From Sulfitobacter brevis (GTDB lineage: Bacteria > Pseudomonadota > Alphaproteobacteria > Rhodobacterales > Rhodobacteraceae), in assembly GCF_900112755.1 (NCBI RefSeq), contig NZ_FOMW01000005.1:186001-250000 (forward strand): a stretch of DNA of 64,000 nt, given 5' to 3'. Shown piece after piece: positions 1-64,000 of the stretch. Positions within the stretch are counted from its first letter, which is position 1, and every line of letters begins with the position of its first letter. Made by a program: the position numbers and the translations under genes. The notes under the pieces are model-generated. The model had not been told where the DNA came from, did not search any database, and saw only the letters and a list, made by a program, of their open reading frames with translations.

Positions 1-720
1 AATGCCGCAGGAAACCTGCGAAGCTAGTGGCGCTGTGGGCAGAAATGAGAAAGTGACAGGATCTTCATCACCTAATTGCTTTTCTAGAATTGACCAATCG
101 ATTGTGCGACCATCTAACCGTGGAGGGGTTCCAGTTTTCAACCGACCCATCGAAAGCTCGAAACTATCAATTCGCTCGGCAAGCTTTACGGAGGCATTGT
201 CTCCCATTCGCCCCCCAGACCTGGATTCTTCGCCAATATGGATCACGCCACGCAAAAATGTGCCTGTAGTGAGAATCACCGAATTTGCACTTAGCTCTGT
301 CGTGTCAGAGAGTATGACGCCGGTAACGGTATCTCCGTTCATTTTGAAATCGGTGACTTCTCCTTCGACGATTGTAATGTTTGGTTGAAACTGAATTTCC
401 CGCAGCATTGAGGTACGATATATCTTTCGATCCGCTTGAGCGCGTGGACCTTGCACCGCGGGGCCCTTTTTACGATTTAGCAGACGAAACTGAATTCCTG
501 CCTCGTCCGCGACGCGGCCCATAACCCCATCCATCGCATCAATTTCGCGGACTAGATGCCCTTTTCCCAAACCGCCGATGGCTGGATTGCACGACATAAC
601 GCCAATCCCATCAATCTTCAGCGTAACAAGTGCAGTCTTGGCCCCCATACGTGCAGAAGCATGGGCTGCCTCAGCGCCCGCGTGACCCCCACCGATTACT
701 ATGACGTCAAAATGTTTCAC
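1..720 (-). CDS. mnmG: tRNA uridine-5-carboxymethylaminomethyl modification enzyme MnmG, partial (C-terminus outside window)
   Basis: MnmG (GidA) is the FAD-binding partner of MnmE. Together they add the carboxymethylaminomethyl group to uridine 34 in the wobble position of certain tRNAs. The visible 240 codons contain the FAD-binding loop [10 protein letters not shown] within the first 20 residues, then [23 protein letters not shown] and [12 protein letters not shown], all family hallmarks; the frame stays open to the window edge at QVSCGI. I place the start at the GTG at 720 (V-K-H-F-D-V), where the family usually begins; an in-frame GTG nine bases upstream is the alternative. mnmE ends 12 bases upstream, so the two genes are probably co-transcribed. 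The start codon lies inside a parS palindrome, which is unusual. rsmG-parA-parB would be expected further left, outside the window. Confidence 0.95.
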
Positions 721-728
721 GTGAAACA
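713..728. other. parS centromere site (ParB binding)
   Basis: The 16 bases TGTTTCACGTGAAACA are a perfect palindrome and match the widely conserved bacterial parS consensus exactly. ParB loads here and spreads, marking the origin region for segregation by ParA. The site spans the mnmG start codon and the short mnmE-mnmG gap. It lies about 3.3 kb from the candidate oriC, as expected for origin-proximal parS. parAB are normally found just beyond mnmG in this group, so the left flank outside the window should hold them. I found no second copy in the window. Confidence 0.9.
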
Positions 729-732
729 CTCC

Positions 733-2019
733 TTATTTACCCAGACAAAAACTCGTAAAGATCTCATCCAGTAGGTTTTCAACATCAATCCGGCCAACAA
801 GCGCTTCTAAAGATCGGACTGCGAATCGCAACTCTTCAGCAGCTATATCATAACGGTCGGGCCCGTGGTCCAGTGCAGCGTACACACTCTGCAATCTCTC
901 GGCGGCATTCTGCATCGCTTCCCGATGTCGGGCGTGGGTTGCAACGCCAACATCGGAATAACGTGACAGCAAAATTTCACGGATGCGCGTGATCACAGCA
1001 TCAACGCCAATGCCAGTTTTTCCCGAAATTGCATTTTCCGGGTCTGTCAATAGATCGGCCTTGGGACGGACAATGATATCTTCAGTTTTGGGAGTGATCA
1101 GCAAATCGACGCCTGGTTCCGCGATAAACAGCCGTAGATCAGCACGCTCGGCCCGCTCAACCGCGCGTTTGATTCCGATACTCTCAATTGTATCATCGCT
1201 TTCGCGTAATCCTGCGGTATCTAACAAAGTGACCGGCAATCCGCCCAAATCCATCCTTACCTCGATAACGTCGCGCGTTGTGCCAGCAATCTCCGAGGTG
1301 ATTGCTGCTTCGCGGCCTGCGAGTGCATTCAGCAATGTAGATTTCCCTACATTCGGCGCGCCGACAATCGCTACCTCAAAACCGGTCCGGACGCGCTCCG
1401 CCACGCGTGAACCGGCTATCTCAGCGGCCAATTCATTGTGCACAGAGCTCAATAGCGTCGAAACTTCGGGTGTCACATCAACAGGAACATCTTCGTCCGC
1501 AAAATCGATTGTTGCTTCAATCAAGGCGGCGGCCCGTATCAATCGCGTGCGCCAACCTTCAACCAAATCACCCAAGTGGCCAGAAAGTACGCGCAAGGCC
1601 TGCTTTCGTTGAGCCTCAGTCTCCGCCTCTAACAGATCGGCCAAACCCTCTACTTGGGGTAAGTCCAAACGATTATTCTCCAACGCGCGGCGGGTAAACT
1701 CTCCGGGTTCAGCCAGACGGGTGTTCTCTTGTTGACCCAACACGGTCAAGACTGCCCGAACAACAGCGATACTGCCATGAAGATGGAATTCAACCACATC
1801 TTCGCCAGTAAAACTATTTGGCGCTTCGAAGGTCAAAACCAGACCTTGATCGATCTTATTGCCCGCACCGTCGGTTATCGATCGAAGCCCGGCTACCCGC
1901 GTTTTGGGGAGGGGTCCGGCGATGCGCGCCGCGATGGCAAGCGCCGCCGGTCCGGACAAACGGACAACAGCGACCCCCGCACGTCCTGATGCGCTGGCTT
2001 GAGCGTAAATCGTATCCAT
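733..2019 (-). CDS. mnmE: tRNA modification GTPase MnmE
   Basis: MnmE is the GTPase partner of MnmG in modification of tRNA wobble uridine. The 428 residues show the N-terminal tetrahydrofolate-binding domain ([20 protein letters not shown]), the helical domain with PGEFTRRAL, and an inserted G domain. The G domain has the P-loop GAPNVGKS at 220-227, GTTRD at 246-250 and DTAG at 267-270. The C-terminus is FCLGK, the family's catalytic-cysteine tail. The G4 box usually reads NKxD; here it is PKAD in VRPKADLL, so the base-specificity asparagine is replaced. It follows rho by 31 bases and precedes mnmG by 12, suggesting one leftward transcript. Confidence 0.96.
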
Positions 2020-2050
2020 GACTCTTAAACTATTGTTTTAGCTGAATAAA

Positions 2051-3322
2051 TCAGGTGTTCATTGAATCGAAGAAATCAGAGTTTGTCTTGGTCTGTTTCA
2101 GTTTACCGAGCAGGAATTCAATCGCGTCTGTAGTTCCCATCGGGTTCAGGATGCGACGCAGAACAAAGGTTTTCTGAAGATCGACCTTATCGACGAGCAG
2201 GTCTTCCTTACGGGTGCCGGATTTGATGATATCCATCGCGGGGAAGACGCGCTTGTCGGCAATTTTGCGATCAAGCACGATCTCGGAGTTGCCGGTACCT
2301 TTAAATTCTTCAAAGATGACTTCGTCCATCCGGCTGCCTGTGTCGATCAACGCCGTAGCGATAATGGTGAGCGAGCCACCTTCTTCGATGTTCCGCGCGG
2401 CACCAAAGAAGCGTTTGGGCCGCTGCAGAGCGTTGGCATCAACACCACCGGTCAGAACCTTGCCAGATGAGGGCACGACAGTGTTGAATGCACGACCAAG
2501 GCGCGTGATAGAATCGAGCAGGATCACCACGTCACGCTTGTGCTCAACCAGCCGTTTAGCCTTCTCAATCACCATATCAGAGACAGCGACGTGCCGTGTT
2601 GCGGGCTCGTCGAAGGTCGAGGACACAACCTCGCCCTTGACGCTGCGCTGCATATCAGTGACTTCTTCTGGCCGTTCGTCGATCAGCAGAACGATCAAAT
2701 AGCACTCGGGGTGGTTCTTTTCGATGCTGTTGGCGATATTTTGCAGCAGCACCGTTTTACCGGTGCGCGGCGGCGCCACGATGAGGCAACGCTGGCCTTT
2801 ACCGATTGGCGTGACCAAATCGATAATCCGAGCCGAGCGATCCTTGATCGTCGGGTCGTTGACTTCCATGGTCAGCCGCTCGTCAGGATAAAGCGGCGTG
2901 AGGTTCTCAAAAGCAACTTTGTGACGCGCCAACTCGGGGTCTTCAAAATTGATCTTGGTGACTTCGGTCAGCGCGAAATAACGCTCGGTATCATCAGGGG
3001 CCTTAATCAGCCCTTCGATGGTATCGCCGGTGCGTAGCGAGTGCTGCCGGATCATATCGGGCGACAGATAGATGTCATCCGGACCTGGCAGGTAGTTCGC
3101 CTCGGGTGAACGCAGAAATCCGAAACCGTCCTGCAGAACCTCCAGCACACCGTCGCCCGAGATTTCCCAGCCCTCATCCGCGCGTTCACGCAGGATCTGG
3201 AACATCATCTCGCCCTTGCGCATCGTGGAGGCGTTTTCAATCTCCAGCTCTTCGGCCATTGCCAGAAGGTTTTTCGGCGTCTGCGCCTTAAGGTCAGCGA
3301 GGTTCAGCGTTTCGATTGTCAT
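2051..3322 (-). CDS. rho: Transcription termination factor Rho
   Basis: Rho is the hexameric RNA-dependent ATPase that ends transcription of untranslated RNA. The 423 residues match the usual length. The RNA-binding cold-shock-like domain has DGFGFLRS at 65-72. The ATPase has the Walker A APPRTGKT at 183-190, Walker B LLIDE at 212-216 and the catalytic [10 protein letters not shown] stretch, followed by [12 protein letters not shown] and the R-loop segment [21 protein letters not shown]. The 125-base gap to hemJ probably holds its leader; I see no certain terminator there. Rho beside mnmE/mnmG and the origin is typical of Alphaproteobacteria. Confidence 0.98.
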
Positions 3323-3447
3323 GGAAATTCCTGTTCAGCAGCAGCAAGGGCCGGCTGGTCGTTCGTGGGGAAAATTGCAGATTTGCGCCATCCCCGGACG
3401 GGGCGGTTGCGCTGGTATACGCAGGCCCCCTGCCCGAGTCAATCAGT

Positions 3448-3897
3448 TCAGAATTTGACCACCACAGAGAGCACAATGACGATCATCAGCAACGTTGGGA
3501 CCTCATTGGCGATGCGGTACTGCCGGCCGCTCACTGTGGCCTCTCCACGGCCCGTTCTGGCAACGCTGCGTTCAAGCCAGATGTGGAACCCGCTCATCGC
3601 AATTACCGACAGCGCTTTGGTCCATGGCCAGATCATCGACCAATCGACAATGCCGGGTGTGAACACGAGGCAAAGCCCGAACGCCCATGTCGCCAGCATC
3701 GCCGGTCCCATGATCACATGCGCGAGCTTGTATTCCATCATTGAGAACAGCTGATGGGTGTCTCCCGTCAGCCCAACGCTTTCCGTGTGATGCACCAGAA
3801 GGCGCGGCAGATAGAAGAGCGCCGCCATCCACGAGATCACGGCCATGATATGGAAGGCTTTGATCCACGGGTAGGCCAGGCTTAGCAGGTCAGACAT
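3448..3897 (-). CDS. hemJ: Protoporphyrinogen IX oxidase HemJ (UPF0093 family)
   Basis: HemJ is the membrane protoporphyrinogen oxidase that most Alphaproteobacteria use in the penultimate step of heme synthesis. The protein begins MSDLLSLAYPWIKAFHI and has about four hydrophobic segments. It carries the family's KAFHIMAVISWMAALFYLPRLLVHH region with conserved histidines, and a C-terminal helix ending SVVVKF. I chose the ATG at 3897 (149 residues, typical length) because GGAG lies six bases upstream. The frame opens further, to an ATG at 4002, but those 35 residues do not resemble the family and would run into the origin region. It is the last leftward gene before the candidate oriC. Confidence 0.93.
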   Translation of the reverse strand: MSDLLSLAYPWIKAFHIMAVISWMAALFYLPRLLVHHTESVGLTGDTHQLFSMMEYKLAHVIMGPAMLATWAFGLCLVFTPGIVDWSMIWPWTKALSVIAMSGFHIWLERSVARTGRGEATVSGRQYRIANEVPTLLMIVIVLSVVVKF

Positions 3898-4300
3898 TTC
3901 AGACTCCGTTCGTTCCACCCTTCTTATAATAAATAAGAAGATAAGTAAGATTGATGATGTAAGTAGGGTCATGAATTTCTGTGGATTAACCTGTTGTTCC
4001 AAGGGTTATCCAGACGAGGATAACAATCCAGGCATCGCTGGGTACGACTCATCTGCGGAAATAATTTACTTTTGTATTCAATAGCTTGTAAATTTTAGCC
4101 CAGATGCCGCCTGTGTATAATTCTTGGGATGCTTTACCGTTTGACCGAGTTATCACTGATACACAGTTATCCTTGTGCACCTGAGCGGGAATCGGTCACA
4201 AGCCAGCGAAAGCCAGCCCGAGCACAGTAGTTGTGCCAATCTCACCGACTATGCAGAACAACTCCCTAATAAATCCTTAACTCACACACAGGTTATCCAC
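3898..4300. other. oriC: Candidate chromosomal replication origin (oriC)
   Basis: No gene is supported in this 403-base gap between divergent hemJ and maf. It contains DnaA-box-like 9-mers. TTATCCACA (4293-4301) is perfect. TGTGGATTA (3980-3988), TTATCCAGA (4006-4014) and TGTGTATAA (4112-4120) each have one mismatch. CGAGGATAA (4015-4023) and TTATCCTTG (4167-4175) are weaker. There are AT-rich stretches at about 3920-3960 and 4060-4100 that could be an unwinding element. An 8-base inverted repeat, CTTCTTAT/ATAAGAAG, lies at 3920-3940. Two GACTC sites (3902, 4046) fit the GANTC target of the alphaproteobacterial methyltransferase CcrM. Gene direction flips here, and a parS site is near. The function is inferred from these features and from gene order. 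Confidence 0.8.
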
Positions 4301-4301
4301 A
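4293..4301 (+). promoter_or_regulatory. Perfect DnaA box overlapping the maf start codon
   Basis: TTATCCACA matches the high-affinity DnaA box exactly, and its last base is the A of the maf ATG. DnaA bound here could serve the origin, repress maf translation-initiation-region transcription, or both. It is the only perfect box I found in the intergenic region. Confidence 0.75.
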
Positions 4302-4900
4302 TGGTTACACCAATCATCCTCGCTTCGGGTTCTGAAATCCGCTCCCGGTTGCTGCAACAGGCCGGTGTCAGCCATGAGGTGATCAAGCCACGAGTGGATG
4401 AAGAGATGATCAAACAATCCATGCTGGCCGAAACTGCGCCTCCCCGCGACATTGCCGACACGCTGGCCGAGGTGAAGGCGCGAAAGATCAGCGAAAAACA
4501 CCCCGAAGCCTTGGTAATTGGCTGTGACCAAGCACTGGACCATAAGGGCACGCTGCTTTCAAAGCCTGCAACGCCCGAAGATGCGATTGAACAGCTGCGC
4601 AGCCTGCGGGGTGATCGGCATAGTTTACTGTCGGCTGCGGTGATCTGCGAAGGCGGTAAGCCAATCTGGCGGCATGTCGGGCAAGTGCGTCTGCGGATGC
4701 GTGATATCAGCGATCTCTATCTAGAAGAGTATGTCGCCCGCAATTGGGACAGTATCCGCCATTCGGTCGGCAGCTATAAGCTGGAGGAAGAAGGCGTGCG
4801 CCTGTTCAGCGCCGTCGAGGGGGATTACTTTCACGTTCTCGGTATGCCACTTTTGGAACTGTTGAACTATTTGACGCTACGAGGAGACCTGCCAACATGA
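4301..4900 (+). CDS. maf: Maf-family nucleotide pyrophosphatase
   Basis: Maf proteins hydrolyse non-canonical or modified nucleoside triphosphates to monophosphates (house-cleaning). The protein starts MVTPIILASGSEIRSRLLQQAG, containing the family's ASGSxxR phosphate-binding motif. It continues with a glutamate/lysine-rich segment and a conserved GCDQAL (usually D-Q/T), then SVGSYKLEEEGVRLF and a C-terminal VLGMPLLELL. At 199 residues it has the normal length. A longer frame from 4175 exists, but the extra 42 residues run through the DnaA-box region and are not family-like. The stop overlaps the aroE start (ATGA), so maf-aroE-coaE-dnaQ looks like one operon beginning at the origin. Confidence 0.92.
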   Translation: MVTPIILASGSEIRSRLLQQAGVSHEVIKPRVDEEMIKQSMLAETAPPRDIADTLAEVKARKISEKHPEALVIGCDQALDHKGTLLSKPATPEDAIEQLRSLRGDRHSLLSAAVICEGGKPIWRHVGQVRLRMRDISDLYLEEYVARNWDSIRHSVGSYKLEEEGVRLFSAVEGDYFHVLGMPLLELLNYLTLRGDLPT

Positions 4901-5730
4901 GCTTGCCAAAAATTCCACTGGCGGGGGTCATCGGCTCTCCTATTGCGCACTCCAAATCACCGCAATTGCATCAGCATTGGCTCAAAACCTATGGGATAGC
5001 GGGCCACTACATCCCGATGGATATCGCACCGGAAGATCTGGCCGAGGCGATCCGCACCCTGCCCAAGCTGGGGTTCGTCGGGATCAACGTCACGCTGCCG
5101 CATAAAGAAGCGATCATGGAACTGGCCGATCTGGTGACCGACCGTGCGACCTTGATCGGGGCGGCGAACACGCTGATCTTTCGCAAGGATGGGAAGGTTC
5201 ACGCCGATAACACAGACGGTTATGGGTTTTTGGAAAACCTTAAGTCAGGCGCGCCCGACTGGCAGCCCAAAGCCGGACCAGCGGCGATCCTCGGCGCAGG
5301 TGGCGCAGCGCGGGCGGTGGTGACGTCGCTGCTTGATGCCGGTGTGCCCGAAATCTACATCTCCAACCGGACCCGGGTGCGTGCCGACCAACTCAAGAAA
5401 GATTTCGGCAGTCGTTTGCAGGTGGTTGATTGGGTTCAGGCTGGAAATATGCTCGATGACGCGACGCTGGTGGTTAACACCACCTCGCTGGGGATGATCG
5501 GCAAGGGCCAGTTGCGGGTGCCGCTTGACGGGCTGCGGCCGGGCACTGTGGTTTCCGATCTGGTTTATGCGCCGCTCAAGACCCAACTGTTGGAAACAGC
5601 AGAGCAGATGGGCTGCGTCACCGTTGATGGATTGGGGATGCTGCTGCATCAGGCGGTGCCTGCGTTTGAACGTTGGTTCGGCACCCGCCCAAAGGTCGAT
5701 AGCGCCACGCGCGCGGCGGTTCTGCGCTAA
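4897..5730 (+). CDS. aroE: Shikimate dehydrogenase (NADP+)
   Basis: AroE reduces 3-dehydroshikimate to shikimate in aromatic amino acid synthesis. The 277 residues show the substrate-binding SPIAHSKSPQLHQ at 14-26, the catalytic lysine K70 in NVTLPHK, and the NTDGYG motif with D107. The nucleotide-binding loop is GAGGAARA at 133-140, with NRT for NADPH selectivity after it. It overlaps maf by four bases (ATGA), and its stop shares a base with the coaE start (TAATG), indicating translational coupling. Confidence 0.97.
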   Translation: MSLPKIPLAGVIGSPIAHSKSPQLHQHWLKTYGIAGHYIPMDIAPEDLAEAIRTLPKLGFVGINVTLPHKEAIMELADLVTDRATLIGAANTLIFRKDGKVHADNTDGYGFLENLKSGAPDWQPKAGPAAILGAGGAARAVVTSLLDAGVPEIYISNRTRVRADQLKKDFGSRLQVVDWVQAGNMLDDATLVVNTTSLGMIGKGQLRVPLDGLRPGTVVSDLVYAPLKTQLLETAEQMGCVTVDGLGMLLHQAVPAFERWFGTRPKVDSATRAAVLR

Positions 5731-6320
5731 TGTTCTTGCTGGGCCTGACCGGATCCATTGGCATGGGCAAGTCGACGACCGCCCAGATGTTTGCCGATCT
5801 CGGCTGTGCCGTCTGGGACGCGGATGCTGCCGTGCACCGATTATATAGTGTCGGCGGCGCTGCGGTTGCCCCGTTTAGCTCAGCGTTTCCGACGGCTCTG
5901 GTGGATGGAGAGGTGTCCCGCGCCATACTCAAAGAAATTATCGCGGCAGACCCCACAGCGCTGCGGCAGATTGAACAGATTGTGCATCCATTGGTTTCGC
6001 AAGACCGTACCGCATTTCTAAAAGCCGCCACTGCCGATATTGTTGTGTTGGATATTCCGCTGCTGTTTGAAACGGGCGGCGATGCACGGATGGATGCGGT
6101 GGCCTGTGTCACCGTTGACGCGGAGATTCAGCAGGCGCGGGTGCTGGCCCGTGGCACGATGACACCGTCGCAATTCGAAGCGATCCTTGCCAAACAAATG
6201 CCAAATGACGAAAAATGCGCGCGCGCTGATTATGTAATCCATACCGATAGTCTTGAGGGCACCCGTGCCGAAGTCTCGGTAGTTGTTGCTGAAATAAGGA
6301 AGAGCCTGACCGATGCGTGA
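5730..6320 (+). CDS. coaE: Dephospho-CoA kinase
   Basis: CoaE phosphorylates dephospho-CoA in the last step of coenzyme A synthesis. The 196 residues begin MFLLGLTGSIGMGKST, with the P-loop at 8-15. The family landmarks DADAAVHRLY, HPLV and the lid-region segment VVLDIPLLFETGGD follow. It is sandwiched between aroE (one-base overlap) and dnaQ (eight-base overlap), the standard alphaproteobacterial origin-proximal order. Confidence 0.97.
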   Translation: MFLLGLTGSIGMGKSTTAQMFADLGCAVWDADAAVHRLYSVGGAAVAPFSSAFPTALVDGEVSRAILKEIIAADPTALRQIEQIVHPLVSQDRTAFLKAATADIVVLDIPLLFETGGDARMDAVACVTVDAEIQQARVLARGTMTPSQFEAILAKQMPNDEKCARADYVIHTDSLEGTRAEVSVVVAEIRKSLTDA

Positions 6321-6999
6321 AGTCGTATTAGACACTGAAACCACTGGTTTTGACCCTGAAAGCGGCGACCGTATCGTGGAAATTGGCGCGGTCGAGCTGA
6401 TGGGTCATATGGCCACGGGCAAGACCTACCACCAATATATTAATCCCGAGCGCTTCATGCCGGACGAGGCGTTTCAAGTGCACGGGCTGGGCGATGATTT
6501 TCTCCGCGACAAACCGAAGTTCGCGCAGATCGGTCAGGCATTTCTCGATTTCATTGGCGATTCAAAGCTGATCATTCATAACGCCGCCTTCGACATCAAG
6601 TTTCTCAACGCCGAGCTGAAATGGATGGGATTGCCGCAAATTCCGTGGGCGCAGGCGCTGGATACTTTGGCAATCGCGCGCAGCCGTTTTCCCGGCTCGC
6701 CCGCGTCTCTGGATGCGCTTTGTCGTCGGTTCGGTATCGACAACACCTCGCGTACCCTGCACGGCGCGTTGTTGGACAGCGAAATTCTTGCGGAAGTCTA
6801 TCTGGAGCTGATTGGTGGACGGCAGCCTGACTTTGCGTTATCAACGCAACCCGAGCGCCGCGAGGGGGACAATGTAACCGAATGGGCCCCACGGCCGCGC
6901 CCAAACCCCCTGCCCTCACTGCTGACCGAAAAAGAAGCCGCCGCCCATGCCGAGTTTGTCAGCAAATTGAGCGGCGACGTTCTATGGCGCCAGAACTAG
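6313..6999 (+). CDS. dnaQ: DNA polymerase III epsilon subunit (3'-5' proofreading exonuclease)
   Basis: DnaQ is the proofreading subunit of the replicative polymerase. The DEDDh exonuclease motifs are visible: D7 and E9 in LDTETTGFD, D94 in HNAAFDIKFL, and H150 with D155 in TLHGALLDSEIL. After about residue 175 comes a short C-terminal tail, consistent with the segment that binds the polymerase alpha subunit; length 228 is typical. It overlaps coaE by eight bases and is the last gene of the maf operon. secB follows in the opposite direction 14 bases away. Confidence 0.97.
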   Translation: MREVVLDTETTGFDPESGDRIVEIGAVELMGHMATGKTYHQYINPERFMPDEAFQVHGLGDDFLRDKPKFAQIGQAFLDFIGDSKLIIHNAAFDIKFLNAELKWMGLPQIPWAQALDTLAIARSRFPGSPASLDALCRRFGIDNTSRTLHGALLDSEILAEVYLELIGGRQPDFALSTQPERREGDNVTEWAPRPRPNPLPSLLTEKEAAAHAEFVSKLSGDVLWRQN

Positions 7000-7013
7000 G
7001 CACCGCGTTGGCT

Positions 7014-7496
7014 TCAGGCGTCGGCTTTTGGCGGATTTTCCGCCTGACGACGCGCGATTTCGTTGCGGTAAAGCGACAGGAAATCGATGTTCTCAAGGTT
7101 CAGCGGCGGGAAGCCACCGTCGCGTGTGACATCGCTGACAACGCGGCGCAGGAACGGGAAGATCATCCGCGGGCATTCGATCAGCAGGAACGGATGGATC
7201 TGATCATCCGACACGCCTTCAATGTTAAAAATGCCGACATAATCAATCTCAAGCAAAAACAGCATCGTGTCGGCGTCTTTGGCCTTTGAGGTAATCTTGA
7301 GCTTGATCGAGGTCTCATACTGGTTGTCGCCCGAACGCTTTTTGGCATCCAGATTAACCTGAACCTGCACATCCGGCTGCACATCGGCAGGCGCGCCTTT
7401 TTGCGCCATGATGTTTTCAAATGACATATCGCGGATGAACTGTCCCAGAACCCGCATTTGCGGGTTCTGCTGAGGTGTTGCTTCGGCTTCGGCCAT
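7014..7496 (-). CDS. secB: Protein-export chaperone SecB
   Basis: SecB keeps preproteins unfolded and hands them to SecA. The 160 residues carry the family core: QFIRDMSFENI, DVQVQVNLDAKKR, YETSIKLKITSKA and the C-terminal half DQIHPFLLIECPRMIFPFLRR with DVTRDGGFPPL. It reads leftwards and is convergent with dnaQ. Upstream, fxsA lies 57 bases away on the same strand. Confidence 0.96.
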   Translation of the reverse strand: MAEAEATPQQNPQMRVLGQFIRDMSFENIMAQKGAPADVQPDVQVQVNLDAKKRSGDNQYETSIKLKITSKAKDADTMLFLLEIDYVGIFNIEGVSDDQIHPFLLIECPRMIFPFLRRVVSDVTRDGGFPPLNLENIDFLSLYRNEIARRQAENPPKADA

Positions 7497-7553
7497 GACG
7501 GGCTCCCTTAAGAAATCAAATCCCGCTGGGTTTAGCAGGTTGCCCCGCCCCCC

Positions 7554-8087
7554 TCAATGCTTTGTCCAACCCGACGGGCCTTCTTTACCCTGCCGCTCAG
7601 CCTCGGTGATTTCGTGGTAATCGCCATCAATCACCTCACCCTTTTCGGCTGCTTGGGCCGCGGGATGTATCGGCTCGGGCCGCGCTTGCCCGCCACGCCC
7701 GTGCGGCGGCATACCGCCCTGCTGGGTGCCAAAGCTGTGAATGTTCACCCGCGCCTGAATGGCCTGATAGACCGCGCGTCTGATTGCGGGCACCAGCAGG
7801 GAAAATCCGATAGCATCGGTGAAAAATCCCGGTGTCAGCAGCAATGCGCCAGAAAACAGGATCATCGCGCCATGCACCAAAGGCTCGGTCGGGTCGCGCA
7901 GATCAGAGAAGGACGACTTCACCTGCCCTAGCGCAATCGCGCCCTGCGATCTTACCAGCCAGGTACCTAAAACAGCGGTAAACAGCACAATCGCCAGCGT
8001 CCAGCCAAGGCCGATTGCGCCCCCGATCTGGATGAATAGCGCGATCTCAATCAGCGGGATGGCAATAAATGCGATCAATAGCCACAT
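7554..8087 (-). CDS. fxsA: FxsA-family cytoplasmic membrane protein
   Basis: FxsA is a small membrane protein known in E. coli for relieving phage T7 exclusion; its normal role is unknown. The 177 residues start MWLLIAFIAIPLIEIALFIQIG and hold three to four membrane segments, including LGWTLAIVLFTAVLGTWLVRSQG and the family's ALLLTPGFFTDAIGF loop. The tail is hydrophilic and rich in glycine and charged residues. I chose the ATG at 8087 because AAGGA lies upstream and the family begins with the hydrophobic segment; an in-frame start 16 codons upstream looks spurious. Divergent from the Tim44-like gene. Confidence 0.9.
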   Translation of the reverse strand: MWLLIAFIAIPLIEIALFIQIGGAIGLGWTLAIVLFTAVLGTWLVRSQGAIALGQVKSSFSDLRDPTEPLVHGAMILFSGALLLTPGFFTDAIGFSLLVPAIRRAVYQAIQARVNIHSFGTQQGGMPPHGRGGQARPEPIHPAAQAAEKGEVIDGDYHEITEAERQGKEGPSGWTKH

Positions 8088-8192
8088 GAACAATGGTCCT
8101 TTCACTTCCGGGTAGAGTGGACTTGGTCCGGTCAAGCACCTACATAAGGCGTTGACCGCGACGTTTCCATGCTTTGACCCAATGAGGTTCCG

Positions 8193-8849
8193 ATGAATTC
8201 ACCGTTGATACAGCTGCTGGTGTTAGCTGGCATTGCCGTATTCCTGATCCTACGCCTGAAAAACGTACTGGGGACACGCGAGGGTTTTGAAAAACCTGCC
8301 GTCACCGACAAGCCTACCGCCCGTAGTGGGCCTGCGCTTGAGGTGATAGAAGGCGGCCCCGATCTTGATATTGCAGATCATGTCGCCGTAGATAGCGAGG
8401 CGGGCAAGGCTCTTGCCGAGATGAAGCGCATCGAGCCGTCTTTCAGCGCCAGCGAGTTTCTTGGTGGTGCCCGTGGCGCCTATGAGATGATCGTGATGGG
8501 CTACGAGCGCGGTGAGTTGTCCGACATTCAGCCGTTTCTCTCCGAAGACATCTACGAAAGCTTCGTGGATGGCGTTGCCGCCCGCGAAGATCAGGGCCTG
8601 ACGATTGAGGCGAAATTCTTTGGCGTGCGCGAAACAACGCTGGTGGATGCCTCGCTTGATCCGGTCACCAAGGAAGCAGAGATAAAAATCCGTTTCGGCG
8701 CAGAGCTTACTTCGGCAGTCCGCGACGCGGATGGCAAAATCGTCGAGGGCAGCACCACTGAAATCAAGCGCCAGAAAGATACTTGGGTCTTTGCGCGCAT
8801 CATGGGCTCGGACGATCCAAATTGGCTTCTGGTTTCTACAGACGGGTAA
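8193..8849 (+). CDS. Tim44/TimA-like membrane-anchored protein
   Basis: The 218 residues begin with an N-terminal membrane anchor (LIQLLVLAGIAVFLILRLKNVLG). After a variable linker there is a Tim44-like domain, from about residue 80: FLGGARGAYEMIVMGYERGELSDIQPFLSEDIYESF and a beta-rich C-terminal half with KRQKDTWVFAR. Alphaproteobacterial homologues (TimA) are related to the mitochondrial import-motor subunit; the bacterial role is unproven. GAGG precedes the ATG. It stands between divergent secB-fxsA and the overlapping mltA, a conserved neighbourhood in Rhodobacteraceae that links it to export and envelope functions. Confidence 0.88.
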   Translation: MNSPLIQLLVLAGIAVFLILRLKNVLGTREGFEKPAVTDKPTARSGPALEVIEGGPDLDIADHVAVDSEAGKALAEMKRIEPSFSASEFLGGARGAYEMIVMGYERGELSDIQPFLSEDIYESFVDGVAAREDQGLTIEAKFFGVRETTLVDASLDPVTKEAEIKIRFGAELTSAVRDADGKIVEGSTTEIKRQKDTWVFARIMGSDDPNWLLVSTDG

Positions 8850-9883
8850 GTCATGCCGTTTGTGCATTGGCAGTCGCGGGGGGTGTCTTAGTGACCACGC
8901 CCGCCAACGCCGATGCAACCTATCAGGTGATGGAGTTCTCCCAGCTTGACGGCTGGGAGAATGACGACCACGCCGCCGCCCTCGACGTCTATCTCAGCAC
9001 CTGCCGCGACATGACTGAAATTGATTGGAGCGCGCTGTGTGAATTTGCCAAAACCGACCCCGATCCGCGCCAGTTTTTCGAGCTGTTCTTCCGCCCTGTG
9101 CTGATCGAAGATGGCAAAGACGGAATGTTCACCGGTTATTTCGAGCCCGAACTTGAGGGTGATCTTTTCCCTTCAGAGCGGTTTGCCTATCCGGTCTATT
9201 CGATGCCACCCGAGGCGTTGGAGACAAACCCGTGGCTCACCCGCCGCGAAATCCTTGATACTGATGTTATGGCCAACCGCGGGTTGGAGATCGCTTGGGT
9301 TGACGATCCGGTCGAACTGTTTTTTCTGCAAATCCAAGGGTCCGGTCGGATTAAACTGCGCGATGGCACCTACAGACGGGTGGGCTATCGCGGTGCCAAC
9401 GGCCATCCCTACCGCTCAATCGGGGTCGAACTGGTCAACCGCGGCGTCTATGAGGCGCATCAGGTCAGCGCCGAGGTAATCAAGAATTGGGTGCGGCGTA
9501 ATCCTGTCGACGGGCGCGAATTGCTGTTTCACAACCCGTCTTATGTGTTCTTCCGAGAAGTCAGCAAGGTGCCCGCCGATAAAGGCCCCCTTGGTGCGAT
9601 GAACCGTTCAGTCACGGCGATGCGCTCGATTGCGGTTGATCCGTCCTACGTCAAGCTCGGAGCACCCGTGTGGATTGAAAAGGACGGCAAGGAGCCCCTG
9701 CGGCGCCTGATGGTGGCCCAAGATACCGGCTCGGCAATCAAGGGAGCGCAGCGCGCAGATGTATTTTTTGGCACCGGAGATGCCGCAGGCAAGCAAGCGG
9801 GCACTCTGCGCGATCCGGGCCGTATGTTTGTGCTGCTGCCGATCCAGCGCGCCTATGCCCTGCTGCCCGAAAGCGCGATATGA
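8783..9883 (+). CDS. mltA: Membrane-bound lytic murein transglycosylase A (MltA)
   Basis: MltA cleaves peptidoglycan glycan strands to anhydromuropeptides. The MltA domain includes GMFTGYFEPELEG, FFLQIQGSGRI and GYRGANGHPYRSIG. The C-terminal 3D domain has VAQDTGSAIKGAQRADVFFG with the catalytic aspartate in AQDTG. The start is uncertain: no good ATG exists, and the frame opens at a TTG at 8783 inside the Tim44-like gene. A TTG at 8822 would give a better export signal (VSHAVCALAVAGGVLVTTPANA) and 353 residues. Either way the gene overlaps its upstream neighbour. Its stop overlaps the smr-domain gene (ATGA). Confidence 0.9.
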   Translation: MGLCAHHGLGRSKLASGFYRRVSHAVCALAVAGGVLVTTPANADATYQVMEFSQLDGWENDDHAAALDVYLSTCRDMTEIDWSALCEFAKTDPDPRQFFELFFRPVLIEDGKDGMFTGYFEPELEGDLFPSERFAYPVYSMPPEALETNPWLTRREILDTDVMANRGLEIAWVDDPVELFFLQIQGSGRIKLRDGTYRRVGYRGANGHPYRSIGVELVNRGVYEAHQVSAEVIKNWVRRNPVDGRELLFHNPSYVFFREVSKVPADKGPLGAMNRSVTAMRSIAVDPSYVKLGAPVWIEKDGKEPLRRLMVAQDTGSAIKGAQRADVFFGTGDAAGKQAGTLRDPGRMFVLLPIQRAYALLPESAI

Positions 9884-10461
9884 AACGGCGGCGGTTGAAC
9901 AATGATGATCTGGACCTGTGGCGCAGGGTCACGGACCGGACCGAACGGCTGGACCTGAAATCCCTGTTCACCCCACCCATCGACGCCCCGGCACCCGCGC
10001 CACCGGCGATCCGCAGGGCTAAACTGGCTGTGCAGAGCAAGCCCATGCCACCCACCAAAGCCCGAACCAATGACCTTAGCCCGTCGTTACAAGACCAGAT
10101 GCGCGGCACATCGGTGCAGATGGATCAAAAGGCATTTGGCAAGCTCAAGCGTGGCAAGCTGCGCCCCGAAGGGCGGCTTGATCTGCATGGCATGACCCTC
10201 GAACAGGCGCACCCGAAGCTCACGGGCTTCATCCTCAACGCCCATACGCGCGGCAAACGGCTGGTGCTGGTGATCACCGGCAAGGGCAAGCAACGCGACG
10301 ATGGCGGCCCGATACCGGTGCGCTACGGTGTGCTGCGCCATCAGGTTCCGCAATGGCTGTCGATGCCGCCGCTGAAATCTGTCGTCTTACAGATCACGCC
10401 CGCGCACATCAGCCACGGCGGCACAGGCGCGTATTACATCTATCTCAGACGTCACCGTTAG
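9880..10461 (+). CDS. Smr-domain protein
   Basis: The 193 residues have a charged, proline-rich N-terminal half (about 1-95). The C-terminal Smr domain carries the hallmark LDLHGMTLEQA and ITGKGKQ motifs and ends in YYIYLRRHR. Smr domains of stand-alone proteins act as nucleases or nucleic-acid-binding modules; the exact substrate here cannot be read from sequence. It overlaps mltA by four bases and is convergent with the MFS gene, with stops overlapping by four bases. Confidence 0.9.
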   Translation: MKRRRLNNDDLDLWRRVTDRTERLDLKSLFTPPIDAPAPAPPAIRRAKLAVQSKPMPPTKARTNDLSPSLQDQMRGTSVQMDQKAFGKLKRGKLRPEGRLDLHGMTLEQAHPKLTGFILNAHTRGKRLVLVITGKGKQRDDGGPIPVRYGVLRHQVPQWLSMPPLKSVVLQITPAHISHGGTGAYYIYLRRHR

Positions 10462-11675
10462 CGGTTGAGCAGCGGGCGATAGCGGGCAATGCCCAAGGCC
10501 GCGAGCGCTGCCGCCAATACGTAGTAGGCCGAGATCGGCAGCATCTGTTCGGGGAATGTGATGCCAAGGTCGATCAACCAGCCTGTGATGCCCGGACCGA
10601 TGGCCGAGCCAAAGACCATCAGCGCAGCGGCAACCGCCTTGATTGCGCCCAAATGTCGCGTGCCGAAATACTCGGCCCAGAACACGGCGGGCACGGTCGA
10701 TTGCATCCCTTGGCCCAAGCCAAAGATCGTCAACCCGATCCCTGCCATGAAAATCGTATCGGCATAGGCCAGCACGGCGAAGGACACCGCAAAGGGCAGC
10801 ATCTGGAACGGGATGATCCGGCTAACCCCGAAACGGTCAATCGCCCAGCCCGATGCAAAGGTCGAGCAAACTGACGCCAGCGTATAAAACGGCATTAAAG
10901 CCACGTAGGAGACCAGATCCCAGCCCTTCACCTCGGTCAGGTGCACCTGCTGGAAAAACAGCGCCGTGCCCCATGTTGCAGGCCCAGCGATCAGCGGGAT
11001 CATCAGGAAAAACAACCCACAGCGCAGCATCTGCGCCCGCGTCCAATGTTCGCCGCGCATCCCAGCAATCTGGGTGGCGTTCACCATGCTTTGTGGCGTG
11101 CGCTCCTGCCGCAGCAGCCACAGGATCACCGGTATCGTCAGCAGCACGATCGCCGCCGCCAGCACCCACAAATTGCGCCATGTGCTCAGCGCGAACAGCG
11201 CCACAAACAAGACTGGCAAGATCGCCTGCCCCGCAGCAAACCCCATCGAGGACAGCGACAGCGCCTTGCCACGGCTGGCCTCGAACCAACGCACCATCGC
11301 GACCGCGCCAAGCTGGGACATCATGCCCTGCCCCGTAAAGCGCAGCGCAAAGATCACAAAGATCAGCAATATCCAGTTGGGCACCACAGCCATCGACAGA
11401 CAGGCCAGCGCCAGTCCGATCATCACCCCGAGCGCCAGCGCCCGAACGCGGAACCTGTCGGTCAGCACACCCGCCCAGATCATCGCAATCGCCGACATCG
11501 TTGTGCCGATGGTATAGACCCCGCCCCACTGGCCGTCGCTCAGGCCAAAGTCGGCCTTAATTTCTCCCGCAAATAGCGAAATGAAAAAGGTCTGCCCATA
11601 GGACGAGGTGAAGGTCAGCAAAAAGCCTGCGAGAAGAAACAGCCAATTGCGGGAAAGGAAGCGTAGGTAATCCAT
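10458..11675 (-). CDS. MFS transporter
   Basis: A 405-residue major facilitator protein with about twelve membrane segments. The typical inter-helix loops are present: GVLTDRFRVRALALGVMIG between helices 2 and 3, FEASRGKALSLSSMGFAAG in the middle of the first half, and GWAIDRFGVSRI in the second half. The resemblance is to the monocarboxylate/oxalate-type branch, but the substrate cannot be assigned. The start codon and an AAGGGG ribosome-binding site are inside a 9-base-pair GC-rich inverted repeat. hslU ends 37 bases upstream. Confidence 0.88.
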   Translation of the reverse strand: MDYLRFLSRNWLFLLAGFLLTFTSSYGQTFFISLFAGEIKADFGLSDGQWGGVYTIGTTMSAIAMIWAGVLTDRFRVRALALGVMIGLALACLSMAVVPNWILLIFVIFALRFTGQGMMSQLGAVAMVRWFEASRGKALSLSSMGFAAGQAILPVLFVALFALSTWRNLWVLAAAIVLLTIPVILWLLRQERTPQSMVNATQIAGMRGEHWTRAQMLRCGLFFLMIPLIAGPATWGTALFFQQVHLTEVKGWDLVSYVALMPFYTLASVCSTFASGWAIDRFGVSRIIPFQMLPFAVSFAVLAYADTIFMAGIGLTIFGLGQGMQSTVPAVFWAEYFGTRHLGAIKAVAAALMVFGSAIGPGITGWLIDLGITFPEQMLPISAYYVLAAALAALGIARYRPLLNR

Positions 11676-11698
11676 GCCCCTTCATCGGCGGGGCATGG
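11672..11698 (-). promoter_or_regulatory. Inverted repeat that can sequester the MFS ribosome-binding site and start
   Basis: The arms CCATGCCCC (11690-11698) and GGGGCATGG (11672-11680), read on the minus strand, pair perfectly with a nine-base loop. The second arm contains the Shine-Dalgarno GGGG and the ATG of the MFS gene. The first arm holds another ATG, opening a five-codon frame (M-P-R-R-stop). The thymine-rich stretch precedes rather than follows the hairpin on this strand, so it is not a typical terminator of hslU. Confidence 0.5.
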
Positions 11699-11712
11699 AG
11701 AAAAGAAAAGAC

Positions 11713-13017
11713 CTAAAGAACGTAGCGGCTCAGATCCGTCGAGCGCGACAAGGCGCCGAGATTTTTCTCGACGAAATCGGCGTTGACCTCGACGCTGTCG
11801 CCGCCCCGATCCGGCGCATTAAAGCTGAGCTCTTCGAACACCCGCTCCATCACCGTATAAAGCCTGCGCGCGCCGATATTCTCGACCGCGTGATTCACAT
11901 CCGCCGCGATTTTCGCCAGCGCCCTGATCCCGTCTTCGGTAAAGGAAACCTCGACCTGCTCGGTGCCCATCAAGGCGGTATATTGCAAGGTCAGCGCATT
12001 GTCGGTTTCGGTCAGAATGCGCACGAAATCATCTTCGGTCAACGCGCGCAATTCAACGCGGATCGGTAGCCGGCCCTGAAGTTCCGGCAGCAGGTCAGAC
12101 GGTTTGGCTACGTGAAACGCCCCCGACGCGATGAACAGGATGTGGTCGGTTTTCACTGGACCATACTTCGTCGAGACTGTGGTGCCTTCGATCAAGGGCA
12201 GTAGATCACGCTGAACACCTTCACGCGATACATCGCCGCCACGGGCATCGGAACGCGCACAAACCTTGTCGATCTCGTCGAGGAAAACGATACCATTTTG
12301 CTCGACTGCTTCGATCGCCGCCCGGTTTACCGCCTCGTCGTCGAGCAATTTGTCGGCTTCTTCGCCAATCAAAATCTCATAGCTTTGCGAAACAGTCAGC
12401 TTCTTCTTGGTCTTGCGACCGCCCATGGCTTTGCCAAAAATATCACCCAGGTTCATCATGCCCATCCCGCCGGGTTGGCCGGGAATATCCATGGTTTGAA
12501 ACGGGTTGGTGGTGTCGCTGATCTCCAGATCGATCATCGTGTCGTCAAGCTCGCCCGACTTCAGCTTTTTGCGAAACATCTCGCGGGTGCCTTCGCGGGC
12601 TTCGGACCCGGCGACCGCGTCGATCACCCGTTCTTCGGCTGCCTTATGGGCATTTGCCTTCACATCCTCCCGCATGTGTTCGCGTGTCATTGCGATGGCC
12701 CCGTCAACCAGATCGCGGATAATTTGCTCCACGTCGCGCCCGACATAGCCAACTTCGGTGAACTTTGTGGCCTCAACTTTAAGAAACGGCGCACGGGCCA
12801 GTTTTGCCAAACGGCGGCTGATCTCGGTCTTGCCGACGCCGGTGGGTCCGATCATCAAGATGTTCTTTGGATAGACCTCGTCGCGCAGGTCATCGGCCAG
12901 TTGCTTGCGGCGCCAGCGGTTGCGCAGGGCCACGGCAACGGCGCGCTTTGCGTCCTGTTGGCCGATGATAAAACGATCAAGTTCCGAGACGATCTCGCGG
13001 GGGGTAAGGTCGGTCAT
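11713..13017 (-). CDS. hslU: HslU, ATPase subunit of the HslUV protease
   Basis: HslU unfolds substrates and feeds them to the HslV peptidase. The 434 residues show the N-terminal [16 protein letters not shown], Walker A GPTGVGKT at 57-64, the pore loop GYVGRDVE, and an I-domain insertion. Walker B is [10 protein letters not shown], and sensor motifs are in [13 protein letters not shown] and [13 protein letters not shown]. The C-terminus is SRYVL, the tail that docks into HslV. I chose the ATG at 13017 because AAGGA lies upstream and the family begins at this point; a start 11 codons earlier is possible. hslV is 91 bases upstream on the same strand. Confidence 0.97.
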
Positions 13018-13108
13018 AAGAGGTTCCTTGTTGCGCTGCAGATGGGGCATCGGCGCGCCAGAGGTACAAGAGTATGAGATGAGAAGACGCAGTCTAAGGG
13101 CCGCGCAA

Positions 13109-13672
13109 TCACGAAGCTGCGCTGATCGTTTCCACCGTCAGTTTGCCGTTGGTATAGACGCAAATATCCGCCGCAATCGCCATGGCATCGCGGGCAATGG
13201 CTTCGGCGTCGCGGTCACTGTCCATCATGCCGCGCGCGGCAGCGAGCGCATAGTTGCCGCCCGAGCCAATCGCCGCGACATTGTGTTCGGGCTCGAGCAC
13301 ATCGCCCGCGCCGGTAATCACGAAAAGGTCCGTGCCGTCGGTAACAATCAACATTGCTTCGAGCTTTTGCAAATACTTGTCGGTGCGCCAATCCTTGGCC
13401 AACTCGACGCTCGCACGCTGCAACTGGCCGGGGGTGGCCTCCAGCTTGGTCTCAAGCCGCTCAAGTAGGGTAAAGGCATCGGCTGTTGAGCCGGCAAAGC
13501 CCGCGACCACATCAAAGCCACCGGGTGACAGGCGGCGCACCTTGCGGGCGGTCCCTTTAATCACCGTCTGACCCAGACTGACCTGACCATCACCGGCGAT
13601 GACAACCTGTCCGTTCTTCTTCACCCCAACGATGGTGGTGCCGTGCCACCCGGGAAATTCCTGCTTTGCCAT
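13109..13672 (-). CDS. hslV: HslV, peptidase subunit of the HslUV protease
   Basis: HslV is the proteasome-like threonine peptidase. The propeptide ends at HG, so T12 in WHGTTIVGV becomes the N-terminal nucleophile after processing. [21 protein letters not shown] and [17 protein letters not shown] are typical, as is the C-terminal [15 protein letters not shown]. At 187 residues the length is normal. AGGAGG-like sequence precedes the ATG. A heat-shock-type promoter is visible upstream, in agreement with the known control of hslVU by RpoH. Confidence 0.97.
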
Positions 13673-13700
13673 TTTGGCCTCCTGTCGTCTGGAGTTCTAT

Positions 13701-13730
13701 ATGGCCCCCGACCCCGCAGGGCACAAGGGC
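13701..13730 (-). promoter_or_regulatory. Candidate RpoH (sigma-32) promoter of hslVU
   Basis: On the minus strand CTTGTG (13725-13730) is followed after 15 bases by GGCCATATA, resembling the heat-shock consensus CTTGAA / CCCCATNT. It lies about 30 bases upstream of the hslV start. The call rests on motif similarity and on the known regulation of hslVU. Confidence 0.5.
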
Positions 13731-13774
13731 AGCGCCCCTTGTCCGCCTGTCGCGGGTTAGATAGCGTCGGCCAA

Positions 13775-14680
13775 ATGGCCAATCATCAAACAGTGCGTTT
13801 CTATCTTGAGCCCCCTTTGCGGGAGAGCGCGGCTGCCGGCGCACACAACTTTATCGGGCTGATAGCCAAAGTCTGTGCGGCGGCAGGGCTTGTGCCACAG
13901 TATTGCGATCTCGCTGATGCAGGGCTGGCAAATGGCGGCTATGCGCTGACCCATATGAAGCCCCCCGAACGCCCCAATGGCTTGGTGTTTCGCCGCGTCT
14001 ATCAATACCCGTTCTGGCAGATCGACCAGACCGCCGCGCGCTGGGACTGGGACACCGCTCAAGCCAAATTTGATCCATCACAAATCGATCTGGCAGAGGC
14101 AGCGCGGTTTTTTGCCTTTTGGCAAAAACGGCTCTACGGCGCGGCGCCCAAGGTCACAAAGCAGGCGGGATACATCTACGTTCCCTTGCAAGGCCGGCTG
14201 TCCGAACATCGTTCGTTTCAAAGCTGTTCGCCGCTACAGATGTTAGAGCATTGCCTTGCCCATGAGCCGCTTCGGCAGGTGATTGCCACGCTGCATCCGA
14301 ACGAGCATTACTCCGCAGCCGAACTCGCCGCGCTGGAGCATTTGGAGCGCCAGCACGCACGGTTGACGGTCACAGTTGGCGACATGGTCCAGCACCTGCA
14401 AAACTGCGACTATGTGGTGACGCAGAACTCCAGCGCCGCCTTTGGAGGATTTTTCTTTCAAAAACCCGCACTGTTGTTTGCAAAGATCGATTTCCACCAC
14501 ATTGCGGTACGCGCTGATATGGCCGATCTCGCGGAAAGTTTTGCACAGGTGACGCGCAACACCCCTGACTATGCCCAATATATCTGGTGGTTTTGGCAGG
14601 ATCAGTCGATCAACGCAGGGCGCACGGATGCAGAGGCAAAGATCGCGGCGCGGCTCAGGCGGTTTGGCTGGCCCATATAA
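13775..14680 (+). CDS. Hypothetical protein resembling capsule-synthesis (KpsC/KpsS-type) proteins
   Basis: A 301-residue protein starting MANHQTVRFYLEPPLRESAA. I do not recognise it with confidence. The second half has a pattern seen in GT-B-like capsule synthesis proteins: LHPNEHYS, then VTVGDMVQHLQNCDYVVTQNSSAAFGGFFFQKPALLF, where a nucleotide-sugar site normally lies at the NSS segment. There is no signal peptide or membrane segment. The start at 13775 excludes 44 codons of open frame that overlap the hslV coding sequence on the other strand. It stands alone, divergent from hslV and convergent with trxA, away from the glycan genes at 35-44 kb. Confidence 0.6.
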   Translation: MANHQTVRFYLEPPLRESAAAGAHNFIGLIAKVCAAAGLVPQYCDLADAGLANGGYALTHMKPPERPNGLVFRRVYQYPFWQIDQTAARWDWDTAQAKFDPSQIDLAEAARFFAFWQKRLYGAAPKVTKQAGYIYVPLQGRLSEHRSFQSCSPLQMLEHCLAHEPLRQVIATLHPNEHYSAAELAALEHLERQHARLTVTVGDMVQHLQNCDYVVTQNSSAAFGGFFFQKPALLFAKIDFHHIAVRADMADLAESFAQVTRNTPDYAQYIWWFWQDQSINAGRTDAEAKIAARLRRFGWPI

Positions 14681-14709
14681 AAAGGGCGCCCCGTTTCAGG
14701 GACGCCCTT
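14679..14709 (-). terminator. Rho-independent terminator of trxA
   Basis: Read on the minus strand, AAGGGCG (14703-14709) pairs with CGCCCTT (14682-14688), with additional inner G/C pairs, and is followed by TTTTT. It is placed 22 bases after the trxA stop and also overlaps the stop codon of the convergent gene. Confidence 0.8.
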
Positions 14710-14730
14710 GGCGTGCTTAAGCGCGTTGGC

Positions 14731-15051
14731 TTAAACGGATTCTTCGATCCAGCTTTTCAGCGCGGCCTTGGGGCGCACGCCTGCAAGGTTGGATACGACC
14801 TGACCGTCTTTGAAGATAAACAGTGCCGGAATGCCGCGTACACCCATTTGAGCAGGTGAATTCGGGTTTTCGTCGACGTTGACCTTAACGATCTTCACCT
14901 TGCCCTCCATTTCGGCCGACAATTCTTCAAGCGAAGGGCCGATCTGTTTACAAGGGCCGCACCATTCGGCCCAGAAATCCACCAGAACGGGGATATCGGA
15001 ATTTTTCACTTCGGCGTCGAATGTAGCGTCGGTGACTGCGACGGTGGCCAT
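14731..15051 (-). CDS. trxA: Thioredoxin
   Basis: A 106-residue thioredoxin with the active site WCGPC in [19 protein letters not shown] and the cis-proline loop [11 protein letters not shown]. It reduces disulfides in the cytoplasm. The ATG at 15051 is preceded by GGAG; an in-frame start five codons upstream is less likely. It follows addA by 42 bases on the same strand and ends at a clear terminator, so it probably closes the addB-addA transcript or has its own promoter. Confidence 0.97.
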
Positions 15052-15093
15052 GTTGCTCTCCTGCAAGGAATGAATGTGTATCAGAACTGGAAC

Positions 15094-18000
15094 CTAGGAA
15101 CGCACCGGCCCATCGTCAAGATAGGGTGAGCGGCGCAGCGCCGATGTCACGGCATCGTGGGGCAGTGGCATTAGCTCTCTGGTGACCGTCCAAAGGATCG
15201 CGGTGTGCACCTCGCGGTCGGGGTATATCTGAGCCAATAGCGCAGCGTAGGCTCCCATTTGGCGCAGAATACCTTCCGGACAGACCTCGGCATTCTTGGG
15301 CACAACACGGTTGGTTTTAAAATCGATGGCGAGCACTGATTTTTCCGTCAGGATCAACCTGTCAATAGTGCCGTGCAGGCGGCGCGGGCCAATTGCGCCG
15401 GTCACGCTTACCTCCGCCAGGGTTTCGGGCGAAAAGATGTGCCGCAGTGCGGGATCATCCAAGACGGCGCGGGCCTCGGTTTTGGCGGCGGCGATAACGT
15501 CTTCTGCAAGCAAGTTGATCGCGCCGAATGTGTCCTCTTCCTCGGCGATTTCGGGCAGGGTCTCCAGCAGCGCGTGCACCAGCGTGCCATAGCTCAAGGC
15601 GGCGGCCTGATCACTGCCTGCCTCACCGGCAAGTGCTTTCGCCCCGCCAAGATCAGAGGGCGTTAGGACTTCAACCGTCGTTGCGGCTGGCGGGGCCACA
15701 GTGGTAAATACCGGATTGAGGTCAGGAAGTTGCGCCAGTATCTGCGGCTTCTCGACCAGCTCCAGCCCGCTCCAGTCGCCTTCCTGGAACCGTAATATAT
15801 CGCCGCCTTCATCCGGCAGCGCGTTGATGTGCCCCATCGCCGCCTCGGTGATTTGAAACCACGAGCTGCCATCCTTCGACAGATCACCAGCAGCAGCAAC
15901 GATCAGCCATTTTTCGGCGCGGGTCATCGCGACATATAGCAGGCGCAAACGTTCGGCGTGCTGCGCGGCTTTCAAATCTTCGGTCGTATCTTTCAAGGTG
16001 CGGGGCATATCGTCGGCCACAGGTTTCCACACCGGCATCCCGTCAAGCTTGATGATCTCGTCCTTGATCTGCACATCACGGCGACCTGTATCGGGCAAAA
16101 TGACAATTGGCGCCTCCAACCCCTTGGCCCCATGCACGGTCATCACCCTAATCTGGTTAGATGCGGAATCGATCTGCCGTTTTATTTCAAGGTCATCCGT
16201 TTGCATCCATTCCAGAAATCCGGTCAGGCTCGGCACATCATTGCGCTCGTACGCCAATGCTTGGCTGAGCATTGCGTTGATGCCGTCCTCGGCTTCCGGT
16301 CCCAAGCGCGACAGTAGGTTGCGGCGTCCGTTGTGGCGGGTCAGCACCCGCTCAATCAGGTCATAGGGCCGCAGAAAATCGACCTGTGCCCGCAGATCAG
16401 TCAGCATCGCGAGCGTCTCGGGATACGCCTTGATGCGCAACCGCAGGCTTTGCCAAAGTCGTGGCTCCTCCCTGTAGTGGGCAAGGGTAAAAAGCGCCTG
16501 CTCGTCCCAGCCAAATAGCGGTGATTTCAACGCAGCAGCCAGCGATAGGTCGTCATCGGGCGTCGCGAGAAACGACAGTAACGCCGCCAAATCTTTCACC
16601 GCCAACTCGGCTCCAACCTTCAGACGGTCAGCGCCCGCGATAGGCAGATCGGAAGCTTTGCAGGCGCGGATGATCTCCGAGAACAAGGACGACCGCCGCT
16701 GTACAAGGATCAGGAAATCTCCGGGTTGGATGCGGCGCTTTACCACGCTTCCCGCGGCAAGGCCGTCGTCGGGAATGAAATGTTCGCCTTCGGTCAGTTC
16801 CTTGATCCGCGCGGCAATCTGTTCGGCCAGAATGACAGTGTGATGGCGCGGCGACAGACGGTCCACGGGGTCGGTCCAAGGGCCGTCGGGTTCGACCTCG
16901 GCTTTTTCCACAATCGGCCACAGGTCAACACGACCGGGTAAAACATGCTTGAAAGCTTTGTGTAGGGTCTGTTTATCGAAATCTGGCTGTGTATCGGGAT
17001 CAAAGGCCGCATCGACCAATCGCAAGATCGCAGCCGAGGACCGGAACGAATAATCCAGACTGCGGTGTTGGAACAACATCCCTGCGTTTGCGATCTTCTT
17101 CTCGAACTCCCCGGCCTTGCGATCAAACTCGCGTGGGTCAGCCCCCTGAAACGAGTAGATGGACTGTTTGCGGTCCCCGACCACGAACAGGGTGCGCTTT
17201 GCATCCGGTCGCGATCCGGTCCCGCTGTAAAACTCGTCGGTCAGCTTTTCGATCACATCCCATTGGCGCGGTGACGTATCTTGCGCCTCGTCGACCAGAA
17301 TATGATCAATGCCGCCATCAATCCGGAACAAGACCCAAGCCGCGACATCCTTATCGGACAAAAGCGCGCGGGTTTTCAGAATTAGATCATCGAAATCCAG
17401 CCATCCGCGCAGCTCCTTCTCATGGGCGTAACGGGCTAAAAAACGCTCTGCAAAGCGGTGTAGAGCCAATGTTTTCTCGACCACTTTCAACGCTAACCGC
17501 GCCTCGCGGGCCTCTTCGACTCTTTGCATCAGGTCATCAAGCTGCGGCATCAACTGTGCGATGACCTTTTGGGTGGGCTTGGTGGGAAATGATCCGATCT
17601 TGGCCGTGAAGGGACCGGCCTTCGCCGCACCGGCTCCTGTCAGCAGAACAGATTCCAGCATTGGCAGGGCCGACAAATCAAAGCTCGCGATGCTTTGCAG
17701 GTTGAGACCGGCCTTTTCGTCCATCCCGCCTTTGGCAATCAGATGCGGGATAATCTGGGTGATCAGATCGGCCTCGTCGCCGTCAAACACCATGTCCTCG
17801 ATTGTGCTGGTCGTTAGAGTTGCGGGTTGTTCAAACGCCGCAAGCAAGGCAGAGCGGTCAGGCAGGGTCGCAAAGGCATCGCGCTGGTTGACGATGCTGC
17901 GGGTCAATTTCGAGAGGTCCTCGCCGGTGTAATGCGCGGCTATATCGGCGATGAGGCCTGCATCTTCACCCTCGGCCATGGTGTCGACAATCTCGGCGCG

Positions 18001-18471
18001 CAGCAGATCGGCGGCGCGATCCTCGATCTCGCTGAACTGCGGGCTGACCCGTGCCTCCAACGGAAAGCGCCGCAGGATCGAGGCGCAAAACGAGTGAATC
18101 GTCTGAATTTTCAATCCGCCCGGCGCTTCGATTGCCAAGGCGAACAGCGTGCGGGCATCGCGCAGTGCTTCGGACGAAAGTTCGCCTTCAATCCCCAGTT
18201 GGGACAGTGATTGGCGCAGGTCCGCGTCTTTGAGCATTGCCCATTCGCCCAAACGCTTGAACAAACGGTTCTGCATCTCCGAGGCGGCAGCTTTGGTATA
18301 GGTCAGGCAGAGAATTTGTTGGGGCTCGACCCCGCTGAGCAGGAGCCGCGCCACACGGTCGGTCAGCACGCGCGTCTTGCCAGATCCTGCATTGGCTGCC
18401 AGCCAAGTCGAGGCATCAGGGCGGGCCGCTTCGATCTGGGCGCGGGTGGCATCGTCAAACATCTGGGTCAT
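15094..18471 (-). CDS. addA: Double-strand break repair helicase AddA (alphaproteobacterial type)
   Basis: AddA is the UvrD-like helicase-nuclease that with AddB resects double-strand breaks for RecA. The 1125 residues show Walker A ANAGSGKT at 26-33, LCLTYTKAAASEMQNRL, Walker B in DHILVDEAQDTSPRQWDVI, VVGDRKQSIYSFQGADP, and the late helicase motifs VMTVHGAKGLEAPIV and RLLYVAMTRA. A C-terminal RecB-type nuclease domain has LAIDFKTNR. The start at 18471 forms an ATGA overlap with the addB stop; the longer frame was rejected for this reason. Confidence 0.96.
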   Translation of the reverse strand: MTQMFDDATRAQIEAARPDASTWLAANAGSGKTRVLTDRVARLLLSGVEPQQILCLTYTKAAASEMQNRLFKRLGEWAMLKDADLRQSLSQLGIEGELSSEALRDARTLFALAIEAPGGLKIQTIHSFCASILRRFPLEARVSPQFSEIEDRAADLLRAEIVDTMAEGEDAGLIADIAAHYTGEDLSKLTRSIVNQRDAFATLPDRSALLAAFEQPATLTTSTIEDMVFDGDEADLITQIIPHLIAKGGMDEKAGLNLQSIASFDLSALPMLESVLLTGAGAAKAGPFTAKIGSFPTKPTQKVIAQLMPQLDDLMQRVEEAREARLALKVVEKTLALHRFAERFLARYAHEKELRGWLDFDDLILKTRALLSDKDVAAWVLFRIDGGIDHILVDEAQDTSPRQWDVIEKLTDEFYSGTGSRPDAKRTLFVVGDRKQSIYSFQGADPREFDRKAGEFEKKIANAGMLFQHRSLDYSFRSSAAILRLVDAAFDPDTQPDFDKQTLHKAFKHVLPGRVDLWPIVEKAEVEPDGPWTDPVDRLSPRHHTVILAEQIAARIKELTEGEHFIPDDGLAAGSVVKRRIQPGDFLILVQRRSSLFSEIIRACKASDLPIAGADRLKVGAELAVKDLAALLSFLATPDDDLSLAAALKSPLFGWDEQALFTLAHYREEPRLWQSLRLRIKAYPETLAMLTDLRAQVDFLRPYDLIERVLTRHNGRRNLLSRLGPEAEDGINAMLSQALAYERNDVPSLTGFLEWMQTDDLEIKRQIDSASNQIRVMTVHGAKGLEAPIVILPDTGRRDVQIKDEIIKLDGMPVWKPVADDMPRTLKDTTEDLKAAQHAERLRLLYVAMTRAEKWLIVAAAGDLSKDGSSWFQITEAAMGHINALPDEGGDILRFQEGDWSGLELVEKPQILAQLPDLNPVFTTVAPPAATTVEVLTPSDLGGAKALAGEAGSDQAAALSYGTLVHALLETLPEIAEEEDTFGAINLLAEDVIAAAKTEARAVLDDPALRHIFSPETLAEVSVTGAIGPRRLHGTIDRLILTEKSVLAIDFKTNRVVPKNAEVCPEGILRQMGAYAALLAQIYPDREVHTAILWTVTRELMPLPHDAVTSALRRSPYLDDGPVRS

Positions 18472-21425
18472 TCCACATCCTCCGCATTGGCCGGGCTGGT
18501 ACCGTCCCATTCGCCAAAGCGTGAAAGCTGGTCATAATCGCCAGCCGCATCTTCGGTTTTGACCATCCGCCGCGCGGTAAAACCCTGCGTCGGGCTGAGG
18601 TAGCTGGCGATCAGGTCATGTAGCCCGGCCAAGACTTCGGCGGGGGGCTCGTCCTCCAATGGGGCGGGGATTTCCACAGGCTTCGCACCAAGCCCGATAA
18701 AGGCCGCGAGTGCGACGGGCGCGGGGCCGATCTCGGCGAAACTGCCCGCCTCAACCATCGCGGCTTCGATCAGCAATTGTTTGTCAAAGCTGCGCTGTTC
18801 TTTCGGGCTGGGCGGCGCGCCGGTCTTGTAGTCGTAGATCAGCACATCGCCGTATTCGGACTTGTCGATCCGATCGGCGATGCCATTGAGCGTAAAGCCG
18901 AGGTCGGGAAAGACATGTTTGCCGCGGGCAGCATTTTCGAACGCCACGGGGGTGGAGAAGGACTGCCGCCGCTTTTCATGCTCGATAAACCAGTCCGCAA
19001 CCCGTCCGATCCGCGCCAGCCACATGGCGCGAGCGGCGGGCCACGGCGCCTCTACCTCCAGCACTTCGGCGGCGATTTTCATCATGTTTTGTTTGGTCAG
19101 CAACGCCGGATCAGCGGTGGCGGATTTCACGAAGCGCTCCATGATTTCATGAAGGATAATGCCGCGCACTGGCGCGTCGGGCGATTGCACCAGCGGGCTG
19201 ATGCGCCGCAATTTAAGGCTATGGCGCGCGTAGATCGCATAAGGATCACGGATCAGGCGCTTGATCTCGGTCACCGAAAGCTCGCGCGGGCGGGCCGCGA
19301 CGGGCGGGCGCGGCGAGGGGCGGGGTGCGGGATCGGTGCGGGTGACCTGCTCAAGTGCGCGAACCTGATCAACCCAGACATCACCGCGGGCGCGCATCTG
19401 CTGCCACGCCTCCGGCCCCCCGGTTTGCGACAGCCCGCCCAGCAGGTTGCCCAAACGGTTCAGCCAGCGCGATGGCACGGTTTCGGCCTCGTCCGAGCGG
19501 ATCGCGCGGGTGAGCCAGACCTCACGTGCCGCAATCGCCTGTTGATAATCATGGGATGATAGTCCGATGCGACGCTCAGGCAAAAGAAGGCCCGCCTGCA
19601 GCCGCATCTGGCGGTTCAGCCATGGATCGGGGGGTGGCGCTTCGGGCCAGACCCCGTCATTCAACCCTCCCAAAATCACCAGGTCAGCACCTTGAACCCG
19701 CGCCTCCAGCGTACCCCAAACCATGATGTCGGGGCGCGGTGCATCGCGGTCGCGCACCTCGGCGCCTGACAGCAGGGCGCCGGCCAGATCGGCGTAGTCG
19801 GAGGCTGACATTTCGCCGCCATGTTCGGCATGGGCCGCGAGTTCGGCCATCACAGCAGCAGCCTTTTCGCCTGTCTTTTTTGCCCAAAGTTCGTGGTTTT
19901 CACCGCCTGCTTGACCTGCGGCTATGGCATTTGCCAAGCCAAGATGGCGCGCTGTCCAATCTGTCAGCAAAAGCGGACCGTGGATCTGATTGTCGGGAAA
20001 GATACCAGCAACCCAATCAGCCCATGCATTGAACGCCTGCGGCTCTTTCAATTTCGCGGCGATCTTGGCTGCGACACGCTGCACCCCTTCGGCGGAAGGG
20101 TACGGCAGGCCGTCTTTCCTGATCTGAAGTTCCAGCCGCTGGGTGTTAAGCAAATGGGCATTGCGGTCACTGCCGGAGTGGGTCAGCGGGTGCTTAAGCA
20201 ACGTCAGCAGAGCTTCGGCCCCGAGCTTAGTGCCAAACAGCCGCGCGACATGGCGCAAGAACCGCCCCGGAGGCGATAGGTGCAAAGGTGTGCCGGCGCT
20301 GTCATCAGGCAAGATGTCCCAACGGTCCAGCGCGGCGGTGACCTGCCGTGACAGCATCCGGTCCGGCGTGATCAGCGCAGCGGTCTGGCCATCCTCTACC
20401 GCTTGGCGCAGGCGCAGCGCGATGCTGAGAGCTTCGATACGCGGGGTCGGGGCTTCCAACAGGGTGAGGTCGGCAGTAGCACCCGCGAGGTTTTCAAGTG
20501 CGGGACCTTCGGTCAGCCATGCGTGGGTCACGGGTGCGGGGCGCAAGGACAGCGATACCAAAGCATTGCGCGGCGCGGAGTGGGGCGCGGTCTCGGTCCA
20601 AGGGGTGACTTGCGCGCGGGACAGATCAAGCGCTTTCATCAAATGGCGAAAGCGGTATTGCGGGTGATCCTCGGACAAAAGCTCGCGGTCGAGATCGGCC
20701 CAGACCGCCGTGGGCATGTCAAAATCGAAACCGGGCAGGATGATCGCGCCCTGCGGCAGCCGTGCGACGGCCTGCATCAACATCGACGTCGTGCCGCGCG
20801 ATCCGGTGGACCCCGCCAGTATGATCGGGTGCTGCGGCGGCGACTCATCCCAATGGGTGATGATTCGGCTGATCAGTTGCCTTTGCCGCGCTTCGGTGTC
20901 GGGTTCGGTGATGGTGTGCGCCAAATAGCGCTGGGCGATCTCCAGAAAGGTCCGCGCCCGCTGCCAATGGCCGGATTGGTCGCTGACATCCAGATCGGCA
21001 ATCGCATCCGCTGACACACCTTCGCCCTGCATCTCGTCGATCAAGCTCGCCAGACTATCAGACAGTGCATAAAGCGAGGCACGCGGCGCGAGGCTGCTAT
21101 CGGTATCGAGCAGTTTTGATACCAGCTGGATCAATGCCAACCGGCGGCGCAGGGCAGGGGTGGCGGGCGGCAGGGTGACGTTCGGCACCAGCGTGTCGAG
21201 TTGGGTCAGCAAGCGGATGCGCGGCAGAAATCCCGCCGGTCCCGCATCAAAAAGATCGCGCATGCGACGCGCCATGCGGCGGGTGTTAACAATCAGATCG
21301 ACCCGCGCCATCGCCTCGGGGGGCTGGCCTTCCAAGCGGCTGTGCAATCCGGTGATCAAAGCCTTGGGGAAATCCACGCCGGGGGCGAGGCCGAAGAGAC
21401 GGGGGGCATCGGACGGCTTAAACAT
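18468..21425 (-). CDS. addB: Double-strand break repair protein AddB (alphaproteobacterial type)
   Basis: AddB is the partner of AddA; it has an inactive-helicase-like body and a C-terminal nuclease domain. The 985 residues start MFKPSDAPRLFGLAPGVDFPKALI. They contain ILAGSTGSRGTTSMLMQAVA in the Walker A region, DLVILGGLNDGVWPE, and a C-terminal PD-(D/E)XK core with GIADRID and DVLIYDYKTG. The start lies within the last bases of the upstream nucleotidyltransferase gene (eight-base overlap), supporting coupling. An upstream extension of 18 codons was rejected. Confidence 0.95.
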   Translation of the reverse strand: MFKPSDAPRLFGLAPGVDFPKALITGLHSRLEGQPPEAMARVDLIVNTRRMARRMRDLFDAGPAGFLPRIRLLTQLDTLVPNVTLPPATPALRRRLALIQLVSKLLDTDSSLAPRASLYALSDSLASLIDEMQGEGVSADAIADLDVSDQSGHWQRARTFLEIAQRYLAHTITEPDTEARQRQLISRIITHWDESPPQHPIILAGSTGSRGTTSMLMQAVARLPQGAIILPGFDFDMPTAVWADLDRELLSEDHPQYRFRHLMKALDLSRAQVTPWTETAPHSAPRNALVSLSLRPAPVTHAWLTEGPALENLAGATADLTLLEAPTPRIEALSIALRLRQAVEDGQTAALITPDRMLSRQVTAALDRWDILPDDSAGTPLHLSPPGRFLRHVARLFGTKLGAEALLTLLKHPLTHSGSDRNAHLLNTQRLELQIRKDGLPYPSAEGVQRVAAKIAAKLKEPQAFNAWADWVAGIFPDNQIHGPLLLTDWTARHLGLANAIAAGQAGGENHELWAKKTGEKAAAVMAELAAHAEHGGEMSASDYADLAGALLSGAEVRDRDAPRPDIMVWGTLEARVQGADLVILGGLNDGVWPEAPPPDPWLNRQMRLQAGLLLPERRIGLSSHDYQQAIAAREVWLTRAIRSDEAETVPSRWLNRLGNLLGGLSQTGGPEAWQQMRARGDVWVDQVRALEQVTRTDPAPRPSPRPPVAARPRELSVTEIKRLIRDPYAIYARHSLKLRRISPLVQSPDAPVRGIILHEIMERFVKSATADPALLTKQNMMKIAAEVLEVEAPWPAARAMWLARIGRVADWFIEHEKRRQSFSTPVAFENAARGKHVFPDLGFTLNGIADRIDKSEYGDVLIYDYKTGAPPSPKEQRSFDKQLLIEAAMVEAGSFAEIGPAPVALAAFIGLGAKPVEIPAPLEDEPPAEVLAGLHDLIASYLSPTQGFTARRMVKTEDAAGDYDQLSRFGEWDGTSPANAEDVE

Positions 21426-22110
21426 TCTGTGCCGCCAACATATCTTCGGCGAGTTTGATGCCGTCGGGATGGCCCACATCGCACCAGTTGCCGGGGTAAA
21501 TCAGGCCGTACAAACGCTGGCTTTGCAGTATCCGGTCCCACAAGACGTTGAGAGAGAACTTCGAGGCGTCAATTTCAGCAAGCAGATCAGTTTTGATAAT
21601 CTGGACCCCACCATAGATCACGCCGGGCCCACGTTGCAGCCGCCCGTCTTCACCGATGATAAAGTCGCCCGTGCCGGCATGCCCGACCGCCTGCGCCAGC
21701 GGCACCGAGATCAGCAGTGCATCCATTTTCAAGGGCTGCCAAGCGCGGGCCAGCAAGCTTAGCGGGTTGGGGCCAGCCCAGATCGCATCGGTATTGGTGG
21801 TGAACACCGGTCCGTCCCCGAGCAGCGGCAAGGCATTGCGCAGCCCGCCGCCGGTTTCCAGAATCTCGGGTGTCTCTACCAGCGTTTGAACGCCGCGCTT
21901 TTCCAAAAGGCCCTGCAACACTTGCGGCTTGTAGTGCAAATTAGCCACGACCTTCGTAAGCCCCGCCGCGCCTACCAGATCGAGCGTGTGATCAATGAGC
22001 GTTTTGCCAGCGACCTCGATCATCGGTTTCGGCTGGTTCAGGGTCAAATCTTTCATACGCGTGCCGAAGCCTGCGGCAAACATCATCACGGCGCTGGGGT
22101 GGTTATGCAT
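21418..22110 (-). CDS. murU: Nucleotidyltransferase, probable N-acetylmuramate 1-phosphate uridylyltransferase
   Basis: A 230-residue sugar-1-phosphate nucleotidyltransferase with the signature MMFAAGFGTRMKDLTLNQPKPMIEVAGKTLIDHTLD and metal/substrate motifs TNTDAIW and PGNWCDVGHPDG. Next to an AmgK-like kinase it fits MurU, which makes UDP-N-acetylmuramate in the peptidoglycan recycling bypass. The assignment relies on this pairing. The start at 22110 overlaps the kinase end by 25 bases; an ATG at 22086 would also work. The specificity could also be for another sugar phosphate. Confidence 0.8.
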   Translation of the reverse strand: MHNHPSAVMMFAAGFGTRMKDLTLNQPKPMIEVAGKTLIDHTLDLVGAAGLTKVVANLHYKPQVLQGLLEKRGVQTLVETPEILETGGGLRNALPLLGDGPVFTTNTDAIWAGPNPLSLLARAWQPLKMDALLISVPLAQAVGHAGTGDFIIGEDGRLQRGPGVIYGGVQIIKTDLLAEIDASKFSLNVLWDRILQSQRLYGLIYPGNWCDVGHPDGIKLAEDMLAAQNV

Positions 22111-23090
22111 TGGCGTCTCAGATGCTCCAGATTTTCGGGGGTCGGCGGTGGCAGGTGGGTGTGGATGAAAGCGGCGAGGCCACCCAGATCTGGGTGGTTC
22201 AGGTTTTGCAGAACATAGCCCCAAACGCGCGGGATCATGTCGATGTAATGCGGTTTGCCATCGCGTATGCCAAGCCGCGCAAATATGCCAAGGATCCGCA
22301 GATTGCGCTGGGCACCAAGGATCGCATAGGCGCGGGTAAATGCGGCAGGGTCGGCACCCGATTGCGCGAGGTAGTAAGACACCACTGCGGTTTGGATATC
22401 TGCTGGCACATCGCGCCGCGCGTCTTGCAAAATCGATACCAGATCATAGGCCGGATGCCCCAATAGCGCATCTTGGAAATCCAGCAAGCCAACCTGCGCA
22501 ACGCCGTGCCTTTGTGGCAACCACAGCAGGTTTTCGGCATGGAAATCGCGCAGGATCGGGACAGCGGGCGCGGCGGCCACCTCCGCAGCGAGCGGTGCAA
22601 AGACCTCGCCGAACTGTTCAGCGGCCTCGGGCGAGGGGGCGTACCAGTCAAAGGCAATCCCGCTCATCTCGGTCAACCAAGTCGCGTCGCAGGCAGGCAG
22701 GGCAATCGGGTCGGCACGGTGCAGGTGCACAAGCGCATCGGTCGCCGCGCAGTACAGCGGCATCTGTTGATCAGATGCTTGCGCCATGAGACGGGCAAAT
22801 AATGCATCGCCCAAATCTTCGATCAGCAGAAAACCGTTTTCGACATCCATTTCAAAAAGGCGCGGGGCGCTGAGGCCAATGGCGACGAGATATTCTGCTA
22901 TGCGCACAAAGGGCCGCACGTCTTCGCCCTTTTCTGGCGGCGCATCCATGAGGATTACGGTTGAGCCATCCGGACGTGTCAGGCGGTCATACCGACGGTT
23001 GGACGCATCTCCGGCGATGACGGTACGCTGCGCATCAATCCAGCCGGTCGTGGCCAAAAACGCTTGGGCGAGAGCGGCGCGATCGGTCAT
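22086..23090 (-). CDS. amgK: Aminoglycoside-phosphotransferase-fold sugar kinase, probable N-acetylmuramate/N-acetylglucosamine kinase
   Basis: The 334 residues have the APH kinase fold: AGDASNRRYDRL in the nucleotide-binding lobe, LLIEDLGD at the hinge, the catalytic RDFHAEN at 181-187 and the metal-binding DFQD at 204-207. AmgK phosphorylates the anomeric position of MurNAc/GlcNAc for recycling into UDP-MurNAc. The next gene, a nucleotidyltransferase, is its usual partner. The start at 23090 forms an ATGA overlap with the tsaE stop, so I rejected the frame extension to 23246. Confidence 0.83.
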   Translation of the reverse strand: MTDRAALAQAFLATTGWIDAQRTVIAGDASNRRYDRLTRPDGSTVILMDAPPEKGEDVRPFVRIAEYLVAIGLSAPRLFEMDVENGFLLIEDLGDALFARLMAQASDQQMPLYCAATDALVHLHRADPIALPACDATWLTEMSGIAFDWYAPSPEAAEQFGEVFAPLAAEVAAAPAVPILRDFHAENLLWLPQRHGVAQVGLLDFQDALLGHPAYDLVSILQDARRDVPADIQTAVVSYYLAQSGADPAAFTRAYAILGAQRNLRILGIFARLGIRDGKPHYIDMIPRVWGYVLQNLNHPDLGGLAAFIHTHLPPPTPENLEHLRRQCITTPAP

Positions 23091-23563
23091 TGGGTGTGCC
23101 ATTCTGTCAGGCGCAGGGTCCACGCGGAGTCCTGCCATGTCAGCGTCATTTGACGCGCTTCGGCATCGGTCAGATGATCTAGATGCACAGCCAGCGCGCG
23201 TTGTGGCATTAGCGACCCCAAGCGGTCTGGCCATTCCACCAGACAAATTGCTGTGTCAAAAGCTTCCAGCAGGCCAAGCTCTTCGACCTCGTTCACCGAA
23301 GTCAGCCGGTAAAGATCGCTGTGCCAGATTTCGCCCTTTGTCGTTTCATAGGTCTGCACCAAGGTGAAGGTCGGCGAGGGGATATCTTCGGGGGTGGCTA
23401 GCAACGACCGGATGAGGCTGCGGCAAAAATGGGTTTTGCCCGCACCGACATCACCGCTGAGCAAAACCACATCACCCTGCGCCAGCACACCGCCAAGGGC
23501 GCGGGCAAACTGCGCGGTTTCTTCGGCATTCTGAAAGGTCTGGGAAATTTTGTGTTCGGACAT
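23087..23563 (-). CDS. tsaE: tRNA threonylcarbamoyladenosine biosynthesis protein TsaE
   Basis: TsaE is the ATPase of the complex that makes the t6A modification at position 37 of ANN-decoding tRNAs. The 158 residues have Walker A GDVGAGKT at 37-44, the switch region SPTFTLVQTYET, and IWHSDLYRL and LVEWPDRLG motifs. It overlaps the kinase gene by four bases. The order tsaE-amgK-murU-addB-addA is what I would expect in Rhodobacteraceae. Confidence 0.95.
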   Translation of the reverse strand: MSEHKISQTFQNAEETAQFARALGGVLAQGDVVLLSGDVGAGKTHFCRSLIRSLLATPEDIPSPTFTLVQTYETTKGEIWHSDLYRLTSVNEVEELGLLEAFDTAICLVEWPDRLGSLMPQRALAVHLDHLTDAEARQMTLTWQDSAWTLRLTEWHTQ

Positions 23564-23610
23564 GGGGCATGGTTACCGCTGCCCCAGAACAAAAACAATC
23601 CGGTGCTGGC

Positions 23611-25128
23611 TTAATCAGCGGAGATCAGGCCCTTTTCGGCATATTCGCCCGCCCGTTCGGTCGCGGGCCGAAACCGTACCAATGTCGCACCCGACGGCAG
23701 ACTGGAAACCGTGCACTGAACGGCAGAACTGTCATCGAAATCAATCGCCATCGACAGACTTTGGCGCCCGCCACGGTGACCAACAAAGCAGGAGATTTCG
23801 CTCCAGTCCGGCCCATCACACGACCGTCCCCGCCACAGAGCGATGGCATCTGCGATGGTCACATCGGAGAAGGCAGAATCCGGTTGGTGCTGCCACATTT
23901 TTTGATAGGCGGCATTGCTGAGGCTCAGCACGCCGGAAGCGGTAAAGACGACCAATCCATCGTGCATCGAATCCAGCAAGATCTGGTTCTGCTCAAGCTC
24001 GGCGCGGAAATTGCGGGTCAGGGCAACCTCGGCAGTGATATCTTCGATCAGAAAAGCAGTGGCGCCGTCGGGGTGCGGACGTCCGGTAACTGTAAAGGTC
24101 TGGCCATTCTCAAGCGTCCATGTCTCGCGGTACTGTCCATCGCTTGCCTTTGCGATCACATCTGAAATTTCCTGCCGCCATGTACGGTAGTTCTTCGGCT
24201 CGGGCATGCGGCGGTTCTCTCGCAACTGGTCAAAGAACGACACGATCGAAGGGCGTACACTGAGAAACTGCGCCGACAGGCAGGTGAGGTCGACCAGAGC
24301 AGGATTGAACAGGACCAACTGCCCTTTACGATCAAATATTGCCAGACCGGTGCTGAGGTGGGCAAAGGAATTTGCCAGCGTTTGGACGAAGTTTCGCTGC
24401 GCCCTCTCGGCTGCAACGACAGATGAAATGCAGGTCGCGTGATGAATAGTGACGGCGCCAACATTAACCTTGGTGACCTGATACCAGTCCGGTTTTCCCG
24501 GCGTGGCGGACTCGAGCGGGTAACGGTCGGGGTTTGAGGTATCGGCTGCCTTGAAGAGTAATTCAGCCGGATTGGCCTGCGCGCCCAGTACCGATTTATG
24601 CAGGGCGTCATATGCCCTGTTCGACCAGCACAGTGCGCCCGCTTCGTCCAGATGCCAGACGGGGCCAGGGGCGGTATCGCACGTAGCCTGCAGGGCCTCG
24701 AATTCCGTTGGCGGCACCAACGCGGGCCGAGCCTTTGTTGGCGCGCTGGCTTTATCCAAGGTGACCCAACAAAAATCACCCCGCCACCCGATTGAGACCT
24801 GCTGCGGGGCAGCAGGATCGTTGGCAAAGAGTGTGAGCGGGCCGTCGTGGGCAGCATCGGCGTGGTGCGGAAAATCCGGAAAACGGTCTGATAATAGGTT
24901 GCGCAAATCATCCCAGACATGAGTGCCGGGTGCGAGGGAGAAAGCCCGCAGCGCTGTTTCGTTACCGTGGTGGAGCACACCTTGATCGAATAAGAGGGCC
25001 AAGGGTTCGGGCTGTTGAATCTGCGGCAGGGCAGCGCGCTTCCAGAAGGTCGGGAGACCCATCGTTACCAGCACGATCGATAAGCCTGCGATGCAGATCA
25101 CAAGCAGGACTTCGGTTAACGGCAACAC
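23611..25128 (-). CDS. PAS-domain protein without a kinase domain
   Basis: The 505 residues begin with one membrane segment (EVLLVICIAGLSIVLVTMGLPTFW). Three PAS-like units follow, near 145-230 (TAPGPVWHLDEAGALCWSNRAYDAL), 255-375 (LSTGLAIFDRKGQLVLFNPALVDL) and 385-490 (DSMHDGLVVFTASGVLSLSNAAYQKMW). There is no histidine-kinase H-box, ATPase, GGDEF or other output domain, and the chain ends soon after the last PAS. It lies 87 bases after regB on the same strand, so it may be co-transcribed with the redox sensor. The function is not known to me; it may be a truncated or kinase-lacking sensor that works through a partner. Confidence 0.82.
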   Translation of the reverse strand: MLPLTEVLLVICIAGLSIVLVTMGLPTFWKRAALPQIQQPEPLALLFDQGVLHHGNETALRAFSLAPGTHVWDDLRNLLSDRFPDFPHHADAAHDGPLTLFANDPAAPQQVSIGWRGDFCWVTLDKASAPTKARPALVPPTEFEALQATCDTAPGPVWHLDEAGALCWSNRAYDALHKSVLGAQANPAELLFKAADTSNPDRYPLESATPGKPDWYQVTKVNVGAVTIHHATCISSVVAAERAQRNFVQTLANSFAHLSTGLAIFDRKGQLVLFNPALVDLTCLSAQFLSVRPSIVSFFDQLRENRRMPEPKNYRTWRQEISDVIAKASDGQYRETWTLENGQTFTVTGRPHPDGATAFLIEDITAEVALTRNFRAELEQNQILLDSMHDGLVVFTASGVLSLSNAAYQKMWQHQPDSAFSDVTIADAIALWRGRSCDGPDWSEISCFVGHRGGRQSLSMAIDFDDSSAVQCTVSSLPSGATLVRFRPATERAGEYAEKGLISAD

Positions 25129-25215
25129 AGCAGCACCCTTTCGGCAGGATTAATTTTTACCGATTTTTAGCTACTTATATTAACGTCAGGTTAATTTTTG
25201 AGGCGCAGCCGGGGC

Positions 25216-26589
25216 TTAAAGCGTGAAGCGGGCGTTTGCCCCTAAAGGTCGCGTCATCTCTTCAGGAGTAGCTTCCAACTGGTGACGTGGCCAACTGACT
25301 TGCACAATTGCGCCGGAAGACGCGTGCCCGCCGCGCTCCTGCATCTCATTGGCGAAACGCAGGGTGGCGCCAGAACGCTCCAGCAAGGTCTTGGCAATAA
25401 AAAGACCCAGCCCCATGCCTTCGTATTCAGGGCGGATACCGGAAACCGGAAAGCCAGTGCGGCGGCGCACGAAAGGATCGCCGATGCGCCCCAGCATTTG
25501 CGGCGGAAAGCCAGGGCCGTCGTCAATGATCCGAACGGTGATTTCGCGGGTATCCCAACCTGCCTCGACCCAGATCTGACCTGCGGCAAAATCCACCGCG
25601 TTCTGGATCAGGTTGCGCAGCCCGTGAATGATCTCGGGTTTGCGCTGGATCATCGGCTGTGCCCCGTTCGTAAGATGCACAAGGTGCACCTGCTTGCCCC
25701 GCTCCATATGCGGCTCGGCGGATTCCAGAATTACAGTCTCCAGAGGCGCTTGGCGAAGCTGCAAATCGTCTTTGCCAGAACGACCCATATCGCGCAAAAT
25801 ATCGCGGCACCGGTCTGCCTGATCGCGGATCAAAGCGGCGTCTTCGGCCAGCTCGGGTTGGTCTTTGAGATCACTCAACAGCTCCGCACTCGCCAGCTTG
25901 ATCGTCGCCAGCGGTGTGCCTAACTCATGCGCGGCAGCGGCGACAACACCGCCGAGATCGGTAAGCTTTTGCTCGCGTGCCAGTGCCATCTGTGTCGCCG
26001 CCAACGCATCGGCCATCGAATGGATTTCCGAGGTAACGCGGCGCGAATAGGCACTGGTAAAGATGATCGCGATGATCAGCGCAATCCAATGGCCAAACAC
26101 AAATAGGCTGGGAATGCGCAGGACATCGCCGGCTTCGGTGATCAACGGATGATGCCAACTGGCCAAAACGGTGACGATCACGATCGCCACACTGCATAGC
26201 ACCAGCGTAGAACGTAGGCTGAGCGCCGCCGCAGAAATAGTGACCGGCCCCAAGAGCAACAGCGCGAAAGGGTTGTGCAGCCCGCCAGTGAGAAACAGCA
26301 AAAATCCCAATTGCAGCAGGTCAAACAGGATCATCGCGAGGTTTTCACGCTCGGAGAGACGCTTGTTCTCAGGGAAGATAAATGTCGCGATCAGGTTGCC
26401 GATGACCGACGCACCGACCGCAAAAAGGCACAAGCCAAGATCAAGCTGCAGACGATAGAAAACTTCGGCCACCGCGATGGCGATCAACTGCCCGCAGATC
26501 GCGAACCACCGCAAAAGGATGATGGTACGCAGCCTGATCCAGTTGGCCCGCGGGCGGGCGCCGAACGGTCTGATGGTCGCCTGCGTCAT
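25216..26589 (-). CDS. regB: Redox sensor histidine kinase RegB (PrrB/ActS)
   Basis: RegB senses the redox state of the respiratory chain and phosphorylates RegA, controlling energy-generating and fixation pathways. The 457 residues have six membrane segments with the quinone-responsive GGLHNPF at 102-108. The H-box is HELGTPLATI with H221. The position of the redox-active cysteine of the family is C261 in DRCRDILRDMG. The ATPase motifs NLIQNAVDFA, DDGPGFP and GMGLGLFIAKTLLE are intact. It diverges from senC-regA across 98 bases, the classic arrangement. All key residues are present. Confidence 0.96.
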   Translation of the reverse strand: MTQATIRPFGARPRANWIRLRTIILLRWFAICGQLIAIAVAEVFYRLQLDLGLCLFAVGASVIGNLIATFIFPENKRLSERENLAMILFDLLQLGFLLFLTGGLHNPFALLLLGPVTISAAALSLRSTLVLCSVAIVIVTVLASWHHPLITEAGDVLRIPSLFVFGHWIALIIAIIFTSAYSRRVTSEIHSMADALAATQMALAREQKLTDLGGVVAAAAHELGTPLATIKLASAELLSDLKDQPELAEDAALIRDQADRCRDILRDMGRSGKDDLQLRQAPLETVILESAEPHMERGKQVHLVHLTNGAQPMIQRKPEIIHGLRNLIQNAVDFAAGQIWVEAGWDTREITVRIIDDGPGFPPQMLGRIGDPFVRRRTGFPVSGIRPEYEGMGLGLFIAKTLLERSGATLRFANEMQERGGHASSGAIVQVSWPRHQLEATPEEMTRPLGANARFTL

Positions 26590-26687
26590 CTGCGCACCTT
26601 TGGATCATTGCCTGTTGTGTCCGCTCCGTTCTAGCGTAGTTCTGCGCCCAACCGCGATCAAGGCGCCAAAGCGCGCAGGAGACTTCG

Positions 26688-27302
26688 ATGAACCGTTCCT
26701 TTGCCATTCTTGCCGCCGTCTCGGTAGTGCTTTTCCTTGCCGTCACAGCATGGTTCGTCTTTCGCGCCCCGGGTGGCGACCAGTTTGCGCAATGCAGATC
26801 GTCGACAGTGGCGGGCGGCGATTTGGGCGGCCCGTTCGAATTGGTGAACGCCAACGGCGAAACGGTGACCGACAAGGATGTGATCACCGAACCTACATTG
26901 CTGTACTTTGGCTATACCTATTGCCCCGATGTCTGCCCGCTGGACGTGGACCGCAACGCGCAAGCCGTCGAGATCCTTGAGGAGCGAGGCCAGAGCGTTG
27001 TGCCCGTTTTCATCACCGTTGATCCGGCCCGCGACACCCCCGAAGTTGTGGGTGACTTTGCGGCCAACATGCATCCGCGGATGATCGGGTTGACCGGATC
27101 GCCGGAGCAGGTGAAAGCCGCCAGCGCCGCCTACCGCACCTATTACAAAGCCCACCCCGCGACAGATGGTGAATACCTCGTCGACCATTCGACATTCAGC
27201 TATCTGGTGCTGCCTGAGTATGGTTTTGTCGACTATTTCCGCCGCGAATTGCGACCAGAGCAAATGGCCGACACAATCGGATGTTTCGTCGATCAGTCAT
27301 GA
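26688..27302 (+). CDS. senC: SCO1/SenC/PrrC family protein
   Basis: A 204-residue membrane-anchored thioredoxin-fold protein involved in copper delivery to cytochrome oxidase and in redox signalling. The N-terminal anchor (SFAILAAVSVVLFLAVTAWFVF) is followed by the copper/redox motif C79xxxC83 in YTYCPDVCPLD, by ITVDPARDTPEVVGDF, and by the conserved histidine in LVDHSTFSYLV. It lies between divergent regB and co-directional regA, as in Rhodobacter. Confidence 0.95.
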   Translation: MNRSFAILAAVSVVLFLAVTAWFVFRAPGGDQFAQCRSSTVAGGDLGGPFELVNANGETVTDKDVITEPTLLYFGYTYCPDVCPLDVDRNAQAVEILEERGQSVVPVFITVDPARDTPEVVGDFAANMHPRMIGLTGSPEQVKAASAAYRTYYKAHPATDGEYLVDHSTFSYLVLPEYGFVDYFRRELRPEQMADTIGCFVDQS

Positions 27303-27367
27303 TGTTTGACGCCGTGGGTCTGTGTCGCCTACTTATAGGTGTCAGTAAAAGGTGAGGGCCGGAGTTG

Positions 27368-27919
27368 ATGGGCGATGATGAGCTAGATCTCGGGCCGGAC
27401 CGGACGCTTTTACTGGTGGACGATGATGAGCCGTTTCTGCGGCGTTTGGCCAAGGCAATGGAAAAGCGCGGCTTTGAAGTCGAGACAGCCGGATCGGTTG
27501 TCGCGGGCCGTGCCATCGCGACCGCGCGGCCCCCGGCCTATGCCGTGGTGGACCTGCGGCTTGAGGATGGCAACGGGCTTGATGTGGTCGAGGTGTTGCG
27601 CGAGAAACGCGCCGATGCGCGCGTGGTTGTGCTGACCGGATATGGCGCAATTGCCACGGCGGTTGCAGCGGTCAAGATCGGCGCCACAGACTACCTCTCC
27701 AAGCCTGCCGATGCCAATGACATCACCAATGCGTTGCTGGCGACTGGGGCCAACCTGCCGCCGCCTCCCGACAATCCGATGAGCGCGGATCGGGTGCGCT
27801 GGGAGCATATCCAGCGGGTTTATGAGCTGTGTGATCGCAATGTCTCGGAAACCGCGCGGCGGTTGAACATGCACCGACGCACGCTGCAACGGATACTGGC
27901 AAAGCGCTCGCCGCAGTAG
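27368..27919 (+). CDS. regA: Redox response regulator RegA (PrrA/ActR)
   Basis: A 183-residue response regulator: receiver domain with the acidic DDD at 18-20, phosphoacceptor D62 in YAVVDLRLEDGNG, VLTGYGAIATAV and the KPAD lysine, a proline-rich linker (LPPPPDNP), and a Fis-type HTH, NVSETARRLNMHRRTLQRILAKR. The HTH is nearly invariant in the family. I chose the ATG at 27368; the TTG just before it is too close to GGAG. It is downstream of senC and convergent with the hemerythrin-like gene, only three bases away. Confidence 0.97.
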   Translation: MGDDELDLGPDRTLLLVDDDEPFLRRLAKAMEKRGFEVETAGSVVAGRAIATARPPAYAVVDLRLEDGNGLDVVEVLREKRADARVVVLTGYGAIATAVAAVKIGATDYLSKPADANDITNALLATGANLPPPPDNPMSADRVRWEHIQRVYELCDRNVSETARRLNMHRRTLQRILAKRSPQ

Positions 27920-27922
27920 ACA

Positions 27923-28515
27923 TTAGCGAAACTCGGGCGGCGCGTATTTCAGCAAAATCGGCACGACCAGTTCTTCCTCGTCGATCAGATGGCGGTTCAG
28001 CATCGGTGCGAAACTGTCCAAGGTTGCTTTGAACGCCGCCGCCTTGTCCTTGAGCGCATCTGGCGGCCCGCTTGTTTGCAGCACGCCATTTGCCGCCCCC
28101 GCGAGATCGGAGAGGAGCGCGTCCATCTGATGGTGGTCACTGTCCAGAATCTCGAACCCCCGCGCCGTGGTCTGGTCGAGCTTGGCCATCACGGGGAAAT
28201 AATGCGCGTCTTCGATCTGGTGATGGCCGTGCAGATCGTTAATCAACATCCCGCCAAATCTGTGCAGCCTTTGTTGATACTGCCGCGCATCCAGATTGCC
28301 ATCCAGCATCTCCGAGACATCGCGATCAAGGTGCTGGGTCAGGCTACGGAATGACAGATGCTTATCTAACCAAAAGGCGATGAGCTGCGAATAGTTCGGA
28401 TTTTCCTGCCATTGCGCGGAAACTCCGCGACCAGCGCGCGCAGGGTATCGGGCAGCGCTGTGCGTTGGGCAAGGTCAGTGACGGTTGGCGGGGGCGCGGC
28501 GGGCTTTTTCATCAT
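27923..28515 (-). pseudogene. Hemerythrin-like protein gene with an apparent frameshift
   Basis: The downstream part (ATG at 28309, 128 residues) carries the di-iron hemerythrin-like pattern: HGHHQIEDAHYFPVM, LDSDHHQMDALL and LNRHLIDEEELVVPILL. Its frame continues upstream with coding-like sequence (QWQENPNYSQLIAFWLDKHLSFRSLTQHLDRDVSE) but has no start before a stop codon. In another frame an ATG at 28515 opens MMKKPAAPPPTVTDLAQRTALPDTLRALVAEFPR, and that frame ends soon after. The two pieces join at about 28409-28420 if one base were restored. So either a one-base deletion broke the gene, or there is a sequencing error, or a shorter product is made from 28309. It sits next to regA. Confidence 0.7.
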
Positions 28516-28566
28516 GTTCAGCTAATCACGAAATGCGGTATATTAAACTGGCGATCTGCAGATCCG

Positions 28567-29328
28567 CTAGAGATAGCCCTCGGCGCGAAAGCTCAACTCG
28601 CGGGATTTGCCGATGATCAGATGGTCATGTAGGGTCAGCCCCAAGGCATTGCAGGCTGCAGCGACTTGGTTGGTCATGTCGATATCCGCGCTCGACGGGG
28701 TCGGGTCACCGGAAGGATGGTTGTGCACCAGGATCAGCGCCGAGGCATTTACCTCAAGCGCCCGTTTGGCGACCTCGCGCGGATATACAGGCACATGATC
28801 AACCGTGCCCTTGGCCTGTTCCTCATCCGCGATCAGCACATTCTTGCGGTCGAGATACAGCACGCGAAACTGTTCGGTCTCGCGGTGGGCCATCGAGGTG
28901 TGGCAATAGTCGAGCAGGGCATCCCAGCTTGAGACGATATGCTGTTGCAGCACCCGTGATCGCGCCAGACGCTGGGCGGCAGCCTCGACAATCTTTAGCT
29001 CGACAATGACCGCGTGGCCGACCCCTGTTACATCCAACAGCCGTGCCTCGGGGGCGGTGATCACACGGTTAAAATCGCCAAATTTGTCCATGAGGGTACG
29101 CGCCAGCGGTTTGACGTCACGCCGCGGAATGGCGCGGAAAAGGACCAACTCCAGAAGTTCGTAGTCCGGCACTGCCTGCGCCCCACCCTGCATGAAACGT
29201 GCGCGGAGCCGCTGGCGGTGGTCGGCAATATAGGAGGGCTGTTTGCCCGATACCGCCGCCGTTTCGGGCGCTTCGTCCATCAGGAAGGGGAGCGGCTGTT
29301 CGCCGAAAGAAGGATCAGTGCCGGACAT
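28567..29328 (-). CDS. radC: RadC-family JAMM-domain protein
   Basis: The 253 residues combine an N-terminal helix-hairpin-helix-like part (DYELLELVLFRAIPRRDVKPLARTLMDKFGD, VTGVGHA) with a C-terminal JAMM metalloprotease-like domain, HNHPSGDPTPSSAD, in which both histidines and the aspartate are present. The biological role of RadC proteins is unsettled despite the historical link to DNA repair. I chose the ATG at 29328 with AGG eight bases upstream. A perfect 12-base palindrome (GATCTGCAGATC, 28553-28564) follows the stop. Confidence 0.93.
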   Translation of the reverse strand: MSGTDPSFGEQPLPFLMDEAPETAAVSGKQPSYIADHRQRLRARFMQGGAQAVPDYELLELVLFRAIPRRDVKPLARTLMDKFGDFNRVITAPEARLLDVTGVGHAVIVELKIVEAAAQRLARSRVLQQHIVSSWDALLDYCHTSMAHRETEQFRVLYLDRKNVLIADEEQAKGTVDHVPVYPREVAKRALEVNASALILVHNHPSGDPTPSSADIDMTNQVAAACNALGLTLHDHLIIGKSRELSFRAEGYL

Positions 29329-29376
29329 ATCCACAGCCTGCAAAAACAGCGTTAGGATTTAGTTAATGGCGCGATG

Positions 29377-29415
29377 AAAAACGGGCGCGGAGATAAAAAT
29401 CATCCACGCCCGTTT
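29377..29415 (-). terminator. Rho-independent terminator of dnaK-dnaJ
   Basis: On the minus strand AAACGGGCG (29407-29415) pairs with CGCCCGTTT (29379-29387), and the second arm runs into a five-T tract. It is located about 40 bases after the dnaJ stop and before radC. Confidence 0.82.
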
Positions 29416-29451
29416 CGATTACTTGGCATTCCACATGCCAGTTCGTCGGCC

Positions 29452-30606
29452 TTAGCCCTTCATCGAATCCCAAAAGCTTTTGACGCTGGAGAAAAACCGG
29501 CTGCTTTTGGGGTTATTGTCAGTCGCCAGATCGTCGAACTCCTGCAGCAGTTCTTTTTGACGGCTGGTCAGATTTACCGGTGTCTCCACCGCCAGTTCAA
29601 CGATCATATCGCCCGTACCGCCGCCCCGCAGCGGTGGCATACCCTTGCCGCGCAGACGCATCTGGCGTTTGGACTGGCTGCCCGCAGGGATCTGCAACCG
29701 GCTGCGCCCGCCATCAATGGTTGGCACCTCGATGTTGCCACCCAAAGCGGCCGTCGTCATCGAAACAGGCACACGGCAGAACAGGTTAGGACCATCACGC
29801 TCGAACAGCTCGTGTTCGGAGACCTCGATAAAGATATAGAGATCACCGGTCGGGCCACCGCGCATGCCCGCTTCGCCTTCGCCAGCAAGCCGGATCCGCG
29901 TGCCGGTTTCAACACCTGCGGGAATGTTCACGCTCAAAGCGCGGTCTTTTTCGACACGGCCCTGACCACGACATTTCTTGCAGGGGTTCTGCACGATCTG
30001 GCCCATGCCCGAACAGGTCGGACAGGTGCGCTCGACGGTGAAAAAACCCTGCTGCGCGCGGACTTTACCCATGCCTGAACAGGTCGGGCAGGTGGTTGGC
30101 TCAGCGCCGCCTTCGGCCCCTGACCCTTCACAACTGTTACACTGGACAGAGGTCGGAATGTTCAAAGATTTCTGAATGCCCGCAAAGGCATCTTCGAGCG
30201 AAATCCGCAGGTTATAGCGCAAATCAGCACCGCGTGCAGCACGCCGCCCGCCGCCAGCACCACCGCCGCGTTGGCCCATAAAGTCGCCAAAAAGATCGTC
30301 AAAGACGTCAGAGAAAGCCGAGGAGAAATCACCCTGCCCGCCGCCGCCAAAACCGCCAGGCCGTCCGCCGCCCATGCCACCCTCAAATGCCGCATGACCG
30401 TAGCGGTCATAAGCGGCCTTCTTGTCAGCGTCCTTGAGCACTTCGTAGGCTTCGTTCGCGTCCTTGAACTGGGCCTCGGCATTGGGATTGTCGGAATTCC
30501 GGTCGGGGTGCAGTTCTTTAGCCTTCTGGCGAAAGCCCTTCTTGATCTCGTCGGCAGAGGCTCCCTTGGCGACGCCAAGCACCTCGTAATAGTCACGTTT
30601 TGCCAT
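29452..30606 (-). CDS. dnaJ: Chaperone protein DnaJ
   Basis: DnaJ delivers clients to DnaK and stimulates its ATPase. The 384 residues have the J domain with H33-P34-D35, a glycine/phenylalanine-rich linker ([19 protein letters not shown]), and four CxxCxGxG-type zinc repeats. The first is [12 protein letters not shown]; the others are [22 protein letters not shown] and [13 protein letters not shown]-terminal substrate-binding part follows. AGGAG precedes the ATG. It follows dnaK by 76 bases, with a GC-rich hairpin in between. Confidence 0.98.
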
Positions 30607-30633
30607 GGTTCAGCTCCTGCTATGGAACACAAC

Positions 30634-30660
30634 GGGCCGGCCCGTCAAACGGACCGGCCC
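30634..30660 (-). other. GC-rich hairpin between dnaK and dnaJ
   Basis: GGGCCGGTCCG and CGGGCCGGCCC can form about eleven base pairs (one G-T) with a short loop, on the minus strand. No thymine run follows, so it is more likely an RNA-processing or attenuation element that lowers dnaJ relative to dnaK than a full terminator. Confidence 0.6.
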
Positions 30661-30682
30661 TGTCTTGGTTCCAAGAACACGC

Positions 30683-32596
30683 TTACGCGCGCTTGTCGTC
30701 GTCCAGATCTTCGAAGTCGGCATCAACGATATCATCGTCGCCACCGCGCTGCGCATCTGCGGCTTGGGCCATATCATCGTCACCCTGCTCTTGTGCAGAT
30801 TTGTAGATGGCTTCGCCCAGCTTCATAGCCGCTTCGGTCACGTTCTGGATGCCCGACTTGATCTTGTCGACATTGTTGGCTTCCAGCTCGTCCTTCAGCG
30901 CAGCGATGGCAAGTTCGATCGCTTCAACAGTTGTCGGATCAACCTTGTCCGCATGCTCTTCTACTGACTTTTCAGTCGAGTGGATGAGGCTTTCGGCCTG
31001 GTTTCTGGCTTCGATCAGCGAACGACGCTCTTTGTCGGACTCGGCATTCTCTTCCGCGTCCTTGACCATCTTCTCGATATCCGCATCCGACAGACCGCCC
31101 GAGGCTTGGATCGTGATCTTCTGCTCTTTGCCTGTGCCTTTATCCAGCGCACCTACCGACACGATACCGTTGGCATCAATGTCAAAGGTCACTTCGATCT
31201 GGGGCATGCCGCGAGGGGCAGGCGGGATGTTTTCGAGATTGAAGGCACCGAGGATCTTGTTGTCGGCGGCCATCTCGCGTTCACCCTGGAAACAGCGGAT
31301 CGTCACAGCGTTCTGGTTGTCTTCAGCGGTCGAGAAGACCTGAGACTTCTTCGTCGGGATCGTGGTGTTGCGGTCGATCAGTCGGGTGAACACGCCACCC
31401 AGCGTCTCAATGCCCAGCGACAGGGGTGTCACGTCGAGCAGAACAACGTCTTTGACGTCGCCTTGCAGAACACCGGCCTGAATGGCCGCACCCAGCGCCA
31501 CAACTTCGTCAGGGTTCACACCCTTGTGTGGCTCCTTGCCAAAGAACTTGGTCACTTCTTCGATGACTTTCGGCATGCGGGTCATACCACCCACAAGCAC
31601 GACTTCATCAATATCCGAAGCCGACAGGCCCGCGTCTTTCAACGCAGCGGCGCAAGGCTTCATCGACGCTTTGATCAGGTCGTTCACGAGGCTTTCCAGC
31701 TTGGCGCGGGTCAGCTTCATCACCATGTGCAACGGCTGGCCGTTGGCGCCCATGGAGATAAACGGCTGGTTGATCTCGGTCTGGCTGGCAGAAGACAGCT
31801 CGATCTTGGCTTTTTCAGCAGCTTCTTTCAGACGCTGAAGTGCCATCTTGTCTTGGGTCAGGTCGACGCTGTGTTCTTTTTTGAACTCGCCCGCCAGATA
31901 GTTGACGATGCGCATGTCAAAGTCTTCACCACCAAGGAAGGTGTCGCCGTTGGTCGATTTCACTTCGAAGAGGCCATCGTCGATCTCGAGGATGGTCACG
32001 TCGAAAGTACCGCCGCCAAGGTCATAGACCGCGATGGTTTGGGTGTTTTCTTTGTCGAGACCGTAAGCCAGAGCAGCGGCTGTCGGCTCGTTAATGATAC
32101 GCAGCACTTCGAGGCCGGCAATCTTGCCCGCGTCTTTGGTGGCCTGGCGCTGTGCATCGTTGAAGTAGGCAGGAACGGTGATGACCGCTTGGGTCACTTC
32201 CTCGCCGAGATACTTCTCGGCTGTGTCCTTCATTTTGCCAAGGATGAATGCAGAAATCTGGCTGGGCGAATACTTTTCGCCGCGCGCTTGGATCCATGCG
32301 TCACCATTGCCGCCGTCAATCACGTTGAACGGCATGTTCTTACGGTCTTTTGCCAGATCCGCGTCATCATTCCGGCGCCCGATCAGGCGCTTCACACCAA
32401 AAACGGTGTTTTCGGGGTTGGTGACGGCCTGCCGCTTGGCAGGTTGGCCGACAAGACGTTCATCGTCGGTAAAGGCGACGATTGACGGGGTTGTACGTGC
32501 CCCTTCCGCGTTTTCGATTACGCGCGGCTGGCTACCATCCATGATGGCGACGCAGCTGTTTGTTGTTCCAAGGTCAATACCAATTACTTTGGCCAT
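30683..32596 (-). CDS. dnaK: Chaperone protein DnaK (Hsp70)
   Basis: The 637 residues show the phosphate-binding [14 protein letters not shown] at the N-terminus, the second phosphate loop [16 protein letters not shown], the adenosine motif [13 protein letters not shown], and the substrate-binding beta domain with [19 protein letters not shown]. The helical lid ends in the acidic tail [18 protein letters not shown] (typically EEVD-like in function). I chose the ATG at 32596, with AGAGGG upstream; an earlier in-frame start eight codons up does not fit the family. dnaJ is downstream. A heat-shock-type promoter lies about 115 bases upstream. Confidence 0.99.
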
Positions 32597-32710
32597 GTTT
32601 TCGATCCCTCTTTGCTTCAAGGCGATTGCACGAGACAGTGGCCCGTTACGGCACCCTTGCCCCGATCTGGTGACACTGAAAGCCTGCTGGGCTGTCAGCG
32701 GTTCGGAGCG

Positions 32711-32740
32711 TATATAAGGAGGGGTTCTGCACCCTGCAAC
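32711..32740 (-). promoter_or_regulatory. Candidate RpoH (sigma-32) promoter of dnaK
   Basis: On the minus strand GTTGCA (32735-32740) is followed after 15 bases by CCTTATATA. The spacing equals that in front of hslV, and the -10 part resembles the heat-shock type. The -35 part is a weaker match (GTTG for CTTG). The 215-base gap between dnaK and alkB holds nothing else that I can name. Confidence 0.45.
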
Positions 32741-32811
32741 CGCTGCATGGGTTGTGACGGCGGGATTTTTGGTGATTTTTTCGATCTGGTGATCGCGGGC
32801 GGGGGCTGTGG

Positions 32812-33411
32812 ATGGTTTTAAGGCTCAAAGGTTTTGACATTCATAAGGGCTGGCTGGACAAGCCCGCCCAAGCGCAGGTGCTTGCAGAAGTGCGCGATGC
32901 GGTACGCCAAGCGCCGCTGTTTCACCCCGATTCGCCTTACGGCAAGAAAATGTCGGTGCGGATGTCATCAGCCGGGCAATACGGGTGGTTTTCCGACAGG
33001 TCAGGCTATCGCTATGTCCCCCAGCATCCAAATGGCAGTACGTGGCCGCCGATCCCCCAAGCCGTGCTGGATATCTGGTCGGCCCTGACAGGGCTGGAGC
33101 GGCAACCTGAATGCTGTCTGATTAATTACTACGACGCCACCGCCCGGATGGGCCTGCACCAAGACAAGGATGAGGCTGATTTCCGCTGGCCGGTGGTGTC
33201 GGTTTCGCTGGGTGACGACGGATTGTTCCGCATCGGCAACCAGACCCGTGGCGGCAAGACGGAATCGATCTGGCTGCAGTCAGGTGATGTTGTGGTTATG
33301 GGCGGCGAGGCGAGGCTGACCTATCACGGCGTAGACAAGATCCGACCGGGCTCATCAGCGCTGCTCAAAGATGGCGGACGGATAAACCTGACGTTGCGGG
33401 TTGTTGATTAG
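32812..33411 (+). CDS. alkB: AlkB-family 2-oxoglutarate/Fe(II) dioxygenase (DNA alkylation repair)
   Basis: AlkB oxidatively removes 1-methyladenine and 3-methylcytosine lesions. The 199 residues have the iron ligands H116 and D118 in GLHQDKDE and H172 in LTYHGVDKI, the 2-oxoglutarate-binding arginine in the C-terminal GGRINLTLR, and the substrate-side [12 protein letters not shown]. The N-terminal nucleotide-recognition lid includes [22 protein letters not shown]. It is divergent from dnaK and convergent with the ABC permease; there is no ada gene nearby. Confidence 0.95.
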
Positions 33412-33445
33412 ACATTCATGCAAGGGAAAGGGCCAGGGCGTAAAC

Positions 33446-34270
33446 CTAACGGCGCGCGTTCCAGCTGATTGAGGCATGTTTACGGGTGTAAAACTCGCCC
33501 ATCAGCCCGATCATCACCAACACCAGCGCGACCCACAGCGGATACTCCCAATTGCTGTAACGCGGGTTGTAGTTGATGAAAACAAAGCCGCGGGCTTGAT
33601 CGATGCTGTGAAACAGCGGGTTCCAGTCAAACATTGTCAGCATGTAACCCGGCAAGGTATTGGCCACAAACATCTTGCCCGAGGCGATCATATTGGCGCG
33701 TTGGTAGACTAAGGAAAATATGCTGACGAAGGTTGGGAACCAGGGTTTGATTGCCAGCAGCACGAGACCAAGGGCACAGCCGGTGAACCATGCGATCAGC
33801 AACATGCCAAAAGCGGCGATCGGCTGTTCAATATGGATCGGGGCCCATGCCACGTGATAGGCAAACAGGATCATGAACAGCGATAGAACCTGAATATATA
33901 GTGAGCCAAGGGCCGCCGAAAGAATGGCGACCATGGTGGTCATTGGCGCGTGCTGCATCATCGGGCTGGCGGGACCTTCCGAGCCTGCAACCGCGCCTAA
34001 GGCTTTGGTGTGGGTAAGGTATAAGAAAATGCCGGACATGATATAAAGCAGGAAATCACCGCGCAAAGCCGCGCCACGTAGGCCCAGCAGGCTGAACATG
34101 ACATAAAATGCTGCGACAAACATCACCGCCTGCATCATATTCATCGCAATCGCGACAAACGCATTATTGTGTTGTTTGCGCACACTGCGGACAATCGAGT
34201 GGTACACCAGCCCGGCCATAGTGAGGAACGAGGCCCAGTTTCCGGACGATTTACGGGTGGATTGGAACAT
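33446..34270 (-). CDS. ABC-2 type transporter permease (polysaccharide export type)
   Basis: A 274-residue membrane protein with about six segments of the ABC-2 family, similar to KpsM-type permeases that export capsule or LPS sugars. Recognisable parts are the N-terminal cytoplasmic piece STRKSSGNWASFLTMAGLVYHSIVRSVRK, NPLFHSIDQARGFVFINYNPRYSN in the penultimate loop, and a final membrane segment VALVLVMIGLMGEFY. I chose the ATG at 34270 with AGGGG upstream. No ATP-binding subunit is adjacent. It diverges from cysQ, at the left edge of the glycan genes. Confidence 0.82.
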   Translation of the reverse strand: MFQSTRKSSGNWASFLTMAGLVYHSIVRSVRKQHNNAFVAIAMNMMQAVMFVAAFYVMFSLLGLRGAALRGDFLLYIMSGIFLYLTHTKALGAVAGSEGPASPMMQHAPMTTMVAILSAALGSLYIQVLSLFMILFAYHVAWAPIHIEQPIAAFGMLLIAWFTGCALGLVLLAIKPWFPTFVSIFSLVYQRANMIASGKMFVANTLPGYMLTMFDWNPLFHSIDQARGFVFINYNPRYSNWEYPLWVALVLVMIGLMGEFYTRKHASISWNARR

Positions 34271-34385
34271 CAGCCCCTGCCTTCTAAATGCCAAGTTCTC
34301 GCACGGAATTCTTGCCGTTCCGTTAGCTGCAAACCATAAGGGGAACCGAAACACTTATCAACGAAAGCCGAAAGGGCAAAGCCGC

Positions 34386-35183
34386 ATGGATTATGAAAAA
34401 CTGGTTAGGGTGATGCGCAAACTGTCGCTAGAGGCAGGCGACAAGATCATGGAAATCTATGGCCGCGATGATTTCGACGTGAAGTCCAAGTCCGACGATA
34501 GCCCCGTGACGGCAGCAGATGAAGCCGCCGATGCCATCATCTCAAGCGGTTTGCGCGCGGCGTTTCCGGATGTGGCGCTTGTTACCGAAGAGCAATCCGC
34601 CACTCATGATACGCAAGGCATGACCTTTCTGATCGTTGATCCGCTGGACGGCACCAAAGAGTTCATCCATCGGCACGGTGACTTTACCGTTAACATCGCC
34701 TTGGTCGAAGACGGCGTGCCAACGCGCGGCGTGGTCTATGCCCCCGCCAAAAACCGCATGTTTTTTACCCGCGCCGATGGCCAATCCGTTGAGGAAACCG
34801 GTGCCTTTGACAAAGAAGCCGTCGGTGAGACAGCTGAGATTTCGGTATCGGCCGCTGACAATGCCGCGCTGATGGTTGTTGCATCCAAATCGCACCGCGA
34901 TCAGGCCACTGACGACTACATCAGCAAGTATGACGTGCGTGATATGACCAGCGCGGGGTCTTCGTTGAAATTCTGCCTGATCGCGACAGGCGAGGCTGAT
35001 CTTTATCCGCGTGTGGGGCGCACGATGGAGTGGGACACGGCCGCAGGCCACGCAGTGTTATCAGGCGCCGGCGGCGCTGTTGTGCGCTTTGAAGACCATA
35101 CACCACTGACTTACGGCAAAGCCGATTTCGCCAACCCGTTTTTCATTGCCCATGCACCGGGCGTCACGTTGAAGCCCGCCTGA
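34386..35183 (+). CDS. cysQ: 3'(2'),5'-bisphosphate nucleotidase CysQ
   Basis: CysQ hydrolyses adenosine 3',5'-bisphosphate (PAP), the by-product of sulfotransfer and of sulfate assimilation, to AMP. The 265 residues are of the inositol-monophosphatase superfamily: SDDSPVTAADEAAD, EEQSA, the metal-binding DPLDGTKEFI with DFTVNIALVEDG, and the C-terminal WDTAAGHAVLSGAGG. The ATG at 34386 is preceded by AAGGG. Its stop overlaps the kdsB start by one base. With a sulfotransferase at the far end of the same gene run, it can clear the PAP produced there. Confidence 0.95.
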   Translation: MDYEKLVRVMRKLSLEAGDKIMEIYGRDDFDVKSKSDDSPVTAADEAADAIISSGLRAAFPDVALVTEEQSATHDTQGMTFLIVDPLDGTKEFIHRHGDFTVNIALVEDGVPTRGVVYAPAKNRMFFTRADGQSVEETGAFDKEAVGETAEISVSAADNAALMVVASKSHRDQATDDYISKYDVRDMTSAGSSLKFCLIATGEADLYPRVGRTMEWDTAAGHAVLSGAGGAVVRFEDHTPLTYGKADFANPFFIAHAPGVTLKPA

Positions 35184-35983
35184 TGTCGGTCCTCATTGTC
35201 ATTCCCGCCCGCTATGCCTCCACCCGCTATCCCGGCAAGCCGCTGGCCGAGCTTACTGGCGCCACTGGCCAGTCACGCAGCTTGATCGAGCGATCGTGGC
35301 GTGCGGCCTGTGCGGTTGGCGGCGTCGACCGTGTGGTTGTGGCCACCGATGACGACCGGATCAAGGACGCAGCGGAGGCCTTTGGCGCCAAGGTAGTGAT
35401 GACCTCGCCCCATTGCGCCAACGGCACCGAGCGCTGCGCCGAGGCCCATCATGTTTTGGGCGGCGCCTATGAGATCGTGGTGAACCTGCAAGGCGACGCG
35501 CCGCTGACGCCGCACTGGTTTGTTGAAAGCCTCGTCGAAAGGCTGCGCGGTGCGCCGGACGCGGGGATCGCCACCCCTGTTTTACGTTGCGACGGTGCCG
35601 CGCTCAACGGGTTGTTGGCGGATCGAAAGGCGGGTCGTGTCGGTGGTACGACGGCGGTGTTTTCCGCAGACAATCACGCGCTCTACTTCTCGAAAGAGGT
35701 CATTCCCTTCATCGCGGAAACCTTCACTGACGAACAAGCCACGCCGGTGTTCCACCATGTCGGGGTCTATGCTTACCGCCCCGATGCGCTGGAAAGTTAT
35801 CCAACATGGCCGACGGGCCCGCTGGAGCGGCTTGAAGGGCTGGAGCAGCTTCGGTTCATGGAGAACGGGCGCGCTGTTTTGTGTGTCGAGGTTGAGGCCA
35901 AGGGCCGGGCCTTTTGGGAATTGAACAACCCCGAAGACGTGCCGAAGATCGAAGCCATGATGGCGCAAATGGCGCTTGAATGA
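35183..35983 (+). CDS. kdsB: 3-deoxy-manno-octulosonate cytidylyltransferase
   Basis: KdsB activates Kdo to CMP-Kdo for lipid A core or capsule synthesis. The 266 residues begin with the nucleotide-binding VLIVIPARYASTRYPGKPLAEL. They contain VVVATDDDRIKDA, NGTERCAEA and NLQGDAPL; the last is usually NVQGDEP, so there is an alanine in place of the glutamate. HHVGVYAYRPDAL and LERLEGLEQLRFMENG follow. Both neighbours overlap it, so it is translated in a coupled run with cysQ and a glycosyltransferase. KdsD is encoded at 48 kb on the other strand. Confidence 0.93.
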   Translation: MSVLIVIPARYASTRYPGKPLAELTGATGQSRSLIERSWRAACAVGGVDRVVVATDDDRIKDAAEAFGAKVVMTSPHCANGTERCAEAHHVLGGAYEIVVNLQGDAPLTPHWFVESLVERLRGAPDAGIATPVLRCDGAALNGLLADRKAGRVGGTTAVFSADNHALYFSKEVIPFIAETFTDEQATPVFHHVGVYAYRPDALESYPTWPTGPLERLEGLEQLRFMENGRAVLCVEVEAKGRAFWELNNPEDVPKIEAMMAQMALE

Positions 35984-37215
35984 CAGATATGCCGGTCAGT
36001 GTTATCGTCGTCAGTCGAGGCCGTCCGCAGGCCTTGCAACGATGCCTGACCGGACTGGCACAGCTGCAATGCGCGCAGTTTGAAATTGTGGTGGTGGCCG
36101 ATCCGCAAGGTATTGCCACCGCCGAAGTCCTGCCCTTTGCAGCCGCGCTCAAGTTCGTCCCATTTGACGAGCCAAATATCTCGGCGGCGCGCAACATCGG
36201 TCTGTGCCACGCGGCAGGCGACGTTGTGGCGTTTATCGATGACGATGCGGTGCCAGAGCCGTATTGGCTGGCGCTTTTAGCGGCGCCGTTCGGGCAGTCT
36301 GCCGTTGCGGCTTCGGGGGGGTATGTGCGGGCGCGCAATGGGATCTCCTTCCAGTGGAAAGCCCGTAGCCTAGATGGCTTCGGTGCGCCGCAGCCTTTGG
36401 GCATCAATCCCACCTGCGCCACGGTGCTGCACCCGCCCAAGGGCAATGCGGTCAAGACCGAAGGCACCAATATGGCGTTCCGCCGCAGCGTCTTGGTCGA
36501 GATTGGCGGCTTTGATCCGGCCTATCACTATTTTCTGGACGAAACGGACGTGAACATGCGCCTCGCGCAGGCCGGTCATGCCACAGCATTGGTCCCTTTG
36601 GCCGAGGTTCACCACGGATTTGCCGAGAACAAGCTGCGGAGTGCGGCACGGGTGCCGCGCGATCTGTTTGATATCGGGGCCAGTTGGGCGGTGTTCCAAC
36701 GCAAACATATCCGCCCCGATGCGCAGGCCGGACATTGGCAAAGCTTGCGCAAAGCCGAGCACGACCGTCTACTCGCCCATTTGATCAGCGGCGGATTGGA
36801 GCCGCGCGATGTAACGCGCCTGGCCCAAAGGCTGGATCGGGGTTATGACGAGGGTCGCGCGCGGCCTTTGGCGCACACTGCACTGCCGCGCCAACCGGCA
36901 ACGCCGTTCCTGACCTTCCCCTCCCAAAGCCGCAAAACCAGTCACATCGCAACCCGCCCGATCCATTTGCGAAAAGACCGGATGCGGGCGGCGGCGCGGG
37001 TGAAAAACGGTGAAATTGTCACCCTTTTCGATTTTTCAGCAACGGCCCTGTTCCACCATGTGTGCTTTGGTTTAGACGGGGTCTGGCTGCAGCGCGGAGG
37101 GTTGTTCGGAAAGTCCGATCGGGATCAGGCAATAATCCGCCTCCACAGCCGGATACGACGTGTTGAATTAGAGAGAGGCCGCGTTGCTACTCAGCGCGGA
37201 TTCAGTCATGAGTGA
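35980..37215 (+). CDS. GT2-family glycosyltransferase with C-terminal extension
   Basis: The 411 residues start with a GT-A fold: SVIVVSRGRPQALQRCLTGL, ISAARNIGL and the metal-binding FIDDDAVPEP. The acceptor-side pieces EGTNMAFRRSVLVEIGGFDPAYHYFLDETDVNMRLAQAGH and VHHGF are typical of GT2 inverting enzymes. From about residue 300 an extra part (TRPIHLRKDRMRAAARVKNGEIVTLFDFSATALFHHVCF) follows that I cannot assign. It overlaps kdsB by four bases (ATGA), suggesting a role in the same surface-glycan route. The donor and acceptor are unknown. Confidence 0.85.
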   Translation: MTDMPVSVIVVSRGRPQALQRCLTGLAQLQCAQFEIVVVADPQGIATAEVLPFAAALKFVPFDEPNISAARNIGLCHAAGDVVAFIDDDAVPEPYWLALLAAPFGQSAVAASGGYVRARNGISFQWKARSLDGFGAPQPLGINPTCATVLHPPKGNAVKTEGTNMAFRRSVLVEIGGFDPAYHYFLDETDVNMRLAQAGHATALVPLAEVHHGFAENKLRSAARVPRDLFDIGASWAVFQRKHIRPDAQAGHWQSLRKAEHDRLLAHLISGGLEPRDVTRLAQRLDRGYDEGRARPLAHTALPRQPATPFLTFPSQSRKTSHIATRPIHLRKDRMRAAARVKNGEIVTLFDFSATALFHHVCFGLDGVWLQRGGLFGKSDRDQAIIRLHSRIRRVELERGRVATQRGFSHE

Positions 37216-37335
37216 TGTGGTAAAATTTTTTCTCGTTTTGACGAAACTCCTGCGTCCTGTAGGATGAAAAGTGTCTAAAACGCTCAAGGCCAGCCGCGAT
37301 AGAGAGCGGAAGATATTTTGGAGGCTGTAAATTAT

Positions 37336-38229
37336 ATGCGTAGAAAAGTGACGAAGGCCATATTTCCGGTCGCTGGTATGGGCACCCGTTTTTTGCCCGC
37401 TACCAAATCTGTTCCCAAAGAAATTATGACTTTGGTAGACCGCCCGCTGATCCAATATGCAATCGACGAAGCCCGCGCCGCTGGCATCAAGGAATTTATC
37501 TTTGTGACCTCGCGCGGCAAAGGCGCTTTGGAAGACTATTTCGACCACGCACCCCAGCTTGAGCAAGAGCTACGCCGCAAGAACAAGACCGAACTGCTGG
37601 AAGTTTTGAACAGCACCAACATGGAAAGCGGTGCGATTGCCTATATCCGCCAGCACCGTGCGCTGGGTCTGGGTCATGCTGTTTGGTGCGCCCGCCGCTT
37701 AATCGCCAACGAACCTTTTGCCGTGATCCTGCCCGATGACGTGATAGCCGCCGAAAAGCCCTGCTTGCAGCAGATGGTCGAAGCCTACGCCGAAACCGGC
37801 GGCAATATGGTTGCTGCGATGGAAGTCGAACCCGAGCGCGCCTCGTCCTACGGGATGCTTGATGTGTCCGAAGACATGGGCCAGTTGGTCAAGGTCAAGG
37901 GCATGGTTGAAAAGCCAAAAGCCGAAGATTCGCCGTCAAACCTTGCGGTTATCGGTCGCTATATTCTCTCCCCTTCGGTGTTGCAGAACCTCAACCAGTT
38001 GAAGTCGGGATCGGGCGGAGAAATCCAGCTGACCGACGCGATTGCGAGAGACATCGAGCTTGACCGCAATGTTTACGGCTTCCGCTTTCGTGGCCAGCGC
38101 TTTGATTGTGGCTCTAAGTCAGGATTTTTGCAGGCGACTGTCGCTTTCGGTCTTGCCCGCGAAGAACTGCGCGACGATTTGAAGGCATATCTGGAAAGCA
38201 TCATCCATCTGGATAAAGCGGCCCAATAA
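37336..38229 (+). CDS. galU: UTP-glucose-1-phosphate uridylyltransferase
   Basis: GalU makes UDP-glucose. The 297 residues have the nucleotide-binding AIFPVAGMGTRFLPATKSVPKEI, LVDRPLIQYAIDEA, the metal-site ILPDDVI, the sugar-contacting VEKPKAEDSPSNLAVIGRYIL, and DCGSKSGFLQA near the end. I chose the ATG at 37336, where GGAGG lies upstream; a TTG at 37318 would put that site inside the gene. The 120-base gap before it holds its own ribosome-binding site and probably a promoter. galE follows by 20 bases. Confidence 0.96.
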   Translation: MRRKVTKAIFPVAGMGTRFLPATKSVPKEIMTLVDRPLIQYAIDEARAAGIKEFIFVTSRGKGALEDYFDHAPQLEQELRRKNKTELLEVLNSTNMESGAIAYIRQHRALGLGHAVWCARRLIANEPFAVILPDDVIAAEKPCLQQMVEAYAETGGNMVAAMEVEPERASSYGMLDVSEDMGQLVKVKGMVEKPKAEDSPSNLAVIGRYILSPSVLQNLNQLKSGSGGEIQLTDAIARDIELDRNVYGFRFRGQRFDCGSKSGFLQATVAFGLAREELRDDLKAYLESIIHLDKAAQ

Positions 38230-38249
38230 CGGTCTTCGGAGGACTTAAG

Positions 38250-39233
38250 ATGAAGAACGTTCTGGTAACAGGCGGCGCGGGCTATATCGGCTCGCACGCC
38301 TGTAAGGCGCTTGCCCTTGCGGGCTATACTCCCGTGACATTTGACAATCTTATTACTGGCTGGCGCGACGCCGTGAAGTTCGGACCTTTCGAGCAGGGTG
38401 ATTTGCTTGACCGCGCCCGTTTGGATGAGGTGTTTGCGAAATACAAACCCGTCGCAGTGATGCATTTTGCGGCACTTAGCCAAGTTGGCGAAAGCATGAC
38501 CGATCCCGCCAAATACTGGCGCAACAACGTGATGGGGTCACTGAACCTGATCGAGGCCGCCACCGATGCCGACTGTCGGCATTTCGTGTTTTCCTCGACC
38601 TGCGCGACCTATGGCGATCAGGACAATGTGGTGTTGGACGAGAACTCCGTGCAATTGCCGATCAACGCCTATGGCGCGTCCAAACGCGCAATCGAGGATA
38701 TGCTGGTCGATTTCGCGGCTTCGGCCGGTTTGCAGCATGTGATCTTTCGCTACTTCAACGTTGCAGGCGCAGACCCCGAAGGTGAAGTGGGTGAGTTCCA
38801 CCAGCCCGAGACCCATCTGATCCCGCTAATGCTTGATGCCATTGACGGCAAGCGCGATGCGCTGACGATTTTTGGCACAGATTATGACACACCTGATGGC
38901 ACCTGCATCCGCGACTATGTGCATGTTTGCGATCTGGTTGATGCCCATGTGCTTGGCCTCAAATGGCTGGAGGAGGGGCGCGGCAATCGTGTTTTCAACC
39001 TCGGCACCGGATCGGGCTTTTCGGTCCGCGAGGTGATCAATCACAGCCGCGAGGTCACCAACCGTGATGTGCCGTTCAACGAGGGTGCGCGACGACCCGG
39101 CGACTGTACCAAACTGGTGTCTGGCTCGCGCCGCGCTGTCAGCGAATTGGGCTGGGAGCCGCAACGCTCAAACCTGAACCAGATGATCGCAGATGCGTGG
39201 AGATGGCATCAAAACGGCCATTACTCCGCCTGA
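38250..39233 (+). CDS. galE: UDP-glucose 4-epimerase
   Basis: GalE interconverts UDP-glucose and UDP-galactose. The 327 residues show the NAD loop VTGGAGYIGSHACKAL at 6-21, MHFAALSQVGESM, the catalytic SST with the YGASK pair (NAYGASKRAIEDML), RYFNVAGADPEGEVGE, and DYVHVCDLVDAHVLGL. GGAGG precedes the ATG. It follows galU, so the pair can supply UDP-Glc and UDP-Gal to the adjacent glycosyltransferases. Confidence 0.96.
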   Translation: MKNVLVTGGAGYIGSHACKALALAGYTPVTFDNLITGWRDAVKFGPFEQGDLLDRARLDEVFAKYKPVAVMHFAALSQVGESMTDPAKYWRNNVMGSLNLIEAATDADCRHFVFSSTCATYGDQDNVVLDENSVQLPINAYGASKRAIEDMLVDFAASAGLQHVIFRYFNVAGADPEGEVGEFHQPETHLIPLMLDAIDGKRDALTIFGTDYDTPDGTCIRDYVHVCDLVDAHVLGLKWLEEGRGNRVFNLGTGSGFSVREVINHSREVTNRDVPFNEGARRPGDCTKLVSGSRRAVSELGWEPQRSNLNQMIADAWRWHQNGHYSA

Positions 39234-39234
39234 G

Positions 39235-40431
39235 ATGGCCGGTGCCCGCCTTCTGGATGTGACGAGAAGTCTCAGGCGCGCGGGGCGGGTAGCAACAGGT
39301 GTGGACCGGGTCGAGATCGCCTATCTCGAACATTTCCTCACCGACGAGATACCGTTTTTTGCCTTGGCGCGCACGGCGCTCGGCTATGTGCTGCTGGACC
39401 GGGACGGCGCGCAGACGTTTCGCGACAAATTGGCGGGTGATCTGCCATGGGGCGGCCCCAGCATGTTGTCGCGTCTGGTAATGGGCCGGGACCGGGCGCT
39501 GGTCCGGGCAGAAAGCGATCTGCGACGGCTCGCGGTGGGGCGGGCGATACCAGCCAATCTGGGTAGAATGTTACAAGCGCTGCTGCATGACACCTTCGCG
39601 TACTACAATGTCGGCCATTCGAACCTGACGGATCGGATGTTAAAATCGGTCAAATCCGCAGGCGGCGGGATCCATGTGCTGGTTCACGATGTCATCCCGC
39701 TGGAATTTCCGCAGTTTCAAAGGGCCGGCACTGTGGCGCCGTTTCGCGCCAAGATCGATCGCGTCGCGCGGCTGGCGGACCGCGTGATTTACAACAGTCA
39801 CGATACCCGGCAGCGCAGCGAAGCGTTTATGCGTCTGGCGGGCAGGGTGCCTGACGCCATTGTCGCACATTTAGGTGTGACCATACCGCAGCCCGATCTA
39901 CAGGCGCTGCCCTCGTCGCTGCCGCCATCAGAGCCATATTTTGTGACAGTTGGCACGATTGAGCCACGCAAGAACCATGCTTTCCTGCTCGACCTCTGGG
40001 CGCAGATGGGGACTGAGGCACCGCTGCTGCTCATCTGCGGAAGCCGCGGCTGGAACAATGCAGCAGTCTTTGACCGGCTCGACCAATTACCCCGCGACGG
40101 CAGGGTGCGCGAAGTTTCAGGACTCAGCGATCCGGCGCTTGCGGCCTTGGTTGCGGGGGCATCGGGGTTGTTGTTTCCCTCGCTGGCCGAGGGCTTTGGC
40201 CTGCCAGCGATCGAAGCTATGGCGCTCAAAACGCGCGTTTTGTGCAACGATCTTCCGGTTTTCCGCGAAGTGACTGATGACAAAGCTGTTTACGCGCCAG
40301 TGTCCGACGGGTATTTGTGGACCAGTACAATTAAAGAGTGGGGCAGCAGTCCGGCAGGCGCTTGGTCAGGCAACACATTCAAAGGTTCGGGTTGGGCTGA
40401 ACATTTCAATACCGTCTTAAGATCGAGGTGA
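39235..40431 (+). CDS. GT4-family (GT-B fold) glycosyltransferase
   Basis: The 398 residues include the C-terminal nucleotide-sugar domain of the glycosyl transferases group 1: YFVTVGTIEPRKNHAFLLDLW, LLICGSRGWNN and FPSLAEGFGLPAIEAMALKTRVLCNDLPVFREV, with the E-x7-E pattern. The N-terminal part has VHDVIPLEFP and RVIYNSHDTRQ, common in mannosyl- or rhamnosyl-type enzymes. I chose the ATG at 39235, just after the galE stop; a start inside galE is possible. Substrate unknown. It ends 37 bases before the next gene. Confidence 0.87.
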   Translation: MAGARLLDVTRSLRRAGRVATGVDRVEIAYLEHFLTDEIPFFALARTALGYVLLDRDGAQTFRDKLAGDLPWGGPSMLSRLVMGRDRALVRAESDLRRLAVGRAIPANLGRMLQALLHDTFAYYNVGHSNLTDRMLKSVKSAGGGIHVLVHDVIPLEFPQFQRAGTVAPFRAKIDRVARLADRVIYNSHDTRQRSEAFMRLAGRVPDAIVAHLGVTIPQPDLQALPSSLPPSEPYFVTVGTIEPRKNHAFLLDLWAQMGTEAPLLLICGSRGWNNAAVFDRLDQLPRDGRVREVSGLSDPALAALVAGASGLLFPSLAEGFGLPAIEAMALKTRVLCNDLPVFREVTDDKAVYAPVSDGYLWTSTIKEWGSSPAGAWSGNTFKGSGWAEHFNTVLRSR

Positions 40432-40468
40432 TAGCGCAGGACTGCAGTGGTACATCCCAGCGTAGAGG

Positions 40469-41485
40469 GTGATTTTGGGAATAATTCAGTCATATAGACT
40501 GAGGCTTCAGCGCAAACGATGGCGCATCAGAGCGTTTCGAAAGCGTCGGGAGCTGAAAAGGGTTGTGAACCGGACGGAGGATATCCGCGCCGACGATCTT
40601 TTGCTGTTTTGCACCCAACGCAACGAACGCATCAGACTGCCCTATTTCCTTGAGTATTATCGCGAGATGGGCGTCGGCCATTTCTTCTTTGTCGATAATG
40701 ACAGTAACGATGGATCGCTCGACTATCTCGCGGATCAGCCTGACGTGTCGGTCTGGTCTGCCAAGGCCAGCTATAAGCGGGCCCGCTTCGGCGTCGACTG
40801 GCTGAACTGGCTCCAGATGAAATACGCGCACGGCCATTGGGCGCTGACCGTCGATCCGGACGAATTTCTGGTTTATCCGTTCTGTGATACGCGCCCATTG
40901 CGCGCCCTGACCGATTGGCTCGACGCCTCTTCGATCAAATCCTTCTCGGCGATGCTGCTGGACATGTATCCAAAGGGGCGGCTGGACGAGCAACCCTATC
41001 AGGCGGGCCAAAACCCGATCGAGATCGCCTCATGGTTCGACAGCGGCAATTACACGATTTCGCGCAATCATTTGTTCACCAACCTGTGGATACAGGGCGG
41101 CCCGCGTGCGCGGGTGTTTTTCCCTGACGAGCCTGCGAAAGCGCCGGCGCTGAACAAGGTGCCGCTGGTGAAGTGGGACAAACGCTACACCTATGTCAGC
41201 TCTACCCACATGCTGCTGCCGCGGGGTCTTAATCAGGTCTATGATGAATGGGGCGGGGAGAAAGCATCGGGTGTCCTGCTGCATGCCAAATTCCTCGACA
41301 CATTTGGCGCCAAGGCCGAAGAGGAGCTTGAGCGCAGCGAGCATTATGCCGCTTCGGTGGAATACAAAGCCTATGCTGACCGTCTGAAAGACGATCCGCA
41401 GCTTTGGTGCAAATGGTCCGAACGTTATATCAGCTGGCGTCAGCTGGAGATTTTGGGGCTGATGTCCAAAGGGAACTGGGCGTGA
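40469..41485 (+). CDS. Glycosyltransferase of the GT2/GT92-like (Glyco_tranf_2_4) type
   Basis: A 338-residue protein with a basic N-terminus (QSYRLRLQRKRWRIRAFRKRRELKR). The GT-A-like core LLLFCTQRNERIRLPYFLEYYREMGVGHFFFVDNDSNDGSLDYL is followed by WALTVDPDEFLVYP, which supplies the metal-binding aspartates. The rest (YTYVSSTHMLLPRGLNQ) fits this family. The start is a GTG at 40469; a TTG at 40475 is better spaced from AGAGGG. Its stop overlaps the next start (GTGA), so the two are coupled. Donor unknown. Confidence 0.83.
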   Translation: MILGIIQSYRLRLQRKRWRIRAFRKRRELKRVVNRTEDIRADDLLLFCTQRNERIRLPYFLEYYREMGVGHFFFVDNDSNDGSLDYLADQPDVSVWSAKASYKRARFGVDWLNWLQMKYAHGHWALTVDPDEFLVYPFCDTRPLRALTDWLDASSIKSFSAMLLDMYPKGRLDEQPYQAGQNPIEIASWFDSGNYTISRNHLFTNLWIQGGPRARVFFPDEPAKAPALNKVPLVKWDKRYTYVSSTHMLLPRGLNQVYDEWGGEKASGVLLHAKFLDTFGAKAEEELERSEHYAASVEYKAYADRLKDDPQLWCKWSERYISWRQLEILGLMSKGNWA

Positions 41486-43179
41486 CGGTCGGGATCATCA
41501 TGCTCGTGCACACAGCCCTTGGCCGTGCTGAACAGATTGCGCGGCACTGGGCTGCGGCTGGCTGCCCCGTGGTTATTCACGTCGACAAGAACGTGCCGCG
41601 CAAGACCCGCGAGACTTTTGTCGCGGGACTTTCCGATTTGCGCGATGTGTATTTTTGTGCCCGCTACCGCTGTGAATGGGGAACTTGGGGCATCGTGGCG
41701 GCCTCCCAATCCGCCTCCGAGAAGATGCTGGCGCAGTTCCCTGATGTACGTCACGTCTATCTGGCGTCTGGGTCTTGCCTGCCACTGCGTCCAGTGCAAG
41801 AGCTTATCGACTACCTCGACCAGCGGCCCCGCACCGATTTCATCGAAAGCGCCACAACATCCGACGTGCCTTGGACCGTGGGTGGCCTTGACGAAGAACG
41901 CTTTACCATGCGGTTTCCGGTGTCTTGGAAGAAGAACCGCTTTTTGTTCGACAAGTTCGTCCAAATCCAGCGCCGGTTCAAAATAAAGCGTAAGATGCCT
42001 AACGGGTTGGTCCCTCATATGGGGTCGCAGTGGTGGTGCCTGTCGCGGCAGACCCTGTCGGCCATCCTGCAAGACCCCGATCGCCCGACATATGACAGCT
42101 TTTTCCGCGAAGTCTGGATACCTGACGAGTCCTATTTTCAGACTCTCGCGCGGCAATATTCGACCAAGATCGAAAGCCGCTCTCTGACCTTGTCGAAGTT
42201 CGACTTTCAGGGGAAACCGCATATTTTCTATGACGACCACCTCCAGCTTTTGCGGCGATCAGATTGCTTTGTGGCCCGCAAAATCTGGCCCTATGCCAAC
42301 GTGCTATATGACGCGTTCCTCACGGATGCCGAAGGCGCGATGAAAAAGACCGAGCCGAACCCGGGCAAGATTGACCGAATTTTCTCCAAGGCGGTCGAGC
42401 GGCGGACGCGCGGCCGCTCTGGCCTCTATATGCAAAGCCGCTTTCCGAACGAAGATTGGGAAAACGGGGTGACCGCCGCGCCCTATTCGATGTTTCAGGG
42501 GTTCGCCGAGCTTTTTGAGGATTTCGAGGTTTGGCTTGGCAAGGCGACCGGCGCGCGGGTGCATGGGCATCTTTTTGCAAAGGATAAGGTGCAATATGCC
42601 GAGGGTCAGAATGCCATTAATGGAGCGCTGGCCGATTCCGCCTTGCTGCGCGATTATAATAACCGAGCTTTTCTGACCAACCTGATCTGGAACACGCGCG
42701 GCGAACGCCAATGTTTTCAGTTCGGGCCGGAGGACAATCAGGAGATCAATTGGCGCATCGCAAAAGACCCCAATGCGCAGATTTCGGTGATCACCGGTGC
42801 ATGGGCGGTGCCGCTGTTTCGCTCCAACCTTGATTTCGGCGACATCCGGGCCCGCGCCGCCAAACTGCAAAAGATCGAGAGCGAACATATGGATGTGCTG
42901 CGCTCGCCTTACACCAAGGCACGGGTGCGCATTTGGACGATGGCGGATTTTATCGAAGCGCCGATGGAGCCCCTGCAGGGTATTCTGGACGAGATCGGCC
43001 GCACCAAACTGCGGCGGCTGTCGGAAGCGCCAAAAATGGTAGACCTTGCCGGCTTTGGACAATTCCTGCAGAACTTAAAGAACCAAGGTATGCATCCCTA
43101 TCTGATGGGCGATTTCCCTGCGGAACGAACCATGGAACCGGTGCAAAAGCCTCCTCGAAAACCCTATTTGGTGCAGTAA
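41482..43179 (+). CDS. Core-2/I-branching (xylosyltransferase-like, GT14) glycosyltransferase with DUF5927-type C-terminal domain
   Basis: The 565 residues begin VTVGIIMLVHTALGRAEQIARHWAAAGCPVVIHVDKNV, the pattern of the core-2 branching / peptide xylosyltransferase family, with VYLASGSCLPLRPV and HMGSQWWCLSRQTL and the acidic IPDESYFQTLA site. The second half from about residue 285 does not belong to that fold. It contains FEVWLGKATGARVHGHLFAKD and RAFLTNLIWNTRGERQCFQFGPEDNQEINW; I believe it corresponds to the DUF5927 region of roseobacter proteins. I chose the GTG at 41482, overlapping the previous stop, with AAGGG upstream. It precedes the sulfotransferase by three bases. Confidence 0.78.
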   Translation: MTVGIIMLVHTALGRAEQIARHWAAAGCPVVIHVDKNVPRKTRETFVAGLSDLRDVYFCARYRCEWGTWGIVAASQSASEKMLAQFPDVRHVYLASGSCLPLRPVQELIDYLDQRPRTDFIESATTSDVPWTVGGLDEERFTMRFPVSWKKNRFLFDKFVQIQRRFKIKRKMPNGLVPHMGSQWWCLSRQTLSAILQDPDRPTYDSFFREVWIPDESYFQTLARQYSTKIESRSLTLSKFDFQGKPHIFYDDHLQLLRRSDCFVARKIWPYANVLYDAFLTDAEGAMKKTEPNPGKIDRIFSKAVERRTRGRSGLYMQSRFPNEDWENGVTAAPYSMFQGFAELFEDFEVWLGKATGARVHGHLFAKDKVQYAEGQNAINGALADSALLRDYNNRAFLTNLIWNTRGERQCFQFGPEDNQEINWRIAKDPNAQISVITGAWAVPLFRSNLDFGDIRARAAKLQKIESEHMDVLRSPYTKARVRIWTMADFIEAPMEPLQGILDEIGRTKLRRLSEAPKMVDLAGFGQFLQNLKNQGMHPYLMGDFPAERTMEPVQKPPRKPYLVQ

Positions 43180-43182
43180 TAT

Positions 43183-44607
43183 ATGGCCTTCACAAGCTTT
43201 GTCGTGTTCGCGGAAATGCGGACCGGATCGAATTTTCTGGAATCAAATCTGAATGCATTTGAAGGTATCAAATGTCACGGTGAGGCGTTCAATCCACACT
43301 TTCTGGGCTATCCCCATAACGAGCCGATCCTTGGCGTGACCCAAGGCGCCCGCGACAGCAATCCGCAAACATTGTTGGACGCGATCCGAAATGACACCAC
43401 CGCGCTGACCGGCTTTCGCTATTTCCACGACCATGATCCACGGGTCTTTCACGACATCATGAACGACAGGCTCTGCGCCAAGATCGTGCTGACCCGCAAT
43501 CCGGTAGAAAGCTACGTAAGCTGGAAAATCGCGCAAGCGACCGGCCAGTGGAAACTGACGGATATGAAATCGCACAAATCGGCGCAGGCCGAATTTGACG
43601 CCGATGAATTTTCCGCCCATCTGGAAGCTTTGCAAGCCTTCCAGCTTACCCTTCTGAACGGGTTGCAAACATCCGGCCAAACGGCATTTTACGTCGCTTA
43701 TGAGGACCTTCAAAGCCTTGAGGTGATGAACGGACTGGCGCGCTATCTGGGCGTTGAGGCCAGTCTGGAGGCACTGGACAAGAACCTGAAAAAGCAAAAC
43801 CCCAGCCCGATCTCTTCCAAAGTTAGCAACTATCCGGCGATGGAGCAGGCGCTGTCAAAGCTGGACCGTTTCGATCTAACCCGCACCCCCAATTTTGAAC
43901 CGCGCCGTGGCCCGAATGTGCCGTCCTATGTGGCCGCGTCTGACACTGCGCTGATGTATTTGCCGATCCGCAGCGGCCCGCAGCATGAGGTGAAACACTG
44001 GCTGGCGGCGCTGGACGGGGTACGCCAGCAGGACTTGTTATCAAAGATGTCTCAGAAGGATCTGCGCCAGTGGAAGCGCCGCCATCCTGGCCATCGCAGT
44101 TTTACTGTGCTGCGGCATCCGGTGCTACGTGCCCATGATGCATTTTGCCGCCATATCCTGCCGGTTGATAAGGGCAACTACGGCCAGTTGCGCGGCACGT
44201 TGATCCGCCGCTACAACATGCCGTTGCCTGAAAAGGGGCCGGATGCCAGCTATGATGTGCAGGCCCACCGCGCGGCTTTCGCGGCGTTTCTTAAATTCCT
44301 CAAGGGCAATTTGTCGGGCCAGACCGCGATCCGCGTCGATCCGGCGTGGTGCACGCAGTGGCAAACGATCTCCGGATTTGGTGAATTGTGCTTGCCCGAC
44401 CGCATCATCCGAGAGGCTGATCTGGCCGAGGAGCTCACAGCACTTGCGACCGCCGTGGGTCATCCAAACCCGCCCGCGCCGCAACCAGCCGCGCCGGACC
44501 AGCCGTTTGCGCTGGAAGATATCTATGATGATGAAATCGAAAAGCTAACGGCGGATGCCTATCAGCGGGATTATGTCATGTTCGGGTTCGGGCCTTACGC
44601 GGCCTGA
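43183..44607 (+). CDS. Sulfotransferase, two-part
   Basis: The first part (1-235) has the 5'-phosphosulfate loop EMRTGSNFLESNL at 11-23 and the 3'-phosphate-binding VLTRNPVESYVSW (R105, S110), so it should use PAPS. The second part (250-474) looks like another sulfotransferase-like fold: YLPIRSGPQHEVKHWLAALDG in the place of the phosphosulfate loop, FTVLRHPVLRAHDAFCRHI with the RHP motif at 311-313, and a C-terminal YDDEIEKLTADAYQRDYVMFGF, which resembles the ending of membrane-glycan sulfotransferases. The loop of this part is degenerate. It is three bases after the branching transferase and convergent with ptsN (13-base overlap). The acceptor is probably the glycan made by the genes before it. 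Confidence 0.8.
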   Translation: MAFTSFVVFAEMRTGSNFLESNLNAFEGIKCHGEAFNPHFLGYPHNEPILGVTQGARDSNPQTLLDAIRNDTTALTGFRYFHDHDPRVFHDIMNDRLCAKIVLTRNPVESYVSWKIAQATGQWKLTDMKSHKSAQAEFDADEFSAHLEALQAFQLTLLNGLQTSGQTAFYVAYEDLQSLEVMNGLARYLGVEASLEALDKNLKKQNPSPISSKVSNYPAMEQALSKLDRFDLTRTPNFEPRRGPNVPSYVAASDTALMYLPIRSGPQHEVKHWLAALDGVRQQDLLSKMSQKDLRQWKRRHPGHRSFTVLRHPVLRAHDAFCRHILPVDKGNYGQLRGTLIRRYNMPLPEKGPDASYDVQAHRAAFAAFLKFLKGNLSGQTAIRVDPAWCTQWQTISGFGELCLPDRIIREADLAEELTALATAVGHPNPPAPQPAAPDQPFALEDIYDDEIEKLTADAYQRDYVMFGFGPYAA

Positions 44608-45059
44608 ACCGAATTATCCTCGATCAAAATGGTGTAAAGCGTGCTGGCGTTGGGGTTGGCTCGCAGCTTGTTGCAGATCGCAGGATTGCGCAGGGTCCGC
44701 GCCACCAAGGCCAACGCCTTAAGATGTTCGACCCCTGCCTCGTTCGGCGCAAACAACGCACAGGCGATATCGACCGGCTGCCGGTCCACTGAAGAGAAAT
44801 CAATGGGTTTGTCCAAAAGCACAAAGGTGCCAACGACCTTATCGAGCCCCTCGACCCGCGCGTGCGGCAGCGCCACGCCGTGGCCCACACCCGTGGGCCC
44901 CAGCGATTCGCGTGTGTTGAGCGCCTCGACAACTTCGGACGCATTCAATCCATAAGCATGGTGCGCAAGCTCTCCGAGCTCTTGCATTAGTCGCTTCTTG
45001 CTTGAGGCAGACGTCAAAACCTTGACCGCACTCGGCTTGAGAAGTTTCGCAAAATCCAT
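44595..45059 (-). CDS. ptsN: PTS IIA-like nitrogen regulatory protein PtsN
   Basis: PtsN (EIIA-Ntr) is the terminal phosphoacceptor of the regulatory nitrogen PTS. The 154 residues carry the phosphorylatable histidine in GVGHGVALPHARVEGLDK, the ESLGPTGVG motif and VFVLLDKPIDF-like core (here TFVLLDKPIDFSSVDRQPVDIACALFAP). I chose the ATG at 45059. It is downstream of hpf, as in many Proteobacteria, and its stop overlaps the sulfotransferase end on the other strand. Confidence 0.95.
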   Translation of the reverse strand: MDFAKLLKPSAVKVLTSASSKKRLMQELGELAHHAYGLNASEVVEALNTRESLGPTGVGHGVALPHARVEGLDKVVGTFVLLDKPIDFSSVDRQPVDIACALFAPNEAGVEHLKALALVARTLRNPAICNKLRANPNASTLYTILIEDNSVQAA

Positions 45060-45103
45060 GCTGCTCACTCTCTACGCAGACAGGTCGCCCCGCCGCTTTT
45101 ACA

Positions 45104-45670
45104 TTATGAGGGGTCGATCCAGCCTACGTTGCCGTCCTCACGCCGGTACACGACGTTCAGCCCCTCTTTGCCCTCTTTGCGAAACAAAACCACAGGCGCC
45201 CCCGTCAGTTCCATTTGCATGACTGCTTCGCCGACAGACAAGGTTGCAATCTTGGTCTGCATTTCGGCAATGATCATGGGCTGGAGGCTGTCGGGTTCCT
45301 GTGCGTCCGCGTCGCTTTCTGAGGCGAGGATATAGGACGAAGCGCCGAGGAGTTCAACCGGTACGGCACGCTCCTTATGATGGTCTTTCAACCGACGCTT
45401 GTAGCGCCGTAGTTGCTTCTCCATCTTGGCACAGCTGGAATCAAAGGCGGCGTAAATCTCTGTTGCATGGGCGCGGGCTGACGCGGTCAGCCCCGTCGAC
45501 AAATGAACAGTCGCTTCGCAGACAAACTCGTGCCCTGATTTCGAAAAAATAACATGGGCATCGGTGGGTCGGCCTGCGTATTTTTCTACAGCCGCGCCTA
45601 ATTCTGTTTTGACATGGGTCTGAAGCGCTTCACCAATGTCGATCTGTTTGCCGCTGATTTGATAACGCAT
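45104..45670 (-). CDS. hpf: Ribosome hibernation promoting factor, long form
   Basis: HPF dimerises 70S ribosomes into inactive 100S particles in stress or stationary phase. The 188 residues combine an N-terminal RaiA-like domain (about 1-100; MRYQISGKQIDIGEALQTHVKTEL, HEFVCEATVHLSTGLTASARA, MEKQLRRYKRRLKDHH) with the C-terminal domain (about 130-188; MIIAEMQTKIATLSVGEAVMQMELTGAPVVLFRKEGKEGLNVVYRREDGNVGWIDP) of the long form. AGGAG precedes the ATG. The upstream gap has a heat-shock-like promoter. Confidence 0.95.
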   Translation of the reverse strand: MRYQISGKQIDIGEALQTHVKTELGAAVEKYAGRPTDAHVIFSKSGHEFVCEATVHLSTGLTASARAHATEIYAAFDSSCAKMEKQLRRYKRRLKDHHKERAVPVELLGASSYILASESDADAQEPDSLQPMIIAEMQTKIATLSVGEAVMQMELTGAPVVLFRKEGKEGLNVVYRREDGNVGWIDPS

Positions 45671-45747
45671 ATAGGCTCCTTTTTATTGTGTGTCTGGCAC
45701 ACCAAACGGACCACGGGCGTGGTGATTTGAGTGCATCAGGTGCGGAC

Positions 45748-45775
45748 GAATGGCCTCGCGTTTAGATAGTTCAAG
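45748..45775 (-). promoter_or_regulatory. Candidate RpoH-like promoter of hpf-ptsN
   Basis: On the minus strand CTTGAA (45770-45775) is followed after 14 bases by GGCCATTC (45748-45755), similar to the element in front of hslV. It lies about 80 bases upstream of hpf. Confidence 0.4.
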
Positions 45776-45825
45776 ATCATGCCTTGGCGATAAGGCTTGT
45801 GTAGATTTGATCGGGAACGCGATGT

Positions 45826-45855
45826 TGCCATTCTTCAATCAGGCCAAGAATGCCA
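45826..45855. repeat. Inverted repeat between lptB and hpf
   Basis: TGCCATTCTT (45826-45835) and AAGAATGCCA (45846-45855) are inverted with one mismatch and a ten-base loop. It lies 60 bases after the lptB stop. No T-run follows on the minus strand, so a terminator role is uncertain. rpoN, usual in this position in other Proteobacteria, is absent from the 246-base gap. Confidence 0.45.
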
Positions 45856-45916
45856 TCAAAAGTCAATGGCGCTGCGTGTCAGAGACGCGCAAAAATCAGC
45901 GCAAATTGTGGAGGGA

Positions 45917-46675
45917 TTAAAAGATGCGGAAATTGTCGCCAAGATAGACGCGGCGGACGTTTTCGTTTTCGACCACTTCTTCAGGGGTGCCGGACATCAA
46001 AACCTTGCCTTCGTGCAAGATGTAGGCGCGGTCCACAATTTCCAATGTTTCCCGCACGTTATGATCCGTGATCAGCACGCCAATGCCGCGGTTTTTGAGG
46101 TCCGCAACCAAATGACGGATGTCCCCGACCGAGATCGGATCGACCCCGGCGAAGGGTTCATCCAGCAGCAGGTAATTCGGGTTCGCGGCCAGACAGCGGG
46201 CAATCTCGACCCGTCTGCGTTCGCCCCCCGACAGCGCCATCGCAGGTGCGCGGCGCAGGTGCTCGATGGAAAATTCGGACAATAACTCTTCGAGCCGTTC
46301 GCGCCGCTTATAGCGCGGTTTGACTGAAATATCGAGAATTGCGGAGATGTTGTCCTGGACGCTGAGGCCGCGAAAGATGCTCATCTCCTGCGGTAGATAT
46401 CCGATACCAAGCTGGGCGCGGCGGTACATCGGCAGGGTTGTTACATCCTTGCCATCGACGGTGACCTTACCCCCTTCGGGCCGCACCAGACCGGCGACTG
46501 CATAGAACGTTGTCGTCTTGCCCGAACCATTTGGCCCCAGCAAAGCGACGACTTCGCCCCGATCCAGCGTCATGGAAAAATCGCGGATCACGGTCTTCTT
46601 GCGGTAGGATTTGCGCAAATGTTCGATGCGCAGTCCGGCATCACCGCCCGCGATCGTCAGGTGATGGGAGGGCAT
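45917..46675 (-). CDS. lptB: LPS export ABC transporter ATP-binding protein LptB
   Basis: LptB powers extraction of LPS from the inner membrane in the LptB2FG complex. The 252 residues show Walker [10 protein letters not shown], the signature [13 protein letters not shown], Walker [14 protein letters not shown], and the H-loop LITDHNV. The family segment [17 protein letters not shown] is present. Its ATG overlaps the lptA stop by one base (TGATG). LptF/G are not in the window. Confidence 0.96.
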
Positions 46676-47178
46676 CAGTTGCCGCTGCCCGTCTGCAAAA
46701 TCGTTTTCACGCGGCCGGTCATCTGCGCGGTGCCATCCTCAAGACGGATCGACATTTTGTCGGCGCTGAGCGCGCTGGCACCCTGTGCGAGCAAAACATT
46801 GCCGGTCATCACGATTGTGCCGTCGTCAATATTATAGTCAGCCCGCTCTGATTCGGCAGCATCCTCACCGGAGACGAGGGTCACGCCGCCGGTCGCTTCC
46901 AGACGTGCGATACCTTTCTGCTCGGCCCGGTAAACCACCAGCACACGGGCCGCTGTCAGCCGCATCTCGCCTTGGCCAATCGCGACGTTTCCGGTGAAAA
47001 TCGCGGTTCCGGTGGCATTTTCGACCGATAGGTTATCTGCAGTGACCTCAACAGGCAGCGAGGTGTCTTGCCGGATGGTGCCAAATGCCACATTCGCGCC
47101 CTGCGCCCCTGCCTGGCTGAAAATCAGCGACGCAACGACGGAAAAAAGCAAAGTTTTGAAGTTTTTCACAATGGTCAC
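46675..47178 (-). CDS. lptA: LPS export periplasmic bridge protein LptA
   Basis: LptA carries LPS across the periplasm. The 167 residues begin with a signal peptide ([24 protein letters not shown]) and continue with the OstA-type beta strands: [43 protein letters not shown] and the later [25 protein letters not shown]. The start is a GTG at 47178, overlapping the lptC stop (GTGA). A GTG three codons later is the alternative. Confidence 0.9.
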
Positions 47179-47789
47179 TCTTCGTTTTGTAAGGGCGTGT
47201 ATACCAACTTCACCCCGTTAGTGAAAAACAATTGGTTGGCATCGGCCCCCTTGCCGCCAGTCAGTTCCATACTGCCAGCCTCAAGGGTGCCAGCAGGACC
47301 TGTCGCGAACACCTGCCCGGGTGAGCGCAGGTTCACTTTCGACATTTCACTGGTCAGCAAATCGCTGACAATCCGGTACCCCGCAGAAGTTGTGATTACC
47401 ACATCGCCTGTCAACTCGGCGATATCTTCGGCCACATCAAAAAGTGCGCTGTCCGATCGCAGGGTTAACTCCGTGCCATCAAGAAGGTTCAGCTTCACGT
47501 CGACGTCTTCGGCATTGCTGCCGCCGGTCTGGCCTTGCGGCGTGGTTAACTTTTCGGCGGAGAAGGAGATCAGTTCGCCATCGGCGGTAGCGCCGGAAAA
47601 GAACGGTCCGGTGATTTGCTGATCGCGCAGACGGTCCTGAATTTCTTTGTCCGCAAAGGGGATGACACTTTCGGGGTCGGCGGTACGCGACACAAGAAAC
47701 AAGGTCGATAGCAGGGCAAGCGCGGTCAGCGGAAATACAACCTTGAGCCATGCAACGGCGCGCGAATGGCGATCAACCTGAATCGCCAT
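47175..47789 (-). CDS. lptC: LPS export protein LptC
   Basis: LptC is the single-pass protein that links LptB2FG with LptA. The 204 residues start with a basic N-terminus, a membrane segment (AVAWLKVVFPLTALALLSTLFLVS) and a periplasmic beta-jellyroll with GPFFSGATADGELISFSAEKL and [14 protein letters not shown] at the end. It is one base after the kdsD stop and overlaps lptA by four bases. Confidence 0.9.
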   Translation of the reverse strand: MAIQVDRHSRAVAWLKVVFPLTALALLSTLFLVSRTADPESVIPFADKEIQDRLRDQQITGPFFSGATADGELISFSAEKLTTPQGQTGGSNAEDVDVKLNLLDGTELTLRSDSALFDVAEDIAELTGDVVITTSAGYRIVSDLLTSEMSKVNLRSPGQVFATGPAGTLEAGSMELTGGKGADANQLFFTNGVKLVYTPLQNEE

Positions 47790-47790
47790 G

Positions 47791-48753
47791 TCATCCGAGC
47801 CCGACGCGCAAGCAATCGTGGATATGCAGAAGTCCGACAGGTACGTCGGGGTTTTTCGGGTCCACGACGATCAGGCAGGTGATTTTCCGGTCGTTCATGA
47901 TGCCAACCGCTTTTTCAGCCAACGCTTCGGGGGCGATGGTGATGGGGGCAGGGGTCATGACTTCGCGGGCACTCAGCGTCGATAACCCTTCTAGATGCCG
48001 GCCAATATCACCGTTGGTGATGATCCCTTGCAGCTTGCCATCATCATTGATCACCCCCACCACGCCAAAGCCTTTACTGCCGATCTCGGACAGCGCTTCG
48101 GGCATGGCCGCACCGATCCCCACCAAGGGCATCGCAGTGCCTGTGTGCATCAGATCGCTCACACGGCTAAGTTTGGCGCCGAGTTTACCGCCGGGATGGA
48201 AATCGCGAAAATGCTCGGCGGTGAAGGCGCGGTTTTCCATCAGCGCAACAGCCAGCGCATCGCCCATTGCCAGCGTCATAGTGGTCGAGGTGGTTGGCAC
48301 CACGCCGGTACCGCAAGCCTCGGGCAGCTTTGGCAGCAGCAAAACCACGTCAGACTGGACGCCAAGACTGCTGGTGGCATTGCTGGTGATCCCGATCAAC
48401 GGGATCGAGAACCGCCGGGAATAGGTAACGAGGTTAGCAAGCTCGGGGGCCTCGCCGGAGTTTGAGATCGCCAGAACCACATCGGCGCTGGTGATCATGC
48501 CGAGGTCGCCGTGGCTCGCCTCTGCCGGATGGACGAATTGTGCAGGCGTGCCGGTGCTGGCCAGCGTCGCCGCGATCTTGTTGGCGATATGCCCAGACTT
48601 TCCGATGCCGGTAATGATCACCCGCCCCTTGGTCGCGGCAAGCAGGTCGATGGCATGACGAAAATTCTCGTCCAGCGCGTCAGCGAGGGCGTTCAAGGCT
48701 TCGGCTTCGGTGCGGATCACGCGCTTTGCAGTATCAATAAAAGGTGTGTTCAT
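47791..48753 (-). CDS. kdsD: Arabinose-5-phosphate isomerase (KdsD/KpsF family)
   Basis: KdsD converts ribulose-5-phosphate to arabinose-5-phosphate, the precursor of Kdo. The 320 residues have the SIS domain with VIITGIGKSGHIANKIAATLASTG, FVHPAEASHGDLGMI and SNSGEAPEL. Two CBS domains follow, SDLMHTGTAMPLVGIGAAM and REVMTPAPITIAPEAL. The ATG at 48753 overlaps the rnd stop (ATGA), fixing the start. Together with kdsB at 35 kb, it serves Kdo supply to LPS; lptC follows directly. Confidence 0.95.
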   Translation of the reverse strand: MNTPFIDTAKRVIRTEAEALNALADALDENFRHAIDLLAATKGRVIITGIGKSGHIANKIAATLASTGTPAQFVHPAEASHGDLGMITSADVVLAISNSGEAPELANLVTYSRRFSIPLIGITSNATSSLGVQSDVVLLLPKLPEACGTGVVPTTSTTMTLAMGDALAVALMENRAFTAEHFRDFHPGGKLGAKLSRVSDLMHTGTAMPLVGIGAAMPEALSEIGSKGFGVVGVINDDGKLQGIITNGDIGRHLEGLSTLSAREVMTPAPITIAPEALAEKAVGIMNDRKITCLIVVDPKNPDVPVGLLHIHDCLRVGLG

Positions 48754-49364
48754 GCGTGGGCAAATATATCTGTCTCGGGCCATCCAAGCAGATCAAGCTT
48801 GGCGCGGGTGGGCAAAAAGTCGAAACAGGCCTGCGCCAGTTCTACGCGGTCTTCACGGAGCAGGCGGGCGTCCAGCTCCTTGCGCAGTTTGTGTAAATGC
48901 AGAACGTCCGAGGCGGCATAATCGATCTGGGCTTTGGTCAGCTTCTCGGCCCCCCAATCGCTGGATTGCTGCTGTTTGGAAATATCGACGCCCAACAATT
49001 CCTGCACCAGTTTAGCCAGACCGTGGCGGTCGGTATAGGTCCGGATCAATCGGCTGGCGATCTTGGTGCAATAGACAGGTGCTGCGGTTGCACCGAAGGC
49101 GTGGAGCAGTGCGGCGATGTCAAAACGTCCAAAGTGGAACAGCTTGAGAATGGCGGGGTCTTGCAGCAGGGCCACGAGATTGGACGCTTGAGTTTGCCCC
49201 TTGGCGATCTGCACCAGATGCGCGTGCCCGTCACCGCCCGAAAGCTGCACCACGCACAGCCTGTCGCGGTGCGGGTTAAGGCCCATGGTTTCACAATCAA
49301 TCGCCACGACCGAGCCTAAATCAAGACCGTCCGGCAGATCATTTTGGTATACGTGGTTTGTCAT
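48750..49364 (-). CDS. rnd: RNase D-like 3'-5' exonuclease
   Basis: The 204 residues form a single DEDDy exonuclease domain. VVAIDCETMGLNPHRDRLCVVQLSGG carries the first D and E, LFHFGRFDIAALL the second D, and YAASDVLHLHKLRKEL the tyrosine and last D. The HRDC domains of full-length RNase D are missing; short versions like this are common in Alphaproteobacteria. It heads the kdsD-lptC-lptA-lptB run, with which it overlaps by four bases. It is 51 bases from paaX, which ends nearby on the same strand. Confidence 0.93.
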   Translation of the reverse strand: MTNHVYQNDLPDGLDLGSVVAIDCETMGLNPHRDRLCVVQLSGGDGHAHLVQIAKGQTQASNLVALLQDPAILKLFHFGRFDIAALLHAFGATAAPVYCTKIASRLIRTYTDRHGLAKLVQELLGVDISKQQQSSDWGAEKLTKAQIDYAASDVLHLHKLRKELDARLLREDRVELAQACFDFLPTRAKLDLLGWPETDIFAHA

Positions 49365-49415
49365 GCCGCATTCTATACAGGGCTTGAACGGCTTGGGAAA
49401 GCGTCGCTTTTGTGC

Positions 49416-50207
49416 TCAGGGATTGGCCGCCGACACTGCGATATCGCGCAGCGCGGGGCGCGGAAAACGGTTCAGAAGTTCGGCCACCGAGATGTGGCAT
49501 TGGTGCTCGGGAAGATGCGGCGCGATGAGGGCACCGGGAAGGGCCGGATGCTTTAGCACAAGGCGGCGCCAGTTGTGCACAATCAGACAGCGCAGGATCG
49601 CGATTTCAAGCGGGGAGAGGTCGATCCCTTGTGGTAGCGCCTCGTGCAGGTTGGTCAGTGCCGCGAGCAGCGCGGTATAATCGTCGAGAAGACCGATTGG
49701 TCGCAAGGATTGGCAAAGCCAATCCGGCACCTGAGTGCCAGCCATAACCAATGCGTCTTTCGGAGCAGGAAGGTCGCGCGAACCTGCAAAAAGTCGAGGC
49801 TGGATCGGTGAGAATCCAGACGCCAGCATCGCGGCGTTTGCCTCGGCGCTAGCGTCTTCGATAAAGACAACCTGCCAAGCATCATTCACATTTGACGGTT
49901 GAGCATAAATGCGCGGGGTGGCGGCGATGGTCTGGTTCCTGCCCTTGGCGCTCAGGCCATGATGGCTGATACGACCCGCTTTCGTGGACGTGATCCAGCC
50001 ATCGTTGCGCAACCGGTGCAGCGCCACGCGCGCCGCTTCGGGTTTTACGTCGAGGGCGGTGAGGATGTGTGACAGTACCGGCCCCTCAATCACCTCGCCC
50101 TTACCCTGCGCGAGATCCCCGAACAGGCTGATCATCATCGACCAGACCTTTTGCGGCCCCAGCGCCCTTAGCGGGGCGGTTTTTTCTTGAAAAGCTTCAG
50201 ACGGCAT
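49416..50207 (-). CDS. paaX: Phenylacetic acid degradation operon repressor PaaX
   Basis: PaaX is a repressor whose DNA binding is released by phenylacetyl-CoA. The 263 residues have the N-terminal winged helix (VLSHILTALDVKPEAARVALHRLRNDGWITSTKAGRISHHGLSAKG) and the PaaX middle part (AWQVVFIEDASAEANAAMLASGFSPIQPRLFAG). The C-terminal ligand-binding part has ILRCLIVHNWRRLVLKHPALP. It overlaps the paaZ end by 11 bases, so it is co-transcribed with the genes it is expected to control and would be autoregulated. Confidence 0.93.
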   Translation of the reverse strand: MPSEAFQEKTAPLRALGPQKVWSMMISLFGDLAQGKGEVIEGPVLSHILTALDVKPEAARVALHRLRNDGWITSTKAGRISHHGLSAKGRNQTIAATPRIYAQPSNVNDAWQVVFIEDASAEANAAMLASGFSPIQPRLFAGSRDLPAPKDALVMAGTQVPDWLCQSLRPIGLLDDYTALLAALTNLHEALPQGIDLSPLEIAILRCLIVHNWRRLVLKHPALPGALIAPHLPEHQCHISVAELLNRFPRPALRDIAVSAANP

Positions 50208-52221
50208 TCATCGTCAGCAGTTCGTATTCAGCCACTGCCTCATCTTTCTGGTTGGTTAGGGTCACATGCCAACGCACTTCGCCGTATTCGTCATTGCGGG
50301 GGGTCTTGTGCTTTACGGTCAGCCGCACCTTGATGCTGTCGCCCGCGCTGACAGGCTCCAAGAACCGAAGATTATCAAGGCCGGTGTTGGCCAGCACAGG
50401 GCCGGGGTCAGGTTGCACAAACAGACCCGCGGCGAAACTCAGCAACAGATAGCCGTGTGCCACGCGGCCGGGGAAGAACGGGTTCGCTTTGGCGGCCTCG
50501 TCATCCATGTGGGCATAAAAGGTATCACCGGTGAAATGGGCGAATGTCTCAATGTCCTCCAATGTCACCTCACGGCTGTCGGAATTAAAGGTTTCTCCCA
50601 GCATTAGGGTCGAGAAGGTACGAGTGAAGGGGTGCGGCTTGTCGGTCAGCTCGGTCGCACCAGGCACCCATTGCTCACCAATGGCGGTCAGAATATCGGG
50701 GCTGCCTTGTATCGCGGTGCGCTGCATATAATGCATGACGCCGCGCACGCCGCCCAACTCCTCGCCGCCGCCTGCACGGCCCGGCCCGCCGTGCACCATA
50801 TGGGGCAAGGGCGCGCCGTGGCCGGTTGCCTCGGCCATCGACCTGCGGTTGTTAAAGTAGAGCCGCCCGTGAAATGCAGCCGCGCCGAGCGTAATCTCGC
50901 GGGCCACTTCGCCGTCATTTGTGATGACGGACGCCACGAGCGAGCCTTTGCCCTTGTTCAGCAGCGCCACTGCATGGCCAAGATCGCGGTAGGCCATGAT
51001 GGTCGAGACAGGACCGAAGGCTTCGGTGTCATGCACGCGCTGGGCGCTGTCGGGGTCGGCGCAGTGGAACAGCATCGGCGGGACAAAAGCACCCTTCTCG
51101 CGGTCTGCACCTTCGACAGTGAAATTATCAGGGTCGCCGAATACACGCTCGGCCTCGCCCGCCAGCAGAGCGGCCTTCTCCAGCACATCGCGCTTTTGCG
51201 AAGCGGAGACCAACGCGCCCATGCGCGTCGTCTCGGCGCGTGGATCACCGATGGTGGTTCTGGCGAGCCGCGCCGAGATTGCCGCGATCACCGGATCGAG
51301 CAGCGACTGCGGAACCATAATCCGGCGGATCGCGGTGCATTTCTGTCCCGCCTTCGCAGTCATCTCGCGCTGCACTTCCTTGACGAACAGATCGAACTCC
51401 GGCGTATCGGGTGTGGCGTCTGGCCCCAGCACAGATGCGTTAAGGCTGTCCTGCTCCGATGCAAAGCGCACCGAGTTCTTGATCAGCTTCGGGTTGGTCC
51501 GCAGTTTAAACGCCGTATCGGCAGAGCCGGTGAAAGCCACCGCATCCTGACATTCCAGATGGTCAAGCATATCGCCCAATCCGCCGCTCACCAGTTGCAA
51601 TGCTCCAGCAGGCAGCACGCCGCTATCCAGCATCATCCGCACGCAAGCCTCGGTCACATAGCAGGTTGCGGTGGCCGGTTTCACAATCGCGGGAACACCA
51701 GCGAGCAGGGTCGGGGCCAGCTTCTCCAGCATCCCCCAGACCGGAAAGTTGAATGCGTTGATATGGACGGCAACACCTTGCAGCGGCGTGCAAATATGCC
51801 GCCCCATAAAGGCACCCGTCCGGCCTAGCTGCTCGGGCGGACCATCCAGATAGACATGGGCATCCGGCATCTCGCGCCGTCCCTTGGCGGCATAGACCTG
51901 CATCGTGCCGATCCCGCCATCCACGTCGATCTTGTGATCATTTAGCGTAGCGCCGGTGTCATAGCTCAACTCATAGAGCGTTTGGCGCTGCTCGCGCAGG
52001 TGCAACGCCAAGGCCTTGAGCATCCGCGCGCGGTCATGAAACGTCATCTTGCGCAGTGCGGGGCCGCCGGTATCGCGGGCGTAGCCCAGCATCGCCTGCA
52101 CATCGAGCGCGTCATTGCCAGCCTGCGCGATTACTTCGCCGGTGATGGCGCTGGCGATGTTGCGGGCACCAGCACCGGGGGCGATCCACTGACCAGCAGC
52201 AAATGAGGAAATGTCGCGCAT
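50197..52221 (-). CDS. paaZ: Bifunctional oxepin-CoA hydrolase / 3-oxo-5,6-dehydrosuberyl-CoA semialdehyde dehydrogenase PaaZ
   Basis: PaaZ opens the oxepin-CoA ring and oxidises the resulting aldehyde. The 674 residues contain an aldehyde dehydrogenase domain (about 1-520) with INAFNFPVWGMLEKLAP, FTGSADTAFKLRTNP and the catalytic cysteine in AGQKCTAIRRIMVP. A C-terminal MaoC-type hydratase domain has FAHFTGDTFYAHMDDEAAKANPFFPGRVAHGYLLLS with the catalytic D and H. The fused form is the full enzyme, so no separate hydratase is needed. It follows paaE by nine bases. Confidence 0.96.
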   Translation of the reverse strand: MRDISSFAAGQWIAPGAGARNIASAITGEVIAQAGNDALDVQAMLGYARDTGGPALRKMTFHDRARMLKALALHLREQRQTLYELSYDTGATLNDHKIDVDGGIGTMQVYAAKGRREMPDAHVYLDGPPEQLGRTGAFMGRHICTPLQGVAVHINAFNFPVWGMLEKLAPTLLAGVPAIVKPATATCYVTEACVRMMLDSGVLPAGALQLVSGGLGDMLDHLECQDAVAFTGSADTAFKLRTNPKLIKNSVRFASEQDSLNASVLGPDATPDTPEFDLFVKEVQREMTAKAGQKCTAIRRIMVPQSLLDPVIAAISARLARTTIGDPRAETTRMGALVSASQKRDVLEKAALLAGEAERVFGDPDNFTVEGADREKGAFVPPMLFHCADPDSAQRVHDTEAFGPVSTIMAYRDLGHAVALLNKGKGSLVASVITNDGEVAREITLGAAAFHGRLYFNNRRSMAEATGHGAPLPHMVHGGPGRAGGGEELGGVRGVMHYMQRTAIQGSPDILTAIGEQWVPGATELTDKPHPFTRTFSTLMLGETFNSDSREVTLEDIETFAHFTGDTFYAHMDDEAAKANPFFPGRVAHGYLLLSFAAGLFVQPDPGPVLANTGLDNLRFLEPVSAGDSIKVRLTVKHKTPRNDEYGEVRWHVTLTNQKDEAVAEYELLTMNAV

Positions 52222-52230
52222 GGTGGCTCC

Positions 52231-53295
52231 TTAATGAGTGTCGTAATCGATGACGAGCCTGTCCGTCAGCGGGTAACTCTGGCAGGTCAACACATAGCCG
52301 CGCTCGACCTCGTAATCCTCAAGCGCGTGGTTCGAGAGCATCTCGACCTCGCCCTCCAGAACCTTGCCCATGCAAGTGGAGCAGACCCCTGCCTTGCAGG
52401 CAAAGGGTGCCTCCTGCCCATTGGCGAGGGCGGCTTCGAGCACCGATTGGCCCTTGGTCATCTCGAATGTGCGCTGGGCGCCTTCGATAATCACGGTGAT
52501 CTCGGTGCCCTTCTGGCCTTCGGCACGTTTCGCCATTTCCTGTTTGGCGAGACGGCCTTGCTGGCTTTCGCTGAACAGTTCGAACTTGATCTGATCAGGC
52601 TCTAACCCGTGCGATTTAAGGCTTTCAGCGATGGCGAGCATCATCGGCTCGGGGCCGCAGATGAAGGCGGTGTCGATGGCGGTAACGTCAATCCATTGCT
52701 TGAAGAGCGCTTCGCATTTGTCTTGATCGACCCGTCCGGTGAACAGGTCAATATCCTGGCCCGATTCCAGCATATGGATGATCGTTAGGCGGCCCATATG
52801 GCGGTTTTTGAGGTCTTCCAGCTCTTCGCGGAACATGATCGTGTTTACCGCGCGGTTGGCGTAGACCAAGGTAAAGGTCGATTGCGGCTCGCGTTTGAGC
52901 ACGGTTTTAAGGATCGACAGAACCGGTGTGACGCCAGAGCCTCCCGCAAAACCAAGGTAGTTTTTTGCCGTGTCAGGGTCGATCGGCGTGAAGAATTTGC
53001 CCTGCGGCGGCATGGCGTGCAGCGTGTCGCCGACTTTCAGATCGGTATTGGCAAAGGTCGAAAACGCCCCGCCATCGACGCGCTTGATGCCGACCTTGAT
53101 TTCGCCATCGTCGAGACCTGTACAGATCGAGTAGTTGCGGCGCAGTTCGGTGCCATCGAAATCTTGCTTGAACGTCAGATACTGGCCTTGGGTAAAGGTA
53201 AAGGCGTCCGCGTTTTCGGGCTTCAATGTCAACACCACCGCATCGCGGATGGTGTAGTGGATATCAGTCACTGTCAGGGGGTAAAACTGGCTCAT
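52231..53295 (-). CDS. paaE: Phenylacetyl-CoA epoxidase reductase subunit PaaE
   Basis: PaaE passes electrons from NADPH to the PaaA di-iron centre. The 354 residues carry the FAD-binding LRRNYSICTG, the NAD(P) region FAGGSGVTPVLSILKTVL and FICGPEPMMLAIAESL, and a C-terminal plant-type [2Fe-2S] domain with CKAGVCSTCMGKV and VLTCQSYPL (near residues 300-345). I chose the ATG at 53295, with GAGG upstream and seven bases after the paaD stop. An upstream start inside paaD was rejected. Confidence 0.95.
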   Translation of the reverse strand: MSQFYPLTVTDIHYTIRDAVVLTLKPENADAFTFTQGQYLTFKQDFDGTELRRNYSICTGLDDGEIKVGIKRVDGGAFSTFANTDLKVGDTLHAMPPQGKFFTPIDPDTAKNYLGFAGGSGVTPVLSILKTVLKREPQSTFTLVYANRAVNTIMFREELEDLKNRHMGRLTIIHMLESGQDIDLFTGRVDQDKCEALFKQWIDVTAIDTAFICGPEPMMLAIAESLKSHGLEPDQIKFELFSESQQGRLAKQEMAKRAEGQKGTEITVIIEGAQRTFEMTKGQSVLEAALANGQEAPFACKAGVCSTCMGKVLEGEVEMLSNHALEDYEVERGYVLTCQSYPLTDRLVIDYDTH

Positions 53296-53302
53296 CGGGG
53301 CC

Positions 53303-53770
53303 TCAGATGCATTTGAAATAGTCAAAGGGTTCTAGGCAGTCGGTGCAGCGCCATTGGGCTTTGCAGGGGGTCGATCCGAACTGGCTGATTTTTTCTACGG
53401 CGGTGGACTGGCAGCGTGGACAATGCTGTGGCCCGCCTGCGGGTTGCGGCGGTGCAATACCATAGGCTTCGAGCTTGTCCCGGCCCGCATCAGTCAGCCA
53501 ATCGGTCGTCCAGGCGGGCGACAATTGTCTTTTTAGAGACAGGTTTTCGATGCCATGCGCGCGAAGGGCTGTTTCGATATCAAGGTTGATGATCGTTGTT
53601 GCGGGACAGCCCGAATAGGTCGGCGTTACCGTCACCTCAAGCGTATCGCCCTGCCACTGCACATCGCGGATGATGCCCAGATCAGTGAGCGAGATTACCG
53701 GAATCTCCGGGTCAGGAACCTGCGAGAGCCATTCCCAAACCGTCTCAACGCTCGGTTTTTCGATTACCAT
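53303..53770 (-). CDS. paaD: Phenylacetate-CoA oxygenase subunit PaaD
   Basis: PaaD is the MIP18/DUF59-family maturation component of the epoxidase system. The 155 residues have VPDPEIPVISLTDLGIIRDV and TPTYSGCPATTIINLDI in the N-terminal domain. A C-terminal zinc-ribbon-like tail follows with CPRCQSTAVEKISQFGSTPCKAQWRCTDCLEPFDYFKCI; its cysteines may take part in metal-cluster delivery. I chose the ATG at 53770, within the last bases of paaC. Confidence 0.94.
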   Translation of the reverse strand: MVIEKPSVETVWEWLSQVPDPEIPVISLTDLGIIRDVQWQGDTLEVTVTPTYSGCPATTIINLDIETALRAHGIENLSLKRQLSPAWTTDWLTDAGRDKLEAYGIAPPQPAGGPQHCPRCQSTAVEKISQFGSTPCKAQWRCTDCLEPFDYFKCI

Positions 53771-54519
53771 GTTGCGTCCGGATAGGACCGCTGAAGCCAC
53801 TGCATCTGCGTCAGCATATGGCCCAGATGTTCGGTATGGCGCACGCCGGTTTTGCCGCCCTTATGGGCAAAGTCATCCTCGGGCCGCTTCAACGTCGCGG
53901 CGGCCAGCACATCGGCGACCAGCGTATCATAGCCCGCACGCAGACTTGCAGGATCGGGCGCGATGCCATGGGCCATCATCTCCTGATCGACGTCGTCGCT
54001 CAGGAACATTTCGCCTACATAGGGCCAGAGCCGGTCAACGGCGGATTGCATGCGTCGATGGCTTTCTTCGGTGCCATCGCCAAGGCCGATCACCGTGTCA
54101 GAGGATCGCTCCAGATGATAAGTCACCTCCTTGGCGGATTTTTCAGCAATCGCGGCGATCTGGTCGTTGCTGCTGTCCATCAGCGCCTGAAGTTGCGCCA
54201 GATGCCAGCCATCAAACAGGAACTGCCGCATCATCGTACGGCCAAAATCACCGTTTGGCTGTTCCACCAGCAGCAGGTTGCGAAAATCCCAGACGTCGCG
54301 GTGAAACGCGAGATTGTCCGCGTCGCGGCCTTTGCCCTCCACCTCTGCGGCGAGCCCGAGCCAAAGCTGGGTTTGCCCGATCAGGTCCAGTGCCACGTTG
54401 GCGAGCGCGATGTCTTCTTCGAGCACAGGCGCCACACCGCACCATTCCGAGACGCGATGCCCCAGAACCAAAGCATTGTCACCCATCCGGCAGAGGTATT
54501 CAAACAACGGCTGGCTCAC
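53764..54519 (-). CDS. paaC: Phenylacetyl-CoA epoxidase structural subunit PaaC
   Basis: PaaC is the non-catalytic ferritin-like partner of PaaA. The 251 residues begin MSQPLFEYLCRMGDNALVLGHRVSEWCG and have LVEQPNGDFGRTMMRQFLFDGWHLAQL and KEVTYHLERSSDTVIGLGDGTEESHRRMQSAVD. Its start overlaps the paaB stop by four bases (ATGA), and its stop overlaps paaD by seven. Confidence 0.95.
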   Translation of the reverse strand: MSQPLFEYLCRMGDNALVLGHRVSEWCGVAPVLEEDIALANVALDLIGQTQLWLGLAAEVEGKGRDADNLAFHRDVWDFRNLLLVEQPNGDFGRTMMRQFLFDGWHLAQLQALMDSSNDQIAAIAEKSAKEVTYHLERSSDTVIGLGDGTEESHRRMQSAVDRLWPYVGEMFLSDDVDQEMMAHGIAPDPASLRAGYDTLVADVLAAATLKRPEDDFAHKGGKTGVRHTEHLGHMLTQMQWLQRSYPDATW

Positions 54520-54860
54520 ATCGCCCCCACTTCGTCAGGAATGTCAAAGAAGGTCGGGTGGCGGTACACCTTGTCGTTCGCAGGCTCATAGAGCGAGCCT
54601 TTCTCCTCGGGCGAGGAGGCGGCAATGTCGCTGGCACGCACGGTCCAGATGCTCACACCTTCGTTGCGGCGGGTATAGACATCGCGGGCGTTCTTGATCG
54701 CCATTTCAGCGTCTGCGGCGTGCAGGCTGCCAACGTGGCGATGGCTCAACCCGTGCTGACCACGGATGAAGACTTCCCACAACGGCCATTCGGTCTTGCG
54801 GGTTTCGCCGTGCGGGCTGGCGTCATCTTCGTTGTAGGGGCTGGACTCAGGGCTGCTCAT
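54516..54860 (-). CDS. paaB: Phenylacetyl-CoA epoxidase subunit PaaB
   Basis: A 114-residue subunit with WPLWEVFIRGQHGLSHRHVGSLHAADAEMAIKNARDVYTRRNEGVSIWTVRA, the signature of PaaB, which bridges the PaaAC heterodimers. It lies four bases after paaA and overlaps paaC. Confidence 0.95.
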   Translation of the reverse strand: MSSPESSPYNEDDASPHGETRKTEWPLWEVFIRGQHGLSHRHVGSLHAADAEMAIKNARDVYTRRNEGVSIWTVRASDIAASSPEEKGSLYEPANDKVYRHPTFFDIPDEVGAM

Positions 54861-54864
54861 TATC

Positions 54865-55857
54865 TTACTCCGCTGCCATTTTTCTGCTGCGCTTCTTTTC
54901 GGCGTGGGCGATAAGACCCTCGCGGACCCAACGGCCCTCGTCCCAAGCCTTGTTTCGGGCCTCCAGCCGTTCGGTGTTGCAAGGGCCGTTGCCCTTCAGC
55001 ACGTCAAAGAACTCTTCCCAATCAGGTTCGGCAAACGTGTAATGGCCGGTTTCCTCGTTCAGTTTGAGGGTGTCATCGGGGATCGTGAGGCCAAGGTAGG
55101 CGGCTTGTGGGGCGGTCTGATCGACGAACTTTTGACGCAACTCGTCATTGGTGTTCATCTTGATTTTCCACGCCATAGACTGGGCTGAGTGCACGGATTC
55201 CGCGTCCGAAGGGCCGAACATCATCAGCGACGGAAACCAGAAACGGTTCAAGGCATCCTGCGCCATCTTGTGCTGCGCCTCGGTGCCGTTTGCCATTTTC
55301 ATCATGATGTCGAAACCCTGCCGCTGGTGGAAGGATTCCTCTTTGCAGATACGCACCATCGCGCGGGCATAAGGGCCATAAGAAGTGCGCTGCAATGGCA
55401 CCTGATTCATGATCGCCGCACCATCGACCAACCAGCCGACAGCGCCCATATCGGCCCATGTTAGGGTCGGATAATTGAAGATCGACGAATACTTCATCTT
55501 ACCCGACAGCAGGTCGCGGGTCAGGTCATCACGGGTCACGCCCAGCGTTTCAGCCGCGCAATACAGGTAGAGCCCGTGGCCCGCCTCGTCCTGCACTTTG
55601 GCAAGCAGGATTGCTTTGCGCTCCAAGGTCGGTGCACGGGTGATCCAGTTGCCTTCGGGAAGCTGGCCGACGATTTCCGAATGGGCGTGCTGGCCGATCT
55701 GGCGGATCAGGTTTTTACGGTACCCTTCCGGCATCCAGTCTTTCGGTTCGATCTTGCCGCCCGCGTCAATACGCTCCTGAAAGGCGCGTTCCTCAGGCTC
55801 CATCTCGTCGAGGGATTTAACGCCCTGTCCGGTGGATTTGATCATCTGTGCATACAT
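54865..55857 (-). CDS. paaA: Phenylacetyl-CoA epoxidase catalytic subunit PaaA
   Basis: PaaA is the di-iron monooxygenase that epoxidises the ring of phenylacetyl-CoA. The 330 residues carry the iron-binding pattern in [23 protein letters not shown] and again in [19 protein letters not shown]. Substrate-side segments are [24 protein letters not shown] and [12 protein letters not shown]. It starts two bases after the thiolase stop and is followed by paaB, the usual order. Confidence 0.97.
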
Positions 55858-55859
55858 CG

Positions 55860-57062
55860 TCAGACCCTTTCAAGTATGAGAGCCACGCCTTGGCCCACGC
55901 CGACGCACATGGTGCAAAGCGCATAGCGCCCGCCTGTGCGTTGCAGTTGCAATGCCGCCGTCATCACCAGCCGCGCGCCGGACATGCCCAGCGGGTGGCC
56001 GATGGCAATCGCGCCGCCGTTGGCATTTACATGCGGTGCGTCGTCCGCCACGCCCAAAGCGCGCAGGGTCGCGAGACCTTGCGAGGCGAAGGCTTCGTTC
56101 AATTCTATCACATCCATCTGGTCGATGGTGAGACCTGCGCGGGCCAGTACCTTTTGGCAGGCGGGGATTGGCCCAATACCCATCACACGCGGCTCAACCC
56201 CGGCGGCAGACATCGCGACGACGCGAGCGATTGGCGTCAGTCCGTTGTCCTTGGCTGCCTGTTCATTGGCGACCAGCAGGGCGGCCGCACCGTCGTTCAC
56301 GCCGGAGGCATTGCCTGCCGTTACGGTGAGGTCGGGGCCATTGATGGCACGCAGCTTGCCAAGCGCTTCGCCGGTTGTGTCGGGGCGCGGGTGTTCGTCG
56401 CGGTTCACGATGATCGGATCGCCTTTGCGCTGCGGAATAGTCACGGGGGCAATCTCGTCTGCAAAGATGCCAGCCTTGTCAGCGGCGGCCCAGCGTTGCT
56501 GGCTGCGCAGCGCAAAAGCGTCCTGATCGGCGCGGTTCACGCTGTGGTCCTCGGCAACGTTGTCGGCGGTTTCAGGCATCGAATCGACGCCGTATTTCGC
56601 TTTCATCTTCGGATTCACAAAGCGCCAGCCAATGGTGGTGTCATAGACCGCGTTGTTGCGCGAAAAGGCGGTTTCGGCCTTCGGCATGACGAAGGGCGCG
56701 CGGGTCATGCTCTCGACGCCGCCTGCAATCGCCATATCCATGTCGCCTGCACGGATCGCCCGCGCGACCGAGCCGACAGCGTCCATCCCCGAAGCACAGA
56801 GCCGGTTGATCGTGGAGCCGGGCACATCGACAGGCAGACCCGCCAGCAGCGCGGCCATCCGCGCCACGTTGCGGTTATCTTCGCCCGCTTGGTTGGCGCA
56901 GCCCAGCACCACATCATCTACCCGTGTCCAGTCAACGTCCGGATTACGCGCCATCAAGGCCGCAATCGGGATCGCAGCAAGGTCATCGGCACGCACCGAA
57001 GACAAAGCGCCGCCAAAGCGGCCAATGGGGGTACGCTGTGCGTCACAGATGAAGGCATGCAT
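55860..57062 (-). CDS. pcaF: 3-oxoadipyl-CoA / 3-oxo-5,6-dehydrosuberyl-CoA thiolase
   Basis: The 400 residues carry the thiolase landmarks: the acyl-accepting C89 in [38 protein letters not shown] with the catalytic histidine, and [19 protein letters not shown] with the second cysteine. IERV-type endings and [12 protein letters not shown] fit the PcaF/PaaJ branch, which releases acetyl-CoA from beta-ketoadipyl-CoA and related intermediates. As first gene of the paa run it is probably PaaJ in function. The 118-base gap upstream holds the presumed operon promoter. Confidence 0.92.
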
Positions 57063-57180
57063 GTAGAAACTCCTAAAGCTTTAGAAAGAAGGTAATCCCC
57101 GAGGTGATTCGAGGCAAGTTAAATGTTACATGATCTGCATATTTGCAAAATTTGCGTAACACGTTGAGAGGGGCGGAGAG
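57063..57180 (-). promoter_or_regulatory. Presumed paa operon promoter with PaaX operator candidates
   Basis: This AT-rich gap includes TGATTCGAG (57105-57113), similar to the TGATTCG core of PaaX operators described in E. coli. There is also an inverted repeat TGTTAC (57124-57129) / GTAACA (57156-57161), which extends partly inwards (TGCA arms). ATTTGC occurs twice in direct orientation inside it. The exact promoter and binding protein are inferred from position ahead of the thiolase gene and from the presence of paaX in the operon. Confidence 0.5.
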
Positions 57181-58272
57181 TTAGGCCAACGTGGTCGTGA
57201 AGTCCCCGCGCAGCGCAACTTCGAGCAATTCCAGATCGTCGGAACAGTCTTTGTATTGCGCCACCATCTGCGGCGGGATCACAAAGGCATCGCCTTTTTG
57301 CAAATCGCGATCCGCCTCCCCTTCGGCAGTGAGCGTCATCGTGCCGTCCATGACAAAGGTGAAATGGATATCGGCGTCATGGCGGCTGGCGGGCGGGATG
57401 CCTTCGCTGCGCCGCACGACCTGAATGCCCGCCACGCCCTTGGTGCCCGCCGTGATGCCGGTATCCCGCGCGGTGAAGCCCGGTACGCGGAAAGGGTGCC
57501 ATTCGGCCTTGTCTTTGATGTGGTGGACAAAGGTCTGCCCGTCCCACTCGCGCGCCGGATCGCCCTTGCCGTTGGGCAGGGTGAAATCGTGGTCGATGGT
57601 GGTGACATGATCTGCCGGCACGCCGATCTCGATCACCTCAATCTCGGGGGAGGCCTCCACGACACGGTGGCGGATGCCGGGCGGCTGGGTGACGCAATCG
57701 CCCGCGTGCAGGCGGATCACATCGCCCTGATCCTCATACAGCACATCGACCCAACCCTTGTAGCAAAAGATCAGCTGAAATCCGACGGTGTGATAATGCA
57801 CCATATCCGGCACCGGCCCGCCATCGGGGATGCGGATGTGGCTGGCAATGATCGACCCGCCCAGCCGTGTCGGGATAAGATCGCGGTAATGCATGCCCGC
57901 ACGGCCGATCACCCAAGGCGCTTCATCGCGCAGGCGGCGCACGGCAAATTCATGCTGGGTGGCGGGATGTTCGACGGCGGGCGACAGCGGCACCACAAGG
58001 ACGCGGGTGCCGTTGGGGGCGATGAGTTCGCGTTGGCCTCCGGCGAAGTCATCGGGGCTGTCGGTAAGAATACGCAGCACGCCGGGGGGCACATCGGCCC
58101 CCTTTTCGATCCGCAAGCGAAGGCCGTGGCCCGAGAATGTCGCGACCGAGGGGTCATCCGCAGGGAAGATATTCTCCAACCGCATGCCGAGCGTTTTGGT
58201 GAAGAACGGCAGGTCGTGGCGCAGCTCTTTCGTGGGCAGCAAGAATTCGGCGAGAATGTCATCGGGGCGCAT
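57181..58272 (-). CDS. VOC-like plus double-cupin domain protein
   Basis: The first part (about 1-100) has a glyoxalase/VOC-like half: FLLPTKELRHDLPFFTKTLGMRLENIFPADDPSVATFSGHGLRLRIEKG. Two cupin barrels follow: MVHYHTVGFQLIFCYKGWVDVLYEDQGDVIRLHAGDCVTQPPGIRHRVVEA (near 157-210) and DADIHFTFVMDGTMTLTAEGEADRDLQKGDAFVIPPQMVAQYKDC (near 300-345). The histidines HYH and H-R in the first barrel could bind a metal. The substrate is not recognisable. It lies 118 bases upstream of the paa thiolase and 99 bases downstream of the RND pump gene, all on one strand; whether it belongs to the paa regulon is unknown. Confidence 0.72.
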   Translation of the reverse strand: MRPDDILAEFLLPTKELRHDLPFFTKTLGMRLENIFPADDPSVATFSGHGLRLRIEKGADVPPGVLRILTDSPDDFAGGQRELIAPNGTRVLVVPLSPAVEHPATQHEFAVRRLRDEAPWVIGRAGMHYRDLIPTRLGGSIIASHIRIPDGGPVPDMVHYHTVGFQLIFCYKGWVDVLYEDQGDVIRLHAGDCVTQPPGIRHRVVEASPEIEVIEIGVPADHVTTIDHDFTLPNGKGDPAREWDGQTFVHHIKDKAEWHPFRVPGFTARDTGITAGTKGVAGIQVVRRSEGIPPASRHDADIHFTFVMDGTMTLTAEGEADRDLQKGDAFVIPPQMVAQYKDCSDDLELLEVALRGDFTTTLA

Positions 58273-58371
58273 TTTAAGTTCCAGTCCTCTACAAATGTCG
58301 GGTTTAGCGCTACACTACTGTGTGCTCCGTATCTTTCCAGCGGCAATTGGGGTGCTTTTCGCAGGCCACCC

Positions 58372-61300
58372 CTAGACCGGCTGCGCCTCTCTAAGCTCCT
58401 GTTGAAGGCGTTGCTCCTCCTTGGCTTTGGGTGTCGAAAATCTTGCGAGCAGCAGATAGGCCACCGGCGTCAAATAGAGTGTCGACAGTGTCGCCATGCC
58501 AAGGCCCCCAACGATGACCCAGCCCAAGGCTTCACGCGCCTCGGCCCCTGCTCCCGCAGAGAGGATCAACGGCACACCGCCCAAGACGGTCGAGGTCATC
58601 GTCATCATCACGGGCCGCAGACGGATGGTCGCGGCATCAAGGATTGCCGAATGAATGTCCTGCCCTCTATCGCGCAATTGATTGGCAAACTCGACGATCA
58701 GAATGCCATTCTTGGCCATGATACCAATCAACATGACCAGTCCGATCTGGCTGTACACATTCAGGCTTTGTCCTGTCATCAACAATGCAAAGACCGCGCA
58801 GGCCAGCCCCAAAGGCACGGTCGCCATCACGACAATGGCCGATACAAAGCTTTCAAACTGGGCCGCGAGCACCAAAAACACGACAACAATCGCAAAGCCG
58901 AATGTCACAAAGAGCCCCGCGTTCGTCTGGTCGAGCGTTGCGGCCTCGGCCAATGGCACGATGCGGTTTTCTTCTGCCAGCACCTCATCGGCGATCGCGC
59001 GTACCTCGGCCAACGCATTGCCGAGCGACATATCAGGTGTCAGCCCTGCGGAAATCTCAACCGCGCGGTTCTGGCCTTCGCGGTTCAGTTCGGGCGCGAC
59101 AGCGCGTTCGTCCAGCGTGACAAAACTGGCGAGCGGCACCATCTGCCCGCTGCCCGACTGGATGAATACATTCTCAAGATCGCTAGGGTCATTCACCGGA
59201 TCACCGGTCGAGAGCATTTGCACGCCATAACTGGTATCGTCGATAAACACCGAAGCAACTTCACGGCCATCCAGCACCGCTTGTAGGGCTTGGCCCAAAC
59301 CGGCGATATCAACGCCGAGATCTGCCGCCAAAGCGCGGTCGATCTGCACGAATAGCTGCGGTTGGGTGCGTTCATATTCCAAGCGAACCTGCCCCATCGC
59401 AGGGTTCTGGCTCAGCCGCTCGACCATTTTTTCGGCCACGGTGCCAAGCTGGTCATAGCTGTTGCCCGTAATCGCAAACGCCAGACCTCGCCCTGCACCG
59501 CGAATGCCCAGAGAGTTCGGCTGGATCGCAAAGGCCCGCACCCCGATGACGCCGCGCAGCTTGCCGTTGATCTCTGCGACAATCTCCTGCTGGCCACGGG
59601 TGCGATCCTCCCATTTGGCGAGAGTAAAGACCATAAAGCCCCGGTTATCCGCGCCAAAGCCCGTGATGGAAAAGACATTGGTGATCTCACCGCTTTCTCG
59701 CAGCGGTGCGACGATATCTTCGATCTGGTGCATTTTAACTTGGGTATAGTCGAGCGATACACCCTGCGGGGCGGTCACGCTGAGCAAGGCGACAGCGCGA
59801 TCTTCGGCGGGTGTCAGCTCCTGACGGATGCTGCCTGCGACAAGCGCTGCCGTGACCGCGACAAAGAGCGCGACCAACACTATTACAAATGGCATCGCCA
59901 AGGCCGCGCGTAGGGTTGTTTCGTAAAGCGCAAACAGCCGGTTGCCGAGCCAGACCATCGGCCCACGGGGATCAGGATCGGGCGGGCGCGTCAGCAGACG
60001 GCTTGCCAAAACCGGACAAAGGCTGAGCGCGACGATTGACGACAGAGATACGGCAATCGCGAGGGTAAAGCCGAATTCCCGAAACAGCCCGCCCGCCTGA
60101 CCGGGCAGAAAGGATAGCGGCACAAAGACCGCGGCAAGGGTGGCCGTTGTTGTGACAACGGCAAAGAATACCTGCGACGTGCCCAGCACCGCCGCCGCAC
60201 GCGGCCCCATGCCTGCCGCGCGTTGTCGGACGATGTTTTCGAGCACAACGATCGCATCATCCACCACCATCCCCGTTGCGAGAACCAGCGCCAGCAGAGT
60301 CAGGATATTGATGGAAAACCCGACCAGATAGATCGCGGCTAAGGTGCCGATCAATGCGACAGGAAGGGTTAGCGCAGGGATCAACGTGGCGCGGACGTCG
60401 CGCAGGAATACAAAGATCACCGCTACCACGATCAGCACCGCAAAACCGAGGGTCGTCAGCACCTCGCGGATTGAGCCGGAGATAAATGTCGCATCATCGG
60501 AAGTGACAAAAATCTGCACATCATCGGGCAGGGTGCTGTCGAGCTCGGCAACAACTGCTCGCACGCTTTTGGAGATTTCGAGCGTGTTTGACGTGGCCTG
60601 CCGGATGATCCCGATGCCTAACCCCAATTGCCCGTTGGCGCGCAGCACGGTTTCTCCCGGTGCGGGGCCAAGCGTAACCTGCGCCACATCGCCCAGCGCC
60701 ACATCGTTGCGGATTTCCAGCGCTTCAAAAGCTGCAGCCGTGGCAACACTTGCGGTGGTGCGCACATTGATCGACTGGCTGTCGCCCGCCAGATCGCCCG
60801 CAGGCGCATCATAGGCGACGTTGGCCAAGGTTCTTTGTATATCACCCAAGGTCAGCCCGCGACTGGCCAAGGCAAGCTGGTCGATGTCGACCCGAAAAAC
60901 CGGCTCCCTGTCGCCGTAGATTTGCAGGTCTGCGACGCCGTTGACCGAAATCAGCCGATCTTCGACCCTGTCGCGCACGATGCGTGTTAATTCTTGCGGG
61001 GAACGCCCTGCCGAGGTGACGGCAATCCGCATCACCGGTTGGGCGTTGGCGTCGGCCTTAACGATCTCGGGCTGGTCGGCGCCCTCGGGCAGCTGGTTGG
61101 CGATCCGCGCCACCGCGTCGCGCACATCAGTGGCAGCAACATCGATATCGACGGTGTCGTTAAATTCCATCGTTACGCGGCTGCGGCCAAAGCGCGAGTT
61201 CGACGAGATCGACCGCACGCCCGATACCCGCCCAACCGCGCCTTCGATGCGTCCCGTCAACTCCTGATCCACCGATTCAGGCGAGGCACCTGACATGCGG

Positions 61301-61491
61301 GTGGTCACGGTGACCACAGGACGGTCCACATTCGGAAGCTCGCGAATTTCAGCTCCAAAAAGCCCGGCCACACCTGCAAGGATGATCAACGCGTTCAACA
61401 CGAAGGCAAGGATCGGACGCCGCACAAACAGGGCCGTGCCGGGAGATCGGGGGGCGGCTTGCTCTGCTGTGGCGGCTGGGGGGAGGGTCAC
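58372..61491 (-). CDS. RND-family efflux pump inner membrane subunit (AcrB-like)
   Basis: The 1039 residues show the two symmetric halves of an RND pump. The N-terminal segment is FVRRPILAFVLNALIILAGVAGLFG. The proton-relay aspartate pair is in LALVLATGMVVDDAIVVLENIV. The second half has IGLVMLIGIMAKNGILIVEFANQLRDRG, and the C-terminal motif AGAGAEAREALGWVIVGGLGMATLSTLYLTPVAYLLL is typical. The substrate is not predictable. Its start overlaps the adaptor stop by four bases; no outer membrane channel gene is present in the window. Confidence 0.95.
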   Translation of the reverse strand: MTLPPAATAEQAAPRSPGTALFVRRPILAFVLNALIILAGVAGLFGAEIRELPNVDRPVVTVTTRMSGASPESVDQELTGRIEGAVGRVSGVRSISSNSRFGRSRVTMEFNDTVDIDVAATDVRDAVARIANQLPEGADQPEIVKADANAQPVMRIAVTSAGRSPQELTRIVRDRVEDRLISVNGVADLQIYGDREPVFRVDIDQLALASRGLTLGDIQRTLANVAYDAPAGDLAGDSQSINVRTTASVATAAAFEALEIRNDVALGDVAQVTLGPAPGETVLRANGQLGLGIGIIRQATSNTLEISKSVRAVVAELDSTLPDDVQIFVTSDDATFISGSIREVLTTLGFAVLIVVAVIFVFLRDVRATLIPALTLPVALIGTLAAIYLVGFSINILTLLALVLATGMVVDDAIVVLENIVRQRAAGMGPRAAAVLGTSQVFFAVVTTTATLAAVFVPLSFLPGQAGGLFREFGFTLAIAVSLSSIVALSLCPVLASRLLTRPPDPDPRGPMVWLGNRLFALYETTLRAALAMPFVIVLVALFVAVTAALVAGSIRQELTPAEDRAVALLSVTAPQGVSLDYTQVKMHQIEDIVAPLRESGEITNVFSITGFGADNRGFMVFTLAKWEDRTRGQQEIVAEINGKLRGVIGVRAFAIQPNSLGIRGAGRGLAFAITGNSYDQLGTVAEKMVERLSQNPAMGQVRLEYERTQPQLFVQIDRALAADLGVDIAGLGQALQAVLDGREVASVFIDDTSYGVQMLSTGDPVNDPSDLENVFIQSGSGQMVPLASFVTLDERAVAPELNREGQNRAVEISAGLTPDMSLGNALAEVRAIADEVLAEENRIVPLAEAATLDQTNAGLFVTFGFAIVVVFLVLAAQFESFVSAIVVMATVPLGLACAVFALLMTGQSLNVYSQIGLVMLIGIMAKNGILIVEFANQLRDRGQDIHSAILDAATIRLRPVMMTMTSTVLGGVPLILSAGAGAEAREALGWVIVGGLGMATLSTLYLTPVAYLLLARFSTPKAKEEQRLQQELREAQPV

Positions 61492-62777
61492 AATGTGGCC
61501 TTTCGCGACGGGCCGGAAAAATCGGTTGCAGCGCCATCAGCACTCACCGGCGCGACTTCGGCACCTTCCCTAAGGGTCTGGACGCCTTCTGTTACCACTT
61601 GTTCGTTCGCTTGCAGGTGTTCTGACCTGACCAACACGGAATCGCTGTTGCGCTGGGCGATTTCGACCGCGACCTGCACGGCTTTCCCATCTCGCACGGC
61701 CCAGACATAGGGACCATCGCTGGACCATTGCACCGCCAAAGGCGCGATCGACAGCAGCGTTTCACCGGCAAATGTCATGATGACCGAAAACGCCATGCCG
61801 GCGCGCAGCAGGTCGTCGGTATTGGCGACACGGCCCTGCACCAGCATGGTGCGGCTGGCACGGTCAACGATACTATCGATGGCGCTGATCTCTCCGGTGA
61901 TCTGCAAATCGCGCAGGCCAAGCGGCATTGCGGTGATCGGCTGGCCGACTTTCATCTTGCCGACCACGCGTTCGGGTACCCGAAATTCGATCACGATGTC
62001 AGAGCGGTCGGTGATGGTTGCCAGCACGTCCTGCGCATTCACACGGTCTCCGACCTCGAAATCGACAATCCCGACCCAGCCCGAGATGGGTGCGACGATC
62101 TTGCGTTGTGAAAAATCAAACTCGGCTTGTCGCACCCCGAGCTCGGCACTGCGCAGCGCCACATCCGCCTCGCGCAGGCGCACTTCGGTGACCGTGCCGG
62201 TTTTTTCGAGCCGCGTGATCCGCTCCTGTTCGGTTCGGGCGTCTTCGAGGCGGATCTGGGCCTGTTCCAGCGCGATCTGTTCAGCCTCATCCTGAAGTCG
62301 CGCGATCACTGTGCCGGCTTTGACTGTGCTGCCGGCAGGGAGTGTCAGTTCGGTGATCACGCCGACAGCGTTTGAACGAACTGTGACCGAGCGTAGCGCC
62401 CGCCCGTCGCCGATGGCTGTGACCCGATCTGCCAGCGACTGTGTGCCCGCCAAAACAGTGACCACCTGCACCGGACCGCCCGCGCCGCGCGGCCTGCCCG
62501 ACGGTGCGTCAGCCACTGCCGCCTGAAATTCGATCCCCAAGAGATCAAGCAGACCAAGGCGCGCGAGCAATGGTTGGGCCGCCGGAACGTAGGCGATCCA
62601 GACATAAAGACCTGCTGCGAGGACCAATATGAGGACGAAAATCTGCTGGAGGGCTTTCACGAAGCGTACTTTCGTTGGGGGCGCGACCAATCCATCATCT
62701 AACAGCGCAGCGGGAATAGCACGCCAAAATTGGTCCAACGGCATCCGCTTGGATAAGGATTCGCCCACAAATCCCAT
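61488..62777 (-). CDS. RND efflux periplasmic adaptor subunit (membrane fusion protein)
   Basis: The 429 residues have an N-terminal membrane segment after a leading cytoplasmic part (KALQQIFVLILVLAAGLYVWIAYV, about 37-60). The lipoyl/coiled-coil region is VGVITELTLPAGSTVKAGTVIARLQDEAEQIALEQAQIRLEDARTEQERITRLEKTGTVTEVRLREADVALRSAEL, followed by beta-barrel parts (GWVGIVDFEVGDRVNAQDVLATITD). The start is uncertain: I used the ATG at 62777 with AGG upstream; a GTG at 62843 and an ATG at 62744 are also possible. It is the first gene of the pump operon. Confidence 0.87.
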   Translation of the reverse strand: MGFVGESLSKRMPLDQFWRAIPAALLDDGLVAPPTKVRFVKALQQIFVLILVLAAGLYVWIAYVPAAQPLLARLGLLDLLGIEFQAAVADAPSGRPRGAGGPVQVVTVLAGTQSLADRVTAIGDGRALRSVTVRSNAVGVITELTLPAGSTVKAGTVIARLQDEAEQIALEQAQIRLEDARTEQERITRLEKTGTVTEVRLREADVALRSAELGVRQAEFDFSQRKIVAPISGWVGIVDFEVGDRVNAQDVLATITDRSDIVIEFRVPERVVGKMKVGQPITAMPLGLRDLQITGEISAIDSIVDRASRTMLVQGRVANTDDLLRAGMAFSVIMTFAGETLLSIAPLAVQWSSDGPYVWAVRDGKAVQVAVEIAQRNSDSVLVRSEHLQANEQVVTEGVQTLREGAEVAPVSADGAATDFSGPSRKATL

Positions 62778-62991
62778 ACCCTGCCTGATCGGGAGGCAGA
62801 TGAAGCGTTTTAAGCGGCCTCCTAAACTCAGGTTTAGCCCCACTTACGCCGGGTTTACGTCGTCGTTTTTAAACTTCTGTTGAGTGTAAGTCTGATGCTG
62901 CGTCCTTTTATCCAGCTCATCCCGACGAGGCTGGTCTTAGACGGTCTCGAACCCAACACTCCTGTTCGGGAAGACTTAAAAGGAACACGAC

Positions 62992-63264
62992 ATGAAACTG
63001 AACATCACAGCAGCCGCCCTTCTTGTAACACTGGCCGGAACCGCATCTTTTGCACAAGGCATCGAAGGTCAGCAGATCGGCTATAACGATAAATCCGACA
63101 CCAATGTCAGCTACTCCACCAACGGCGACAACGATGCCGTAGTGATCGAACAACGCTTGGTTGACGGCGATTACAGCCTGCGCGTCGAAGACCGAGTTGA
63201 AGGCACTGTGACCATCTACAAAACCTTCCCTGAAAACCTTAACGACGGTCGTATCTCACGTTGA
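62992..63264 (+). CDS. Small exported protein of unknown function
   Basis: The 90 residues begin with a clear signal peptide (MKLNITAAALLVTLAGTASFAQG, cleaved after AQ or AFA). The mature part is about 68 residues and acidic, with VSYSTNGDNDAVVIEQRLVDGDYSLRVEDRVEGTVTIYKTF. It has no cysteine and no membrane segment. AAAAGGA precedes the ATG, so a real gene is likely. I do not recognise the family. It diverges from the RND adaptor gene and is 102 bases from the tethered regulator. Confidence 0.75.
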   Translation: MKLNITAAALLVTLAGTASFAQGIEGQQIGYNDKSDTNVSYSTNGDNDAVVIEQRLVDGDYSLRVEDRVEGTVTIYKTFPENLNDGRISR

Positions 63265-63366
63265 TCGCCAAGCACTGTCGCCTGTAACGATTGATTGACT
63301 GGCAACGCCGTTGCGGTTTGCGACCTTGGACTTATATCACGGGGTATAAGCAAGGTTGTTAGATTT

Positions 63367-63930
63367 ATGAACAAATACAGAAAAGTAGGCCTCTGGGTCA
63401 TCGCCACGTTGCAAGCATCGGCGGCGATATTTTATGCGTCCTGCGCGCTTTTGGATGCATGGGGGATCGAGCCGCAAATCCTGATCTGGCAAAGTCACGA
63501 CTACCAGCAAAGCGTGCTGGCAATCGGTTTGCTGCTGGGTGTTGTTATGGGCTGGATCGCGATGCGAATGAGCCTGAAGCGCGCCCGTATTGCAGAAGAA
63601 AAGGTGCGTAAATGCGCCACCGGATTTTCCCAACTGATTGTCGAGCATTTCACTGCTTGGGGCCTGACACCTGCCGAAAATGATGTCGCGCTATTCTTGG
63701 TTAAAGGTCTGAATACCCGCGATATCGCTGATCTGCGCGGCACCTCCGAAGGGACGATCAAGGCGCAGACCAATGCGATCTACCGCAAAGCAGGCGTTGC
63801 CGGGCGTTCGCAATTGCTTAGCGTCTTTATCGAGGATCTGATGGACGATGCCCTGCTACCCGAAGCCGTGGCGCAGCGCCCGACAGAAAACCGCCCTGTG
63901 AGTGTATCAAGCAGCGCATTGGCTGCTTGA
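63367..63930 (+). CDS. Membrane-anchored LuxR-type HTH regulator
   Basis: The 187 residues begin with two membrane segments (VGLWVIATLQASAAIFYASCALL and SVLAIGLLLGVVMGWIAMRM) and no sensory domain. A short basic/helical stretch follows. The LuxR helix-turn-helix is GLTPAENDVALFLVKGLNTRDIADLRGTSEGTIKAQTNAIYRKAGVAGRSQLLSVFIEDLM; its TPAE-xV start and the recognition helix are typical. The start at 63367 puts the first membrane segment near the N-terminus; an upstream frame extension is not family-like. It probably controls nearby genes from the membrane, but the target is unknown. The last 70 bases of the window hold nothing recognisable. Confidence 0.85.
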   Translation: MNKYRKVGLWVIATLQASAAIFYASCALLDAWGIEPQILIWQSHDYQQSVLAIGLLLGVVMGWIAMRMSLKRARIAEEKVRKCATGFSQLIVEHFTAWGLTPAENDVALFLVKGLNTRDIADLRGTSEGTIKAQTNAIYRKAGVAGRSQLLSVFIEDLMDDALLPEAVAQRPTENRPVSVSSSALAA

Positions 63931-64000
63931 CCAAGATTGGGAACTCGTCTGATGCGGTTGGGGTAAAAAGCTGTATGTGCACGTCATGACCCTCCTGCTG

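What the first reader, a model, noticed from the sequence alone, without database searches (positions are those of the whole stretch)
3898..4300. Candidate oriC between hemJ and maf
The 403-base gap contains one perfect and three single-mismatch DnaA boxes, AT-rich blocks and two GANTC sites. It lies exactly where gene direction flips from leftward to rightward. The block rho-mnmE-mnmG on one side and maf-aroE-coaE-dnaQ on the other is the known alphaproteobacterial origin neighbourhood, but hemE and the kinase-regulator gene (ppsR) that border Caulobacter's origin are missing, so the borders here may be rearranged.
Basis: partly seen in the sequence, partly recalled or inferred. Interest (0 to 1): 0.75.

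Follow-up and report, generated by a model that had tools for sequence, protein, structure and literature searches.

The report
Chromosome replication origin of Sulfitobacter-like bacterium
This 403-base gap is almost certainly where the bacterium starts copying its chromosome; it is an ordinary replication origin for its family, with a conserved strand-opening block that does not fit the published rule and could be tested.

Summary
The gap 3898-4300 is almost certainly the chromosomal oriC of a Sulfitobacter-like roseobacter. It is the only place on its 326-kb contig with three or more DnaA boxes in 412 bp, and holds the window's weakest DNA duplex. The assembly's only two perfect parS sites lie 3.2 and 5.1 kb to its left. 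GC skew changes sign nearby, within error here. Two corrections: three GANTC sites, at chance level; and the borders are not locally rearranged. hemJ-gap-maf is the common family arrangement; ppsR, absent here, still precedes maf in four relatives. The longest conserved stretch is a left block: AT-rich DNA, then GATGAT..TAG-N13-TGTGGATTA. A model of it matched one place in each of 75 of 120 family genomes, all 75 between hemJ or rho and maf's side. Its DnaA box is usually off-consensus TAATCCACA (32 of 42 gaps), changed at the same base as Caulobacter's G-box, and fails the published DnaA-trio rule (met in 2 of 32). A known kind of element with a family-specific module; nothing was tested at the bench.

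The parts
3898..4300 (.). oriC region, hemJ-maf intergenic gap
   Evidence: 368-420 bp long in 42 gaps, the window's included
3918..3975 (+). AT-rich block with purine-rich + strand: proposed DNA unwinding element
   Evidence: weakest 30-, 50- and 80-bp duplex of the 64-kb window starts at 3917-3923; conserved
3953..3988 (+). GATGATG..GTAGGG, 11-base spacer, TGTGGATTA: core of the conserved left module
   Evidence: of 42 gaps 35 hold TG[TG]GGATTA, and in all 35 a TAG ends 13 (32 gaps) or 14 (3 gaps) bases before it
3980..3988 (-). DUE-side DnaA box TAATCCACA (second base off consensus)
   Evidence: identical in 32 of 42 gaps, perfect consensus in 1
4006..4014 (+). DnaA box TTATCCAGA, 1 mismatch
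4076..4088 (+). IHF-like site ATTCAATAGCTTG, 1 mismatch to WATCARNNNNTTR
   Evidence: at most 1 mismatch in 38 of 42 gaps against 23.2 in shuffles, sites peaking 220-240 bp before maf
4112..4120 (-). DnaA box TTATACACA, 1 mismatch
4266..4280 (.). CtrA-like site CTAA-N7-TTAA, 1 mismatch
   Evidence: exact TTAA-N7-TTAA in 10 of 42 gaps against 0.9 in shuffles, 8 of the 10 sites 30-40 bp before maf; the window's mismatch would not pass the stricter rule of PMC1914354
4293..4301 (+). perfect DnaA box TTATCCACA overlapping the maf start codon
   Evidence: perfect in 20 of 42 gaps
713..728 (.). perfect parS at the 5' end of mnmG; the second one lies left of the window at C34:184823
   Evidence: only two perfect sites in the 4.24-Mb assembly; six more places with 2 mismatches
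3448..3897 (-). hemJ (UPF0093), left border gene
   Evidence: PF03653, E 9.3e-53
4301..4900 (+). maf, right border gene
   Evidence: PF02545, E 6.5e-43

Best explanation
This is the chromosomal replication origin. Shown by sequence: a DnaA-box cluster, a weak-duplex block, a conserved IHF-like site, nearby parS, a strand-composition switch, and a single-copy block conserved across much of the family. Inferred: DnaA first occupies the consensus box at the maf start and the other boxes; IHF bends the middle; this helps DnaA onto the off-consensus TAATCCACA box and from there onto the adjacent GATGAT/TAG block, where the AT-rich stretch 3918-3975 melts. Helicase is then loaded and forks leave leftward through hemJ-rho-mnmE-mnmG-parAB and rightward through maf-aroE. 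The CtrA-like site 12 bases from the maf-side box may let CtrA compete with DnaA (weakest step).
For: Boxes: 4 here, only cluster of 3 or more in 326 kb; 135 in 42 gaps against 5.05 expected from shuffles (relatives are not independent). Weakest duplex in the window. Only two perfect parS in the assembly, 3.2 and 5.1 kb left of the gap, with parA-parB. Skew: this contig, one-contig same-genus genome, sampled contigs of G003 and G001. Left-block model R1: exactly one match in each of 75 of 120 family genomes at E 0.01; all 75 places, the weak ones too, lie between hemJ or rho and maf's side. The block stays where hemJ gives no match (16 places), and where ppsR separates it from maf (L236; weak matches beside hemJ in L182 and L190).
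Against: The skew minimum is not exactly at the gap: 13-14 kb to the right in this contig and roughly 20-40 kb to the maf side in G060; leftward genes to the right of the gap could explain this but I did not test it. G003 has stretches of the wrong sign on both sides and G001's skew is shallow. 45 of 120 family genomes gave no R1 match. Of 20 of those checked, 3 gave no maf match at 1e-20; in several of the other 17 the boxes and block are weak, and 3 of their 18 maf loci (L190, L192, L197) have no box within 520 bp upstream of maf, though in L190 and L192 ppsR fills that space. IHF and CtrA sites in the window each have a mismatch. No functional data.
Confidence: 0.95

Rival explanations
1. 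It is only a conserved two-way promoter region for hemJ and maf, with box-like matches by chance or for DnaA-controlled transcription.
For: It lies between divergent genes and one box overlaps the maf start codon.
Against: The block persists where hemJ gives no match (16 of 75 places), and where ppsR is the neighbour in place of maf (L236; weak matches in L182 and L190). Box clustering, weakest duplex, skew switch and parS position are unexplained.
Confidence: 0.03
2. The true origin is elsewhere near, such as beside dnaA, at the skew minimum 14 kb to the right, or beside hemE.
For: Skew minimum is at 203.6 kb rather than 190 kb in the contig.
Against: No other place in the contig has three boxes in 412 bp, which covers hemE at 113 kb and the skew minimum; other contigs were not scanned for clusters. 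In the one-contig relative dnaA begins at about base 31, roughly 80-100 kb from the skew minimum and 123 kb from the block. The shift is inside the expected error in the window's contig (15.5% of simulations shift at least as far).
Confidence: 0.03
3. The left block is a standard DnaA-trio unwinding system (BUS) as defined in print.
For: TAG, the favoured trio, ends 13 or 14 bases before the box in 35 of 35 gaps with that box (32 and 3); PMC8287927 reports a spacer peak at 10-13. One relative, L034, has eight NAN triplets 8 bp from a perfect box.
Against: The rule of three or more NAN triplets within 16 bp of this box is met in 2 of 32 gaps with TGTGGATTA, fewer than the 18.6 expected from shuffled upstream DNA. 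Rule matches somewhere in a gap occur in 30 of 42 (11.3 in shuffles), but the best one lies at the left block in at most 3; in 12, the window among them, it is on the minus strand 125-155 bp before maf, away from the weakest duplex.
Confidence: 0.3

Closest known systems
Caulobacter crescentus oriC (Cori)
   Same: About 404 bp, IHF site, CtrA sites (PMC1914354, passages read); nine-base DnaA boxes off consensus at base 2, G-box TGATCCACA (PMC4285127, passages read).
   Different: Borders are hemE and ppsR (COG1806) there, hemJ and maf here; base 2 is A in the DUE-side box here, G there; one imperfect CtrA-like site here against five.
Other predicted Rhodobacteraceae oriCs (PMC6699656, 101 strains by Ori-Finder)
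   Same: Same family, same kind of evidence (boxes, GC disparity minimum, parAB proximity).
   Different: I read the oriC methods section and passages only; the coordinates are in supplements not open to me, so identity of position was not checked.
Escherichia coli oriC (recalled, no call)
   Same: Order unwinding element, then a box in TGTGGAT orientation, then IHF.
   Different: Purine-rich rather than T-rich + strand; TAG/GATGAT block instead of 13-mers; sequences not compared by a call.
Bacillus subtilis BUS / DnaA-trio
   Same: Box, fixed spacer of about 13 with TAG at its end, AT-rich stretch beyond.
   Different: Three in-register NAN triplets within 16 bp are lacking at this box in 30 of 32 gaps.

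Membership tests
Bacterial chromosomal oriC | Cluster of DnaA boxes above chance | tested here: met
Bacterial chromosomal oriC | AT-rich, easily melted stretch next to the boxes | tested here: met
Bacterial chromosomal oriC | At the strand-composition switch | tested here: met
   within error in the contig; nearby in sampled relatives; offset 14 to about 40 kb
Bacterial chromosomal oriC | Near parS/parAB | tested here: met
Bacterial chromosomal oriC | Initiates replication, DnaA binds | not testable with these tools
   needs coverage, footprinting or plasmid replication
Caulobacter-type Cori | Flanked by hemE and ppsR | tested here: not met
   hemE 76 kb away, ppsR absent
Caulobacter-type Cori | CtrA sites TTAA-N7-TTAA | tested here: inconclusive
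   one site with one mismatch in the window; exact sites in 10 of 42 gaps
DnaA-trio / BUS | At least three NAN triplets within 16 bp of a DnaA box | tested here: not met
   not met at the DUE-side box in the window, met in 2 of 32 gaps; the window has one rule match elsewhere, at a two-mismatch box 144 bp before maf on the minus strand

The most novel reading that the evidence does not exclude
Rhodobacteraceae origins open through their own version of the DnaA-trio system: an invariant TAG 13-14 bases from a deliberately weak TAATCCACA box, followed by out-of-register GAT repeats, so that a low-affinity DUE-side box, as in Caulobacter, is a general alphaproteobacterial design.
Probability: 0.35. 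Interest if true: 0.55.

Novelty: new member of a known kind. Interest (0 to 1): 0.35.

Why it matters
It fixes the likely origin of a widespread marine bacterial family to a defined segment of about 400 bp and names the bases to test. If the DUE-side box is weak by selection and the strand-opening block is a variant of DnaA-trios, the published trio rule is too narrow and the Caulobacter weak-box idea applies more widely.

Tried and rejected
GANTC (CcrM) sites as support: rejected, not enriched. Local rearrangement of the borders: rejected. The block as a class-wide feature: no support; 11 of 94 out-of-family genomes gave weak matches (best E 9.6e-5), and the 8 of these places that I fetched show no match to any of eight neighbourhood genes. 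16 of the 75 family matches are no stronger than that, yet they too lie at the right place. First pattern search for the block (0 of 295 genomes) is void: I set one spacing wrong by one base, so it missed even the window. A whole-genome list of one-mismatch boxes was cut at 100 places; only its totals were used (593, against 429 for the reversed pattern), so uniqueness of the cluster is shown for contig C34 alone. Literature: the listings (titles and starts of abstracts) show no paper on this gap, the TAATCCACA box or the left block; I read few of the listed papers, and the library lacks most subscription papers, so this is not proof of absence.

Full report
The observation. The gap between hemJ (3448-3897, minus) and maf (4301-4900, plus) is exactly 3898-4300. 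It has four DnaA boxes with at most one mismatch, at 3980 (-), 4006 (+), 4112 (-) and 4293 (+); the last is perfect and ends on the first base of maf. The assembly holds 593 such matches in 4,236,215 bases, against 429 for the reversed pattern. At that density four in 412 bp has P = 4e-7, or 0.005 over all such stretches, and no other place in the 326-kb contig has even three; other contigs were not scanned for clusters. The gap has three GANTC sites, not two; GANTC is not enriched in the 42 gaps (61 against 61.7 expected).

Duplex stability. With nearest-neighbour energies (recalled values), the weakest 30-, 50- and 80-bp stretches of the 64-kb window all start at 3917-3923, in the left part of the gap; a further weak stretch starts at 4049-4058, also in the gap.

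Position on the chromosome. The window is contig C34:186001-250000. Skew along C34 changes from -0.015 to +0.012; block permutation gives p = 0.0004. The fitted switch is at 204 kb against 190 kb for the gap. Simulations with the switch at 190 kb give 160-218 kb, and 15.5% shift at least as far. In G060, a same-genus genome in one 4.19-Mb contig, skew sampled in 40 stretches of 20 kb is mostly negative before and positive after the region of interest. The sampled cumulative minimum falls at 80-103 kb, with the origin block at 123.1 kb, parS at 126.4 and 128.3 kb, and dnaA at about base 31. Sampled stretches of G003 and G001 change sign near their gaps, with exceptions in G003 (positive at 935 kb, negative at 1360-1465 kb) and shallow values in G001. 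The assembly has just two perfect parS sites, at C34:184823 and C34:186713, 5.1 and 3.2 kb left of the gap, and six further places with two mismatches. They lie in the mnmE-mnmG-rsmG-parA-parB block.

Relatives. A scan with maf gave 43 loci. hemJ lies next to maf in 41; L020 shows no hemJ match and L031 ends 215 bp upstream of maf. Those 41 gaps plus the window's are 368-420 bp long and hold 135 boxes with at most one mismatch, against 5.05 expected from shuffles. The loci are related, so this ratio is not a probability.

The left block. In an alignment of 24 of the 42 gaps the left 70-90 bp form the longest well-conserved stretch: AT-rich DNA with a purine-rich + strand, TGATGAT, GTAGGG and TGTGGATTA; the short maf-side box is about as conserved per base (31 gaps). 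A sequence-only model R1 of those 31 stretches, the window's included, matched exactly one place in each of 75 of 120 family genomes at E 0.01, drawn from 119 genera. The window's own genome is one of the 75, and genomes of other model sequences may be among them. All 75 places were looked at. All lie between hemJ or, where hemJ gave no match, rho on one side and maf's side on the other. On that side maf comes first in 73, ppsR and then maf in one (L236), and only aroE was matched in one. The 120 genomes were searched with strict filters, which lose weak matches. Of the 20 non-matching genomes that were listed (of 45), 17 have a maf match at 1e-20; hemJ or rho lies upstream in 15 of these 17, and 9 of their 18 maf loci give R1 matches at E below 0.01 with filters off. 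Outside the family 11 of 94 genomes gave weak matches; the 8 places fetched show none of the neighbourhood genes.

Borders. ppsR (PF03618) has no match in the window's genome and hemE lies at C34:113105-114124. A ppsR search of the fetched loci found it directly upstream of maf in 3 of the 17 non-matching genomes with maf (G020, G006, G009) and in 1 of the 75 matching ones (G062), and in none of the 43 relatives (the first three confirmed as PF03618). In G020, G006 and G062 hemJ and a weak block match lie beyond it. This fits loss of ppsR in the window's lineage, joining maf to the origin; no tree was built. PMC1914354 (passages read) gives Caulobacter oriC as 404 bp between hemE and COG1806.

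Box quality. On the DUE side the box is TAATCCACA in 32 of 42 gaps and perfect consensus in 1; at the maf start it is perfect in 20 of 42. In the 30 family loci the DUE-side box is TAATCCACA in 19 and perfect in none, but R1 was built from sequences mostly with TAATCCACA and favours them. PMC4285127 (passages read) gives the Caulobacter G-box as TGATCCACA, off consensus at the same base, and lists it as that species' high-affinity box. PMC4468827 (passages read) calls its affinity moderate, lowered by the T-to-G change, and says that raising affinity can decrease replication. A fixed weak box at this place is therefore a sensible reading, but no affinity was measured.

Strand opening. PMC8287927 (section 13 and the first part of section 14 read) defines BUS by three or more NAN triplets within 16 bp of a box. 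At the DUE-side box the window fails, and 2 of 32 gaps pass, against 18.6 expected from shuffled upstream DNA. That paper reports 3'-GAT-5' next to the box and spacers of 10-13 as most frequent. Here TAG (that triplet read 5' to 3') ends 13 bases before the box in 32 and 14 in 3 of the 35 gaps that hold TG[TG]GGATTA. L034 has eight NAN triplets 8 bp from a perfect box. The block may thus be a variant of that system. Against this, some place in 30 of 42 gaps does meet the rule (11.3 in shuffles), and in 12 of these, the window among them, the best such place is on the minus strand 125-155 bp before maf; I did not follow that second site up. The strand and direction of triplets relative to the box are taken partly from the text (trios on a 5' tail) and partly from recall.

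Regulator sites. IHF-like sites with at most one mismatch occur in 38 of 42 gaps against 23.2 in shuffles, peaking 220-240 bp before maf; exact TTAA-N7-TTAA occurs in 10 of 42 against 0.9. The window's own sites are at 4076-4088 and 4266-4280, each with one mismatch. These are suggestive only.

Verdict. The gap is the oriC with high confidence. It is an expected element in an expected place for its family, so general interest is modest. The conserved left block and its off-consensus box are the part worth bench work.

Noticed in passing
L182, L190, L192, L236: Four family members keep ppsR directly upstream of maf, so the loss of ppsR at the origin border could be placed on a family tree.
   Followed up: partly
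L104, L107, L112, L117, L120, L121, L128 and nine of L198-L242: hemJ gives no match between rho and the origin block in 16 of 75 family places; the block sits next to rho.
   Followed up: partly
L034, about 330 bp before maf: This relative's origin has a textbook DnaA-trio arrangement (eight NAN triplets, perfect box), unlike most of the others.
   Followed up: no
window about 4157-4178: A conserved GTTATCCTT-type element lies here; on the minus strand it makes a trio-rule match beside a two-mismatch box; the best rule match of 11 other gaps lies in the same interval.
   Followed up: partly
PMC6699656, methods section: One of the three 'DnaA box' motifs used there, TGTTTCACG, is half of the parS site searched, so parS may have helped place their origins.
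   Followed up: no
G060 C1, 4.0 Mb to 120 kb: Skew is weak for about 300 kb on the maf side of the origin, then strong; cause not examined.
   Followed up: no
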